Assembly (NCBI GenBank): GCA_017432615.1 | Contig: JAFRIV010000022.1 | Coordinates: forward strand, 1 to 43,889 | Length of the DNA stretch: 43,889 bases | Direction: 5' to 3' | Source: Oscillospiraceae bacterium | GTDB taxonomy: Bacteria > Bacillota > Clostridia > Oscillospirales > Oscillospiraceae | In this document: positions 1 to 43,889 of the stretch, one piece after another | Position numbering within the stretch: the first letter of the stretch is position 1 | Layout: every line of letters starts with the position of its first letter | The notes under the pieces: model-generated | Told to the model about the DNA's origin: nothing | The model's input: the letters and a program-made list of their open reading frames with translations, nothing else | Database searches by the model: none | Position numbers and translations under genes: made by a program

Positions 1-37
1 GTGGTAAATACCGCCTGTTTTGTGTTACAATACTCAT

Positions 38-99
38 GCGATTGAGGCCTTTCATTAGTTTATGGGTGTGGTAACTTTTATTCTAATGAACTCAATCGC
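38..99. terminator. Long two-part hairpin at left edge
   Basis: Two nested perfect inverted repeats are visible: GCGATTGAG (38-46) with CTCAATCGC (91-99), and TTCATTAG (51-58) with CTAATGAA (83-90). A 4-nt bulge (GCCT) lies on the left side and the loop is 59-82. The right arm is followed by TTTTGTAT, a weak U-tract, so this may be the terminator of a gene left of the window. It could also be a structured regulatory element. The 1-242 stretch holds no convincing gene. Confidence 0.45.
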
Positions 100-169
100 T
101 TTTGTATACCCTTTTGTATCACATCTATTGTAACTCTACATCTGTTGCACAATTATTTTCAGCAATTCA

Positions 170-198
170 TTGCAAAACACTTCATAATCGTGTATACT
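170..198 (+). promoter_or_regulatory. Sigma-A-type promoter for the InlB-repeat gene
   Basis: TTGCAA (170-175), a 17-nt spacer and TATACT (193-198) form a good -35/-10 pair. Transcription would start near 205, giving a leader of about 38 nt before the ATG at 243. Confidence 0.6.
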
Positions 199-242
199 AC
201 ACTCTGTATTGAAGTAAGCACCTGCAAAGGAGGGCTTTGCAC

Positions 243-1679
243 ATGAAAAAATGGTTAGCACTGGCAATCGTACTCGTGATTGTATTAAATTCAGGGGCTT
301 ATGCGTTTGCACATGTTTTAACAATTATTCAGACTACTGGTGGTACAATAGTTACGGGAGAAGCGTATACTGCTGAGGATGGCAATTCAACATTGCCATG
401 TTCGGCTATACCAGATAGTAATAACGGCTATAAATTTGATTGTTGGATTGTAGACGGAGCAGAGAGGCATGACCTTTCTTCTTCAGAAGATTTTACTGAA
501 TGGGAAGGGAGAACACTTTCAGCCAAATTTGTTAAGGATAAATCCTCAGATTCTTCTCTTGAAATTGAAGACCAGGAAAATAGTAATCAGCAAAAACAAG
601 ATAATCAAGAGACGTTGAAGATAGAACCTATAGTTCAAACAAAAGGAGAATTAAAGGGTTCACTAGAAGGAACTGAGTCAGAAGCTACCAAGGGAGAGTC
701 TGGCACTGAAGGTAATAGTGAAGGATCTGGTTCGGGAGATGAAAGCGCAAATAATTCTACTGATTTTCCTTACAGTATTCATGTTCTCGCTTCACCTTCC
801 AATGCAGGATCGGTTCTGGTTGGAGAAAAATATATAGACTCAGTAACAAAGAACAAGGTGCAACAGGCTAAGGTCTATTCTTATAGCGGCTACCACTTTA
901 CTGGTTGGTATGACAATGATCAGGGTAAAATTGTAAGTATAAAAGAAGATGAAATTTTTGATATTGATAGAGATAGAAATCTTATAGCACAATTTGAAGC
1001 AGATGGGAATACGATTATTAATCCGAAGCCAGACCCGGGTTCAGAAGGGAGCAATCCCCCTCCTAAGCCTGTAGCTTCATATTTGATAGATTATGAACCG
1101 GGTTTATATGGGAGAGAAGGCGCTGCAGCAAGAGAATGGTACACTCCAGATGCTAGAGTGGCAGGACAGCTTTTTACAAGACCGGGTTACACTCAGACAG
1201 GTTGGTCGGTAGTTGATGGTGGTGTCAAGAGATATGATTTAAATTCAAAGATCGTTTTGATCTCTGAAATAACAACTCTCTATCCGTATTGGGAATATGT
1301 CTCCAATCCGCTGTATCTAACGGTGAGAATGTCGGGAAATGGGAGTGTTTATCTCGGCGGAAGCAGAGTCTATGACGGCTGGGTCGGCAAGCTGGAGCCA
1401 GGGCAGTCTTTTACCTTTACTTTTTATCCCGAGAATAATTATTATGTGTACAGCATCCTTCTGGGGGGGTGGTATCGCACCGTCCAGTACGGCAACCAGT
1501 ACACGGTCACCTACGACATGATGCAGGCGAGGAACCAGACGATGACGGTTCGCTTCTCCTCTATCTATGATTCTCCCAAGACGGGGGATGATGCCAATGT
1601 GGCGCTGTGGATCGCCCTCGGGGGGCTTTCGGCAGTGGCGCTGGGTGCGCTGCTGTTCATGAGCAAGAAGAAAAAATAA
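243..1679 (+). CDS. Wall-anchored InlB-repeat surface protein (SPKTG)
   Basis: This is a predicted secreted, sortase-anchored surface protein of 478 aa. Residues 1-23 form a signal peptide (MKKW, hydrophobic core, AYAFA). Residues about 24-100, 175-250, 285-352 and 355-440 look like InlB B-repeats or divergent InlB repeats, with recurring GYxFxGW, GYTQTGW and AxF signatures. A Ser/Glu/Gly-rich low-complexity linker lies between the first two. The C-terminus has SPKTGD (about residue 444), a hydrophobic segment and KKKK, a typical cell-wall sorting signal with Ser in place of Leu. The ATG at 243 is chosen because AAAGGAGGG (226-234) lies 8 nt upstream; a TTG at 237 would be too close. A terminator follows. 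GC content jumps within the gene near base 1320, which suggests a mosaic. The binding target cannot be told from sequence. Confidence 0.85.
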   Translation: MKKWLALAIVLVIVLNSGAYAFAHVLTIIQTTGGTIVTGEAYTAEDGNSTLPCSAIPDSNNGYKFDCWIVDGAERHDLSSSEDFTEWEGRTLSAKFVKDKSSDSSLEIEDQENSNQQKQDNQETLKIEPIVQTKGELKGSLEGTESEATKGESGTEGNSEGSGSGDESANNSTDFPYSIHVLASPSNAGSVLVGEKYIDSVTKNKVQQAKVYSYSGYHFTGWYDNDQGKIVSIKEDEIFDIDRDRNLIAQFEADGNTIINPKPDPGSEGSNPPPKPVASYLIDYEPGLYGREGAAAREWYTPDARVAGQLFTRPGYTQTGWSVVDGGVKRYDLNSKIVLISEITTLYPYWEYVSNPLYLTVRMSGNGSVYLGGSRVYDGWVGKLEPGQSFTFTFYPENNYYVYSILLGGWYRTVQYGNQYTVTYDMMQARNQTMTVRFSSIYDSPKTGDDANVALWIALGGLSAVALGALLFMSKKKK

Positions 1680-1719
1680 ACGGAAGTGCTCTCCGGATGG
1701 AGAGAAGGCAGGGATATTT

Positions 1720-1752
1720 AACGGAGGGGGAGCGGTCTCCCTCCGTTTTTTA
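1720..1752 (+). terminator. Rho-independent terminator after surface protein gene
   Basis: The stem ACGGAGGGGGA (1721-1731) pairs with TCTCCCTCCGT (1736-1746) with one mismatch across a 4-nt loop, followed by a run of seven T (1746-1752). It separates the surface-protein transcript from the next gene. Confidence 0.85.
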
Positions 1753-1766
1753 AGAGAGGACAGAAG

Positions 1767-2585
1767 ATGAACGAAAACAATGCAAACCGGTTTTTCAAGG
1801 CGCTGGTGCCCATCGTGCTGGCGCTGGTTTCGATTTTCCTGATCACGCAGGTTGCGGCTTCGCCGGAGTTCCATGCAGGGACGATCGCCTCACTGGATGC
1901 CAAGAACAAAACGGTACTGGAGCTTGCGGCTGCCTCTACCGCCACCTCGGCTGCCATAACCCTTTTGCCGGGAGATGCGGCTACGCCCATTGCCGACAAG
2001 CTAGCGGAGCTGAGTTCCTATTTCCTCATTGTGATCAGCGCCATCTATCTGGAGAAGTATCTCACCACCATCACCGGATATGCGGCGTTTATGATCCTGA
2101 TCCCGGCAGCATGCGTGCTGCTGTCGATCAACGTGTTCGCGCGCCGGCCGATACTGAAGCGCATTGCCGTCAAGCTGATGATCTTCGGCATCGCGGTCGC
2201 GCTGGTCATCCCGGCCAGTGTAAAGGTATCCGATATGATTGATGACACCTATAACGCCTCCATCCAGGCCACCATCGACAGTGCCATGGCGGTGACGCAG
2301 GAACTGGAAGCAGGGGAGGATGCCTCTTCCGGGCTGGGTATCAGCGGTGTGCTGGGCGGCGTGCGAAGCTCCATCAGCAGTGCGGCGGACAAGGTGAAAA
2401 GCGCCCTGAACAACTTTATCGAGGCGCTGGCGGTGATGATCGTCACCTCCTGCCTGATCCCGATCCTGGTGATCCTGTTTATCCTTTATCTGCTGAAGAT
2501 CCTGCTGGGCAGCGATGCGGACTGGATGCGCATGCCCCCGCCCGGACGGCCGCATGGCATGAACAGGGAGGGCCGGGAAGAATGA
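1767..2585 (+). CDS. Unknown multi-pass membrane protein
   Basis: I do not recognise this 272-aa protein with confidence. It has about five hydrophobic segments: residues 13-33, 84-103, 106-124, 134-152 and 218-245. Between the first and second lies an extracytoplasmic-looking stretch rich in Ala, Thr and Ser containing LPGDAATPIADKLAELS. Between the fourth and fifth is an amphipathic segment with several Ser and Gly residues (about 157-215). The C-terminal tail is short, charged and Pro/Gly/Arg-rich. The start at 1767 is supported by AGAGAGGA (1753-1760). The stop overlaps the next start by 4 nt (ATGA), so it is probably translationally coupled to the phosphodiester-glycosidase-like gene and may act with it at the membrane. 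Confidence 0.75.
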   Translation: MNENNANRFFKALVPIVLALVSIFLITQVAASPEFHAGTIASLDAKNKTVLELAAASTATSAAITLLPGDAATPIADKLAELSSYFLIVISAIYLEKYLTTITGYAAFMILIPAACVLLSINVFARRPILKRIAVKLMIFGIAVALVIPASVKVSDMIDDTYNASIQATIDSAMAVTQELEAGEDASSGLGISGVLGGVRSSISSAADKVKSALNNFIEALAVMIVTSCLIPILVILFILYLLKILLGSDADWMRMPPPGRPHGMNREGREE

Positions 2586-3889
2586 GGCGTCTTGCAGGGT
2601 TCATTTTATGTCTTGCGCTTTTGCTGGCAGTCCCTTTTGCCGGAGCGTCAGGCGCCGGCGTGACGGACGCCTGGGGCTATACGGATGAGGACGGAGACGG
2701 CCTGATCCTTGTGCCCGTGGGGGGGAAGACCTTTACCGGCCATCTGCTGATCGTGCTGGATCCTACCCGTGTGGCGGTGGCCTGTCGGCCGGACCGTTTT
2801 TACAGCAAAGGCTATACGGTCGCCGACTTTGCGGAGAGCTTTGGCGCGGTGGCGGCAGTGAACGGCGGCGGATTTGAAGACTTTGACGGCAACGGCGACG
2901 GCAGCACTCCGGAGACATTTGTAGTCACCAGCGGAGAGATGTATGCCGGCTGGCTTGGGGCAGGGAACGGTTTTGCGGGCCTGGATGCCGACGGCTGGCT
3001 GCAGGTCGGCCTTTCCAATTCTGTGGAAGTGACGGAAAAGAATATTGTGGAAGGCGTCGGTTACGGCCCGGTGCTGATCGCCGACGGCAAGCCCTGTGAC
3101 CCCGGGCAGAGTGCCTTCGCCTACTGGGTAGGGCTGTTGAATCCGCGCACCGTGATTGCCCAGCGGCAGGACGGAGCGATCCTCTTTCTGCTGGCGGAGG
3201 GGCGGGAACCGAACTGTCTCGGAGCCTCCTTTGCCGACTGCACCGAACTGCTTTTGAGTTTCGGGGCCATCTCCGCCTGCAATCTGGACGGGGGCAACTC
3301 CTCCCAGATGTGGCTGAAGGGGAAGTATCTCAACAACCCGGCAGGCACCTTCGGGATCCGCCCCATCCCCACCTGTTATATCGTAAAACAGTCCGGCAGC
3401 GGCGCATGGTCTGCTCCCGTGATCCCGGATGCGGAGCGCCGCGGTCTGACAAAGGAGGAACGGGAAGCGCAGACTCCGGGCGGGGAGGCGTCCGACCTGG
3501 CCGTCGATGACGGGACCCGCAGGGAGATCACTTCCCTTGCGGAAGACTTCGTAAGCCGCTATCTCACCTTTTCGGCGGATCTCGGCGGGTTGAGCTATCC
3601 CAATTATAATGCGCTGCTGAAGCTCGTGGTGCCCAACGGAGCTCTGCAGCGGCATCTGCACGGGGCTTTCGGCAGCTTCGGATACTGGTCGATCTCCTCC
3701 TGCACGCTGGACAAGTGTAATGTCGCTTCCCTGCAGAAGCTGCCCAATGCGCGCTATCAGGCAGTGGTGCACTATACCACCACGACGGTCGGCACGAAAG
3801 GCGTGCCCGCAACGGAAGAAAAAAATCTCGCCCTCACGGTCGTGCGTGAAGGCGAGCAGTTCCTGGTGGAAGATATGCTGTTTTTCTGA
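2582..3889 (+). CDS. Secreted phosphodiester glycosidase family protein
   Basis: 435 aa. A signal peptide (residues 1-23, MRRL then a Leu/Ala core ending AGASG) predicts export. Residues about 35-270 match the phosphodiester glycosidase (NAGPA/DUF2233-like) family: the NGGGF motif at about 94-98, then VVTSGEMYAG, a GYGPVLI stretch, and the strongly conserved NLDGGNSSQMW at about 234-244 ending in RPIPTCYIV. Family members remove a sugar from a phosphodiester-linked acceptor (as in human NAGPA). The bacterial substrate here is not known but is expected outside the cell. Residues about 300-435 form a separate C-terminal domain that I do not recognise. It starts with ATG overlapping the stop of the membrane protein gene. 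It is convergent with gtrA, whose end is 5 nt away. Confidence 0.85.
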   Translation: MRRLAGFILCLALLLAVPFAGASGAGVTDAWGYTDEDGDGLILVPVGGKTFTGHLLIVLDPTRVAVACRPDRFYSKGYTVADFAESFGAVAAVNGGGFEDFDGNGDGSTPETFVVTSGEMYAGWLGAGNGFAGLDADGWLQVGLSNSVEVTEKNIVEGVGYGPVLIADGKPCDPGQSAFAYWVGLLNPRTVIAQRQDGAILFLLAEGREPNCLGASFADCTELLLSFGAISACNLDGGNSSQMWLKGKYLNNPAGTFGIRPIPTCYIVKQSGSGAWSAPVIPDAERRGLTKEEREAQTPGGEASDLAVDDGTRREITSLAEDFVSRYLTFSADLGGLSYPNYNALLKLVVPNGALQRHLHGAFGSFGYWSISSCTLDKCNVASLQKLPNARYQAVVHYTTTTVGTKGVPATEEKNLALTVVREGEQFLVEDMLFF

Positions 3890-3890
3890 C

Positions 3891-3912
3891 GGGCTTACTG
3901 CTGCCCTTTTTT
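3891..3912 (+). terminator. Short terminator between convergent genes
   Basis: GGGC (3891-3894) pairs with GCCC (3903-3906), followed by six T (3907-3912). The stem is only 4 bp, so it is weak. It overlaps the 3' end of the opposing gtrA-like gene and could end the plus-strand transcript. Confidence 0.4.
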
Positions 3913-4332
3913 GAATACCAGCAGCTTGCTGAAAACGTAGTTGCCCACGATCACCGCAATGTTGGACAGGACAGTTGCCGCATAGACGTTGATGCCCAGC
4001 ACATTTCCCAGCAGCTGCATCAGAACGATATCGAGGATCCAGGTCGCGATCCTGGACGCCACAAATCCGGAGGCTTCTTTGAAGATCTCCGGGTTTTTGC
4101 TTTGAAACACCCATCTGCGGTTTACGGGATAGGCAAAAGCCACACCGGCGATCCAGCTCACGGTGCTCAGGATCAGGTTCTGCAGATTGGTCGGGTGCGG
4201 GGTGCCGGCATAGAAGAGAAAGTTCCACAGGAATTTCACACCCCAGGCCACAATGGTCGTCAGCACGCCGACGATCCCGTATACGATGATCTCCCTGTAT
4301 TTGACCAGGAGCTCTTTGATTTTATCGATCAT
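3895..4332 (-). CDS. GtrA-family membrane protein
   Basis: 145 aa with four predicted membrane helices, the size and layout of GtrA/GtcA/YngA proteins, which are thought to flip undecaprenyl-phosphate-linked sugars across the cytoplasmic membrane. Visible family features are an early YGIVGVLTTIVAW helix, an internal NRRWVF (F/Q)xS stretch after the second helix, and a C-terminal NYVFSKLLVF segment. The start codon overlaps the end of the upstream GT2 gene by 11 nt, which indicates tight co-translation with its presumed partner. It is the last gene of the minus-strand operon. Confidence 0.88.
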   Translation of the reverse strand: MIDKIKELLVKYREIIVYGIVGVLTTIVAWGVKFLWNFLFYAGTPHPTNLQNLILSTVSWIAGVAFAYPVNRRWVFQSKNPEIFKEASGFVASRIATWILDIVLMQLLGNVLGINVYAATVLSNIAVIVGNYVFSKLLVFKKGQQ

Positions 4333-5251
4333 TTCTGTTTCCTCCGCATTCTTCCGAGATGATGTACCGCGGCCGGCCTTTCAGCTCTTCATACATTTTC
4401 CCGATGTAATAGGCGATCACGCCCAGACTCAGCATGACCAGGCTTCCGGTAAACAGCAGCAGCAGGATCACCGTGGTGAAGCCTTCCGCCGCCTGCCCGC
4501 TGAGTTTCTGCACCAGCGTGATCAGAGAGAAGATCACCGCGATGGCCAACATCAGGATCCCCAGCAGGGTGATGCTGTGCAGCGGCACGGCCGAGAAGGA
4601 GGTGATGTTGGTGATGGCGTAACGGATCAGCGCCCGGGTGGACCATTTGCTTTCTCCCACGGTGCGCTCCTGTACGCGGTAAGTGACTTCCGTTTTCTTA
4701 TAACCGACCCAGTAGCTCAGCGCCCGGAAGAACACGTTGCGCTCCGGCATGGCGTTGAGCGTGTCCACTACCTTGCGGTCCAGCAGCTTGAAGTCAGACG
4801 CGGAGGACATATCCCAGCCCACCGCCCGGCTGATCAGGGCGTAGAAGCTTTTTGCGGCAAAGCGGTGTGCACCGGTCTCCTCGCCGCGGTCTTCCTTGAT
4901 GCCCTCCACCACTTCGTAGCCCTGCTCCCACAGGCGCACCATCTCCACGATCTTCTCGGGCGGGTGCTGCAGGTCGCAGTCGATGACGACGCAGCAGTCT
5001 CCCCGTGCCTTTTCAAGTCCGGCAAACATGGCCGCTTCCTTGCCGAAGTTTCGGCTGAAGTGGATGCCGCGCACGTTGTCGTCACGCGCGGATGCCGCCT
5101 GTATCTCCTGCCAGGTGGCGTCGGTCGAGCCGTCGTCTATGAACAGCAGTTCGTAAGGGATCGCTTCCCTTTGCAGGATGCCGGCAATGGTCTCTGCCGT
5201 CTGCCGGATCATTTTTTCTTCCCTGAAGGCAGGGATGATCACTGAAATCAT
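4322..5251 (-). CDS. GT2 glycosyltransferase, GtrB/CsbB-like
   Basis: 309 aa. The N-terminal GT-A catalytic domain (about 1-225) shows the GT2 signatures: SVIIPAFREE at the start, DDGSTDATW (residues 40-48) and the DCDLQHPPE metal/nucleotide-sugar site (about 92-100). Two C-terminal hydrophobic hairpins (about 230-255 and 262-290) anchor it in the membrane. This is the layout of GtrB, CsbB and dolichol-phosphate-mannose-synthase-like enzymes, which transfer a sugar from UDP or GDP to undecaprenyl phosphate on the cytoplasmic face. It sits between a GT-C gene (5-nt gap) and gtrA (11-nt overlap), so it is the donor-making step of a three-component glycosylation set. The sugar cannot be predicted. 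Confidence 0.9.
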   Translation of the reverse strand: MISVIIPAFREEKMIRQTAETIAGILQREAIPYELLFIDDGSTDATWQEIQAASARDDNVRGIHFSRNFGKEAAMFAGLEKARGDCCVVIDCDLQHPPEKIVEMVRLWEQGYEVVEGIKEDRGEETGAHRFAAKSFYALISRAVGWDMSSASDFKLLDRKVVDTLNAMPERNVFFRALSYWVGYKKTEVTYRVQERTVGESKWSTRALIRYAITNITSFSAVPLHSITLLGILMLAIAVIFSLITLVQKLSGQAAEGFTTVILLLLFTGSLVMLSLGVIAYYIGKMYEELKGRPRYIISEECGGNRNDR

Positions 5252-5256
5252 AGCTG

Positions 5257-6864
5257 TTATCTCCTCACAAGATAGGTTACGCTCAGCCCGCCGAGGCCGT
5301 CGAGGTCATACCGGTAGAGCAGTTCCCGGCTCTGTACGCCGGCATCCTTTTCCAGAAGCGCCAGCATTTCTTCCTCATCGTATCCGCTGGACCAGAAGGG
5401 GCCGGTGTCGATATACACAACGACCTCCTCCGCATCTCCCAGATACTCCAGCAGTTCAGGGGAGGCGGTGCTGCCCGTGATAAAAAAGCTTTCAAACTGC
5501 CGCAGCTGCAGCAGATCCTGGGTCTCCGGGGCATAGTAGCCATCGGTCAGATAAATGCATTTGTCTCCGGTGTAGGGCGCAATGGCTTCGTCATATCGCC
5601 GCATCTCCGGGAAGAGATTGTCCGGCGGAGCCTGGCGGACACTGAAAAGGGCGGCGCACAGGCACAGTGCCGCTGCGGCGTATTCCCGTACGGCACGCCC
5701 GGGGAGATCTTCCGCAGCCCGGAAAAGCGCGGCCAGCAGCCAGCCTGCAGCCAGTGCAGGGAAGGGCCCCAGATTATAGAGATACCGGAATTCCCGTACC
5801 GGAGAGAGGATGGCGACTGCCGCAAAAGCGGGCAGCACCGGTACGAGCAGGGTCAGTACGTCGAAAGAGATCCCCTTGCCCTTCCCGCCGCGCAGCAGGC
5901 GCGGCAGAAGCAGCAGAAGCAGCACAAGCGCGCCGAACAGCACCCATTTAACGGCGGCCATCTGCTGCAGTGCCTGCAGGAAATACCGGATACGGGGGAG
6001 ATACTGGGCAGTGTTCTTTAAATTATCCGTCACGCTTGTCCCGCCCACGACCTCTCCGTTGCCGCGAAAGATCTGATGCAGGCAGGCGGGGAAAAGCACC
6101 ACCGCCAGCGCCACCCCTGCCAGGGCGGCAAGGCTGAAGCGCACGAAGGCGCGGAGATCCTTCCGGCACAGCAGCACGAGATCCACCGCCACACATAGGA
6201 AAAACGCATAAAACACGAAGTAATACTGGGTCAGAAGCCCCGACAGAAGCACGGCCGTGACGGAAACGGCTCCGCCGCGCCTGTCGGGCATGCGCAGAAA
6301 CTGCAGGCAGCGCAGGGCGAAAAGAACGGTGAGAAACGTCAGCATCATGTACATGCGGATCATCATCCCGTCGGAGATCGCGAGGCGGCTCAGACCGTAC
6401 AGCCCCGCCGCGGAAGCTGCGGCTGCAGTGTTGTCAAAGGCGAGCAGTGCCAGGCGGTAGAGCACCAGAAGTGTCAGCAGGTAGAAGCAGAGATTGATGC
6501 CCAGCCCGATCCACTTGGAGCAGCTGCCCCGAAACACCGACGAGACCAGATGGACAAGTTCATAATAGAGAGGGGGATGCACATCCCGCGTCTGGTTGTA
6601 GTAGACCGAAGCGAAGGAAAACCCGTCGTCCCGGACGGTCAGGTAATCCTCGGCCTCCGAGCGGGTGAAAAGCACATCGTGCAGATCCCCGCCTTTCACA
6701 TCGTAGAGAAAGGGGGCATAGGCACTGTTGGACAGACCGTAGGTATACACCTCGTCGACGAACAGCCCCGTCTTGCGCATGCCGAACAGACAGAAAACGC
6801 CTGCGCACAGCACGAGCACCAGTGCAAGAGCTCCGTATTTTTTTAGAAAAGAGCGATCATTCAT
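5257..6864 (-). CDS. GT-C membrane glycosyltransferase (GT39/ArnT-like)
   Basis: 535 aa with about ten membrane helices over residues 10-420 and a C-terminal non-membrane domain (about 425-535). Soon after the first helix is FVDEVYTYG, the acidic D-E motif in the first outer loop typical of GT-C enzymes that use polyprenyl-phosphate sugars. It would transfer the lipid-linked sugar made by the GT2 protein and flipped by GtrA onto an outer acceptor such as a wall polymer, lipid or protein; the acceptor is not known. The start overlaps the lgt stop by 8 nt. The DNA is very GC rich here (42 of 60 bases on line 6061-6120). It could also be called a YfhO-like or DUF-type integral membrane protein; family placement is moderate. 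Confidence 0.8.
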   Translation of the reverse strand: MNDRSFLKKYGALALVLVLCAGVFCLFGMRKTGLFVDEVYTYGLSNSAYAPFLYDVKGGDLHDVLFTRSEAEDYLTVRDDGFSFASVYYNQTRDVHPPLYYELVHLVSSVFRGSCSKWIGLGINLCFYLLTLLVLYRLALLAFDNTAAAASAAGLYGLSRLAISDGMMIRMYMMLTFLTVLFALRCLQFLRMPDRRGGAVSVTAVLLSGLLTQYYFVFYAFFLCVAVDLVLLCRKDLRAFVRFSLAALAGVALAVVLFPACLHQIFRGNGEVVGGTSVTDNLKNTAQYLPRIRYFLQALQQMAAVKWVLFGALVLLLLLLPRLLRGGKGKGISFDVLTLLVPVLPAFAAVAILSPVREFRYLYNLGPFPALAAGWLLAALFRAAEDLPGRAVREYAAAALCLCAALFSVRQAPPDNLFPEMRRYDEAIAPYTGDKCIYLTDGYYAPETQDLLQLRQFESFFITGSTASPELLEYLGDAEEVVVYIDTGPFWSSGYDEEEMLALLEKDAGVQSRELLYRYDLDGLGGLSVTYLVRR

Positions 6865-7678
6865 GTCTTTTTCGAATCAAAACCAGCGCCCCGAAAACGG
6901 CCAGCAGCGCCGAGAGCACCTGCGAGACGCGCACCCCCGTGCCCGGCAGCAGCAGGCTGTCGGTCCGCAGCCCTTCAATGAAAAACCGTCCCGTACCGTA
7001 CCAGAGAAAGTACAGCGCCGTAAACTGCCCGTTATACCGGCGCTTTCCGCGGCGCAGAAGCGTGCCGAGCAGCAGAAATCCCGCTGCATTCCATATACTT
7101 TCATAGAGAAATGTGGGATGAACGAACACCGTCTCCCCGGTGACGGCAGTTAGCCCCATGCGGCAAAAGATGTCCGTCTCCCGCCCGAAGGCTTCCCGGT
7201 TGAAAAAATTGCCCCAGCGCCCGACGGCCTGCCCCAGCAGCACCGCGGGGGCAAGGAGATCCAGCATGGCAAGCGGGGGGATCTGCTTTCTGCGGCAGAC
7301 CAGCAGGACTGCGGCGATCCCCGCCAGGACGCCGCCGTAAACGGCCAGGCCGCCTTCCCACACCGCGAAGATCTCCGACGGGCGGGCGCGGTAATAGTCC
7401 AGCCGGAACAGCACATAGTAAAGCCTGGCCCCGAGGATGGCGGCAGGCAGCATCCACAAAAACACGTCGTACACCCGGTCGCTCTCTATCCCGAAGGCGG
7501 GGGCGTGCCGGGCACACCACAGAATGCCCAGGGCAAAGGCGAGGGCGATCACGATCCCGTACAGATACACCGTGCGGCCCAGCAGGGTCACGGAGGCGGG
7601 CGGGTCCAGCACGGCACCGCCCAGCATCGGGAAGCAGATGGGGCTGTCCCGGCCGATCAGATCCGGAAGAGCCGTCAT
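6857..7678 (-). CDS. lgt: Prolipoprotein diacylglyceryl transferase
   Basis: 273 aa from the ATG at 7678. The enzyme moves a diacylglyceryl group from phosphatidylglycerol to the lipobox cysteine of exported prolipoproteins. About seven membrane helices are visible, with the Lgt signature GRWGNFFNREAFG in the middle and a C-terminal RFFIEGLRTDSL stretch, both diagnostic. The open frame extends 26 codons further upstream, but the ATG at 7678 forms an ATGA overlap with the stop of the M16 gene and begins just before the conserved region, so the shorter form is preferred. It lies in an operon with glycosyltransferases and two M16-type genes, all of which act on or near the envelope. Confidence 0.95.
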   Translation of the reverse strand: MTALPDLIGRDSPICFPMLGGAVLDPPASVTLLGRTVYLYGIVIALAFALGILWCARHAPAFGIESDRVYDVFLWMLPAAILGARLYYVLFRLDYYRARPSEIFAVWEGGLAVYGGVLAGIAAVLLVCRRKQIPPLAMLDLLAPAVLLGQAVGRWGNFFNREAFGRETDIFCRMGLTAVTGETVFVHPTFLYESIWNAAGFLLLGTLLRRGKRRYNGQFTALYFLWYGTGRFFIEGLRTDSLLLPGTGVRVSQVLSALLAVFGALVLIRKRHE

Positions 7679-8988
7679 GCCTTGTCCCCGAGGGGTAGCA
7701 GCACGGACACCGCGCACCGCTCGGGGATCAGGTTTTCCGCCACCCACCGGGTGCACTCGTCACAGGTTACTTCCCAGAACAGGTCCATCAGGTCAAAGGT
7801 GCAGAAGCCGTCAAACCAGTCCTGCGCCAGGGTGACGCACACATTGTCAAAATCTTCCAGTGCGCGGAGCCTTCCACCGATCATCGCCTTGCGGATACGC
7901 TCAAAATACGCTCTGTCGAATCCCTCCCGGGCAATGCGGGCGATCTCTGCATGCACTTCCTCCAGGGCTTTGTCCACATCCGTCGCCTCAGCCCCGATCA
8001 GCACGATGGCCGTCCCGGCAGAATAATCGGTGTCAAAATCAAAATCCTGCGTCAGGGTGCCGTCGGCATACAGACGGGTATAGAGCGGGGAGGAGTTGCC
8101 GAACAGCATCCGCAGGGCAAGGGAGGCCACGAGCCTCCGGTGCAGCCGCGTACACATCCCGCCTTCCTCTTCGGAGGGTACTTCGTCCCGGATCTTGATG
8201 CCCATCAGAAATTCCGGCACGGCGACGCTCATGCGCTCTTCCTTTCGCGTCTGCAGAGGCAGCAGCCCCTCCGGCGCACCGTAATCGGCCCGGGGGATGG
8301 GACGCCGCTCCTTCGGCAGCATTTCCTCCGCCACGGAAAAGACCAGCTCCGGATCAACATCCCCTTCCACGCACAGCACCATGTTGGAGGGGGCGTAAAA
8401 TACCTTGTGGCAGGCATAGAGCGTCTCGTCGGTGATCCCGGCAATGCTCTCCACCGTGCCCACCACCGCTTCCCGGATGGGATGATGGTCATACAGCAGG
8501 GAGAGCAGATTGTAGTAGATGCACCGCGCAGGGGAATCGTCCCCCATGCGGATCTCCTGACCGATGATGCCCTGTTCCTTCTGCACCGTCTCCGGGGTGT
8601 AATACGGGGTGGAGACATAGGAGAGCAGCAGGCGCAGGTTCTCCTCAAATCCCTCTGTGCAGCTGAAGTGATAACAGGTAATGTCGGAGGAGGTGAAGGC
8701 ATTCGGGTCGGCCCCGTTCTGCGAAAACAGCGTCAGGGCATTGCTGCCGTCGGGCATGTCGAACATCTTGTGTTCCAGAAAGTGCGCCACGCCGGCAGGG
8801 GTATCGATCATCTCCCCGCCGACGGCAAAGCGGCGCATGGCTCCGCCGTAGTGGGTGGCAAAGGCGGCGTAGGCCGAGGAGAAACCCGGCTTCGGGATCA
8901 CGTAGATCTTCAGCCCGTTGCCCAGCATCCCGGTATAAACAGTCTCTCCCACGCTCGGGTAGTTGATTTTTTCTATCGTCACGCTCAT
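7675..8988 (-). CDS. ymfH: M16-family metallopeptidase, YmfH-like
   Basis: 437 aa. The inverted zinc motif HxxEH is present as H69-F-L-E72-H73 inside AHFLEHKMF, so this partner can be catalytic. Glu residues at 138 and 145 (VQKEQG and GQE) are candidates for the third zinc ligand. The rest follows the two-lobed M16B fold. In Bacillus subtilis, YmfF and YmfH belong to the set linked to 5-aminopentanol modification of elongation factor P; that role is transferred by family only. The start overlaps the ymfF-like stop by 4 nt (ATGA), as expected for a heterodimer pair. No EF-P gene is in the window. Confidence 0.85.
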   Translation of the reverse strand: MSVTIEKINYPSVGETVYTGMLGNGLKIYVIPKPGFSSAYAAFATHYGGAMRRFAVGGEMIDTPAGVAHFLEHKMFDMPDGSNALTLFSQNGADPNAFTSSDITCYHFSCTEGFEENLRLLLSYVSTPYYTPETVQKEQGIIGQEIRMGDDSPARCIYYNLLSLLYDHHPIREAVVGTVESIAGITDETLYACHKVFYAPSNMVLCVEGDVDPELVFSVAEEMLPKERRPIPRADYGAPEGLLPLQTRKEERMSVAVPEFLMGIKIRDEVPSEEEGGMCTRLHRRLVASLALRMLFGNSSPLYTRLYADGTLTQDFDFDTDYSAGTAIVLIGAEATDVDKALEEVHAEIARIAREGFDRAYFERIRKAMIGGRLRALEDFDNVCVTLAQDWFDGFCTFDLMDLFWEVTCDECTRWVAENLIPERCAVSVLLPLGDKA

Positions 8989-10265
8989 TTGTCCTCTCCT
9001 CTCAGCAGATAGAAAAGATCCGGCACAATGCTTTTGGCCACAGCGGATACATCCTCCTTCGTCACCTCGCGCACACGCACGGCGTATTCCTCCGGGGTGA
9101 GGTCAGAGCCGTCGATCGCGTTGCTGAAGAAGAAGCTCTCCATCGCACCGGGGCTGTCAAGCATGGCGGTCAGGTCCGAAAGGATCCCGGCCTTGGCATA
9201 TTCCAGTTCTTCATCGGTAATATTCCCGTCCCGGACTTCCTGCAGCTGATGGAGGATCTCCGCTTCCGCTTCGGAGGCCTTGGAGGCGTCGATCCCGGCC
9301 GCAGCGAAAAGCGTCCCCTTATGGACATCAACGATCGAGGCAACGGAATAGCACAGCTGCAGCCTTTCCCGCACATGTACAAACAGCTTGGAAGTCACGC
9401 CGCTGCCGAATACGGTGTTGAACATGGAAAGAGTGGCTCTGTCCGGCTCTTCCATGACTTCTCCGAGACGGAACCCCATCACCAGACGTGCTTGGTTGAC
9501 ATCCATCGTCTCCGTTACCCGGCGGACATCATCCTCCACCGCATTCATGCGCACGTCCGTGCCGATCTCATAATCGATCTCGCCCCGGGGGAGCGTGCTG
9601 AGGGCTGAGCGCAGGCACTCCGCGATCTTTTCCGGCGTTTCCCTGCCGCAGTAGCAGATCTCTACCGGGGAGGAGGACAGTACCTGCTGATACTGCCGCG
9701 TCAGCTTCCGGTAGCGGATCTCGCGGCACTCCTCCAGATTTCCGAGGCGCGCCACGGCATAGTCTTCAAAGCAGCACATCTCTTCAATGCAGCGGATCAG
9801 GGAATACTGCGCCTTGTTGTTGATCCGGCTGCGGATCGCTTCGGCCAGTTTATCCCGTTCGCTGTTTACATAATCTTCACGCAGCAGTCCGCCGCGGGTG
9901 GAAGGCTCCAGCAGGATCTCACTCATCAGGGCGATCACGTCCTGCGTCACGTTTTCTCCGGCGGGCAGGAATACCGATTCCGGAAAGCTGGCGGTGATGC
10001 CCAGCGTCTGGATCTCTCCGATGCGCCGTACCAGCGGGGAAATGGCCGTGCCGTACAGTTCGTCGCACCGGCGGCTCAGTTTTTCCATATCGTCATAGTG
10101 GGTGCTGCCGCGGCAGAGCACATTGGGGATCAGAGCGTTGCCCGGCGCCGTCTCCCGCCTCAGCTGAGCCAGAAAGGAAATGCTCAGCGAGGCAATTTTG
10201 AATTTATCCGTCCCGATATGGGTGAGATATACCCCGGGCAGCAGGTTTTCTCTGGTTATGTTCAT
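8985..10265 (-). CDS. ymfF: M16-like non-catalytic partner, YmfF-like
   Basis: 426 aa from the ATG at 10265. It has the M16 fold but where HxxEH should be the sequence reads NVLCRGSTHYDDMEKLSRR, so zinc binding and peptidase activity are lost. In M16B pairs this is the non-catalytic half that completes the chamber for the active YmfH-like subunit. The ATG is chosen over a TTG five codons upstream because GAGAGGG lies 6-7 nt before it. It is the first gene of a six-gene minus-strand operon driven by a promoter at 10317-10345. Confidence 0.85.
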   Translation of the reverse strand: MNITRENLLPGVYLTHIGTDKFKIASLSISFLAQLRRETAPGNALIPNVLCRGSTHYDDMEKLSRRCDELYGTAISPLVRRIGEIQTLGITASFPESVFLPAGENVTQDVIALMSEILLEPSTRGGLLREDYVNSERDKLAEAIRSRINNKAQYSLIRCIEEMCCFEDYAVARLGNLEECREIRYRKLTRQYQQVLSSSPVEICYCGRETPEKIAECLRSALSTLPRGEIDYEIGTDVRMNAVEDDVRRVTETMDVNQARLVMGFRLGEVMEEPDRATLSMFNTVFGSGVTSKLFVHVRERLQLCYSVASIVDVHKGTLFAAAGIDASKASEAEAEILHQLQEVRDGNITDEELEYAKAGILSDLTAMLDSPGAMESFFFSNAIDGSDLTPEEYAVRVREVTKEDVSAVAKSIVPDLFYLLRGEDK

Positions 10266-10316
10266 AGTCAGCCCTCTCAATCATCGCTTTGACAAATCTG
10301 CGCCATAAACTAAAAT

Positions 10317-10345
10317 ATTATACCAAGCATCAGGCGAATAATCAA
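10317..10345 (-). promoter_or_regulatory. Promoter of the ymfF-ymfH-lgt-GT operon
   Basis: On the minus strand, TTGATT (10345-10340), a 17-nt spacer and TATAAT (10322-10317) form a near-consensus promoter, with TGG before the -10 giving an extended -10. It lies about 52 nt upstream of the ATG at 10265. No other strong promoter was seen inside the operon. Confidence 0.75.
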
Positions 10346-10397
10346 TCAAAACCGTGGTTTGCTTTTTGTTAAATATATGTAAATAAACAAAAAGCCG

Positions 10398-10426
10398 TTG
10401 AATTTCGGGGCATCTGCGGGTATAAT
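10398..10426 (+). promoter_or_regulatory. Promoter of htpG
   Basis: TTGAAT (10398-10403), a 17-nt spacer and TATAAT (10421-10426) form a near-consensus sigma-A promoter. The -35 elements of the two divergent promoters are 52 nt apart (10346-10397). No CIRCE (TTAGCACTC-N9-GAGTGCTAA) or CtsR-type heptamer repeat is visible near it. Confidence 0.75.
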
Positions 10427-10487
10427 AGAAAAGTTGATGAATAAATGCCGGTTTTCTGATCCGGCAAGGAGGCAAATTCGGATTATC

Positions 10488-12401
10488 ATGGCAAAAAAAC
10501 AGTTTAAAGCGGAGAGCAAGCGCCTGCTTGATCTCATGATCAATTCCATTTATACGAACAAGGAGATCTTCCTGCGGGAGATCATTTCCAACGCGTCCGA
10601 CGCCATCGACAAGCTCTGCTACCAGTCTCTGACGGACGATCAGGTCGGCCTCAACCGGGACGATTTCCGGATCGACGTGATTCTCGACAAGGAAGCACGC
10701 ACCATTACCGTGCGGGATAACGGCATCGGCATGACGCAGCAGGAAGCGGAGAACAACCTGGGAGTTATCGCCAGGAGCGGTTCTTACGCTTTCAAAAGCG
10801 AACTGGGAGAGAAGAAGGACGAGGAACTGAATATCATCGGCCAGTTTGGCGTGGGCTTTTACAGCGCCTTCATGGTGTCGGACGAGGTCACCGTGCTCAC
10901 CCGCCGCTACGGCGAGGAGACGGCCACGAGGTGGTACAGCGCCGGGGCTGACGGCTATACCGTCACTGAGGATACGCGCCCCTCTGCCGGTACCGATGTG
11001 ATCATGCACCTCAAGCCGGACACCGAAGATGAGGACTACAGCACTTATCTGGAGACCTGGAAGATCCGCTCTCTGATCAAGAAGTACTCCGATTATGTCC
11101 GCTGGCCGATCTGCATGGATGTGGAGCGCTCCGAACGCTTCGACACCGGGGAGAAGAATGAAGACGGCTCGGCAAAATATGACTATAAGACCGTCACCGA
11201 AAACGAGACGATCAACTCCATGATCCCCATCTGGCAGCGCAGCAAGAGCGAGGTCTCGGATGAGGACTGCATGAAGTTCTACAAGGAAAAGTTCCACGCC
11301 CAGAAGGATCCCTGCGCCCTCGTGCGCATCAATGCCGAAGGGCAGGTCTCCTACAAGGCGATGCTCTTTGTTCCCGGTGAGACGGACGAGATGTATCTCA
11401 TCCGGGAGGACCGCGAGGGCATCACCCTCTACTCCAACGGCGTGATGATCATGGAGAAGTGCGAAAAACTCACCCATGACTATTTTGAGTTTGTCAAGGG
11501 CGTGGTGGATTCGCCCGACCTGTCTCTGAATATCTCCCGTGAGATCCTGCAGCATGACCGTCAGCTGAAGATCATCGGCCAGAATATCGAAAAGCGCATC
11601 AAGGGCGAACTGGAGAAGCTCCAGAAGGAAGACCGGCCGAAGTATGAGGAGTTCTTCAAGAACTTTGGCATTCATCTGAAAGCCGGTGTCTGCGAGGAAT
11701 ACGGCATGCAGAAGGATTTCCTGCGGGATCTCCTGCTGTTCTACACCTCGGAAGACCGTCAGCTCACGCTGAAGGAATATGTTTCCAATATGCCCGAAAG
11801 CCAGAAGGCCATTTATTATGCCACGGCGGACACCGTCAAACATGCCATGTCTCTCCCGCAGTGCGAGGAAGTTCGCTCCCGCGGGTATGAGCTGATTTAT
11901 CTCACCAGTGCTCTGGATGAGATGGTGGTGCAGACACTGATGGACTATGAAGGCAAAAAATTCTGCAACGTGGTGACGGAAGATCTCGGTTTTGAGACGG
12001 AAGAAGAGAAAAAGGCGGTGGAAGAGCGCAACACCGAGAGCAAGGACCTGCTGGACTTCGTGAAGGAATCCCTCGGAGAAGAAGTGGCCAAGGTGCGCCT
12101 GTCCGGCAAACTCGCTACACAGCCCAGTGCTCTCACTACCGAAGGCGGCATCACGCTGGAGATGGAGAAGTATTTCCAGCACGGGCCCAACCAGGAGATG
12201 CGCAGCATCAAGGCTACCCGCGTCCTGGAAGTAAACCCGGACAACGCCATGTTCAAAGCACTGCAGACGGCCTGGAACGACGGAGACAAAGAAAAGGCCG
12301 CCGGCATTGCGAAGATCCTCAATACCCTTGCAAAACTGATGGCCGGCGTTGAGATCGAAGATCCCGCATCCTTCACCAAGCAGATCGCAGATCTGTTCTG
12401 A
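10488..12401 (+). CDS. htpG: Molecular chaperone HtpG (Hsp90)
   Basis: 637 aa, the usual length. The N-terminal GHKL ATPase domain has the N-box NASDAIDKL (about residues 35-43), the G1 motif DNGIGM and the GQFGVGFYS lid motif. The middle domain has SPDLSLNISREILQ with the catalytic Arg, and the C-terminal dimerisation domain is complete. It is an ATP-dependent chaperone for client protein remodelling in the cytoplasm. ATG at 10488 is used because homology begins at MAKKQFKAES; AAGGAGG (10466-10472) is 15 nt upstream, a little far. It is followed after 3 nt by hemW and is probably co-transcribed. Confidence 0.97.
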   Translation: MAKKQFKAESKRLLDLMINSIYTNKEIFLREIISNASDAIDKLCYQSLTDDQVGLNRDDFRIDVILDKEARTITVRDNGIGMTQQEAENNLGVIARSGSYAFKSELGEKKDEELNIIGQFGVGFYSAFMVSDEVTVLTRRYGEETATRWYSAGADGYTVTEDTRPSAGTDVIMHLKPDTEDEDYSTYLETWKIRSLIKKYSDYVRWPICMDVERSERFDTGEKNEDGSAKYDYKTVTENETINSMIPIWQRSKSEVSDEDCMKFYKEKFHAQKDPCALVRINAEGQVSYKAMLFVPGETDEMYLIREDREGITLYSNGVMIMEKCEKLTHDYFEFVKGVVDSPDLSLNISREILQHDRQLKIIGQNIEKRIKGELEKLQKEDRPKYEEFFKNFGIHLKAGVCEEYGMQKDFLRDLLLFYTSEDRQLTLKEYVSNMPESQKAIYYATADTVKHAMSLPQCEEVRSRGYELIYLTSALDEMVVQTLMDYEGKKFCNVVTEDLGFETEEEKKAVEERNTESKDLLDFVKESLGEEVAKVRLSGKLATQPSALTTEGGITLEMEKYFQHGPNQEMRSIKATRVLEVNPDNAMFKALQTAWNDGDKEKAAGIAKILNTLAKLMAGVEIEDPASFTKQIADLF

Positions 12402-12404
12402 TCT

Positions 12405-13673
12405 ATGCCGGACAGACAACTCGGGATCTATATTCACATACCGTTCTGCGCCAGCAAGTGCTCCTACTGCGATTTTTACTCACTCGCAGGCTGTGAGCAC
12501 CTGATGCCGGACTACCAGGATGCCCTTCTGGATCATATTGCCGAATCCTCCCATTCCATCAAGAATTATGAGGTGGACACCATTTATTTCGGCGGCGGTA
12601 CGCCCAGTTTCTATGGGGCTGACCGCATCGCGGGCATTCTGGACGAGCTCAAACTCAACGGCAACGTGCGCCGGGATGCCGAAATCACGGTGGAGTGCAA
12701 TCCCGACAGCGCCAGTTATAACGCTCTGAAGCTTCTGCATGACGAGGGCGTCAACCGCATCTCGCTGGGCCTGCAGGCTACCGATAACGATCTTTTGCGT
12801 ATGATCGGCCGCCGCCACACGTTTGAACAGGCAAAGCGTGCCATTGACAATGCCCGTTCGGTGGGATTTGACAATATCAGCGTGGATCTGATGTACGGGC
12901 TCCCGACCCAGACCAAGCAGGACTGGGCTAAAACGCTTGCCCAGACGGTGGCTCTGCATGTGGAGCATATCTCTGTCTACGGCCTGAAGCTGGAAAAAGG
13001 GACCCCGATGTACCGGGACTACCGTAATTCCCCCACACTTCCCAGCGACGATGATCAGGCGGATATGTATTCCTATGCCGCCCGTATGCTGGAACATTAC
13101 GGATATCACCAGTATGAGATCTCGAATTTCTGCGCGCCGGGTTTCCTCTCCCGCCATAATCTGAAATACTGGGAGCTGGATGACTATATGGGTTTCGGTC
13201 CCGGGGCACATTCCTGCATCGGCCATCTGCGCTACAGCTTTGTGCGCGATCTCAAAGCCTATATTACCGGGGTGCGCCGCGGAACCAGCCTGATCGATGA
13301 ATACAACGAACTGGATACGCTGGAACGTGCTGCCGAATATCTGATGCTCGGCATGCGCACTTCCCGCGGCATTTCGGAACATGACTACCGCCTGCTCTGC
13401 CAGTCTGACTGGAAGCCGATCGAGAAGACCCTGAAGATCTTTGCCGACAAGGGCTGGACTGTGCCGAACGGGGAACGCTGGCATTTTACGGTGCCGGGTT
13501 ATCTGCTGTCCAACCAGCTCATCAGCATCCTGCTGGAAGTTCAGGCAAGCGGGCGGATCGAGAATACCCCCTGGCTCAGCGAACTGTTTGATGCGGAAGA
13601 AAAAACGGAAATGCCCCCCAGCGAAGAGGAACTGTTTAAGGAAATGTACCAAAAAGTGACGAAGGGAGCTTAA
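12405..13673 (+). CDS. hemW: Radical SAM heme chaperone HemW
   Basis: 422 aa. The radical SAM cluster motif CxxxCxxC is C15, C19 and C22 (CASKCSYC). Further HemW-type features are GGGTPS (the SAM-binding GGE-like motif), ECNPDS, RISLGLQ, DLMYGLP and the C-terminal HemW domain with FGPGAHS. HemW is a heme-binding protein thought to deliver heme to targets; it was formerly annotated as oxygen-independent coproporphyrinogen oxidase. The sequence has the HemW length and lacks the extra N-terminal domain of true HemN. It follows htpG by 3 nt, so both are likely on one transcript. Confidence 0.92.
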   Translation: MPDRQLGIYIHIPFCASKCSYCDFYSLAGCEHLMPDYQDALLDHIAESSHSIKNYEVDTIYFGGGTPSFYGADRIAGILDELKLNGNVRRDAEITVECNPDSASYNALKLLHDEGVNRISLGLQATDNDLLRMIGRRHTFEQAKRAIDNARSVGFDNISVDLMYGLPTQTKQDWAKTLAQTVALHVEHISVYGLKLEKGTPMYRDYRNSPTLPSDDDQADMYSYAARMLEHYGYHQYEISNFCAPGFLSRHNLKYWELDDYMGFGPGAHSCIGHLRYSFVRDLKAYITGVRRGTSLIDEYNELDTLERAAEYLMLGMRTSRGISEHDYRLLCQSDWKPIEKTLKIFADKGWTVPNGERWHFTVPGYLLSNQLISILLEVQASGRIENTPWLSELFDAEEKTEMPPSEEELFKEMYQKVTKGA

Positions 13674-13682
13674 TGAGGGCGA

Positions 13683-15989
13683 ATGGAATTTGATTTTGAC
13701 GAAATTCTGAAAGAATTCGGGATAGAAGCCGGCAGCGACGGCGGTGACGCTGGAAAAAATACGGCAGCACCGGTGCCTCCTGCAGAAGAGGAAGGTTTCG
13801 TGGAAGCCCCGGAAGAAACTGTGGAAGAGCAGCCTCCTGAGAAGCCTCCTGTCGAGGAACCTGCTGACGATGCGGTGCCCGAAGCTCCCAAAACTGTGCC
13901 GGGTCGGCCGTCTATTGACGAAGTGTTTGCTGCTGAGCAGGCCCGCCGGGAAGAAAACCGATCTCCACGCCGCCGTTCTCAGATGCAGCAGCGCCCCGCA
14001 GCAGGTACCGCGGCCCGCCGGCGCACAACCGGAGAAGGAGCCGCCCCTGTACGACGCCGTGTACCGGCAGAGGAGAAGACGGAAACGCGACCTCGCCGTG
14101 TAAACAGCGAAGCGCAAACGGAAAAACCGCCCCGTGCACACCGCGCTGACACCGGGGAGAACAGTCTCCCGGTGAAGGAAGACGCACGCGCCGAAAAACG
14201 CCGCCGCAGACAGCAGGAAAAAGAGGCTGCTATTGCCGAAAAGGAAGCAGCCCGCCGCCGCGCTTTGAATGAGCGCGATGCGGACAGAGAGGCAAAGCTG
14301 CGCGAACGGGAAGAGATCCGGGAGACGCGCCGCCTGGAAAAAGCCGCTTATGACAGACGGCATTTTCAGGAAAGACGTCAGGGCACCATCGCGCTGATCA
14401 TTTTCCTGCTGATTCTGGCCTTGGCGATCACCGGAGTGATTTATGCCGGCAGAAAGATCGCAACGAGCGATAAAAACCTCCCCAATGTTTTCGTGGACGA
14501 TATCGCGGTGGGCTCTTTGACGAGAGAAGAGACGAAAGCGGCTCTTCTTGCAGGCGGCTGGGAGGAACGTGCAGCGGCAGCGCTTGTTGTAAATACATAC
14601 AATAACGTCTCGGTGGAAGTTGATCCTACAGAAGCCGGAACGGTTATGAGCCTGGAGGATGCCCTCAATGCAGCCTGTTCTTACGGGCGGGACGGAAGCT
14701 TTCTGGAAGGCCTGATTGCCTACGTCGAGAGCTTTTTCAGCCATGCGGACGTCAACCGGATCCACACTTCCCTCAATACGGCCTATCTGCAGCAGAAAGC
14801 TTCGGAACTGGAAGAAAAACTGACGTCTTCTCTGGGCGAGGAACCTTATGTGGTGGATCTTCCCGGAGAAAAACTGGTTGTTCCCAAAGGCCAGGGCAGC
14901 ATGAAGCTGGATTCGCGTGCACTGTTTGAAGCCATTACACAGTCTGCCCTGAACGGAGACAGAGAACTGACCTTTACCCAGCTTTCCGCACAGCCGGTCA
15001 TGCCGGCTTTTGATGCGATCTATGCGGAACTGGCGGCAGACCCTGTCGATGCCAGATTCTCTGATGACGGCCGCTTTACGGTGATTCCGGAAACAGTCGG
15101 GGTATGGTTTGACGTGGAAGGCGCGAAGGCTGCCTGGACGGCTGCCCAGCCGGGAGAAACGATCACGCTGCCAATCTCTGTTACCTATCCGGCAACGACG
15201 GCAGAAGGCCTCCAGGGCATGCTGTACCATGATCTGCTTGGTGCCATGACCACAAAATATACCAACTCCACTGCCAACCGATGCAGCAATGTGCGCCTTG
15301 CAACCTCCAAGATCAACGGCACTGTCCTTTATCCGGGCGACGTGATCTCCTATAATGAGACTGTCGGCGCCCGAACGGAGGAAGCCGGGTTCCTGCCGGC
15401 ACCGGCCTATACAGGTGTCGGAGAAGATGGTGTCAAGGATGAAATCGGCGGTGGTGCCTGTCAGGTTTCCTCCACGCTCTACTGCGCCAGCATCTACGCG
15501 TTTCTGGAAACTGTGGAGCGCACGGCGCATATCTATCCGGTCAATTATATCCAAGTTGGGACGGATGCCACTGTCACTATTCCGGAAGATGGCGGCAACG
15601 TGATGGATCTGAAGTTTAAAAACAGCAAGAACTACCCGATCAAGATCATCGGCTACACCGAAGAGACGGAAGACCTGAAGACGGTCACTTTTGAGATCTG
15701 GGGAACTCTGGAGGAAGATGACTACATGCCGGTTGAATTCGACAACACCTATTACTGGATGCTGGATTATGACCGCGTGATCGAGCCCTCTTATCCGGAC
15801 CGCACCGGATATAAGATCAAATTTACCCATGAGCGTTATGCCTTCGAAGATGGACTGGGGGCAGGAATGCGAACTCTCACACACCGTGAAGTTTACAACG
15901 CCGCAACAGGGGAACTGGTCCTGGATGAAATCATCAACCCGAAGATCTCCACAGGCTATGCGATGGATACCTATTATAACCACGGCTGA
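13683..15989 (+). CDS. VanW-family membrane protein with long charged N-terminus
   Basis: 768 aa. Residues 1-233 are cytoplasmic-looking, first acidic/Pro-rich, then strongly basic and Arg-rich (many RRR, EKRRRRQQEKEAA-like stretches, probably coiled coil at about 160-230). One membrane helix lies at about 234-256. The outside part has a YoaR-like putative peptidoglycan-binding domain repeat (about 260-510) and a VanW domain (about 520-680) with the diagnostic GGGACQVSSTLY (about 588-599). VanW proteins occur near vancomycin-resistance genes and in sporulation/wall settings, but their biochemical function is unresolved. The start has GAGGG a few bases upstream. It follows hemW by 9 nt. The long basic cytoplasmic arm is larger than in most VanW proteins I know. 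Confidence 0.85.
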   Translation: MEFDFDEILKEFGIEAGSDGGDAGKNTAAPVPPAEEEGFVEAPEETVEEQPPEKPPVEEPADDAVPEAPKTVPGRPSIDEVFAAEQARREENRSPRRRSQMQQRPAAGTAARRRTTGEGAAPVRRRVPAEEKTETRPRRVNSEAQTEKPPRAHRADTGENSLPVKEDARAEKRRRRQQEKEAAIAEKEAARRRALNERDADREAKLREREEIRETRRLEKAAYDRRHFQERRQGTIALIIFLLILALAITGVIYAGRKIATSDKNLPNVFVDDIAVGSLTREETKAALLAGGWEERAAAALVVNTYNNVSVEVDPTEAGTVMSLEDALNAACSYGRDGSFLEGLIAYVESFFSHADVNRIHTSLNTAYLQQKASELEEKLTSSLGEEPYVVDLPGEKLVVPKGQGSMKLDSRALFEAITQSALNGDRELTFTQLSAQPVMPAFDAIYAELAADPVDARFSDDGRFTVIPETVGVWFDVEGAKAAWTAAQPGETITLPISVTYPATTAEGLQGMLYHDLLGAMTTKYTNSTANRCSNVRLATSKINGTVLYPGDVISYNETVGARTEEAGFLPAPAYTGVGEDGVKDEIGGGACQVSSTLYCASIYAFLETVERTAHIYPVNYIQVGTDATVTIPEDGGNVMDLKFKNSKNYPIKIIGYTEETEDLKTVTFEIWGTLEEDDYMPVEFDNTYYWMLDYDRVIEPSYPDRTGYKIKFTHERYAFEDGLGAGMRTLTHREVYNAATGELVLDEIINPKISTGYAMDTYYNHG

Positions 15990-16031
15990 TTATGCTTTTT
16001 CAGTAAATTTGTAAAATAAAGGAAGAAGATC

Positions 16032-17990
16032 ATGGACAGAAACGAAAAGAAAAAAACATTTTACATCACTACGCCGATCTACTATCCGTCAGATAAGCTG
16101 CACATAGGACATGCGTATTGCACTACGGCCACCGATGTGATTGCCCGTTATAAACGGCTGTGCGGGTATGACGTAATGTTCCTTACCGGTACCGACGAAC
16201 ACGGCCAGAAGATAGAAGAAAAAGCCAAAGCTGCCGGCGTTACCCCCCAGCAGTTTGTAGACAACATCGTGACTGGAGAAAAGGGCATTCTGGATCTTTG
16301 GAAGCTGATGAACATCTCCAATGATCGTTTTGTCCGCACCACCGATGATTATCATGTAGAATCCGTTCAGAAGATCTTCAAAAAGATGTATGAGAATGGC
16401 GATATCTATAAAGGTGCTTACAAAGGAATGTACTGCACGCCGTGTGAGAGTTTCTGGACGGAAAGCCAGTTGGTCGACGGCAAATGTCCTGACTGCGGCC
16501 GCGAAGTGCACTATGCCGAGGAGGAGGCCTACTTCTTCCGCCTCTCCAAGTATGCAAAGCCTGTACAGGATCTGTTGGAATCCGGGACTTTCCTGGAGCC
16601 AGCCTCCCGTGTCAACGAGATGGTCAACAATTTTATCAAGCCGGGTCTGGAGGACCTTTGCGTATCCCGTACCAGTTTCACCTGGGGCATTCCGGTGGAT
16701 TTTGATCCGGGCCATGTGGTTTATGTTTGGGTCGATGCATTGTCTAACTACATTACGGCTCTCGGATATCTTAATGAAACCTATGATGATTTCGAAAAAT
16801 ACTGGCCGGCAGATGTGCATGTTGTAGGGAAGGAAATCGTTCGTTTCCACTCCATCATCTGGCCTGCCATGCTGATGAGTCTGGGTCTCCCCCTTCCGAA
16901 GAAAGTTTACGGTCATGGATGGCTCGTTATCGACGGCGGTAAGATGAGCAAATCCAAAGGCAATGTAGTTGATCCTTATGTTCTTGCAGAAAAGTTCGGG
17001 GTAGATGCTCTGCGTTTCTTCCTGATGCGTACCTTCCCCTTTGGTTCTGATGGCAATTTCTCCAATGAACTCCTTATCAACACCATCAATATGGATCTGG
17101 CAAACGATCTGGGAAATCTCGTCTCCCGGACCACTGCCATGGTGGAGAAGTACTTCGGCGGTACCCTTCCGGCAGAGAAAGAGCCGGATGGATCGGATGA
17201 AGAACTCCTCTCACTGATCCGTTCCACAAAAGCGGCCTACGCCGCCCACATGGACGCCTTCCATCCGCATTTTGCGCTGGAAGAGGTCTTTAAACTGATC
17301 CAGCGTGCCAACAAATACATCGATGAAACAGCACCCTGGGTGCTTGCCAGAGATGAAGCAAAAAAACAGCGTCTTGCCACTGTGATGTATAATCTGCTGG
17401 AGGCTCTGCGTGCTGCGCTTATTCTACTCACTCCGTTTATCCCGGATAGTTGTGAAAAGGCGTTTGCCCAGATCGGCGCCGTATCGGAGATGTGCACATG
17501 GGAAAAGGCAGATGTGTATGGCGTACTGCCTGCAGATGTAACCGTCCATAAAGGAGAGACGCTTTTCCCGCGGATTGACTTGGACAAGGCGATAGCTGAA
17601 CTTGAGGAAATGAAGAAAGCGGCGGAAGGTCCGAAAACACCTCCGGTCCTCCCGGATGTGACGATCGATGAGTTTGCAAAATGTGATATGCGCGTATGCA
17701 AGATCCTCACCTGTGAAGCTGTTAAAAAGTCTGAGAAACTGCTGAAGTTCACACTGGATGACGGCAGCGGTAAAGAGCGTCAGATCCTCTCCGGAATCCA
17801 TAAATTCTATGAGCCCGAGCAACTGGTTGGAAAGACTGTTGTTGCGATTCTCAACCTGCCGCCGCGCAAGATGATGGGACTGGAATCCAACGGAATGCTC
17901 CTCTCGGCTGTGAAAGAAGTCAACGGCAAAGAAGAGTTGCATCTGATTATGCTGGATGACAGCGTGCCTTCAGGTTCGCAGCTTTGCTGA
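16032..17990 (+). CDS. metG: Methionyl-tRNA synthetase
   Basis: 652 aa. This class I aminoacyl-tRNA synthetase charges tRNA-Met. HIGH is present as KLHIGHAY (about residues 19-26), the zinc knuckle as CTPC...CPDC (about 136-158), and KMSKS as GGKMSKSKGN (about 302). The C-terminal about 105 residues form an EMAP-II/Trbp-like tRNA-binding domain (DMRVCKI, IHKFYEPEQLVGKTVV, NGMLLSA), commonly fused in Firmicutes. AAAGGAAG precedes the ATG. It is 42 nt downstream of the VanW gene; no T-box leader is present there. Confidence 0.97.
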   Translation: MDRNEKKKTFYITTPIYYPSDKLHIGHAYCTTATDVIARYKRLCGYDVMFLTGTDEHGQKIEEKAKAAGVTPQQFVDNIVTGEKGILDLWKLMNISNDRFVRTTDDYHVESVQKIFKKMYENGDIYKGAYKGMYCTPCESFWTESQLVDGKCPDCGREVHYAEEEAYFFRLSKYAKPVQDLLESGTFLEPASRVNEMVNNFIKPGLEDLCVSRTSFTWGIPVDFDPGHVVYVWVDALSNYITALGYLNETYDDFEKYWPADVHVVGKEIVRFHSIIWPAMLMSLGLPLPKKVYGHGWLVIDGGKMSKSKGNVVDPYVLAEKFGVDALRFFLMRTFPFGSDGNFSNELLINTINMDLANDLGNLVSRTTAMVEKYFGGTLPAEKEPDGSDEELLSLIRSTKAAYAAHMDAFHPHFALEEVFKLIQRANKYIDETAPWVLARDEAKKQRLATVMYNLLEALRAALILLTPFIPDSCEKAFAQIGAVSEMCTWEKADVYGVLPADVTVHKGETLFPRIDLDKAIAELEEMKKAAEGPKTPPVLPDVTIDEFAKCDMRVCKILTCEAVKKSEKLLKFTLDDGSGKERQILSGIHKFYEPEQLVGKTVVAILNLPPRKMMGLESNGMLLSAVKEVNGKEELHLIMLDDSVPSGSQLC

Positions 17991-18125
17991 TCTGATGCTG
18001 AAAAGTAGTATGATATGTAAATAAAGTTGAATTAACATAGTTAAGTAAACATAGAATAATAAACAGAAAATAATTTACGCAAAACAGTAAACACAATTCA
18101 ATAAACATAAGAAGGTTACCATAAT
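17991..18125 (+). promoter_or_regulatory. AT-rich leader with direct repeat and palindrome before cobW cassette
   Basis: This 135-nt gap is strikingly AT rich. It holds a direct repeat: AGTAAACA-N7-ATAAACA at 18044-18065 and again at 18086-18107, start to start 42 nt (about four helical turns). Just upstream is the palindrome TTAAC-ATA-GTTAA (18032-18044). A possible -35 TTGAAT (18027-18032) has its best -10, TAGAAT, 19 nt away, so the promoter is uncertain. The repeats are candidate operator sites for metal-dependent control of the downstream genes. No canonical Zur box was recognised. Confidence 0.45.
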
Positions 18126-19244
18126 ATGACAAAGACAGATATATTTTCTGGATTTCTGGGAGCGGGAAAGACCACATTGATCCGTAAACTGATAGCGGAA
18201 GCCTATAAGGGTGAGAAGCTGGTCCTGATTGAAAACGAGTTTGGAGATATTGCTATCGACGGTGGTTTTCTGAAGGATGCCGGTGTAGAGATCACTGAGA
18301 TGAACTCCGGCTGTATATGCTGTACGCTGGTCGGGGACTTCCGTAAAGCCCTGCAGCAGGTTGTTGAAACCTACACGCCTGATCGCATCGTAATAGAGCC
18401 TTCCGGTGTGGGAAAACTCTCAGATGTGGCCAAGGCTGTCAGCTCTGTTGATGGCATTGAAATCGGTGCAAAGGTAACGGTTGTCGATGCTTCCAAGTGC
18501 AGGATGTATATGCGCAATTTTGGTGAATTTTTTAATGATCAGGTTATTCATGCAGACCTGATTGTCCTCAGCCGTACAGACACCGGGAATGATGCAAAAA
18601 CACTGGAGGCAGTAGAGATGCTGCGTACACTGAATCCTGACTGCGGGATGATCACGACTCCCTGGGATCAGATCTCCGGAGAACAGATTCGCACTGCCAT
18701 GGAAGAAAACGGGCTGAAGCATGCCATGGAAGAACTTGCCCATGAGCATGCTCATGCTCATGACGAAGAGGAATGTGACGATCCGGAGTGCTCCTGCCAT
18801 CATCACCATCATCATGACGATGACGATGAAGATGAGCACGAGCACGAGCACCATCACCATCATCATGACGATGAAGACGAAGATGAGCACGAGCATCACC
18901 ATCATCATGACGATGAAGAAGAGGGTGAGCATGAACATGAGCATCATCACCATCATCACCACGCAGATGAAATCTTTGATTCTTTCGGCATGGAAACACC
19001 GCGGAAATTTACCTCTGATGAGATCTCAGCCATTCTTGATAAGCTTTCCGATGAGGCAAAATACGGCATTATTTTGCGTGCCAAAGGCTTCGTAAACGGA
19101 AAAGACGGCCAGTGGATTTATTTTGACTATGTGCCGGAAGAGAAGAATATCCGAATTGGAGCACCTGCTGTTACAGGCCGATTCTGTGTGATCGGTTCAA
19201 AGATTGATCATTCTGCCCTGAAGGAGCTGTTCAGCCTTGAATGA
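18126..19244 (+). CDS. CobW/G3E GTPase with His-rich metal-binding insert
   Basis: 372 aa. G3E GTPases of the CobW/ZNG1/YciC type use GTP to load a metal (often zinc) into client proteins. Visible motifs: Walker A GFLGAGKT (residues 9-16), the metal-binding CxCC as GCICC (62-66), the EPSG Walker-B/switch motif, and SRTD for guanine recognition. Residues about 206-279 are a long insert of His, Asp and Glu runs plus CDDPECSC, arranged as about three repeats, expected to buffer Zn, Co or Ni. The CobW C-terminal domain follows (about 285-372). The start is ATG at 18126 after GAAGG. The stop overlaps the next gene by 8 nt, so the two are translationally coupled. The actual metal is not determined by sequence. 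Confidence 0.9.
   Translation: MTKTDIFSGFLGAGKTTLIRKLIAEAYKGEKLVLIENEFGDIAIDGGFLKDAGVEITEMNSGCICCTLVGDFRKALQQVVETYTPDRIVIEPSGVGKLSDVAKAVSSVDGIEIGAKVTVVDASKCRMYMRNFGEFFNDQVIHADLIVLSRTDTGNDAKTLEAVEMLRTLNPDCGMITTPWDQISGEQIRTAMEENGLKHAMEELAHEHAHAHDEEECDDPECSCHHHHHHDDDDEDEHEHEHHHHHHDDEDEDEHEHHHHHDDEEEGEHEHEHHHHHHHADEIFDSFGMETPRKFTSDEISAILDKLSDEAKYGIILRAKGFVNGKDGQWIYFDYVPEEKNIRIGAPAVTGRFCVIGSKIDHSALKELFSLE
18741..18962 (+). repeat. His/Asp/Glu-coding tandem repeat within cobW gene
   Basis: Repeats of CATCACCATCATCATGACGA-type units alternating with GATGAAGA and GAGCACGAG units code for poly-His blocks separated by acidic blocks. Three His6-7 blocks are visible near 18798-18815, 18850-18866 and 18942-18962, with a shorter His5 block near 18895-18909. 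Such DNA can vary in length by slippage. Confidence 0.8.
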
Positions 19245-20190
19245 AGTAAAAGATTTCCCGGTCTACCTGTTTACGGGATTCCTGGAGGCGGGGAAGACTC
19301 GCTTTATTCAGGAGACGTTGGAAGATAAGCGGTTCTGTAACGGAGAAAAAACGCTTCTTCTTGTCTGTGAAGAGGGTGAAGAGGAATATGAACCGGATCA
19401 GTTTGCCGACCGCAGTGTCACCATTCGCACTGTTGGGGACATCTCTGATCTGACCCGGGCCAATCTTTTAAAATGGCAGAAGGAAACGCGTGCTGAGCGC
19501 TGTGTGCTGGAGTATAACGGCATGTGGATGCTGGACGATCTTTACAGTGCTATGCCGGATGACTGGGCGGTCTATCAGGAGTTTATGTTTGCCGATGCGG
19601 GTACATTTCTTACCTACAACGCGAATATGCGGCAGTTGGTCTACGATAAGTTGAAAAGCTGTGAGCTTGTGGTATTCAACCGCTTTCTGCCGTCAATGGA
19701 TAAGATGGAATTCCACAAGATCGTACGCGGGGCTTCTCGCCGTGCAGACATTGCCTATGAAGATCCCAAAGGCAATGTGGTGTATGATGACATTGAAGAT
19801 CCGCTTCCCTTTGATCTTGAAGCACCGGTCGTAGAGATCGGAGATGAAGATTATGCACTGTGGTACCGTGATATGACGGAAGAACCCGAAAAATATGAAA
19901 ACAAGACAGTTTCATTTACCTGCCGGGCACTGCGCCGTGAACGAATCCCCAAAGGGAGTATGGTTGTCGGCCGCCATGTGATGACCTGCTGTGCAGCTGA
20001 TATTCAGTTTGCTGCTCTTGTCTGTCAGATCAAAGATGCATCGAATATTCCGGACAACACATGGATCCGCCTTACCGCAAAGATCAACTTCCGCTTCCAT
20101 ATGGCTTATAAGCGTAAAGGTCCTGTGCTCTCGTATATTTCCCATACAGCTGTTCCGGCACCGGATCCAGAAGTTGCCACTTTTTATTGA
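19237..20190 (+). CDS. Diverged G3E GTPase-like protein with YcgQ-type C-terminal domain
   Basis: 317 aa. The N-terminal part is G3E-like: GFLEAGKT Walker A (about residues 13-20) and an EYNG motif where EPSG is expected. The CxCC metal motif is absent and the guanine-recognition motif is altered (FNRF), so GTP hydrolysis may be weak or lost. From about residue 222 the sequence resembles the C-terminal domain of YcgQ/TIGR03943 (DUF1980) proteins: YENKTVSFTCRA, a VVGRHVMTCCAAD motif with C251 and C252, then DNTWIRLTAKI. That domain is normally paired with a membrane permease and often with CobW proteins in metal-related loci. The TTG start at 19237 is supported by AAGGAG (19221-19226), 10 nt upstream; no ATG in frame fits. 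It overlaps the first GTPase gene by 8 nt. The fusion is assigned by eye. Confidence 0.75.
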   Translation: MNEVKDFPVYLFTGFLEAGKTRFIQETLEDKRFCNGEKTLLLVCEEGEEEYEPDQFADRSVTIRTVGDISDLTRANLLKWQKETRAERCVLEYNGMWMLDDLYSAMPDDWAVYQEFMFADAGTFLTYNANMRQLVYDKLKSCELVVFNRFLPSMDKMEFHKIVRGASRRADIAYEDPKGNVVYDDIEDPLPFDLEAPVVEIGDEDYALWYRDMTEEPEKYENKTVSFTCRALRRERIPKGSMVVGRHVMTCCAADIQFAALVCQIKDASNIPDNTWIRLTAKINFRFHMAYKRKGPVLSYISHTAVPAPDPEVATFY

Positions 20191-20197
20191 GCGGCTT

Positions 20198-20848
20198 ATG
20201 AAATACAAATGTCTGGTTTGGGATCACGATGATACGACCGTCAACAGTACGGCCACGATTCACCACCCGGCTTTTTTGGAGTTTTTGAAGGTCTATTATC
20301 CTGATCGCACCTGCTCGTTGGAAGAATATTTCCTGAAAAACTTTTCTCCCGGCTTTATAGAAATGTGTCGGGAGGAATATGGCATGACGGACGAGCAGCT
20401 GGATCTGGAAGTGCAGTTTTGGCTGGATTATGTCAAAAATCATATTCCGGTGGCGTATCCCGGCATCCGCGAGATAATGGTCCGCCAGAAAGCAGAGGGT
20501 GGAAAGGTCTGTGTAATTTCCCACTCTATGAAATACAACATTCTGCGGGATTTTAAAGCCAATGGTTTGCCGGAACCGGATCTGGTCTACGGCTGGGAAG
20601 AGCCGCCCGAACATCGCAAACCGAATGCCTGGCCGATGGAACAGTTGCTTGAAAAGTTTTCTCTTCAGCCGTCGGAAGTTCTGATGATCGATGATTTGAA
20701 ACCTGGATATGATATGGCCCGAGAAGTCGGAGTGGATTTTGCAGCCGTCGGCTGGTCGAATGATATCCCGGAGATTGAATCCTTTATGCGTTCCAACTGC
20801 CGTTATTATTTTAAAACGGTGGAAGAATTAGCGGCATTTGTACAGTAG
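20198..20848 (+). CDS. HAD-superfamily phosphatase
   Basis: 216 aa. Haloacid dehalogenase fold hydrolase: motif I is DHDDT (residues 9-13), the D-x-D-x-T nucleophile loop; motif II/III region contains VISHSMKYN and K at HRKPNAWP; motif IV is MIDDLKPGYDMA. The cap insert is helical, as in phosphoglycolate-phosphatase-like members, so a small phosphorylated metabolite is the likely substrate. The open frame runs upstream into the preceding GTPase gene, but ATG at 20198 lies 7 nt after that stop and begins exactly at the HAD core, so it is chosen. It is probably the third gene of the cassette. Its link to metal handling is by position only. Confidence 0.82.
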   Translation: MKYKCLVWDHDDTTVNSTATIHHPAFLEFLKVYYPDRTCSLEEYFLKNFSPGFIEMCREEYGMTDEQLDLEVQFWLDYVKNHIPVAYPGIREIMVRQKAEGGKVCVISHSMKYNILRDFKANGLPEPDLVYGWEEPPEHRKPNAWPMEQLLEKFSLQPSEVLMIDDLKPGYDMAREVGVDFAAVGWSNDIPEIESFMRSNCRYYFKTVEELAAFVQ

Positions 20849-20867
20849 AGCTTTAGCAACATATCTT

Positions 20868-20918
20868 AAAGAACTCGTAAATCGCGAATTGAGGATTCGG
20901 TGCATTACGAGTTCTTTT
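20868..20918 (+). terminator. Long hairpin terminator after HAD gene
   Basis: A perfect 13-bp stem AAAGAACTCGTAA (20868-20880) with TTACGAGTTCTTT (20905-20917) ends in TTCTTTT. A second small stem CGAAT (20885-20889)/ATTCG (20895-20899) sits inside the loop. It closes the CobW cassette. Confidence 0.7.
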
Positions 20919-20963
20919 GAACTATCAAGGGAAATACTTTTCCAAATTGTTCATAAAAACCTC

Positions 20964-20992
20964 TTGTACTCTCTTTCAAAATGTGTTAACAT
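20964..20992 (+). promoter_or_regulatory. Promoter for the secreted membrane-anchored protein
   Basis: TTGTAC (20964-20969), 17 nt, then an extended -10 TGTTAACAT (-10 hexamer 20987-20992). The match is moderate. Confidence 0.45.
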
Positions 20993-21025
20993 AATTTTAT
21001 GTATGCAGATTGGAGGATCAAATTG

Positions 21026-22171
21026 ATGAAAATGAAAAAAATCTTATCTGTATTTTTTGCTCTTTGTATAGCAGGATGTATTTTGTTTACAGCTGCGGCT
21101 TTTGCAAGTGATATGCCGCCGCTTTATATCTCAGGAGATTCCTCCTCAGTTGGAGCCCCCCCTTCAACGATCAGTGGTATCATTCTGCCTGAGAACCCCG
21201 GAACGGAAATAACTGTATCTCAGTATTCTTCTCCTTCTACCGGGTCAGGTACACTGCAGGGTGGCCCGTTGGATGGTGCTTCGGCCAATACGATCACACA
21301 ATACATCACCAATTACTCCAATGCTCTGCCCAGAATCGAGAAAGATCCGACCAGTGAAGCCGACAGAGAAGAAGGAACGTCCACTTCCTTCATTGCCCGT
21401 GCCAGCAATGCAACGGGATACCAGTGGTTTGCAATCTCCCCTGCGACAGCCCAGTCGATACCCATCGACCAGGTCGGCAACCAGATTGATGGGGTTAGTT
21501 TTGCTGTTACAGAGAACAGAGGAAATCTGCTGGAAACAACACTGCATATCAATTCCCTGAATCAGAAGATCAACGGATGGCAGTTCCAGTGCCGCTTTAC
21601 CAACGCAGACGGGCAGGAGGCATGGACGAGCAGGGTGAATGTTTCCGTCAAGGAACCGGAAGCCACTCCTACTCCTATGCCGACTCCTACTCCCACACCG
21701 GCCCCTACCCCAACCCCCACACCGGCTCCCACGCCTACAGCAGTGATGCCTTCCGGCAGCAGCGGGATCAACAATAACGGTACGGGGACGGTAACTTCCG
21801 GCGGCTCTTCCAGTACAAACGGCACGGGCGTTATGAGTTCTACGACCGGAAGCGGTGCAATTATGCCGACATCCGGAGCGCGTGTTACGGAAACCGGAAC
21901 AAATTCCACTCCGGAGGATCCAATCTATACATCCCTGACAGGAACCAACGGGTCAGGCATCACCGGCATCACCACCAGCATCTCTTCCCGCAGCTATATG
22001 GGGGCGTATATTTTGGCTGCAGCTGCACTTTTGGTTATTCTTGGTGCAATTGCTGTTATGGCACTTTATATGAAAGGGAAGATATCGCTCGGCAAGTTTG
22101 AACAGGCATCTGATGATGCTAACGGCGATGGAGATGAGTTCTACAACCCGGATGATTTTAAAAACACCTGA
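21026..22171 (+). CDS. Secreted, C-terminally membrane-anchored protein of unknown function
   Basis: 381 aa. A signal peptide (MKMKKILSVFFALC, then AAAFASD, cleaved near residue 31) is followed by an Ig-like or InlB-free extracellular domain (about 40-205) that I do not assign. Residues about 213-240 are a Pro/Thr repeat linker, followed by a Ser/Gly/Thr-rich stretch to about 320. A membrane helix (about 330-353, YILAAAALLVILGAIAVMAL) and a short acidic cytoplasmic tail (ending NPDDFKNT) anchor it. The layout suggests a surface stalk. A TTG/ATG frame extends upstream to 20999, but ATG at 21026 has GGAGG (21012-21016) 9 nt upstream. Confidence 0.8.
   Translation: MKMKKILSVFFALCIAGCILFTAAAFASDMPPLYISGDSSSVGAPPSTISGIILPENPGTEITVSQYSSPSTGSGTLQGGPLDGASANTITQYITNYSNALPRIEKDPTSEADREEGTSTSFIARASNATGYQWFAISPATAQSIPIDQVGNQIDGVSFAVTENRGNLLETTLHINSLNQKINGWQFQCRFTNADGQEAWTSRVNVSVKEPEATPTPMPTPTPTPAPTPTPTPAPTPTAVMPSGSSGINNNGTGTVTSGGSSSTNGTGVMSSTTGSGAIMPTSGARVTETGTNSTPEDPIYTSLTGTNGSGITGITTSISSRSYMGAYILAAAALLVILGAIAVMALYMKGKISLGKFEQASDDANGDGDEFYNPDDFKNT
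21664..21745 (+). repeat. Pro/Thr-coding linker repeat
   Basis: Short repeats of CCTACTCC- and CCCACACC-type units encode a PT-rich linker (alternating Pro-Thr with occasional Ala or Met) between the extracellular domain and the Ser/Gly stalk. Such a linker is probably extended and possibly O-glycosylated. Confidence 0.7.
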
Positions 22172-22212
22172 TTATTTACCAGCATTACCAGTTATTATAG
22201 GAGGAAATGAAA

Positions 22213-22752
22213 ATGAGTAATCCTTATGCAGGCACACAGACAGAGAAAAATCTTCAGGCAGCATTTTCGGGGGAATCCCAGGCAAGAAACAAATATACTT
22301 ATTTTGCCTCCAAGGCGAAAAAGGAGGGTTTCGAGCAGATTGCCGCTCTCTTTTTGAAGACTGCAGACAATGAAAAAGAACACGCAAAAATGTGGTTCAA
22401 GGAACTTAATGGAATCGGTTCCACTGCAGAAAACCTCGCTGCAGCAGCGGAGGGAGAAAACTATGAGTGGACGGACATGTATGAAGGCTTTGCCAAGACG
22501 GCCGAAGCAGAAGGCTTTGCAGATCTTGCCAAAAAGTTCCGTCTGGTCGGAGCAATTGAAAAGCATCATGAAGAGCGTTATCGTGCACTTCTGAAAAATG
22601 TGGAAATGCAGGAAGTGTTTGCCAAGAGCGAAGTTAAAGTTTGGGAATGCCGCAACTGTGGCCATATCGTGGTGGGTACTGCTGCCCCGGAGATCTGCCC
22701 GGTCTGTGCGCATCCGCAGGCTTACTTTGAAGTAAACGCCGAGAATTACTGA
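22213..22752 (+). CDS. rbr: Rubrerythrin
   Basis: 179 aa from the ATG at 22213. The N-terminal ferritin-like di-iron domain (about 1-140) has ExxR/ExxH signatures: [20 protein letters not shown] and [10 protein letters not shown]. The C-terminal rubredoxin-like domain has CRNCGH...[11 protein letters not shown] with four Cys for one iron. Rubrerythrin reduces hydrogen peroxide in anaerobes with electrons from NADH via rubredoxin. An ATG at 22207 is only 2 nt from AGGAGG (22199-22204), while 22213 is 8 nt away, so 22213 is preferred. Confidence 0.95.
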
Positions 22753-22765
22753 TGAGGATGCGGCA

Positions 22766-23113
22766 ATGAAGTTCAGCACTCCGGAAGGGAAAATCGATAC
22801 GCCAGAGGTCAATGCCGATTACGAAACGGCGTCCCGTTTTGAAAAAACACGTGTCGGTGTCCTTGGAGTGTTTTTTCCCAGCGGTTTTGGTACAAAATAT
22901 ATACCGTATTCCTACATTGATCAGGCTTTTATTCGTATCCATGAGGTCGATGGGAAACTCTGCTGTGGAAAGGCAACGTTTTATTACTATCGTATTGTTT
23001 TCGTACATAACGGAAAAGAATTTGCTGATATCATGAGCGAAAATGAAAAACTGACGGATGAAGCGCTTTCCGCGATTGGCAGAGCAGCTCCTCAAATCAA
23101 AATCGGGAAATAA
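22766..23113 (+). CDS. Small conserved-looking protein, function unknown
   Basis: 115 aa with no signal peptide or membrane helix. The middle reads as alternating beta strands (YIPYSYIDQAFIRIHEVDGKLCCGKATFYYYRIVFVH) and the end as a helix (ENEKLTDEALSAIGRAAP), which resembles a PH-like fold, but this is a guess. GAGG (22754-22757) lies 8 nt before the ATG and the gap to rubrerythrin is 13 nt, so it is probably co-transcribed with rbr. A strong terminator follows. Confidence 0.7.
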   Translation: MKFSTPEGKIDTPEVNADYETASRFEKTRVGVLGVFFPSGFGTKYIPYSYIDQAFIRIHEVDGKLCCGKATFYYYRIVFVHNGKEFADIMSENEKLTDEALSAIGRAAPQIKIGK

Positions 23114-23125
23114 TAAAGCGTTTTT

Positions 23126-23157
23126 ACCCGGCGCGGCAGAAAAGCTGCGCCGGGTTT
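23126..23157 (+). terminator. Terminator after rbr unit
   Basis: A 12-bp GC-rich stem ACCCGGCGCGGC (23126-23137) pairs with GCTGCGCCGGGT (23144-23155) with one G-U pair and a 6-nt loop. The U-tract is short (TTT). Confidence 0.75.
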
Positions 23158-23185
23158 ATACTCTGGAAATTGTTGAATATGCCCC

Positions 23186-23214
23186 TTTCTTTTTTATGCA
23201 TTCTGTGTTACAAT
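23186..23214 (+). promoter_or_regulatory. Extended -10 promoter for asp23-nusB cluster
   Basis: TGTTACAAT (-10 hexamer TACAAT, 23209-23214) carries an extended -10 TG. The -35 (TTTCTT, 23186-23191) is weak. It is the only reasonable promoter seen before the long housekeeping cluster. Confidence 0.5.
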
Positions 23215-23254
23215 AAAATGAATATTTTTCATCGAGAGCGCGGAGGATTCTAAA

Positions 23255-23617
23255 ATGCCAGATAATTATATTACCCGCAAAATGGAAAAGGGATCGATCA
23301 ACATCTCGGAAGATGTGGTTGCTGCCCTTGTAAAAACGGTTGTCATGGAAACGGACGGTGTTGCAGAGCTTGCCAATGCTGTCGGTGCGGATGTGGCCGA
23401 ATTAATCGGTATCAAAATGAACATCCGGGGTGTCAAGGTGCGTTTCCCGGAAGATAAGATCAGTGTTGATGTGGTAATTACCGTAAAATACGGCAACAAT
23501 ATTGTCAATGTAGCTCAAAAGGTGCAGGAAGCGGTGCTTTCTGCCGTGGAGACTTCTACCGGCATTGAGGAGGCGGAAGTCAACGTACACGTTGCCGGTA
23601 TTGCCTTTAAGGACTGA
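23255..23617 (+). CDS. Asp23/Gls24 family envelope stress response protein
   Basis: 120 aa. It matches the Asp23/Gls24 (DUF322) fold: GSINISEDVVAALV at residues 12-25, METDGVAEL, VDVVITVKYG and a C-terminal VNVHVAGIAF strand. Members are abundant cytoplasmic or membrane-associated proteins linked to alkaline and cell-wall stress in Gram-positive bacteria. No AmaP partner is nearby. The gene precedes nusB by 22 nt, a common order in Clostridia. ATG at 23255 is preceded by GGAGG (23241-23245). Confidence 0.9.
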   Translation: MPDNYITRKMEKGSINISEDVVAALVKTVVMETDGVAELANAVGADVAELIGIKMNIRGVKVRFPEDKISVDVVITVKYGNNIVNVAQKVQEAVLSAVETSTGIEEAEVNVHVAGIAFKD

Positions 23618-23639
23618 CGGAAGGAACGGATTACCGTAT

Positions 23640-24095
23640 ATGACTAGAGATACTGCCCGGGAGATGGCCGTTCAACTCATCTTCGGCCTGGACCATTGTG
23701 ATGCAGACAGAGAGGCTTTTCTGGATACCTTCTTCTCGGAAGAGCATTTTTCCTCACTAAAAACCGAAAATGAAGAATTATATATCGAGTACCCTTCCGG
23801 AAAGATGCTGGCCTATATTCAGCGTATCGTTTTTGGTGTTTTTGATAATCTGGAAGAGATCGACGGTCTGATCCAGCGTTATTCCTCTGTTTCGTGGGAT
23901 ATCGCCCGTATCTCCGGCACTGCGCTTGCAGTGCTCCGCGTTGCGGTTTTTGAAATATTATATCTGGAGGATGTACCTGTTGCCTCCGCAATCAACAGTG
24001 CCGTTGAAATCGATAAAAAATACGACACGGCAGATACGGTTGCCTTTGTCAACGGATGTCTGGGCGCTTTTGTGCGCGCAGAAAATCTTACCTAA
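23640..24095 (+). CDS. nusB: Transcription antitermination factor NusB
   Basis: 151 aa, the usual NusB size. All-helical protein that binds boxA RNA with NusE in rRNA antitermination. Signatures are REMAVQLIFGLD near the start, DIARISGTALAVLRVAVFEILYLEDVPVASAINSAVE in the middle, and DTVAFVNGCLGAF at the end. The open frame reaches upstream into asp23, but homology starts at MTRDTAR, so ATG at 23640 is used; GGAAGGA is 14 nt away. The window also carries a boxA-like signal at its right end. Confidence 0.93.
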   Translation: MTRDTAREMAVQLIFGLDHCDADREAFLDTFFSEEHFSSLKTENEELYIEYPSGKMLAYIQRIVFGVFDNLEEIDGLIQRYSSVSWDIARISGTALAVLRVAVFEILYLEDVPVASAINSAVEIDKKYDTADTVAFVNGCLGAFVRAENLT

Positions 24096-24098
24096 GCT

Positions 24099-25316
24099 GT
24101 GGAACGTCCTCTGTTTACTGTTTCTCAGCTCAATGAAGCACTGAAGAACACCATTGAGGCTAACCTCCTGTTTTCCAACGTTTGCGTGATGGGAGAGGTT
24201 TCCAACTATAAGCGGTATCCGTCCGGTCATCACTATTTTACTTTGAAGGATGCCCAGGGTGCCTTGAGCTGTGTAATGTTTCGCAGCAGCGCCGCGTCCC
24301 TGCGCTTTAACCCGGAGAACGGGATGCAGGTGCTGGCTGTCGGCAGAGTCACATACTATCCGCTGGACGGGAAAGTCCAGTTCTATGTCAATGCCATGGC
24401 ACCGGCGGGAACCGGGGCTCTGCAGATAGCGTATGAAAAGCTGAAAGCAAAGCTCAGTGAAGAAGGTCTCTTTGACAACGTCCACAAAAAAGCTTTGCCG
24501 CCCATGCCAGAAAAAATAGCCCTGATCACTTCGTCGGCAGGCGCTGCCGTACACGATATGATCCGTATTCTGTCCAGGCGCTGGCCAGCTGCGCATGTTA
24601 TTGTGGTTCCTGTGCGGGTGCAGGGTGTTGAGGCTCCGGAAGAGATCAGAAGTGCCATTGCACTTGTCAATTCTCTTCACCTGGCGGATTTGATCATTAC
24701 CGGGCGCGGGGGAGGTTCCATAGAAGACCTTTCGGTTTTTAATGATGAATTAGTTGCACGAGCGATTTTCGCATCCGAGATTCCTGTGATTTCTGCCGTT
24801 GGGCATGAACCGGATGTTACTATTTCCGATTATGTGGCGGATGTTCGGGCTTCCACACCATCCAATGCTGCTGAACTGGCTGTACCGGATAAAGCGGAGG
24901 TTGCTGCTGCTTTGAATACCTATCAGATCCGGATCACCCGGGCAGTGCAGAAAAAACTGGAAGTTGCGCGGAAACAGCTGATGGAACTGTCAGAAAAACG
25001 AGTTCTTGCAGAACCCGCAGAGTTCTTTTCTCTTCGCCGTATGGATCTTGATATGCTTCGGGAAAGACTCGCAGGGAGTCAGGCGCGCATTCTGGCGGAG
25101 AATAAACAGCGACTTGCGGCGTCTTCGGCCGCACTTGATGCTATGAGTCCCCTGAAGGTGTTGTCGCGCGGATATGTTATTCCATATAACGGTGAGGGAA
25201 GGCCAGTCAGTTCAGCTTCTTCGATTAAAATCGGGGATCAGCTGCAGCTGCGCTTTGCCGACGGTACAGCAGGGGTCGCAGTAAACAATGTTGCAATGAT
25301 TGGAGAAGATCCGTGA
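24099..25316 (+). CDS. xseA: Exodeoxyribonuclease VII large subunit
   Basis: 405 aa. The N-terminal OB-fold (about 1-100) and the exonuclease VII large-subunit catalytic core with LITSSAGAAVHDMIRI and TGRGGGSIEDLSVFNDE (about 205-220) are clear, followed by a coiled-coil region. With XseB it forms the single-strand exonuclease. GTG start at 24099 lies 3 nt after nusB. The length is slightly shorter than in Escherichia coli, as usual in Firmicutes. Confidence 0.95.
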   Translation: MERPLFTVSQLNEALKNTIEANLLFSNVCVMGEVSNYKRYPSGHHYFTLKDAQGALSCVMFRSSAASLRFNPENGMQVLAVGRVTYYPLDGKVQFYVNAMAPAGTGALQIAYEKLKAKLSEEGLFDNVHKKALPPMPEKIALITSSAGAAVHDMIRILSRRWPAAHVIVVPVRVQGVEAPEEIRSAIALVNSLHLADLIITGRGGGSIEDLSVFNDELVARAIFASEIPVISAVGHEPDVTISDYVADVRASTPSNAAELAVPDKAEVAAALNTYQIRITRAVQKKLEVARKQLMELSEKRVLAEPAEFFSLRRMDLDMLRERLAGSQARILAENKQRLAASSAALDAMSPLKVLSRGYVIPYNGEGRPVSSASSIKIGDQLQLRFADGTAGVAVNNVAMIGEDP

Positions 25317-25552
25317 AAAAAACCAAACTGTCATTTGAAGAGTCTCTCAGACGCCTTGAGGAAATCGTTCGGCATCTGGAATCCGGGGATCTTGCGCTGG
25401 ATACGTCCCTTGCGCTTTTTGAAGAAGGGACCGGCTTGATAAAAAACTGTACGGCAATTCTGGATGATGCAGAGCAGAAAGTGACTATCCTGCGCACTTC
25501 ATCTGGTGGTGAAGTCTATGAAGAGCCGTTTGCGGAGGGCACTGAAGTATGA
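25313..25552 (+). CDS. xseB: Exodeoxyribonuclease VII small subunit
   Basis: 79 aa. A short helical protein with SFEESLRRLEEIVRHLESGDLALDTSLALFEEG, the standard XseB helical hairpin. The GTG start at 25313 overlaps the xseA stop by 4 nt, and its stop overlaps the next gene's start by 4 nt. Confidence 0.95.
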   Translation: MKKTKLSFEESLRRLEEIVRHLESGDLALDTSLALFEEGTGLIKNCTAILDDAEQKVTILRTSSGGEVYEEPFAEGTEV

Positions 25553-26415
25553 CACTGCAGGACTATCAGGCACGCGTAAACGCTTATCTTGCGGCCTCGA
25601 TTCAGGTACCTGAAGGGGAGAAAGGTGCTCTCGCTGATGCCATGCAGTACAGTCTCATGGCAGGAGGAAAACGGATCCGGCCTGTGCTCGCTCTGGAATT
25701 CAGCCGGATGCTCGGAGGAGATATGGAAGCAACTCTCCCTATTGCCTGCGCCATTGAGATGTTGCACACCTATTCGTTGATCCATGATGATTTGCCGTGT
25801 ATGGATAATGATGATTTGCGCCGGGGAAAACCGACCAATCATGTGGTTTACGGGGAGTGTACCGCAACACTGGCGGGGGATGCCCTGCAGTCGCTCGCTT
25901 TCTCAGTGCTTCTTTCTGCACCGGTAGAAGCAGAGCGTAAAGTGCGTTGCGCCTCTATTCTTGCCGAGGCTGCAGGATATCAGGGTATGTGTTATGGCCA
26001 GCATTTGGATATGCTTGGTGAAGGGCGTACGCTTTCCGCAGAGGAATTGACGGAGATCAACAACCATAAGACCGGAGCGCTCCTTTCTGCCTCCTGTATG
26101 TTAGGCGCATCTGCAGCGGGAGCGACGCAGGCACAGTTGGATGCCTCAGCACAGTTTGGCCTTTTACTTGGCCTCGCTTTTCAGATCCGTGACGATATGC
26201 TGGATGTTCTTTCTTCTGATGCCCAGTTGGGAAAACCGGTAGGGTCTGATGCAGAAGAGCATAAAAATACCTATATGGCACTGTACGGGGCAGAAAAATG
26301 CGCAAAAGAAATCAGAGCTTTGACAGAGCGTGCTATTTCCATTTTGCAGGCTAATTTCAGTGACACGGTCTTTTTGACGGAACTTGCCCGCTCACTGGAA
26401 ACGAGAAATCATTGA
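25549..26415 (+). CDS. ispA: Polyprenyl diphosphate synthase (farnesyl/geranylgeranyl type)
   Basis: 288 aa. This all-alpha trans-prenyltransferase condenses isopentenyl diphosphate with an allylic diphosphate. The first Asp-rich motif is DDLPCMDNDD (about 80-89), with GGKRIRP upstream, and the second is DDMLDVLSSD. The residues before the first motif suit a farnesyl/geranyl product. It sits next to dxs, as usual. Start overlaps xseB by 4 nt. Confidence 0.92.
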   Translation: MTLQDYQARVNAYLAASIQVPEGEKGALADAMQYSLMAGGKRIRPVLALEFSRMLGGDMEATLPIACAIEMLHTYSLIHDDLPCMDNDDLRRGKPTNHVVYGECTATLAGDALQSLAFSVLLSAPVEAERKVRCASILAEAAGYQGMCYGQHLDMLGEGRTLSAEELTEINNHKTGALLSASCMLGASAAGATQAQLDASAQFGLLLGLAFQIRDDMLDVLSSDAQLGKPVGSDAEEHKNTYMALYGAEKCAKEIRALTERAISILQANFSDTVFLTELARSLETRNH

Positions 26416-26427
26416 GGAGCTTTTCCC

Positions 26428-28257
26428 ATGCTGGAAAATATCAATTCCCCGGCTGACCTGAAAGCACTGAGTTATTCGGAATTGGATACACTCTGTGGGG
26501 AGATCCGGGAATTTCTGATCGATACTATTTCACAGACCGGCGGTCACCTTGCCTCAAATCTGGGCACGGTAGAGCTCTCTATTGCATTGAATCGTGTATA
26601 TGATGCCTCAAAAGACAGAATCCTCTTTGACGTAGGCCATCAGTGCTATACACACAAGATCCTGAACGGCAGGCGGGAAGAATTCCATACCCTTCGCCAA
26701 TTCGGCGGCATTTCCGGTTTTCCGAAGCCTTATGAAAGTGAAGCGGACGCTTTCATTGCCGGCCATGCTTCAGACTCTGTTTCGGTAGCTCTCGGCATGG
26801 CCAGAGCACGTACCATTCTAAAGCAGCAGTATGATGTCTGTGCCGTCATTGGAGATGGTGCGCTTACAGGCGGTTTGGCCTATGAAGGCATAGAAAATGT
26901 GTCTGCAAGCATGGAACCTATCGTCATTATTCTGAATGACAATGCCATGTCCATCAACGGAAATGTTGGCGGAATGTCCAGCGTCCTGCGCAGGCTCCGG
27001 CTGAGTGAAGGCTATTACGGTTTTAAAAAGAGATACCGGGCCATCGTCGGGATCGATTCTGCTGTCTATCGAACCGGTCACCGTGTGAAGGAGGAAATCA
27101 AAAAACGGCTTTTTGCAGGGAATATGTTCTCTGCACTCGGCCTGAATTATCTCGGCCCCATCGACGGCCATAATATCCGTGAACTGGAGGGAGCTATCCG
27201 GCTTGCCAAAGCAATGCGTTCTCCGGTGCTTCTGCATGTGATCACCCTGAAAGGCAAGGGATATGGCTTTGCTGAAGCACATCCAGATGTTTATCACGGA
27301 GTAGGACCTTTTGATAAAAAAACAGGGAGAATTCGTCCCACAGGGAAATGCTTCTGTGACGTGATGGGAGAGGAACTCTGTGAACTGGCCGAAAAAGATC
27401 TGCGAATTACGGCTGTTACGGCAGCTATGTCTGACGGAACCGGTCTGTTTTCTTTTTCACAGCGCTTTCCGAAACGTTTCTTCGATGTGGGTATTGCGGA
27501 GGAACATGCAGTTTCCATGGCAGCCGGAATGGCAAAGCAGGGATTGATTCCGGTCTTTGCTGTTTATTCCAGTTTCCTTCAACGCGCCTATGATATGCTG
27601 CTGCATGATGTGTCTCTACAGAATCTCCATGTTGTTTTCTGTGTAGACAGGGCGGGAATTGTGGGCAGCGATGGAGAGACACATAACGGAGTTTTTGACG
27701 TTTCTTATCTCTCCACGGTGCCTGGAATGACGGTCCTCTGCCCCTCTTCTTTTGCAGAAATGCGCCGCATGCTGCGCACAGCGATTTATGAAATTGAAGG
27801 CCCGGTTGCTGTGCGTTACCCTCGCGGCGGAGAAGGCGATTATCATGCGGATACCAGAAAAGCAATTCTCTGCGAAGGGAATGACCTTACAATTGTTTCC
27901 TACGGGACGATGATCAATGCGGCGCTTTCTGCTGCAGATGTGCTGGCAGAAAACGGCTTTTCAGGAGAAGTCATAAAGCTGGATACTGTTTGCCCTCTGC
28001 AGGTTGATGTTATAATGGAGTCTCTTCAAAAAACACACCGGCTTCTTGTAGCGGAAGATGTCTGCCGTCCTGGATGTGTTGGGGAACAGCTTCTTTCCGC
28101 ATGTGCAAGCTGTGGTGTGGTTCTTAAAGAAGCAAAGCTGGTTAACGTTGGTAACGGCATTCTGCCCCATGGATCAGTTCCGCTGCTGATGGAAGCCTGC
28201 TCCCTCAACGGCGCTGCTCTTGGCCGCATTGCCCTGGCTTTGGTCGGCAGGAGTTGA
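26428..28257 (+). CDS. dxs: 1-deoxy-D-xylulose-5-phosphate synthase
   Basis: 609 aa, near the usual 620. Thiamine-diphosphate enzyme for the first step of the MEP isoprenoid pathway. The ThDP motif is GDGALTGGLAYEG (about 141-153), with DVGHQCYTHKI and the pyrimidine-domain FFDVGIAEEHAVSMAAGMA and YPRGG further on. GAGGAG (26414-26419) lies 8 nt before the ATG, overlapping the ispA stop. The following tlyA-like gene starts 3 nt after the stop. Confidence 0.97.
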   Translation: MLENINSPADLKALSYSELDTLCGEIREFLIDTISQTGGHLASNLGTVELSIALNRVYDASKDRILFDVGHQCYTHKILNGRREEFHTLRQFGGISGFPKPYESEADAFIAGHASDSVSVALGMARARTILKQQYDVCAVIGDGALTGGLAYEGIENVSASMEPIVIILNDNAMSINGNVGGMSSVLRRLRLSEGYYGFKKRYRAIVGIDSAVYRTGHRVKEEIKKRLFAGNMFSALGLNYLGPIDGHNIRELEGAIRLAKAMRSPVLLHVITLKGKGYGFAEAHPDVYHGVGPFDKKTGRIRPTGKCFCDVMGEELCELAEKDLRITAVTAAMSDGTGLFSFSQRFPKRFFDVGIAEEHAVSMAAGMAKQGLIPVFAVYSSFLQRAYDMLLHDVSLQNLHVVFCVDRAGIVGSDGETHNGVFDVSYLSTVPGMTVLCPSSFAEMRRMLRTAIYEIEGPVAVRYPRGGEGDYHADTRKAILCEGNDLTIVSYGTMINAALSAADVLAENGFSGEVIKLDTVCPLQVDVIMESLQKTHRLLVAEDVCRPGCVGEQLLSACASCGVVLKEAKLVNVGNGILPHGSVPLLMEACSLNGAALGRIALALVGRS

Positions 28258-28260
28258 CGG

Positions 28261-29058
28261 ATGAGCAAGATCAGGCTCGACCAGTTGGTATTTGAACAGG
28301 GATATGCCGACAGCCGTGAGAAAGCAAAGGCAATTGTAATGAGCGGTAATGTATTTATCAATGGGCAGCGTGCTGACAAACCGGGTATGCCGGTAGCACA
28401 GGATGCTTCTCTTGAAGTGCATTTAAAAGAGCTGCCTTTTGTCAGCCGCGGCGGCTATAAGCTGGACAAAGCCCTTAAGGTGTTTCCCATTGTTCCTTCC
28501 GGAAAGATCTGTATTGATTGCGGAGCATCAACGGGCGGTTTTACGGATGTGCTGTTGCAGCATGATGCGGCAAAGATCTATGCAGTGGACGTAGGATACG
28601 GTCAGCTCGCGTGGAAGATACGTAATGACGCGCGTGTTGTCAATCTGGAACGTACCAACCTGCGATATCTCACCGAAGAGCAGATCCCGGAACTTCTGGA
28701 CCTTGCTGTTTGTGATGTATCCTTTATTTCACTTCGGCTGGTAATGCCTGCTGTGGCAAAGCGTCTGAAAAGTGGCGCCCAGATCCTGTGTCTCATCAAA
28801 CCACAGTTTGAGGCCGGCAAAGAACTGGTTGGGAAGAAGGGGGTTATACGATCTGCCGAGGTCCACGAACAGGTTATCCGTGATATTGTTGCCTTTATGC
28901 CATCTATAGGTTTTTCCGTACAAGGGCTTGATTTTTCCCCTGTAACGGGTCCGGAGGGCAATATAGAATTTCTTTTATATATGGTTAATGCGCCCATGGC
29001 ATCTCCTGAAATCGATATCACCGCGGTTGTTTCGCGGGCACATATGGAGTTGAAGTAA
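28261..29058 (+). CDS. tlyA: TlyA-family rRNA methyltransferase/hemolysin
   Basis: 265 aa. An N-terminal S4 RNA-binding domain (about 1-60, KIRLDQLVFEQGYADSREKAKAIVMSGNVFINGQ) is followed by an FtsJ-like SAM methyltransferase domain with DCGASTGGFTDVLL (about 82-95) and IKPQFEAGKE. Related TlyA proteins 2'-O-methylate rRNA; the hemolysin label is historical. AGGAG (28249-28253) is 7 nt before the ATG. The next gene begins 1 nt after the stop. Confidence 0.9.
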   Translation: MSKIRLDQLVFEQGYADSREKAKAIVMSGNVFINGQRADKPGMPVAQDASLEVHLKELPFVSRGGYKLDKALKVFPIVPSGKICIDCGASTGGFTDVLLQHDAAKIYAVDVGYGQLAWKIRNDARVVNLERTNLRYLTEEQIPELLDLAVCDVSFISLRLVMPAVAKRLKSGAQILCLIKPQFEAGKELVGKKGVIRSAEVHEQVIRDIVAFMPSIGFSVQGLDFSPVTGPEGNIEFLLYMVNAPMASPEIDITAVVSRAHMELK

Positions 29059-29059
29059 C

Positions 29060-29905
29060 ATGATTGCAATATGTTCCAATCCCTATCGTGATACTGACCT
29101 GTCTCTTGCAAGGCAGTGCGATGCTATTTTAAGGAATGCAGGGTTTAAATGCGTGATCTGCCCTGTTTTTGCTGAACCGGGAGAAACGATTCTTCCGGAA
29201 GGGGTAGTGCTTTCACGCATTTCTGACCTGGAGGAAAACGTGACGCTGGCTGTCGTAATCGGAGGAGATGGGACGATCCTTTCCGTCTCCCGGGATCTTC
29301 ATGGCAACACGATCCCTATATTGGGGGTAAATCTTGGTACGATGGGATTTATGACCTATCTGGAACCGGAGCATATCGACCTGGTTGTAAAGGCTGCCCG
29401 CGGGGAAGCTCGCCTCAGCCCGCGTATGAAGATCGATGTGACGCTTCATCGGGGAGAGAACTGCGTTTATCATGGCAGCGCCTTGAATGACGCCTATATC
29501 CATGGTTATGGAGATACCATTATTCTGCATGCCATGTGTGATGGACAGACGATTACAAGCTACAGCGGTGATGGGATTATTTTCTCTACGCCTACAGGTT
29601 CTACGGGCTATTCTCTTTCAGCCGGCGGTCCCATTGTCGAACCGGAGACGGAAAATATAATTGTAACGCCCATCTGCGCACATACTATGGTTGCCCGCAC
29701 TTTCGTTCTCGGCCCTGAGCGCGTGGCCTCTGTCATTGCAAGGCGTCTGCATGACAGACGGGCATATCTCTCGGTGGATGGATATGTTGTTTCAGATATT
29801 TGCCAGGATGACCTCCTGATTGTAAAAAAATCACAGGATTATACATTTTTTGCAGATCTTGGGGTCAAAAGCTTCTATGAAAACACCTATGAAAAGCTGA
29901 CATAG
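29060..29905 (+). CDS. nadK: NAD kinase
   Basis: 281 aa. It phosphorylates NAD to NADP. The GGDGT motif is VIGGDGTILSVSRD (about 71-84), with NLGTMGFMT next and the FSTPTGSTGYSLSAGG region that is diagnostic for NadK. In the dxs-tlyA-nadK-argR-recN order it is typical of Firmicutes. Confidence 0.97.
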   Translation: MIAICSNPYRDTDLSLARQCDAILRNAGFKCVICPVFAEPGETILPEGVVLSRISDLEENVTLAVVIGGDGTILSVSRDLHGNTIPILGVNLGTMGFMTYLEPEHIDLVVKAARGEARLSPRMKIDVTLHRGENCVYHGSALNDAYIHGYGDTIILHAMCDGQTITSYSGDGIIFSTPTGSTGYSLSAGGPIVEPETENIIVTPICAHTMVARTFVLGPERVASVIARRLHDRRAYLSVDGYVVSDICQDDLLIVKKSQDYTFFADLGVKSFYENTYEKLT

Positions 29906-29991
29906 AAACATATGGGACGAGTTTCAGCCCTCTTTATAGTTTTATCAAGCATTAACGATAAATATCATTATTATTTCCGGAGGTAACCGAA

Positions 29992-30438
29992 TTGAAACCC
30001 GGCAGACAAACTATTATCCTCGAGATTATTGAAAACCAGAACATTGAGACACAGAACCAGCTTCTGGATGCTTTGGCGGAGCGAGGCATCCGAAGCACAC
30101 AGGCCACACTCTCCCGCGATATCAAGGATATGCGTCTGATCAAAGAACCTGGTCCAAACGGCCGCTCCCACTACGTCAGACCGCCGGAGTCTGCTCAGGC
30201 ACACGACAGCCGCCTGCAGAAGATCCTGAAGGAGAGTGTTCTCTCCGTGGAACTCGCACAAAATCTGCTTGTTATTAAAACGCTCTCCGGGTTGGCTTCC
30301 GGCGCCTGCTCGGCCATCGACAGCATCCATATCGAAGGGCTCGTGGGAAGTCTCGCCGGAGACGACACCATCTTTCTTGCTATGCGCAATGAGGATGTTG
30401 CACGTTCTGTGCTCTCAGAGCTTAGAGATTTGCTGTAA
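29992..30438 (+). CDS. argR: Arginine repressor ArgR
   Basis: 148 aa. The winged-helix DNA-binding N-terminus (QTIILEIIENQNIETQNQLLDAL...STQATLSRDIKDMRLIKE) is followed by the hexamerising, arginine-binding C-terminus (GACSAIDSIHIEG, VGSLAGDDTIFLA). TTG start at 29992 is supported by GGAGG (29979-29983) 8 nt upstream. The 86-nt gap before it is AT rich and could contain an ARG box, but no clear one was seen. No arg biosynthesis genes are nearby; in this cluster argR precedes recN, which is usual. Confidence 0.93.
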   Translation: MKPGRQTIILEIIENQNIETQNQLLDALAERGIRSTQATLSRDIKDMRLIKEPGPNGRSHYVRPPESAQAHDSRLQKILKESVLSVELAQNLLVIKTLSGLASGACSAIDSIHIEGLVGSLAGDDTIFLAMRNEDVARSVLSELRDLL

Positions 30439-30451
30439 GGCACTTGTCAGT

Positions 30452-32131
30452 ATGTTAAGTGAGCTGCATATTGAAAATATTGCTGTAATTGAGCGGGCGG
30501 ATATTTCTTTCGGTCCAGGTCTGAACGTCCTTGGAGGGGAAACGGGATCCGGGAAATCCATTATTATTGACTCTATCAACGCAGTCCTTGGAAACCGAAC
30601 AAGCCGTGAGATCGTTCGGAAAGGCGCAGAATCAGCAGTTGTTACCGCAGTTTTTGAAATGGAGCACGCACTGCCCTGGTTCGAGGAAAACGATATTCCT
30701 TTCGAAGAGGAAGTGATCCTTCAGCGAAGGATTAACGCCGCAGGGAAAACAAGTTCCCGCGTATCCGGCCTTCCGGTTACGACGGCGCAGCTTCGAGCTC
30801 TTGCATCTGAACTCGTGGATATTCACGGTCAGAATGACGGTCTTCGCCTTCTGGACGAAAAAAGTCATCTCGGCTTTCTGGATGGTTTTGCCAATACAGG
30901 GGCACTTCTGGATGAATTTCGGGAGGCGTATCGCCGTTTTACTGCCCTGCAGAAAGAACTCAAAACACTCACCATGGATGATGAAGAGAAGCAGCGCCTC
31001 AGTGATTCTCTGCGTTTTCGCATTGGAGAACTGGAAAACGCCGCATTGAAAGCAGGGGAGTATGAAGAACTGTCTGCCCGGCGTGATCTGCTGCGCAATT
31101 CTGAAAAACTCCGGGATGCTTTGGACGCTGCCCTTGCCCTTCTTTATGATGGGGAGGACAACGCCGTCACCTTTACACAGAATGCACAATATTATGCAGA
31201 GCGGGCAGCCCGTATGGCGCCTGATCTGGAAAGTGCAGTTTCTTCCATGAAAGAAGCTTCTTTCCTCCTTTCTGACGCATCGGAAAGCTTGAATGATTTC
31301 CGGGAAAGTCTTGATTTCTCACCGGAGGAATACGACAGGCTGGAAACGCGTGTCGGACAGATCGACAGGCTTTCCCGTAAGTATAACCGGGATGCGCAGG
31401 GGCTGATGGACCTGCTGGAGGAATCCCGTTTGAGACTCAACGACATTGAGTATTCTGAAGACAGAATCCTTAAACTGCAACAGGAACTGGAAGCACAGCG
31501 ACAGGTTTGCCTTGCCAGAGGAGAAAAACTCTCCGAAGCGCGCCGTCTTGCTGCAAAAGAACTGCAAAAGCGTGTTGTGCAGGAACTGAAAGAACTGAAT
31601 ATGCCCTCTGTCCGTTTCGTGGTGGATTTTGCACCTGTCGACAGCATGTTTGGCTTCGTTTCGGACGGGATTGATGATGTTCGCTTCCTGATGTCAGCCA
31701 ATGCGGGGGAGGATCTCGGCCGAATCAGCCGTATTGCTTCGGGAGGTGAACTTAGCCGTATTATGCTGGCACTGAAAAATGTTTTTGCTGAACATGATGC
31801 GGTTCAGACTATGATCTTTGATGAGATCGACACCGGGGTTTCCGGTATCGCTGCGCAGCGTGTAGCGGAAAAGTTATATAGTGTTTCCAAAAACAAACAG
31901 GTGATGTGTGTTACACATCTGCCGCAAATTGCCGCCATGGCAGACAGGGAATATCTTGTTTCCAAGTCAGAAACCGGCGGCAGGACCTTCACCCAGGTCT
32001 CCCTTTTGGACAACGAAGGCCGAAAAAACGAAATTGCTCGCCTTTACGGCGGCGATCATATCACATCAACTACACTTTCCGCCGCGGCGGAACAGCTCTC
32101 TGCTGCCGGGGAATTTAAACAGAAGAGGTAA
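30452..32131 (+). CDS. recN: DNA repair protein RecN
   Basis: 559 aa. An SMC-like ATPase for double-strand break repair. Walker A is GGETGSGKS (about 30-38), coiled-coil arms fill the middle, and the ABC signature and Walker B follow as IASGGELSRIML and MIFDEIDTGVSG. The frame is open upstream into argR, but ATG at 30452 matches the conserved MLSELHIENIAV start and lies 13 nt after the argR stop. Confidence 0.95.
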   Translation: MLSELHIENIAVIERADISFGPGLNVLGGETGSGKSIIIDSINAVLGNRTSREIVRKGAESAVVTAVFEMEHALPWFEENDIPFEEEVILQRRINAAGKTSSRVSGLPVTTAQLRALASELVDIHGQNDGLRLLDEKSHLGFLDGFANTGALLDEFREAYRRFTALQKELKTLTMDDEEKQRLSDSLRFRIGELENAALKAGEYEELSARRDLLRNSEKLRDALDAALALLYDGEDNAVTFTQNAQYYAERAARMAPDLESAVSSMKEASFLLSDASESLNDFRESLDFSPEEYDRLETRVGQIDRLSRKYNRDAQGLMDLLEESRLRLNDIEYSEDRILKLQQELEAQRQVCLARGEKLSEARRLAAKELQKRVVQELKELNMPSVRFVVDFAPVDSMFGFVSDGIDDVRFLMSANAGEDLGRISRIASGGELSRIMLALKNVFAEHDAVQTMIFDEIDTGVSGIAAQRVAEKLYSVSKNKQVMCVTHLPQIAAMADREYLVSKSETGGRTFTQVSLLDNEGRKNEIARLYGGDHITSTTLSAAAEQLSAAGEFKQKR

Positions 32132-32138
32132 ATGAAAC

Positions 32139-33365
32139 ATGCAGATTTTTGAGGAACTACAGAGAAGGGGCCTGATTGCCCAGATCACTGATGAGGAAAA
32201 GGTCAAGGACCTGATCAATAACGGTGAAGCGACCTTTTATATTGGTTTTGATCCTACCGCTGACAGCCTCCATGTCGGCCACTTTATGGCTCTGTGCCTG
32301 ATGAAGCGCCTGCAGCAGGCAGGCAATAAGCCCATTGCCCTGCTCGGAGGAGGGACAGGAATGGTCGGGGATCCTTCCGGCCGTACGGATATGCGCCCTA
32401 TGATGACGAAGGAGATCATTGACCATAATATCGAATGCTTCAAAAGCCAGATGAGCCGTTTTATTGACTTTTCGGAAGACAAGGCTCTTATGGTCAACAA
32501 TGCAGACTGGCTTTTGGATCTCAACTATGTAGAACTTCTGCGGGAAGTTGGTGCCTATTTTTCCGTCAACAATATGCTCCGCGCCGAATGCTACAGGCAG
32601 CGCATGGAAAAGGGACTAAGCTTCTTTGAATTCAACTACATGATCATGCAGGCGTATGACTTCTATGTTCTCTACCAGAAGTATGGCTGCAATCTGCAGT
32701 TTGGTGGAGATGACCAGTGGTCTAACATGCTGGCAGGTCGTGAATTGATCCGTAAAAAGCTTGGCTTGGAGGAACAGGATGCCAAGGCACAGGCAATGAC
32801 GATTACGCTTCTGCTCAATTCCGAAGGCAAAAAAATGGGGAAGACGCAGTCCGGGGCCGTTTGGCTGGATCCGAACAAGACCTCTCCCTATGATTTCTAT
32901 CAGTATTGGCGAAACGTCGGGGATGCCGATGTGCTCAAGTGCATCCGCATGCTCACCTTCCTTCCTTTGGAGCAGATCGATGAGATGGATTCCTGGCAAG
33001 GCAGTGAGCTCAACCGCGCCAAAGAGATCCTGGCCTATGAGCTTACCTCTCTCGTCCATGGTGAAGAGGAGGCAAAAAAAGCCGAAGCCGGGGCCAAGGC
33101 ACTCTTTGGCGGGGCAGGGGATCTGGCAAACATTCCGTCTTTCACCCTCGCAGCTGAAGATCCCTCTGACATTGTCACCATCCTGGTAAAAACCGGTCTC
33201 TGTTCGTCCAACGGGGATGCCCGCCGCAACATCCAGCAGGGCGGCGTCACCGTCAATGATGAAAAGATCACGGACTTTAAAAAGACCTTTACCGTGGATG
33301 AACTCTCCGCCGGGATCCTGGTCAAGCGCGGCAAAAAGAACTTCTTTAAAGTGACCAGAGCCTAA
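32139..33365 (+). CDS. tyrS: Tyrosyl-tRNA synthetase
   Basis: 408 aa. Class I synthetase of the bacterial TyrRS type: the HIGH motif is HVGH (in TADSLHVGHFMAL, about residues 40-52), the KMSKS motif is KKMGKT, and a C-terminal S4 domain (about 340-408, SNGDARRNIQQGGVTVNDEKI) binds tRNA. It begins 7 nt after recN. No T-box leader is present. Confidence 0.97.
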   Translation: MQIFEELQRRGLIAQITDEEKVKDLINNGEATFYIGFDPTADSLHVGHFMALCLMKRLQQAGNKPIALLGGGTGMVGDPSGRTDMRPMMTKEIIDHNIECFKSQMSRFIDFSEDKALMVNNADWLLDLNYVELLREVGAYFSVNNMLRAECYRQRMEKGLSFFEFNYMIMQAYDFYVLYQKYGCNLQFGGDDQWSNMLAGRELIRKKLGLEEQDAKAQAMTITLLLNSEGKKMGKTQSGAVWLDPNKTSPYDFYQYWRNVGDADVLKCIRMLTFLPLEQIDEMDSWQGSELNRAKEILAYELTSLVHGEEEAKKAEAGAKALFGGAGDLANIPSFTLAAEDPSDIVTILVKTGLCSSNGDARRNIQQGGVTVNDEKITDFKKTFTVDELSAGILVKRGKKNFFKVTRA

Positions 33366-33392
33366 ACCTTTACCGGTGGTTCAGACAGAAAT

Positions 33393-33462
33393 ATTAAGGC
33401 TCCCCTCTGTCCGGAGCACAGGACTTTACGCACCTGTTTTCCGAACAGAGGGGAGCCTTAAT
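33393..33462. repeat. Inverted repeat with perfect 18-bp arms between convergent genes
   Basis: ATTAAGGCTCCCCTCTGT (33393-33410) is the exact reverse complement of 33445-33462, around a 34-nt loop in which the pairing continues after one mismatch (CGGA with TCCG). It lies between convergent tyrS and mutY. There is no run of U on either side, so it is not a textbook terminator; a bidirectional 3'-end processing or termination hairpin is possible, as is a small REP/MITE-like element. The only open frame crossing it (33376-33570) looks spurious. Confidence 0.75.
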
Positions 33463-33554
33463 TCTATGGATGATTTCTCTTTACTGGAATTAATAAACAA
33501 TTTACGTAATTTGCGGATAGCCTTTCTCAGACAAGGAGATTCCTCACGGAGAAG

Positions 33555-34631
33555 CTATAAAAGCATTTGAAATTTTCGAAAAGCTGTGGGGATGGAATAC
33601 GTATTTTTCATTTCTTCAGTTGTAGCCCAGGTAAAATTTCCTGTTTCCTCCCGGCATAGCAGACGAAATCCTCTCATTTCCCACTCTACATGGGTAAATA
33701 TATGTTTAGCTGCCCCGCATTCCTCAACATCTTCCGGACAGGCACCCCAAGCTTCTGCCTGCCTTATAGCAGATGCTTCATCGCACCAGCCCTCACAATT
33801 CGGAAATTCCCATAGCCCTGCAAGCAGCCCTTTGTCCGGCCGCTTGCGCACGGCCGTTTTTCCATGGCACTGGAACAGGAAAACGGTTTTTTGCTCGCAC
33901 CGCCTTTCTTTTTTTCCGATTTGTACCGGGAAAGCGGTTTCCTGTCCGGTCTGATGGGCAGTGCATTGCAGATGCAAAGGGCAGGCTGCGCACTTTGGGG
34001 CAGCATTCGGCAGGCAAAGGATCTCTCCGAGCTCCATCAGCCCTTCTGTCAGCAGGGCAGCTTTTTCTCCTTCCGGGTAATGCTTTTGCAATAGTGCGGC
34101 GATATATTTTTTCGTTTTTGCATCGGCAATGTCTTCCGGGCAGGCCAGCAGCCTTGTGATGACCCGCATTACATTGCCGTCCACGGCAGGGACAGCTTCT
34201 CCGCAGGCAATGGAAGCAATGGCCCCTGCAGTATATTCTCCGATTCCGGGGAGTTTTTTTAGTTCCTCTGCGGTTTGAGGCAGGCTGCCTCCGTAAGTAT
34301 CCATCACCAGAGCGGCGGCTTTTTTCAGGTTTCTCGCACGGCTGTAATAGCCAAGGCCTTCCCACAGCTTTAACAGTTTTTCTTCATCTGTTGCTGCTAG
34401 AGCTGCAATATCGGGGATCTCCTGTAAAAAACGCCGGTAATAGGGAATCACCGTCTCAATGCGGGTCTGCTGCAGCATGATTTCCGAGATCCACACGCGA
34501 TAAGCCGTTACATCTTCCCGCCAGGGTAAGACCCGCTTATTGCCCCGGTACCATTCGATAATGATCGGAACAGCTGTCTTGATCTTCTGATCTTCTGCCT
34601 GAATCCGTTTTTCCGGAATAGAAGTTTTCAT
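33555..34631 (-). CDS. mutY: A/G-specific adenine glycosylase MutY
   Basis: 358 aa from ATG at 34631. It removes adenine mispaired with 8-oxoG. The catalytic domain has SEIMLQQTRIETVIPYY (with the catalytic Glu), the helix-hairpin-helix LKKLPGIGEYTAGAIASIA and the VDGNV Asp region. The [4Fe-4S] ligands are C-x7-C-x2-C-x5-C in CLPNAAPKCAACPLHLQC. The C-terminal Nudix-like domain that reads 8-oxoG is present (RKRPDKGLLAGLWEFP). The frame continues to 34754, but the upstream 41 residues do not look conserved; AAGGAG lies 14 nt before 34631. Start confidence is moderate. Confidence 0.92.
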   Translation of the reverse strand: MKTSIPEKRIQAEDQKIKTAVPIIIEWYRGNKRVLPWREDVTAYRVWISEIMLQQTRIETVIPYYRRFLQEIPDIAALAATDEEKLLKLWEGLGYYSRARNLKKAAALVMDTYGGSLPQTAEELKKLPGIGEYTAGAIASIACGEAVPAVDGNVMRVITRLLACPEDIADAKTKKYIAALLQKHYPEGEKAALLTEGLMELGEILCLPNAAPKCAACPLHLQCTAHQTGQETAFPVQIGKKERRCEQKTVFLFQCHGKTAVRKRPDKGLLAGLWEFPNCEGWCDEASAIRQAEAWGACPEDVEECGAAKHIFTHVEWEMRGFRLLCREETGNFTWATTEEMKNTYSIPTAFRKFQMLL

Positions 34632-34658
34632 ACTGCCGTTGTTTTCTCCTTCGGTATT

Positions 34659-34684
34659 TTCCTGTGCAGTTAACTGTACAGGAA
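34659..34684. promoter_or_regulatory. 26-nt palindrome, candidate operator
   Basis: The palindrome runs from TTCCTGT (34659-34665) to ACAGGAA (34678-34684), centred on GTTAAC, with 12 of 13 pairs Watson-Crick and one G-T. It sits between the divergent mutY and ABC-F genes. A possible minus-strand promoter (TTGCTT, 17 nt, TACAGT) would put its -10 inside the palindrome. The regulator is unknown. Confidence 0.5.
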
Positions 34685-34713
34685 GTGCTTCAAAAAAGCA
34701 AGCTTTTCCTTCC

Positions 34714-34742
34714 TTTACAATTCCGGATGATTCATGTAGAAT
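34714..34742 (+). promoter_or_regulatory. Promoter of the ABC-F gene
   Basis: TTTACA (34714-34719), 17 nt, TAGAAT (34737-34742). The transcript would start near 34749, only about 23 nt before the ATG, with AGGAG (34761-34765) as ribosome binding site. No leader peptide or attenuator typical of antibiotic-resistance ABC-F genes fits in this space. Confidence 0.6.
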
Positions 34743-34771
34743 AAAAGAAAACACATCAGTCAGGAGAAATT

Positions 34772-36364
34772 ATGTTAACTATTAATGATCTTTCTTTACA
34801 GTTCGGCACTTCCGTGCTTTTTTCAAAAGTAGATCTGCAGTTTACACCCGGCAATTGCTACGGGATCATCGGGGCAAATGGAGCGGGAAAATCGAGCTTC
34901 ATTAAGATCCTCTCCGGTGAATTGGAACCGACATCCGGCAGTGTTTTTATCGATCCCAAATGCCGCATGTCCGTTTTGAAGCAGAATCAGAATCTGTATG
35001 ATGCCTGCCGGGTGATCGATACTGTGATCATGGGCAACGAACGCCTTTGGCAGTGCGGCTTGGAAAAGGATGCCATCTATGAAAAACCGGATTTTTCCGA
35101 TGAAGACGGAGTCCGGGCTTCAGAACTGGAAGAGGAATATGCAGAGCTCGGCGGCTGGGAAGCAGAAAGCGATGCCGCCCGTATTCTGAAAGGACTGGGC
35201 ATTGAACCGGAACAGCATGAAATGCTCATGTCTGAGATCGATCCTCGCCTGAAGGTCAAAGTACTGCTGGCGCAGGCACTTTTCGGGCACCCGGATATCA
35301 TTCTCTTGGATGAACCTACGAATAACCTCGATTTGAACAGTGTCGTCTGGCTTGAAAACTTTCTGATGGATTATGAAGGTACAGTTCTTGTCGTCAGCCA
35401 TGACCGTTATTTTCTTAATAATATCTGTACCCATATTGTGGATATCGATTACGGAAAGATCAAGCTTTATGTCGGCAATTACGATTTCTGGTATGAGTCC
35501 AGCCAGCTGATTCAGAAACTGGTGAAGGATCAGAATAAAAAGGCCGAACAGAAAATTGCCGAACTCCAGGCGTTTATTGCCCGTTTCTCTGCGAACCGTT
35601 CCAAATCCCGGCAGGCTACTTCCCGCCGCAAACTGTTGGATAAGATTACTGTGGAAGAACTTCCGGCTTCCAGCAGGCGCTATCCCTGGGTCGGCTTCAA
35701 GGCGGACCGGGAACCTGGGAAAGACAGGCTTTTCGTCACGGATGTTTCCAAAACGGTGGACGGCGTTCCCATGCTGCAGAATATCAGTTTTATCGTCGGC
35801 AAGGAAGATAAAATTGCCATCGTCGGCAGGAATGAACTCGCTGTCACCATGCTTTTTAAGATCCTGATGGGAGAGGAGGAACCGGATACCGGCTCCGTCA
35901 AATGGGGTGCTTCTATTGAAAACTCTTATTTCCCCAAAGACAACAGCGCTTTTTTTGAAAACAGTGACTATGACCTGATTGACTGGATGCGCCAGTTTTC
36001 TTCGGACAAGCGGGAAAGCTATCTGCGCACCTTCCTTGGCCGCATGCTCTTTTCCGGCGATGATGTGTATAAGCCTGTCAAAGTCCTCTCCGGCGGGGAA
36101 CGCGTACGCTGTATGCTCAGCCGCATGATGCTCTCCGGCGCCAATTTTCTCGTGTTTGATCAGCCTACCAATCACCTGGATCTGGAAAGCATTGCCGCTT
36201 TGAATAATGGAATGGAAGCTTTCAAGCATAACATCCTCTTTGCCTGTCATGACCACCAGTTGACACAGACTGTCGCCAACCGTATCATCGAGCTTACTGA
36301 TGACGGCATGATTGACCGCCGCTGTACATATGATGAGTACATGCACCTCACGGGAGAATCCTGA
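34772..36364 (+). CDS. ABC-F protein with one degenerate ATP site
   Basis: 530 aa, two ATP-binding domains in one chain and no membrane segment, as in ABC-F ribosome-associated factors (YkpA/YbiT-like lineage). Domain 1: Walker A GANGAGKS (34-41), Walker B LLDEPTNNLDL (about 178-189), H-loop VSHDRY; its signature motif is replaced by SEIDPRLKVK (about 153-162). Linker region about 240-300 is basic and helical. Domain 2: Walker A position reads GRNELAVT (about 351-358, no GK[ST]), signature LSGGE is intact (about 439-443), and Walker B is VFDQPTNHLDL, with Gln where the catalytic Glu belongs. So one composite site is intact and the other is degenerate. Not obviously an antibiotic-resistance type, since no long interdomain loop is visible. 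Confidence 0.9.
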   Translation: MLTINDLSLQFGTSVLFSKVDLQFTPGNCYGIIGANGAGKSSFIKILSGELEPTSGSVFIDPKCRMSVLKQNQNLYDACRVIDTVIMGNERLWQCGLEKDAIYEKPDFSDEDGVRASELEEEYAELGGWEAESDAARILKGLGIEPEQHEMLMSEIDPRLKVKVLLAQALFGHPDIILLDEPTNNLDLNSVVWLENFLMDYEGTVLVVSHDRYFLNNICTHIVDIDYGKIKLYVGNYDFWYESSQLIQKLVKDQNKKAEQKIAELQAFIARFSANRSKSRQATSRRKLLDKITVEELPASSRRYPWVGFKADREPGKDRLFVTDVSKTVDGVPMLQNISFIVGKEDKIAIVGRNELAVTMLFKILMGEEEPDTGSVKWGASIENSYFPKDNSAFFENSDYDLIDWMRQFSSDKRESYLRTFLGRMLFSGDDVYKPVKVLSGGERVRCMLSRMMLSGANFLVFDQPTNHLDLESIAALNNGMEAFKHNILFACHDHQLTQTVANRIIELTDDGMIDRRCTYDEYMHLTGES

Positions 36365-36446
36365 GTGTTCGGGCGAATCTGAAGGAACCCGGAGCATACT
36401 GAAGAACATAATTATTACCTAAGAACTTGTTGATCTGGCTTTTTTC

Positions 36447-36476
36447 TTGACATGACGGGACCTTTTTCAGTATAAT
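36447..36476 (+). promoter_or_regulatory. Promoter of the solute-binding protein gene
   Basis: TTGACA (36447-36452), 18 nt, TATAAT (36471-36476): both hexamers are full consensus. The leader is about 107 nt (36483-36589), longer than others here. AAGGAG (36577-36582) is 7 nt before the start. Confidence 0.85.
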
Positions 36477-36589
36477 GAAATTATTCTGGATATTGTTTTG
36501 GTTGTTTATCATGCTGCAAACACCCTGTAAGACCCTATACGTGCGTAGAGTATCAGTTTCAAATTCTGTTCACATCAAGGAGTTGCGAT

Positions 36590-38899
36590 ATGAAAAAACT
36601 GCTTTCTGTGATTCTGGCACTGTCCGTGGCTTTTTCTGTGGTTCCGTCTGCGGCTTTTGGGCAAGAGATCGCATTTGAAGAGTTTGACGATTTCGACGAT
36701 GGAACACCTGCGTTAACATCATCTGCAATAGACGAGCCTTCTCCTGTTTTCACTTATCCGGGCTTTTCCACGACGGTCAATGAGGACGGAGAAGAGGAAA
36801 TGGTCTTTCCCGAGGAACTGCTGGTCGGTCATCCGACGACGCTTCGCGGAGACTTTTTTACGGAAATGTTTGGCAATGACACAGCAGATATTGACGTTCG
36901 CGCTTTGATCCATGCGTATAACCTGGTTTCCTGGGATCAGAACCAGGGTGTATATGTGTTCGATCCCACAGTTGTAACCGATGTGCGTGCTGTCAGCGAT
37001 GCTGACGGGAATAAGACGTATTATATCGTTCTGGCTGAAGACCTGTATTATTCCGACGGGTCTCACATTACCGCATGGGATTATGCATTCTCTCTGCTGC
37101 TGATGATGGCACCGGAAATTGAGCAGATCGGCGGCAAAATCTACCGTGCGGAACATATTTTCGGTTATGAAGACTATATCAACGGCAGTTTTCCCAGCCT
37201 GACCGGTGTGGAAGTGCTTGAAGACTATCAGCTGTCCATTACACTGGATCATGAATTTCTGCCGTACTTCTTTGAAGTCGGCTTGCTGCTGTGTGTGCCT
37301 TATCCCATTTCGGTAATTGCGCCGGGCTGTAAGGTATATGATGACGGATACGGCATTTATATCGGCAATGAAGACAAGAATGATCCGGTGCGCAAATTCA
37401 CGCCGGAGCTTCTGCAGAGGACTATCCTGGATCCGTTAACGGGCTATAATACACACCCTTCTGTAGTATCCGGGCCTTATGTGCTCACCTCTTTTGACGG
37501 AGTTACGGCACACTTTGAGATCAATCCATACTATAAAGGGGCGTGGGAGGAACCCTTCCTGACCGGCGGCGCCGATGCGGATGCTTCTGATAAGGAGAAA
37601 GATGAGGAAAAAGAAGTCAATCAGGAAGCATTGGATATCGCGGAAGAAAGTTCCCTTATCAAACCGACGATTGAAAAAATTGCGTTTACCGTTGCTGACA
37701 ATGACACTATGAAACAGCAGCTGATCGACGGAGAACTGCACTTGGTCAACAAGGTGGTATTTGGTCCGACCATTATGGACATGATGCAGACAGCCGGACA
37801 GACAGGCCTTCGTTTCCAGAACTACCCGCGCATCGGGCTTGCCTTTCTGACATTCTCCTATGACTGGCCTACGGTGAACGATATGAAGGTGCGTCAGGCT
37901 ATTGCCTGGTGTATGGACAGGCAGCAACTGATGCAGGATTATACCAAAGGCTTCGGTATGGTCATCAACGGTTACCACGGCATTGAGCAGTGGGAGTATC
38001 TGCTGGTTACCGGAGCAATCGATTACCCTGTCAATATGCTGGATGATGTGCTGCAGCCTGGGCAGGACCCTGCAGATCTTACGCAGTTTGAAAACCGTTA
38101 TGCAAGGAATGATGCGGAATATGACAGTATGATCGAGGCATGGGAAGAGTTGACGCTGGATAATCTTGTCGACTATGAAGTGGATACCGAAATGGCTAAC
38201 TCTCTTCTGGACGAAGAGGGATGGACACTGAACCGGGAAGGTAATCCTTACCGGAAGGGTATTGATGCCGTGCGCTGCAAAGAGATTGACGGAGAACTGG
38301 TTGCACTGGATCTCTCCATGATGTATCCGGAAGGCAATCACATCATTGACACTATTCAGGAAAACTTTATTGATAATCTGAATGAATGCGGAATTCTCTT
38401 GACGCTGGTGCCGACTCCGATGCTGGATCTTTTCAAGTCCTACTACAGGGAGACGGAACGTACTACTGATATGATCTACCTCGCCACAAACTTTCACGTT
38501 GTTGTGGACCCGGCCATCACCTACTCCGCAGACGATGAAGCCACGCATCTTATGTGGAACAACACCTATTCTGACGATGCGGAACTTTATGAAGACGCTG
38601 TCGATATGCGCAAGACAGAGCCTGGGGATGTCTATAATTACGTCCGGAAATGGGTTACTTTCCAGGAGAGGTATAACGAAGTCCTGCCGACGATCCCGGT
38701 CTATTCCAATATCTATTTCGATTTCTACAATCCCTACCTGCAGAATTACTTTATTACTGCTCACGTTACCTGGACCCAGGCGATTCTGGAAGCAGTCTGG
38801 GGTATGGATGCCATAGAAGAGGCGCAGGAAGAAGATGCTTTGGCAGAAGAGGAATTCAACGATAGCGACTTTGAAGGACTGGAAGAGTTTGAAGATTGA
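36590..38899 (+). CDS. Extracellular solute-binding protein family 5 (orphan, non-lipidated)
   Basis: 769 aa. A family 5 (peptide/nickel/oligopeptide) substrate-binding fold. Typical features: AEDLYYSDGSHITAWDYAFSL (the DG.P.TA.D. motif), ISVTLDH-type strand, SGPYVLTSF, NPYYKGAW, then KVRQAIAWCMDR. The signal peptide is MKKLLSVILALSVAFSVVPSAAFG (about 1-24), and there is no lipobox cysteine, unusual for a Gram-positive binding protein. The mature start and the end are very acidic (EEFDDFDDG; and the tail from about 740 to 769 is mostly Glu/Asp). No permease or ATPase genes flank it. It has its own promoter and terminator, so it is monocistronic. Ligand unknown. Confidence 0.88.
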   Translation: MKKLLSVILALSVAFSVVPSAAFGQEIAFEEFDDFDDGTPALTSSAIDEPSPVFTYPGFSTTVNEDGEEEMVFPEELLVGHPTTLRGDFFTEMFGNDTADIDVRALIHAYNLVSWDQNQGVYVFDPTVVTDVRAVSDADGNKTYYIVLAEDLYYSDGSHITAWDYAFSLLLMMAPEIEQIGGKIYRAEHIFGYEDYINGSFPSLTGVEVLEDYQLSITLDHEFLPYFFEVGLLLCVPYPISVIAPGCKVYDDGYGIYIGNEDKNDPVRKFTPELLQRTILDPLTGYNTHPSVVSGPYVLTSFDGVTAHFEINPYYKGAWEEPFLTGGADADASDKEKDEEKEVNQEALDIAEESSLIKPTIEKIAFTVADNDTMKQQLIDGELHLVNKVVFGPTIMDMMQTAGQTGLRFQNYPRIGLAFLTFSYDWPTVNDMKVRQAIAWCMDRQQLMQDYTKGFGMVINGYHGIEQWEYLLVTGAIDYPVNMLDDVLQPGQDPADLTQFENRYARNDAEYDSMIEAWEELTLDNLVDYEVDTEMANSLLDEEGWTLNREGNPYRKGIDAVRCKEIDGELVALDLSMMYPEGNHIIDTIQENFIDNLNECGILLTLVPTPMLDLFKSYYRETERTTDMIYLATNFHVVVDPAITYSADDEATHLMWNNTYSDDAELYEDAVDMRKTEPGDVYNYVRKWVTFQERYNEVLPTIPVYSNIYFDFYNPYLQNYFITAHVTWTQAILEAVWGMDAIEEAQEEDALAEEEFNDSDFEGLEEFED

Positions 38900-38913
38900 T
38901 AAGAATAGCCAAC

Positions 38914-38946
38914 AGCCCTCCGCTTTCTTGCGGAGGGGCTTTTCTG
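38914..38946 (+). terminator. Terminator after the solute-binding protein gene
   Basis: AGCCCTCCGC (38914-38923) pairs with GCGGAGGGGCT (38930-38940) around TTTCTT, with one bulged G, followed by TTTTCT. Confidence 0.85.
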
Positions 38947-38950
38947 TATC

Positions 38951-38979
38951 TTGACAAATGAATGCGTGAATGTTAGGAT
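38951..38979 (+). promoter_or_regulatory. Promoter of thrS
   Basis: TTGACA (38951-38956), 17 nt, TAGGAT (38974-38979). The start point is near 38986, leaving a leader of only about 57 nt, too short for a T-box riboswitch, which is often found before thrS in Firmicutes. Confidence 0.75.
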
Positions 38980-39042
38980 ATCCTGTATGACTAAAGGGAG
39001 TATTTCGTGATTTCGGAAACTCCGGTTAATGGGAGGCAATTT

Positions 39043-40800
39043 ATGGATGATAATGAAAATCGATATTCCTTTGAAAATGAGGAGTATCGCAAAACATACT
39101 GGCATACCTGTTCACATGTTCTTGCGCAGGCGGTCAAAAGGCTGTATCCTGAAGTAAAACTTGCAATCGGCCCGTCGATTGATAACGGCTTTTATTATGA
39201 TATGGATTCTCCATTTCCCTTTACCCCTGAGATAATGGTTAAAATTGAAGCGGAGATGCGCAAGATCTGTAAAGAGAAGCTGAAACTGGAACGCTTTGAA
39301 CTCCCGCGGGAAGAGGCTGTCCGTTTTATGCAGGAAAAAGATGAACCTTATAAGGTGGAACTTATTAATGACCTGCCGGATGGGGTTCCCATCAGTTTCT
39401 ATCGCCAGGGTGAATTTACTGACCTCTGTGCCGGCCCGCATCTGGATTCTACAGGGCGCATCAAGGGCAACGGCATCAAGCTTACAGCCTGCAATTCCGC
39501 ATACTGGCGAGGTGATTCCAACCGCCAGACGCTGCAGCGGATTTACGGCATTGCCTTTCCAAAGAAGGAAGAACTGGATGCTTATCTGGCGCGTATTGAG
39601 GAGGCAAAACGCCGTGATCACCGTAAACTCGGCAGAGAACTCGGACTGTTCGCTTTCCGGGATGAAGCTCCTGGTTTCCCGTTCTATCTTCCGAAAGGAA
39701 TGGTGCTCCGCAATACCCTGATCGACTACTGGCGCCGTGTCCATAAGAAATGGGATTATGTTGAGATCATGACGCCGCAGATCATGAAGCGCACCCTCTG
39801 GGAGACATCCGGACATTGGGATCATTATAAAGAGAATATGTATACCACCGTGATCGACGGGGAAGATTTTGCCATCAAGCCGATGAATTGCCCCGGCACG
39901 ATTCTGGTTTACGATTTGGAACCGCATTCCTACAAGGATCTTCCGATGCGCTGTGCCGAACTGGGTATTGTTCACCGCCATGAGCTCTCCGGCGCTCTTC
40001 ACGGCATGTTCCGCGTGCGCTGCTTCACGCAGGATGATGCGCACATCCTTCTTGCCAAGGAGCAGATCCGGGATGAAGTGGTGCGCATCGTGAAGCTCTT
40101 TGACGAGGTATATTCCGTCTTCGGGCTCCCGTATACCATTGAACTTTCTACCATGCCGGATGACCATATCGGGACGGTAGAGGACTGGGACGTCGCAACA
40201 AACGCTCTGGCGGAAGCTCTTACCAGTATCGGCAAAACATATAAGATCAATCCGGGTGACGGCGCTTTCTATGGCCCGAAGCTGGACTTTCATATTGAAG
40301 ATTCTCTTGGCAGAACCTGGCAGTGTGGAACTATTCAGCTGGATTATCAGCTGCCCGGCCGCTTTAATCTGGAGTATGTCGGGGCTGACGGGGAGAAGCA
40401 TTGCCCGGTCATGATCCACCGTGTGGTCTTCGGATCCATTGAACGTTTTATCGGCGTCATTACCGAGCATTATGCCGGTGCTTTCCCTGTATGGCTTTCC
40501 CCGGTCCAGGTGACGGTTCTTTCCATCACGGACAGGGTAAATGACTATGCAACGGCTGTTGCGGCAAAACTCAACGATCTCGGTTTCCGGGCGGAGACGG
40601 ATCTTCGAAATGAGAAAATCGGATATAAGATTCGTGAAGCACAGCTTCAGAAGACACCTTATATGCTTGTCATCGGAGATAAAGAAGCGGAAACGGGCGC
40701 AGTTGCGGTGCGCACGCGTACAGGGGTGGATCTCGGTGCAATGCCCCTGGATGACTTTGTTGCAAAATTGAAAGAAGAAGTTGAGACTATGGCCCGTTAA
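39043..40800 (+). CDS. thrS: Threonyl-tRNA synthetase lacking TGS domain
   Basis: 585 aa from ATG at 39043. It charges tRNA-Thr. The editing domain has HTCSH (H21, H25) and DLCAGPHL; class II core motifs follow, with MNCPGTI, RHELSGALHGMFRVRCFTQDDAHI (motif 2 and its loop) and the GSIERFIG motif 3 region; the anticodon-binding domain is complete. The N-terminal TGS domain (about 60 residues) is absent, which makes it shorter than the usual about 640 aa. ATG at 39043 has GGGAGG (39031-39036) 6 nt upstream; a GTG at 39007 in frame would add 12 residues and is not preferred. Confidence 0.95.
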   Translation: MDDNENRYSFENEEYRKTYWHTCSHVLAQAVKRLYPEVKLAIGPSIDNGFYYDMDSPFPFTPEIMVKIEAEMRKICKEKLKLERFELPREEAVRFMQEKDEPYKVELINDLPDGVPISFYRQGEFTDLCAGPHLDSTGRIKGNGIKLTACNSAYWRGDSNRQTLQRIYGIAFPKKEELDAYLARIEEAKRRDHRKLGRELGLFAFRDEAPGFPFYLPKGMVLRNTLIDYWRRVHKKWDYVEIMTPQIMKRTLWETSGHWDHYKENMYTTVIDGEDFAIKPMNCPGTILVYDLEPHSYKDLPMRCAELGIVHRHELSGALHGMFRVRCFTQDDAHILLAKEQIRDEVVRIVKLFDEVYSVFGLPYTIELSTMPDDHIGTVEDWDVATNALAEALTSIGKTYKINPGDGAFYGPKLDFHIEDSLGRTWQCGTIQLDYQLPGRFNLEYVGADGEKHCPVMIHRVVFGSIERFIGVITEHYAGAFPVWLSPVQVTVLSITDRVNDYATAVAAKLNDLGFRAETDLRNEKIGYKIREAQLQKTPYMLVIGDKEAETGAVAVRTRTGVDLGAMPLDDFVAKLKEEVETMAR

Positions 40801-40819
40801 CGGGAAGGAGGAATGAACG

Positions 40820-41437
40820 GTGGCTTATTGCACAAACTGCGGTGCTTATATTCCGGATGGGGAAACGATCTGTATTTCCTGCGGGCAGGATTCGTCCAAA
40901 GGAATGAGTGAATCTGCATCCACCTCGGCTTCTCATGCCCAGGCAGCATCTTATGCAGCCGTATTGGAGAAGGCTACCGCACAGCAGGAAGATCTTCAGG
41001 AAACATTGGAAAAGACGCGGCGTGAACAGCAGGAAAAGTCCAGAGAATGGGCAAATCAGGCATATGCCGAGTATAAAGAAAATCAGACGCACACTACCTC
41101 CGGCCGTACCGGCGGACAACCTTCTGCAGCGAAGAAACCGGAGACCGGCGTATCTTCCGGAAAACTTATGGCAGGGCTTTCCTATGTCAGTTTTCTCTGC
41201 TTCCTGCCGTTTATCTTTTCTTCCAAGTCTGATGATTTTGCCAAATTCCATGGGAAACAGGGAATTGTCCTGTTCATTGCCACAATCATTATTGATATCC
41301 TGGGCAGGATTTCCGGTCTGGCCGGGTTTGCCCTTTCTCTGCTGCGACTCTACCTGATCTATAAGGGAATCAAAAATGTGGTGGAAGGAAAGAAAGAAGA
41401 ACTTCCCTGGATCGGTCAGTTTGCCGAAAAGTTTTAA
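40820..41437 (+). CDS. Zinc-ribbon membrane protein, function unknown
   Basis: 205 aa. A C4 zinc ribbon at the N-terminus (CTNCG...CISCG, residues 4-22) is followed by a Ser/Ala-rich stretch and a helical charged region (about 45-95, likely coiled coil), then a C-terminal hydrophobic part (about 115-190) with FAKFHGKQGIVLFIATIIIDILG and LLRLYLIYKGIKNV, resembling DUF4870/Tic20-like small membrane domains. GTG start at 40820 is chosen because AAGGAGG (40805-40811) is 8 nt away and the frame begins exactly at the ribbon. It follows thrS by 19 nt. Confidence 0.78.
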   Translation: MAYCTNCGAYIPDGETICISCGQDSSKGMSESASTSASHAQAASYAAVLEKATAQQEDLQETLEKTRREQQEKSREWANQAYAEYKENQTHTTSGRTGGQPSAAKKPETGVSSGKLMAGLSYVSFLCFLPFIFSSKSDDFAKFHGKQGIVLFIATIIIDILGRISGLAGFALSLLRLYLIYKGIKNVVEGKKEELPWIGQFAEKF

Positions 41438-41501
41438 AATACGGCTTTCTGCTGCATCGTTTGTTTTGTGAATTCGCATATTTTATATAAGGAGTATACA
41501 T

Positions 41502-42071
41502 ATGAAAACAAAGCATGTTTTTTCGTTGATTTTTATTCTGTCATTGCTGGTGATCGTCCTTTCGGCTTCTGCATTTGCTGACAAATGGGATGATCCCGCC
41601 ACAGCATCGGATTTATCGCATGTTCATAAATTCGGTGACTGGATAACCATGATCGAAGTTTCCTGCAACAGCTATGGGGAACAGGTCCGTATCTGCAGCG
41701 TATGCGGATACAAACAGCATCGTTTCCTGGATGCGATTCCTCATGCCTACGGTCCTTGGTCTGCAGTCTCTGAAGCAACGGATCATTCTGCTCATACGGA
41801 GCAGCGTACCTGCACCAGATGCGGCCATGTCGATACAAAACTGGTCTATCCGGAAGGAACTCTCCGGCTCTGGAGTGAAGGGCGTACCGTAAAAGACGTT
41901 CAGAAAATTCTTCTCAGCCTTGGGTATCTGAGTCCCCGTGCAGTAGATGGCACTTACGGCTATATGACAGAGGCCGCGATAAAACAGTTCCAGGAGGCAA
42001 ATGGTCTCACAGCGGACGGGATCGGCTGGCCGCAGACGGTCAATTTGATCCTGAAAAGTAAGAATGGCTGA
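41502..42071 (+). CDS. Secreted protein with CxxC repeats and peptidoglycan-binding domain
   Basis: 189 aa. Signal peptide about 1-26 (MKTKHVFSLIFILSLL, ending SAFA). Residues about 38-115 contain two copies of a short module: H-x2-G-x-W, then a conserved Gly or His region, then R-x-C-x2-C-G. The first has ICSVCGYKQH, the second TCTRCGHVDT. They resemble zinc-ribbon-like repeats in clostridial exported proteins. The C-terminal about 65 residues are a peptidoglycan-binding type 1 domain (VKDVQKILLSLGYLSPRAVDGTYGYMTEAAIKQFQ). It therefore probably sits in the wall. AAGGAG (41487-41492) precedes the ATG. Confidence 0.8.
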   Translation: MKTKHVFSLIFILSLLVIVLSASAFADKWDDPATASDLSHVHKFGDWITMIEVSCNSYGEQVRICSVCGYKQHRFLDAIPHAYGPWSAVSEATDHSAHTEQRTCTRCGHVDTKLVYPEGTLRLWSEGRTVKDVQKILLSLGYLSPRAVDGTYGYMTEAAIKQFQEANGLTADGIGWPQTVNLILKSKNG

Positions 42072-42091
42072 ACGAATTATCACCGCTTAGG

Positions 42092-43630
42092 ATGAAACGA
42101 CACTTGTTAAAATTCTGGGAAGAAGACCGATCGGCAACGCTGATCGGTCTTCTGTGGTTGATGGTTTATCCTTTCTTGCGCAGCAGGAATTATACGCATC
42201 TCACCCGTGACAAGTGGGAAGGGATGCTCGTTCTGACAGCGGTTACACTGTTGGTTTTCTGCATTGGGTCCATCTGTTGTAAAAAAACGGGAAAAGACGA
42301 TACGGATAATCCGAGGCTTTCTCCGGGTATTCTTTTTGCAATAGCTTATTTCACATGGGTTGGATTGTCGGCTGTTTTCGGAACGCTGCATACCCAGCGC
42401 AATGAGAGCGGGTCTCTTGCGGTTCTCTTCGGCTCAAAACGCTATGAGGGGCTGATTACACAGCTTTGCTATTGTGTGATATTTTTTGCCATGGCGCGAA
42501 AGAAACCGAATAGAAAAGTTATAGAAATAGGCTGCACTCTGGGATTGCTGCTGTATGGATTTATTGTCTTTCTTCAGTATGCAGGTTATAATCCTTTTGG
42601 GCTCTTCCCGGAAGGGCTGTCTGTCAGAACGAATCCGGCGTTCCAGGGTCCTATCGGAAACGTTGATCTTGCATCGGGCTATGTTGTGCTGATGTGCGGA
42701 TTTTTATTTGCCGCTTTTCTGCAGAGCCACTCAGAAAAATGGTTTTGTTATATCTCCGCTCTCATTGGGGTTTTCCTGGAAGCCTGTTTTGATGTTCAGT
42801 CCGGTGCAGTTGCGCTGCTGACGGGGATTGCTGTGTTGCTGTTTCAGATGCTGCGCGCGGAAGAGCTTCGATATCGGATATGGTTGATCCTGGCAGGGGT
42901 ATGCGGTGCATATTTGGTTCGTTCACTGGTTCTATTCCCCTGGGCAGATGATGCAAACGGTTTTGCGTGGGCTCCTTTCAGATGGAAGCAGGGGCTTCTG
43001 CTCATCGCATTTCTGCTTTGCGGCGGAATGGCTGCGAGGAGAAAACAGAACAGCGGAAAGGTGTGGAGCAGGAGGAAAATGCTTGTCTTATGTGGTTTTC
43101 TTCTTGCAGCATTGGTGATTTTTCTGTTTTTTCTCCCTGTCGAAGAAACAGAGGGGCAGAACCCGGGATTTTTGGCGCAGCTTCAACTGACAGCCCGTGG
43201 ACAGGGCAAAGATAGTTTCGGCTCCTGGCGTCTCGGCGTGTGGCGGATGACATGCAGGCTGTCCCGTGAGCATCTTCTCTTTGGAACAGGGCCGGATACC
43301 TTTTGGTTTGCTTTTAATCCTGCCTGGGAAGAATATGAAGCGGAACTGTACCGCGCCGGGGCGATTGAAGGAGCACTGGAAAATTTTGATAATCCGCATA
43401 ATGAGTATCTGGCTGTACTCAGCAACAACGGTATTCCGGCTCTGATATGTTATCTTGCTCTTCTGATCACTGTTTGTACTGATGCGTTCACTCAACGTAC
43501 AGGAAAGCTCCGAAAAGAAGCAGCGGCAGGTGTAGTTCTTTACGGTATACAAAGCTGCTTTTCCTTCAGCATTTGCCTTGTAGCACCCATGTTCTGGGTA
43601 GTGCTTGGTATTGCGGCAGAAAACGAATGA
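42092..43630 (+). CDS. O-antigen ligase-type (Wzy_C) membrane protein
   Basis: 512 aa with about eleven membrane helices. The long outer loop near the C-terminus (about 350-460) matches O-antigen ligase/polymerase (Wzy_C) proteins: GSWRLGVWRMTCRLSREH, GTGPDTFWFAF and the signature NPHNEYLAVLSNNG. Such proteins join lipid-linked glycans to acceptors or polymerise them; in a Gram-positive the product may be a wall or exopolysaccharide glycan. No other polysaccharide genes lie beside it. The ribosome binding site is weak (TTAGG just before the ATG). A 12-bp perfect hairpin lies 10 codons into the gene (42121-42153). An in-frame ATG at 42161 is an alternative start. Confidence 0.82.
   Translation: MKRHLLKFWEEDRSATLIGLLWLMVYPFLRSRNYTHLTRDKWEGMLVLTAVTLLVFCIGSICCKKTGKDDTDNPRLSPGILFAIAYFTWVGLSAVFGTLHTQRNESGSLAVLFGSKRYEGLITQLCYCVIFFAMARKKPNRKVIEIGCTLGLLLYGFIVFLQYAGYNPFGLFPEGLSVRTNPAFQGPIGNVDLASGYVVLMCGFLFAAFLQSHSEKWFCYISALIGVFLEACFDVQSGAVALLTGIAVLLFQMLRAEELRYRIWLILAGVCGAYLVRSLVLFPWADDANGFAWAPFRWKQGLLLIAFLLCGGMAARRKQNSGKVWSRRKMLVLCGFLLAALVIFLFFLPVEETEGQNPGFLAQLQLTARGQGKDSFGSWRLGVWRMTCRLSREHLLFGTGPDTFWFAFNPAWEEYEAELYRAGAIEGALENFDNPHNEYLAVLSNNGIPALICYLALLITVCTDAFTQRTGKLRKEAAAGVVLYGIQSCFSFSICLVAPMFWVVLGIAAENE
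42121..42153 (+). repeat. Perfect 12-bp hairpin inside the start of the ligase gene
   Basis: AGAAGACCGATC (42121-42132) is the exact reverse complement of GATCGGTCTTCT (42142-42153) around a 9-nt loop. No U-run follows. It might affect translation of the gene, or favour a downstream start. Confidence 0.6.
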
Positions 43631-43719
43631 AGAATAAATAGGTGACAGATAAGCATCAAACTAAAACGAAGCGGTAAATTGACTAAATATGGTATGTTTT
43701 GCATTGCAAAAGAACTAAA

Positions 43720-43796
43720 TTTAGAAATCAAAAAAATTTCAAAAAAAGTTGAAAAAAACAGTTGACAAGGAGAAGGAGAAGTGGTATATTAATCAA
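43720..43796 (+). promoter_or_regulatory. rRNA operon promoter with UP element
   Basis: TTGACA (43762-43767), 17 nt, TATATT (43785-43790), start near 43797. Directly upstream is an A/T-tract region with repeated A5-A8 runs (about 43730-43758), which looks like an UP element. The combination is typical of an rrn promoter. From 43631 to 43720 I see no gene. Confidence 0.85.
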
Positions 43797-43889
43797 GCTG
43801 TCGCCGAGGGGCACAGCGATGTACCTTGAAAATTGAACAATGAAGAACAGCTTATGCAAATAAGCACCAAAGAAAAGGGTTCTTTAAAA
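43797..43889 (+). promoter_or_regulatory. rRNA operon leader with boxB- and boxA-like signals
   Basis: The sequence ACCTTGAAAATTGAACAATGAA (read as two parts, ACCTTGAAAATTG and AACAATGAA, 43823-43844) is typical of rRNA leaders and spacers in Firmicutes. GCTTAT-GCAA-ATAAGC (43850-43865) is a 6-bp hairpin with a GNRA tetraloop, like boxB. GGTTCTTTAAAA (43878-43889) resembles boxA (TGCTCTTTAACA), the NusB/NusE site. The 16S gene would begin beyond the window. Confidence 0.8.

Follow-up and report, generated by a model that had tools for sequence, protein, structure and literature searches.

GTPases of the COG0523/CobW type, such as YjiA, YciC/ZagA and CobW, belong to the G3E proteins. As described in passages of PMC9164220, COG0523 proteins are characterised by a CxCC motif and typically consist of a G domain and a variable C-terminal domain, and HypB is shown there as a dimer. 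According to passages of PMC8000910, many COG0523 proteins are regulated by Zur. The YcgQ/TIGR03943/ScfB proteins are the partners of the permease YcgR/ScfA. In passages of PMC5584981, ScfA and ScfB, corresponding to YcgR and YcgQ, are described as membrane proteins of unknown function and as fitness factors in group A Streptococcus, and a Staphylococcus aureus lipoprotein with DUF1980 appears in a list in PMC5020093.

The locus described here lies in a stretch of 43,889 nucleotides from an Oscillospiraceae bacterium, below called the window, and encodes the proteins A and B. A resembles the COG0523/CobW-type proteins in its G3E fold and P-loop, but it lacks CxCC, NKxD and CobW_C and has CEEG, ExNGMW and a DUF1980_C arm instead; B is a member of that family by its Pfam domains and its CxCC. 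With YcgQ, A has in common the DUF1980_C domain with a CCxxD motif, but not the N-terminal membrane part or an adjoining ArsP_1/COG0701-type permease, and the TIGR03943 model matches A at 80.1 bits, under its equivalog cut-off of 88.8.

Proteins A and B of the window

The features of the two genes are as follows.

18126..19244, + strand: protein B, a CxCC-bearing CobW/COG0523 GTPase of 372 aa, with CobW_C at aa 284-369 (Pfam)
18150..18173, + strand: Walker A motif of B, GFLGAGKT
18312..18323, + strand: CICC of B (the CxCC motif), aa 63-66
18738..18968, + strand: His/Asp/Glu-rich segment of B, about aa 205-281, between the G domain and CobW_C (by eye from the translation)
19237..19244, + strand: 8-nt overlap between the stop of B and the TTG start of A
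19237..20190, + strand: protein A, 317 aa, TTG start, a G3E domain without CxCC joined to DUF1980_C
19255..19761, + strand: N-domain of A, about aa 7-175, which in other Clostridia also fronts ArsP_1 permeases
19276..19299, + strand: Walker A motif of A, GFLEAGKT, aa 14-21
19366..19377, + strand: CEEG of A, aa 44-47, where B has NEFG
19510..19527, + strand: EYNGMW of A, aa 92-97, where B has EPSGVG (alignment)
19675..19683, + strand: FNR of A, aa 147-149, at the G4 (NKxD) position
19822..20166, + strand: DUF1980_C (PF21537) of A, aa 196-310, probably an OB fold
19969..20001, + strand: GRHVMTCCAAD of A, aa 245-255, a candidate metal or redox site (conservation)

An earlier note on this DNA had read the frame of A as a G3E-like domain joined to a DUF1980-type tail, and both halves are borne out by the comparisons. 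The C-part matches PF21537 (E 7.2e-23 for the whole protein and 1.3e-23 for residues 190-317 alone), far above the cut-off. The note had allowed that residues 220-317 might match another family; DUF1980_C was found there, and CobW_C gives no match in A, which rules out CobW_C as the identity of the C-part. For the N-part, PF02492 (cobW) scores 16.8 bits in the whole protein and 18.9 bits when the part is taken alone, against a cut-off of 20.7, and its gathering score is reached by seven of the eight A relatives scanned, the locus L032 being without a match. When the profiles of the N-domain and of the B family are aligned by hhalign, the result is 99.8% and E 5.9e-30. An AlphaFold2 model of A built from 53 sequences has a mean pLDDT of 89.4 and a pTM of 0.64, and its top solved structures in Foldseek are YjiA (1nij, E 8.5e-6) and then HypB 2hf8. 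By this profile-profile comparison and the predicted structure the N-part, which could have failed to match G3E, is a G3E domain. The model also matches small subunits of the CST complex (7uy5_J, E 9.2e-4; 8d0b_C, E 1.3e-3 and TM 0.62, normalised by target length), chains that we take to be OB folds. The Foldseek table is without ranges, and these matches are taken to cover the C-part of A.

Relatives of A were collected in two sets. A scan of named genome records gave 136, of which 80 with 52-81% identity were kept (loci L032-L111), and a further 20 more distant loci (L150-L169) were taken from the 57 A-type matches found at class level. GKT, ExNG and GRxxMxCCxxD are invariant among the 53 A-type sequences aligned, out of 81; so are the residues E92, N94, G95 and W97 of A, and the P-loop is intact in all 53. 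The CxCC motif, reported as missing from A, is absent from all 37 N-domains aligned, which retain the P-loop, have a CEEG-like motif where B has NEFG, and have ExNG (37/37) where B has EPSG. The altered guanine motif likewise stands: A has FNRF at G4, and NKxD has mostly decayed in the N-domains, with NKTD retained in perm_L172. The CCxxD of the C-part is kept in all 80 relatives of the first set and all 20 of the second, where the preceding G and M are not, as well as in 16 of 16 permease-linked YcgQ proteins, but in none of four short permease-less DUF1980_C proteins. None of the 81 A-type proteins has a transmembrane segment (no 19-residue Kyte-Doolittle window above 1.6). The 136 relatives and the invariant motifs rule out that A is a chance reading frame or a broken gene, and PADLOC gave no match for A or B, which rules out a defence system.

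B carries all the COG0523 domains, namely cobW (PF02492, E 8.7e-40), CxCC and CobW_C (PF07683, E 3.2e-6). CICC and EPSGV are present in each of 17 B-type proteins compared, 14 of which have LSR at G4; the B of the window has LSRTD there.

Distribution of A and constancy of its pairing with B

A match to A was found in 37 of 60 genomes searched, the source genome counted in, and the joining of the two domains, which the earlier note had proposed to seek elsewhere, is seen in the 80 relatives kept. The note had also described A as coupled to a full CobW GTPase. In the window this tight coupling is the 8-nt overlap with the frame 18126-19244, and B lies upstream of A in 76 of the 80 relatives, with A starting 1, 3, 268 and 509 bp from the contig edge in the four others. 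Of these 76, 63 have B and A spaced by -30 to 60 nt, with an overlap in 36; the remaining 13 include eight Ruminococcus loci where the genes are 0.8-1.6 kb apart.

The DUF1980_C family occurs in 93 of the 293 genomes of a class survey. Among the matches listed, 51 of the 57 class-level A-type matches have B within 4 kb, and of the six that do not, three are near contig ends and three are second copies, two of them without an adjoining CobW gene and one with a different CobW. In G172, one of the genomes with A near a contig end, no B-type match was found anywhere. When it comes to B-type matches above 280 bits, an N-domain protein is found within 4 kb in at least 61 of 63; in the two exceptions, G170 and G337, B and A are on different contigs and A is 355 and 484 bp from the end. 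At 200-280 bits such a protein is nearby in 7 of 13, and at 130-200 bits in 1 of 12, among the matches listed. Of 398 genomes drawn from across the phylum, 11 had an N-domain match at E 1e-30, three of them outside the class. The near-constant pairing fits the earlier proposal, derived from sequence, that A and B may form a two-subunit machine with A as a regulatory or docking partner.

Several neighbouring genes may be mentioned. A HAD-family hydrolase is encoded just 3' of A (20198-20848), and a homologous cluster is found downstream in 19 of the 80 loci. Six loci have a protein of about 422 aa between B and A; the one at L106 4629-5897 matched no Pfam family at E 0.001. At L157 2074-3237 the place of B is taken by a CobW of another kind, which groups apart from B. 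The B-less second A copies of L161 and L162 are followed downstream by a protein whose linker is rich in His and Cys (L161 4210-5124; L162 4500-5423). It has the Pfam domains Nitro_FeMo-Co and FKBP_C in L161 and is similar in appearance in L162, and it gives an orphan A copy a neighbour with a link to metals. The source genome also encodes a cobW-domain protein of 353 aa to which CobW_C was not matched (L192 1486-2547), directly after a 347-aa gene that presumably specifies an XdhC/CoxI-type factor.

Permease operons carrying the N-domain of A

Twenty loci with non-fused DUF1980_C proteins of the YcgQ type (L170-L189) were chosen mostly from the top rows of the class search. An ArsP_1 permease adjoins YcgQ in 16 of them, and in 12 of these 16 the permease is fronted by the N-domain of A (HMM E 2e-8 to 7e-39); in all 12, ArsP_1 and cobW are both above the Pfam cut-off. 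Eleven of the 12 have B as the gene immediately before the fused one, and the four plain permease-YcgQ loci all lack B. The order B - [N-domain-permease] - YcgQ is thus found in L170, L172, L174, L176-L180 and L182-L184, with L185 being without B; five of the 12 loci (L170, L174, L178, L180, L184) belong to one genus code. At class level 76 N-domain matches were counted among those listed, 57 joined to DUF1980_C, 15 to a permease and 4 alone, with the architectures judged by frame length and with B itself and a broken fragment (G326:C5, 142 aa) left out; the N-domain-permease of G265:C3 is not among the matches listed, and these counts are incomplete. Each of the four stand-alone genes (G119, G202, G270, G315) adjoins an ArsP_1 gene.

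The presence of the N-domain as the N-terminus of ArsP_1 permeases is a new observation. It had been missed in the earlier interpretation, which otherwise holds for the domains, the loss of CxCC, the guanine motif and the coupling to CobW. No name was found for the operons, and neither the fusion of the N-domain with DUF1980_C nor that with a permease was found described in the literature searched, which consisted of titles, abstract openings and some passages and was partly swamped by unrelated words. The words permease, fused, fusion, COG0701 and COG3689 are all absent from the main text of PMC2770081, which deals with COG0523 and zinc.

Since the N-domain is carried by the permease in 12 of 16 loci, the two halves of A correspond to the N-end of the permease and the C-end of YcgQ. 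The operons and the A/B pair have the N-domain, the DUF1980_C group and the B subfamily in common, but the operons are membrane-bound while A has neither the permease part nor a membrane anchor. Nor is a permease encoded next to A, as the permease HMM gave no match in L032-L111 or L150-L169, which rules out an adjoining one in these loci. A simple hydropathy scan finds three hydrophobic segments in 13 of the 16 YcgQ proteins, the remaining three having four, two and one, and three segments combined with positive-inside reasoning would place the C-domain outside the membrane. For ScfB two membrane segments are predicted in a passage of PMC5584981, which would place the C-domain inside. The C-domain is probably outside the membrane in YcgQ and inside the cell in A, and its role may therefore not carry over from one to the other. 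The short DUF1980_C proteins of L186-L189 (frames of 152-224 aa) have one hydrophobic segment and have lost the CC motif, and neither a permease nor B was matched in their fetched flanks. In L182 a second kind of CobW GTPase, grouping apart from B, follows the permease-YcgQ pair (4262-5365).

A tree built from 57 G domains unites the A-type and permease-type domains against CobW (100/99), and in it the A-type N-domains form one clade (99/99) placed among the permease types. Constraining the permease types to a single group costs 21.8 log units with an AU p of 0.12 for all rows, and the nesting of A inside the permease forms is thus not firm; p is 0.0075 when six rows dropped after inspection of the tree are left out (five flagged as long, four permease and one CobW, together with perm_L179). 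For the DUF1980_C domains, a tree with 45 members and the short proteins as root unites the fused domains (99/99) and joins them to the YcgQ of the N-domain-permease loci (92/87), with the YcgQ of plain permeases outside. Both trees group A with the N-domain-permease operons, with which it has a common ancestry. A therefore seems to have arisen once, by the joining of the soluble end of a permease to that of its YcgQ partner, with the membrane segments gone. It is simplest to assume a single fusion in which the membrane parts were lost, a direction that is favoured but not proven.

The permease operons differ from the A/B loci in their neighbours. With HMMs built from the same loci that were afterwards counted, the fetched flanks gave a Fur-family gene at 7 of the 12 N-domain-permease loci (from 4 of 8 genus codes) and at no plain locus of the four, and znuA together with znuB at 3 of the 12; a ZnuA gene follows one plain permease-YcgQ pair (L173). 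Pfam backs all seven Fur genes, ZnuA and ZnuB (ABC-3) of L176, L179 and L182, and ZnuA of L173. Fur, ZnuA and ZnuB gave no match in the A/B loci L032-L111, 45 of which have at least 4 kb on both sides, or in L150-L169. The Fur family likewise gave no match in the source genome, which is 87% complete; a Fur-family match occurs in 16 of 37 genomes of the genus, the source genome included (many incomplete, and one of the 16 below the cut-off).

A 19-bp palindrome, AATGCAAATnATTTGCATT, lies upstream of some N-domain-permease operons. With up to four mismatches, 8 of its 12 matches in L170-L189 are near starts of system genes where 0.67 are expected, four of these eight being in L179 and some overlapping. 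In L150-L169 it is 2 of 8 matches where 0.4 are expected, and both lie just before the B-less second A copies of L161 and L162, the only A loci with the palindrome near a start. None of 60 shuffled palindromes reached the total of 10, the highest giving 5. The palindrome was chosen by eye from L174, L176 and L179, so only L171, L173, L161 and L162 are independent, and the last two are near-copies of one genus code. In its form with a one-base spacer it is absent from the window, and it is near no start in L032-L111. It may represent a Zur operator. Upstream of B, TATAAT-like boxes were seen by eye in several relatives, and inverted repeats with exact arms of 7-8 were found neither in the window nor in nine of ten relatives printed, L077 having some. 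The A/B pair may be constitutively expressed. Rfam gave no match at gathering score in the window and only a tRNA in 15 loci, which rules out a riboswitch. The window has no tRNA gene.

Proposed function and alternative readings

The interpretation that we are somewhat inclined to accept is that A and B constitute a cytosolic, GTP-driven metal chaperone of two subunits, derived from a membrane system. The membrane form would comprise a COG0523 protein B with CxCC, a membrane-anchored YcgQ, and a CxCC-less G3E domain either fused to an ArsP_1-type permease or encoded next to one; in the window form the CxCC-less G3E domain would be joined directly to the C-domain of YcgQ with the membrane segments absent. 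B would load a divalent metal, most likely zinc, on its CxCC by use of the His-rich loop, and would pair with the G domain of A in the manner of G3E proteins. GTP turnover in B would then shift the metal to or from the CC/D site of A, from which a client would receive it. Given the HypB dimer and the CxCC of COG0523, it is natural to suppose that a subunit with CxCC pairs with one that lacks it, but this is a guess and not a result. The parts of this proposal differ in strength. A is likely to be a partner of B, and the pair is just as likely to handle a transition metal. That this metal is zinc is only slightly favoured, from the Fur-family and znu genes beside the permease versions, and metal binding at the CC/D site of A falls a little short of an even bet.

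A could instead be an autonomous G3E chaperone in which DUF1980_C has replaced CobW_C for the recognition of clients, with B as a paralogue that happens to share the operon. The P-loop intact in all 53 sequences would agree with this, as would the G domain with variable C-terminal domain typical of COG0523 proteins (described in passages of PMC9164220) and the existence of second copies without B in L161 and L162. We nevertheless consider it rather improbable, as the CxCC is gone from every aligned N-domain, G4 is changed, A almost always occurs with B, and high-scoring B proteins among the matches listed occur with an N-domain protein. It is less probable still that the system has nothing to do with metals, the G3E pair serving as a switch for some other process and the C-domain binding a cofactor or nucleic acid. 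Foldseek does liken the C-domain to small subunits of the telomere-binding CST complex, metG is upstream of the pair in the window and in 13 of the 80 loci, and no metal genes were found beside the A/B pair; B, however, has a CxCC and a His-rich loop, and znu and Fur genes adjoin the membrane form.

Least probable, and in our opinion very unlikely, is that A docks to and regulates a permease encoded elsewhere, as the fused N-domain may do. The N-domain does occur on permeases, and the source genome contains one ArsP_1 gene, but this permease of 303 aa is encoded on another contig, is without the N-domain and is unlinked to A. Moreover, among the matches listed, ArsP_1 is absent from 40 of 54 genomes with the architecture of A and present in 127 of 239 others (Fisher p 0.0003, which is only a guide since the genomes are related). 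A thus occurs in genomes without such a permease, and probably needs none.

If the two-subunit chaperone is the correct reading, the cysteine-bearing domain of A lies within the cell, whereas in its relatives this domain is probably on the outer side of the membrane. Three arrangements of common parts link the COG0523 GTPases with the YcgQ/YcgR family, and the link bears on two questions, namely with which clients and partners most COG0523 GTPases work, and what the function is of YcgQ/YcgR, which as ScfB/ScfA matter for infection by group A Streptococcus. Three predictions follow: B docks to the CxCC-less G3E domain as its partner; the permease-YcgQ pair is concerned with the handling of a metal, perhaps zinc; and the central part of the system is accessible in soluble form through the two proteins of the window, with no need for a membrane. 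It is possible, though we hold it more tentatively than the parts above, that a membrane metal-transport complex was once turned into a soluble G3E heterodimer that now would serve as a permease-free metal allocator in many Clostridia, and that the N-domain would be a dedicated docking module coupling COG0523 GTPases to transporters.
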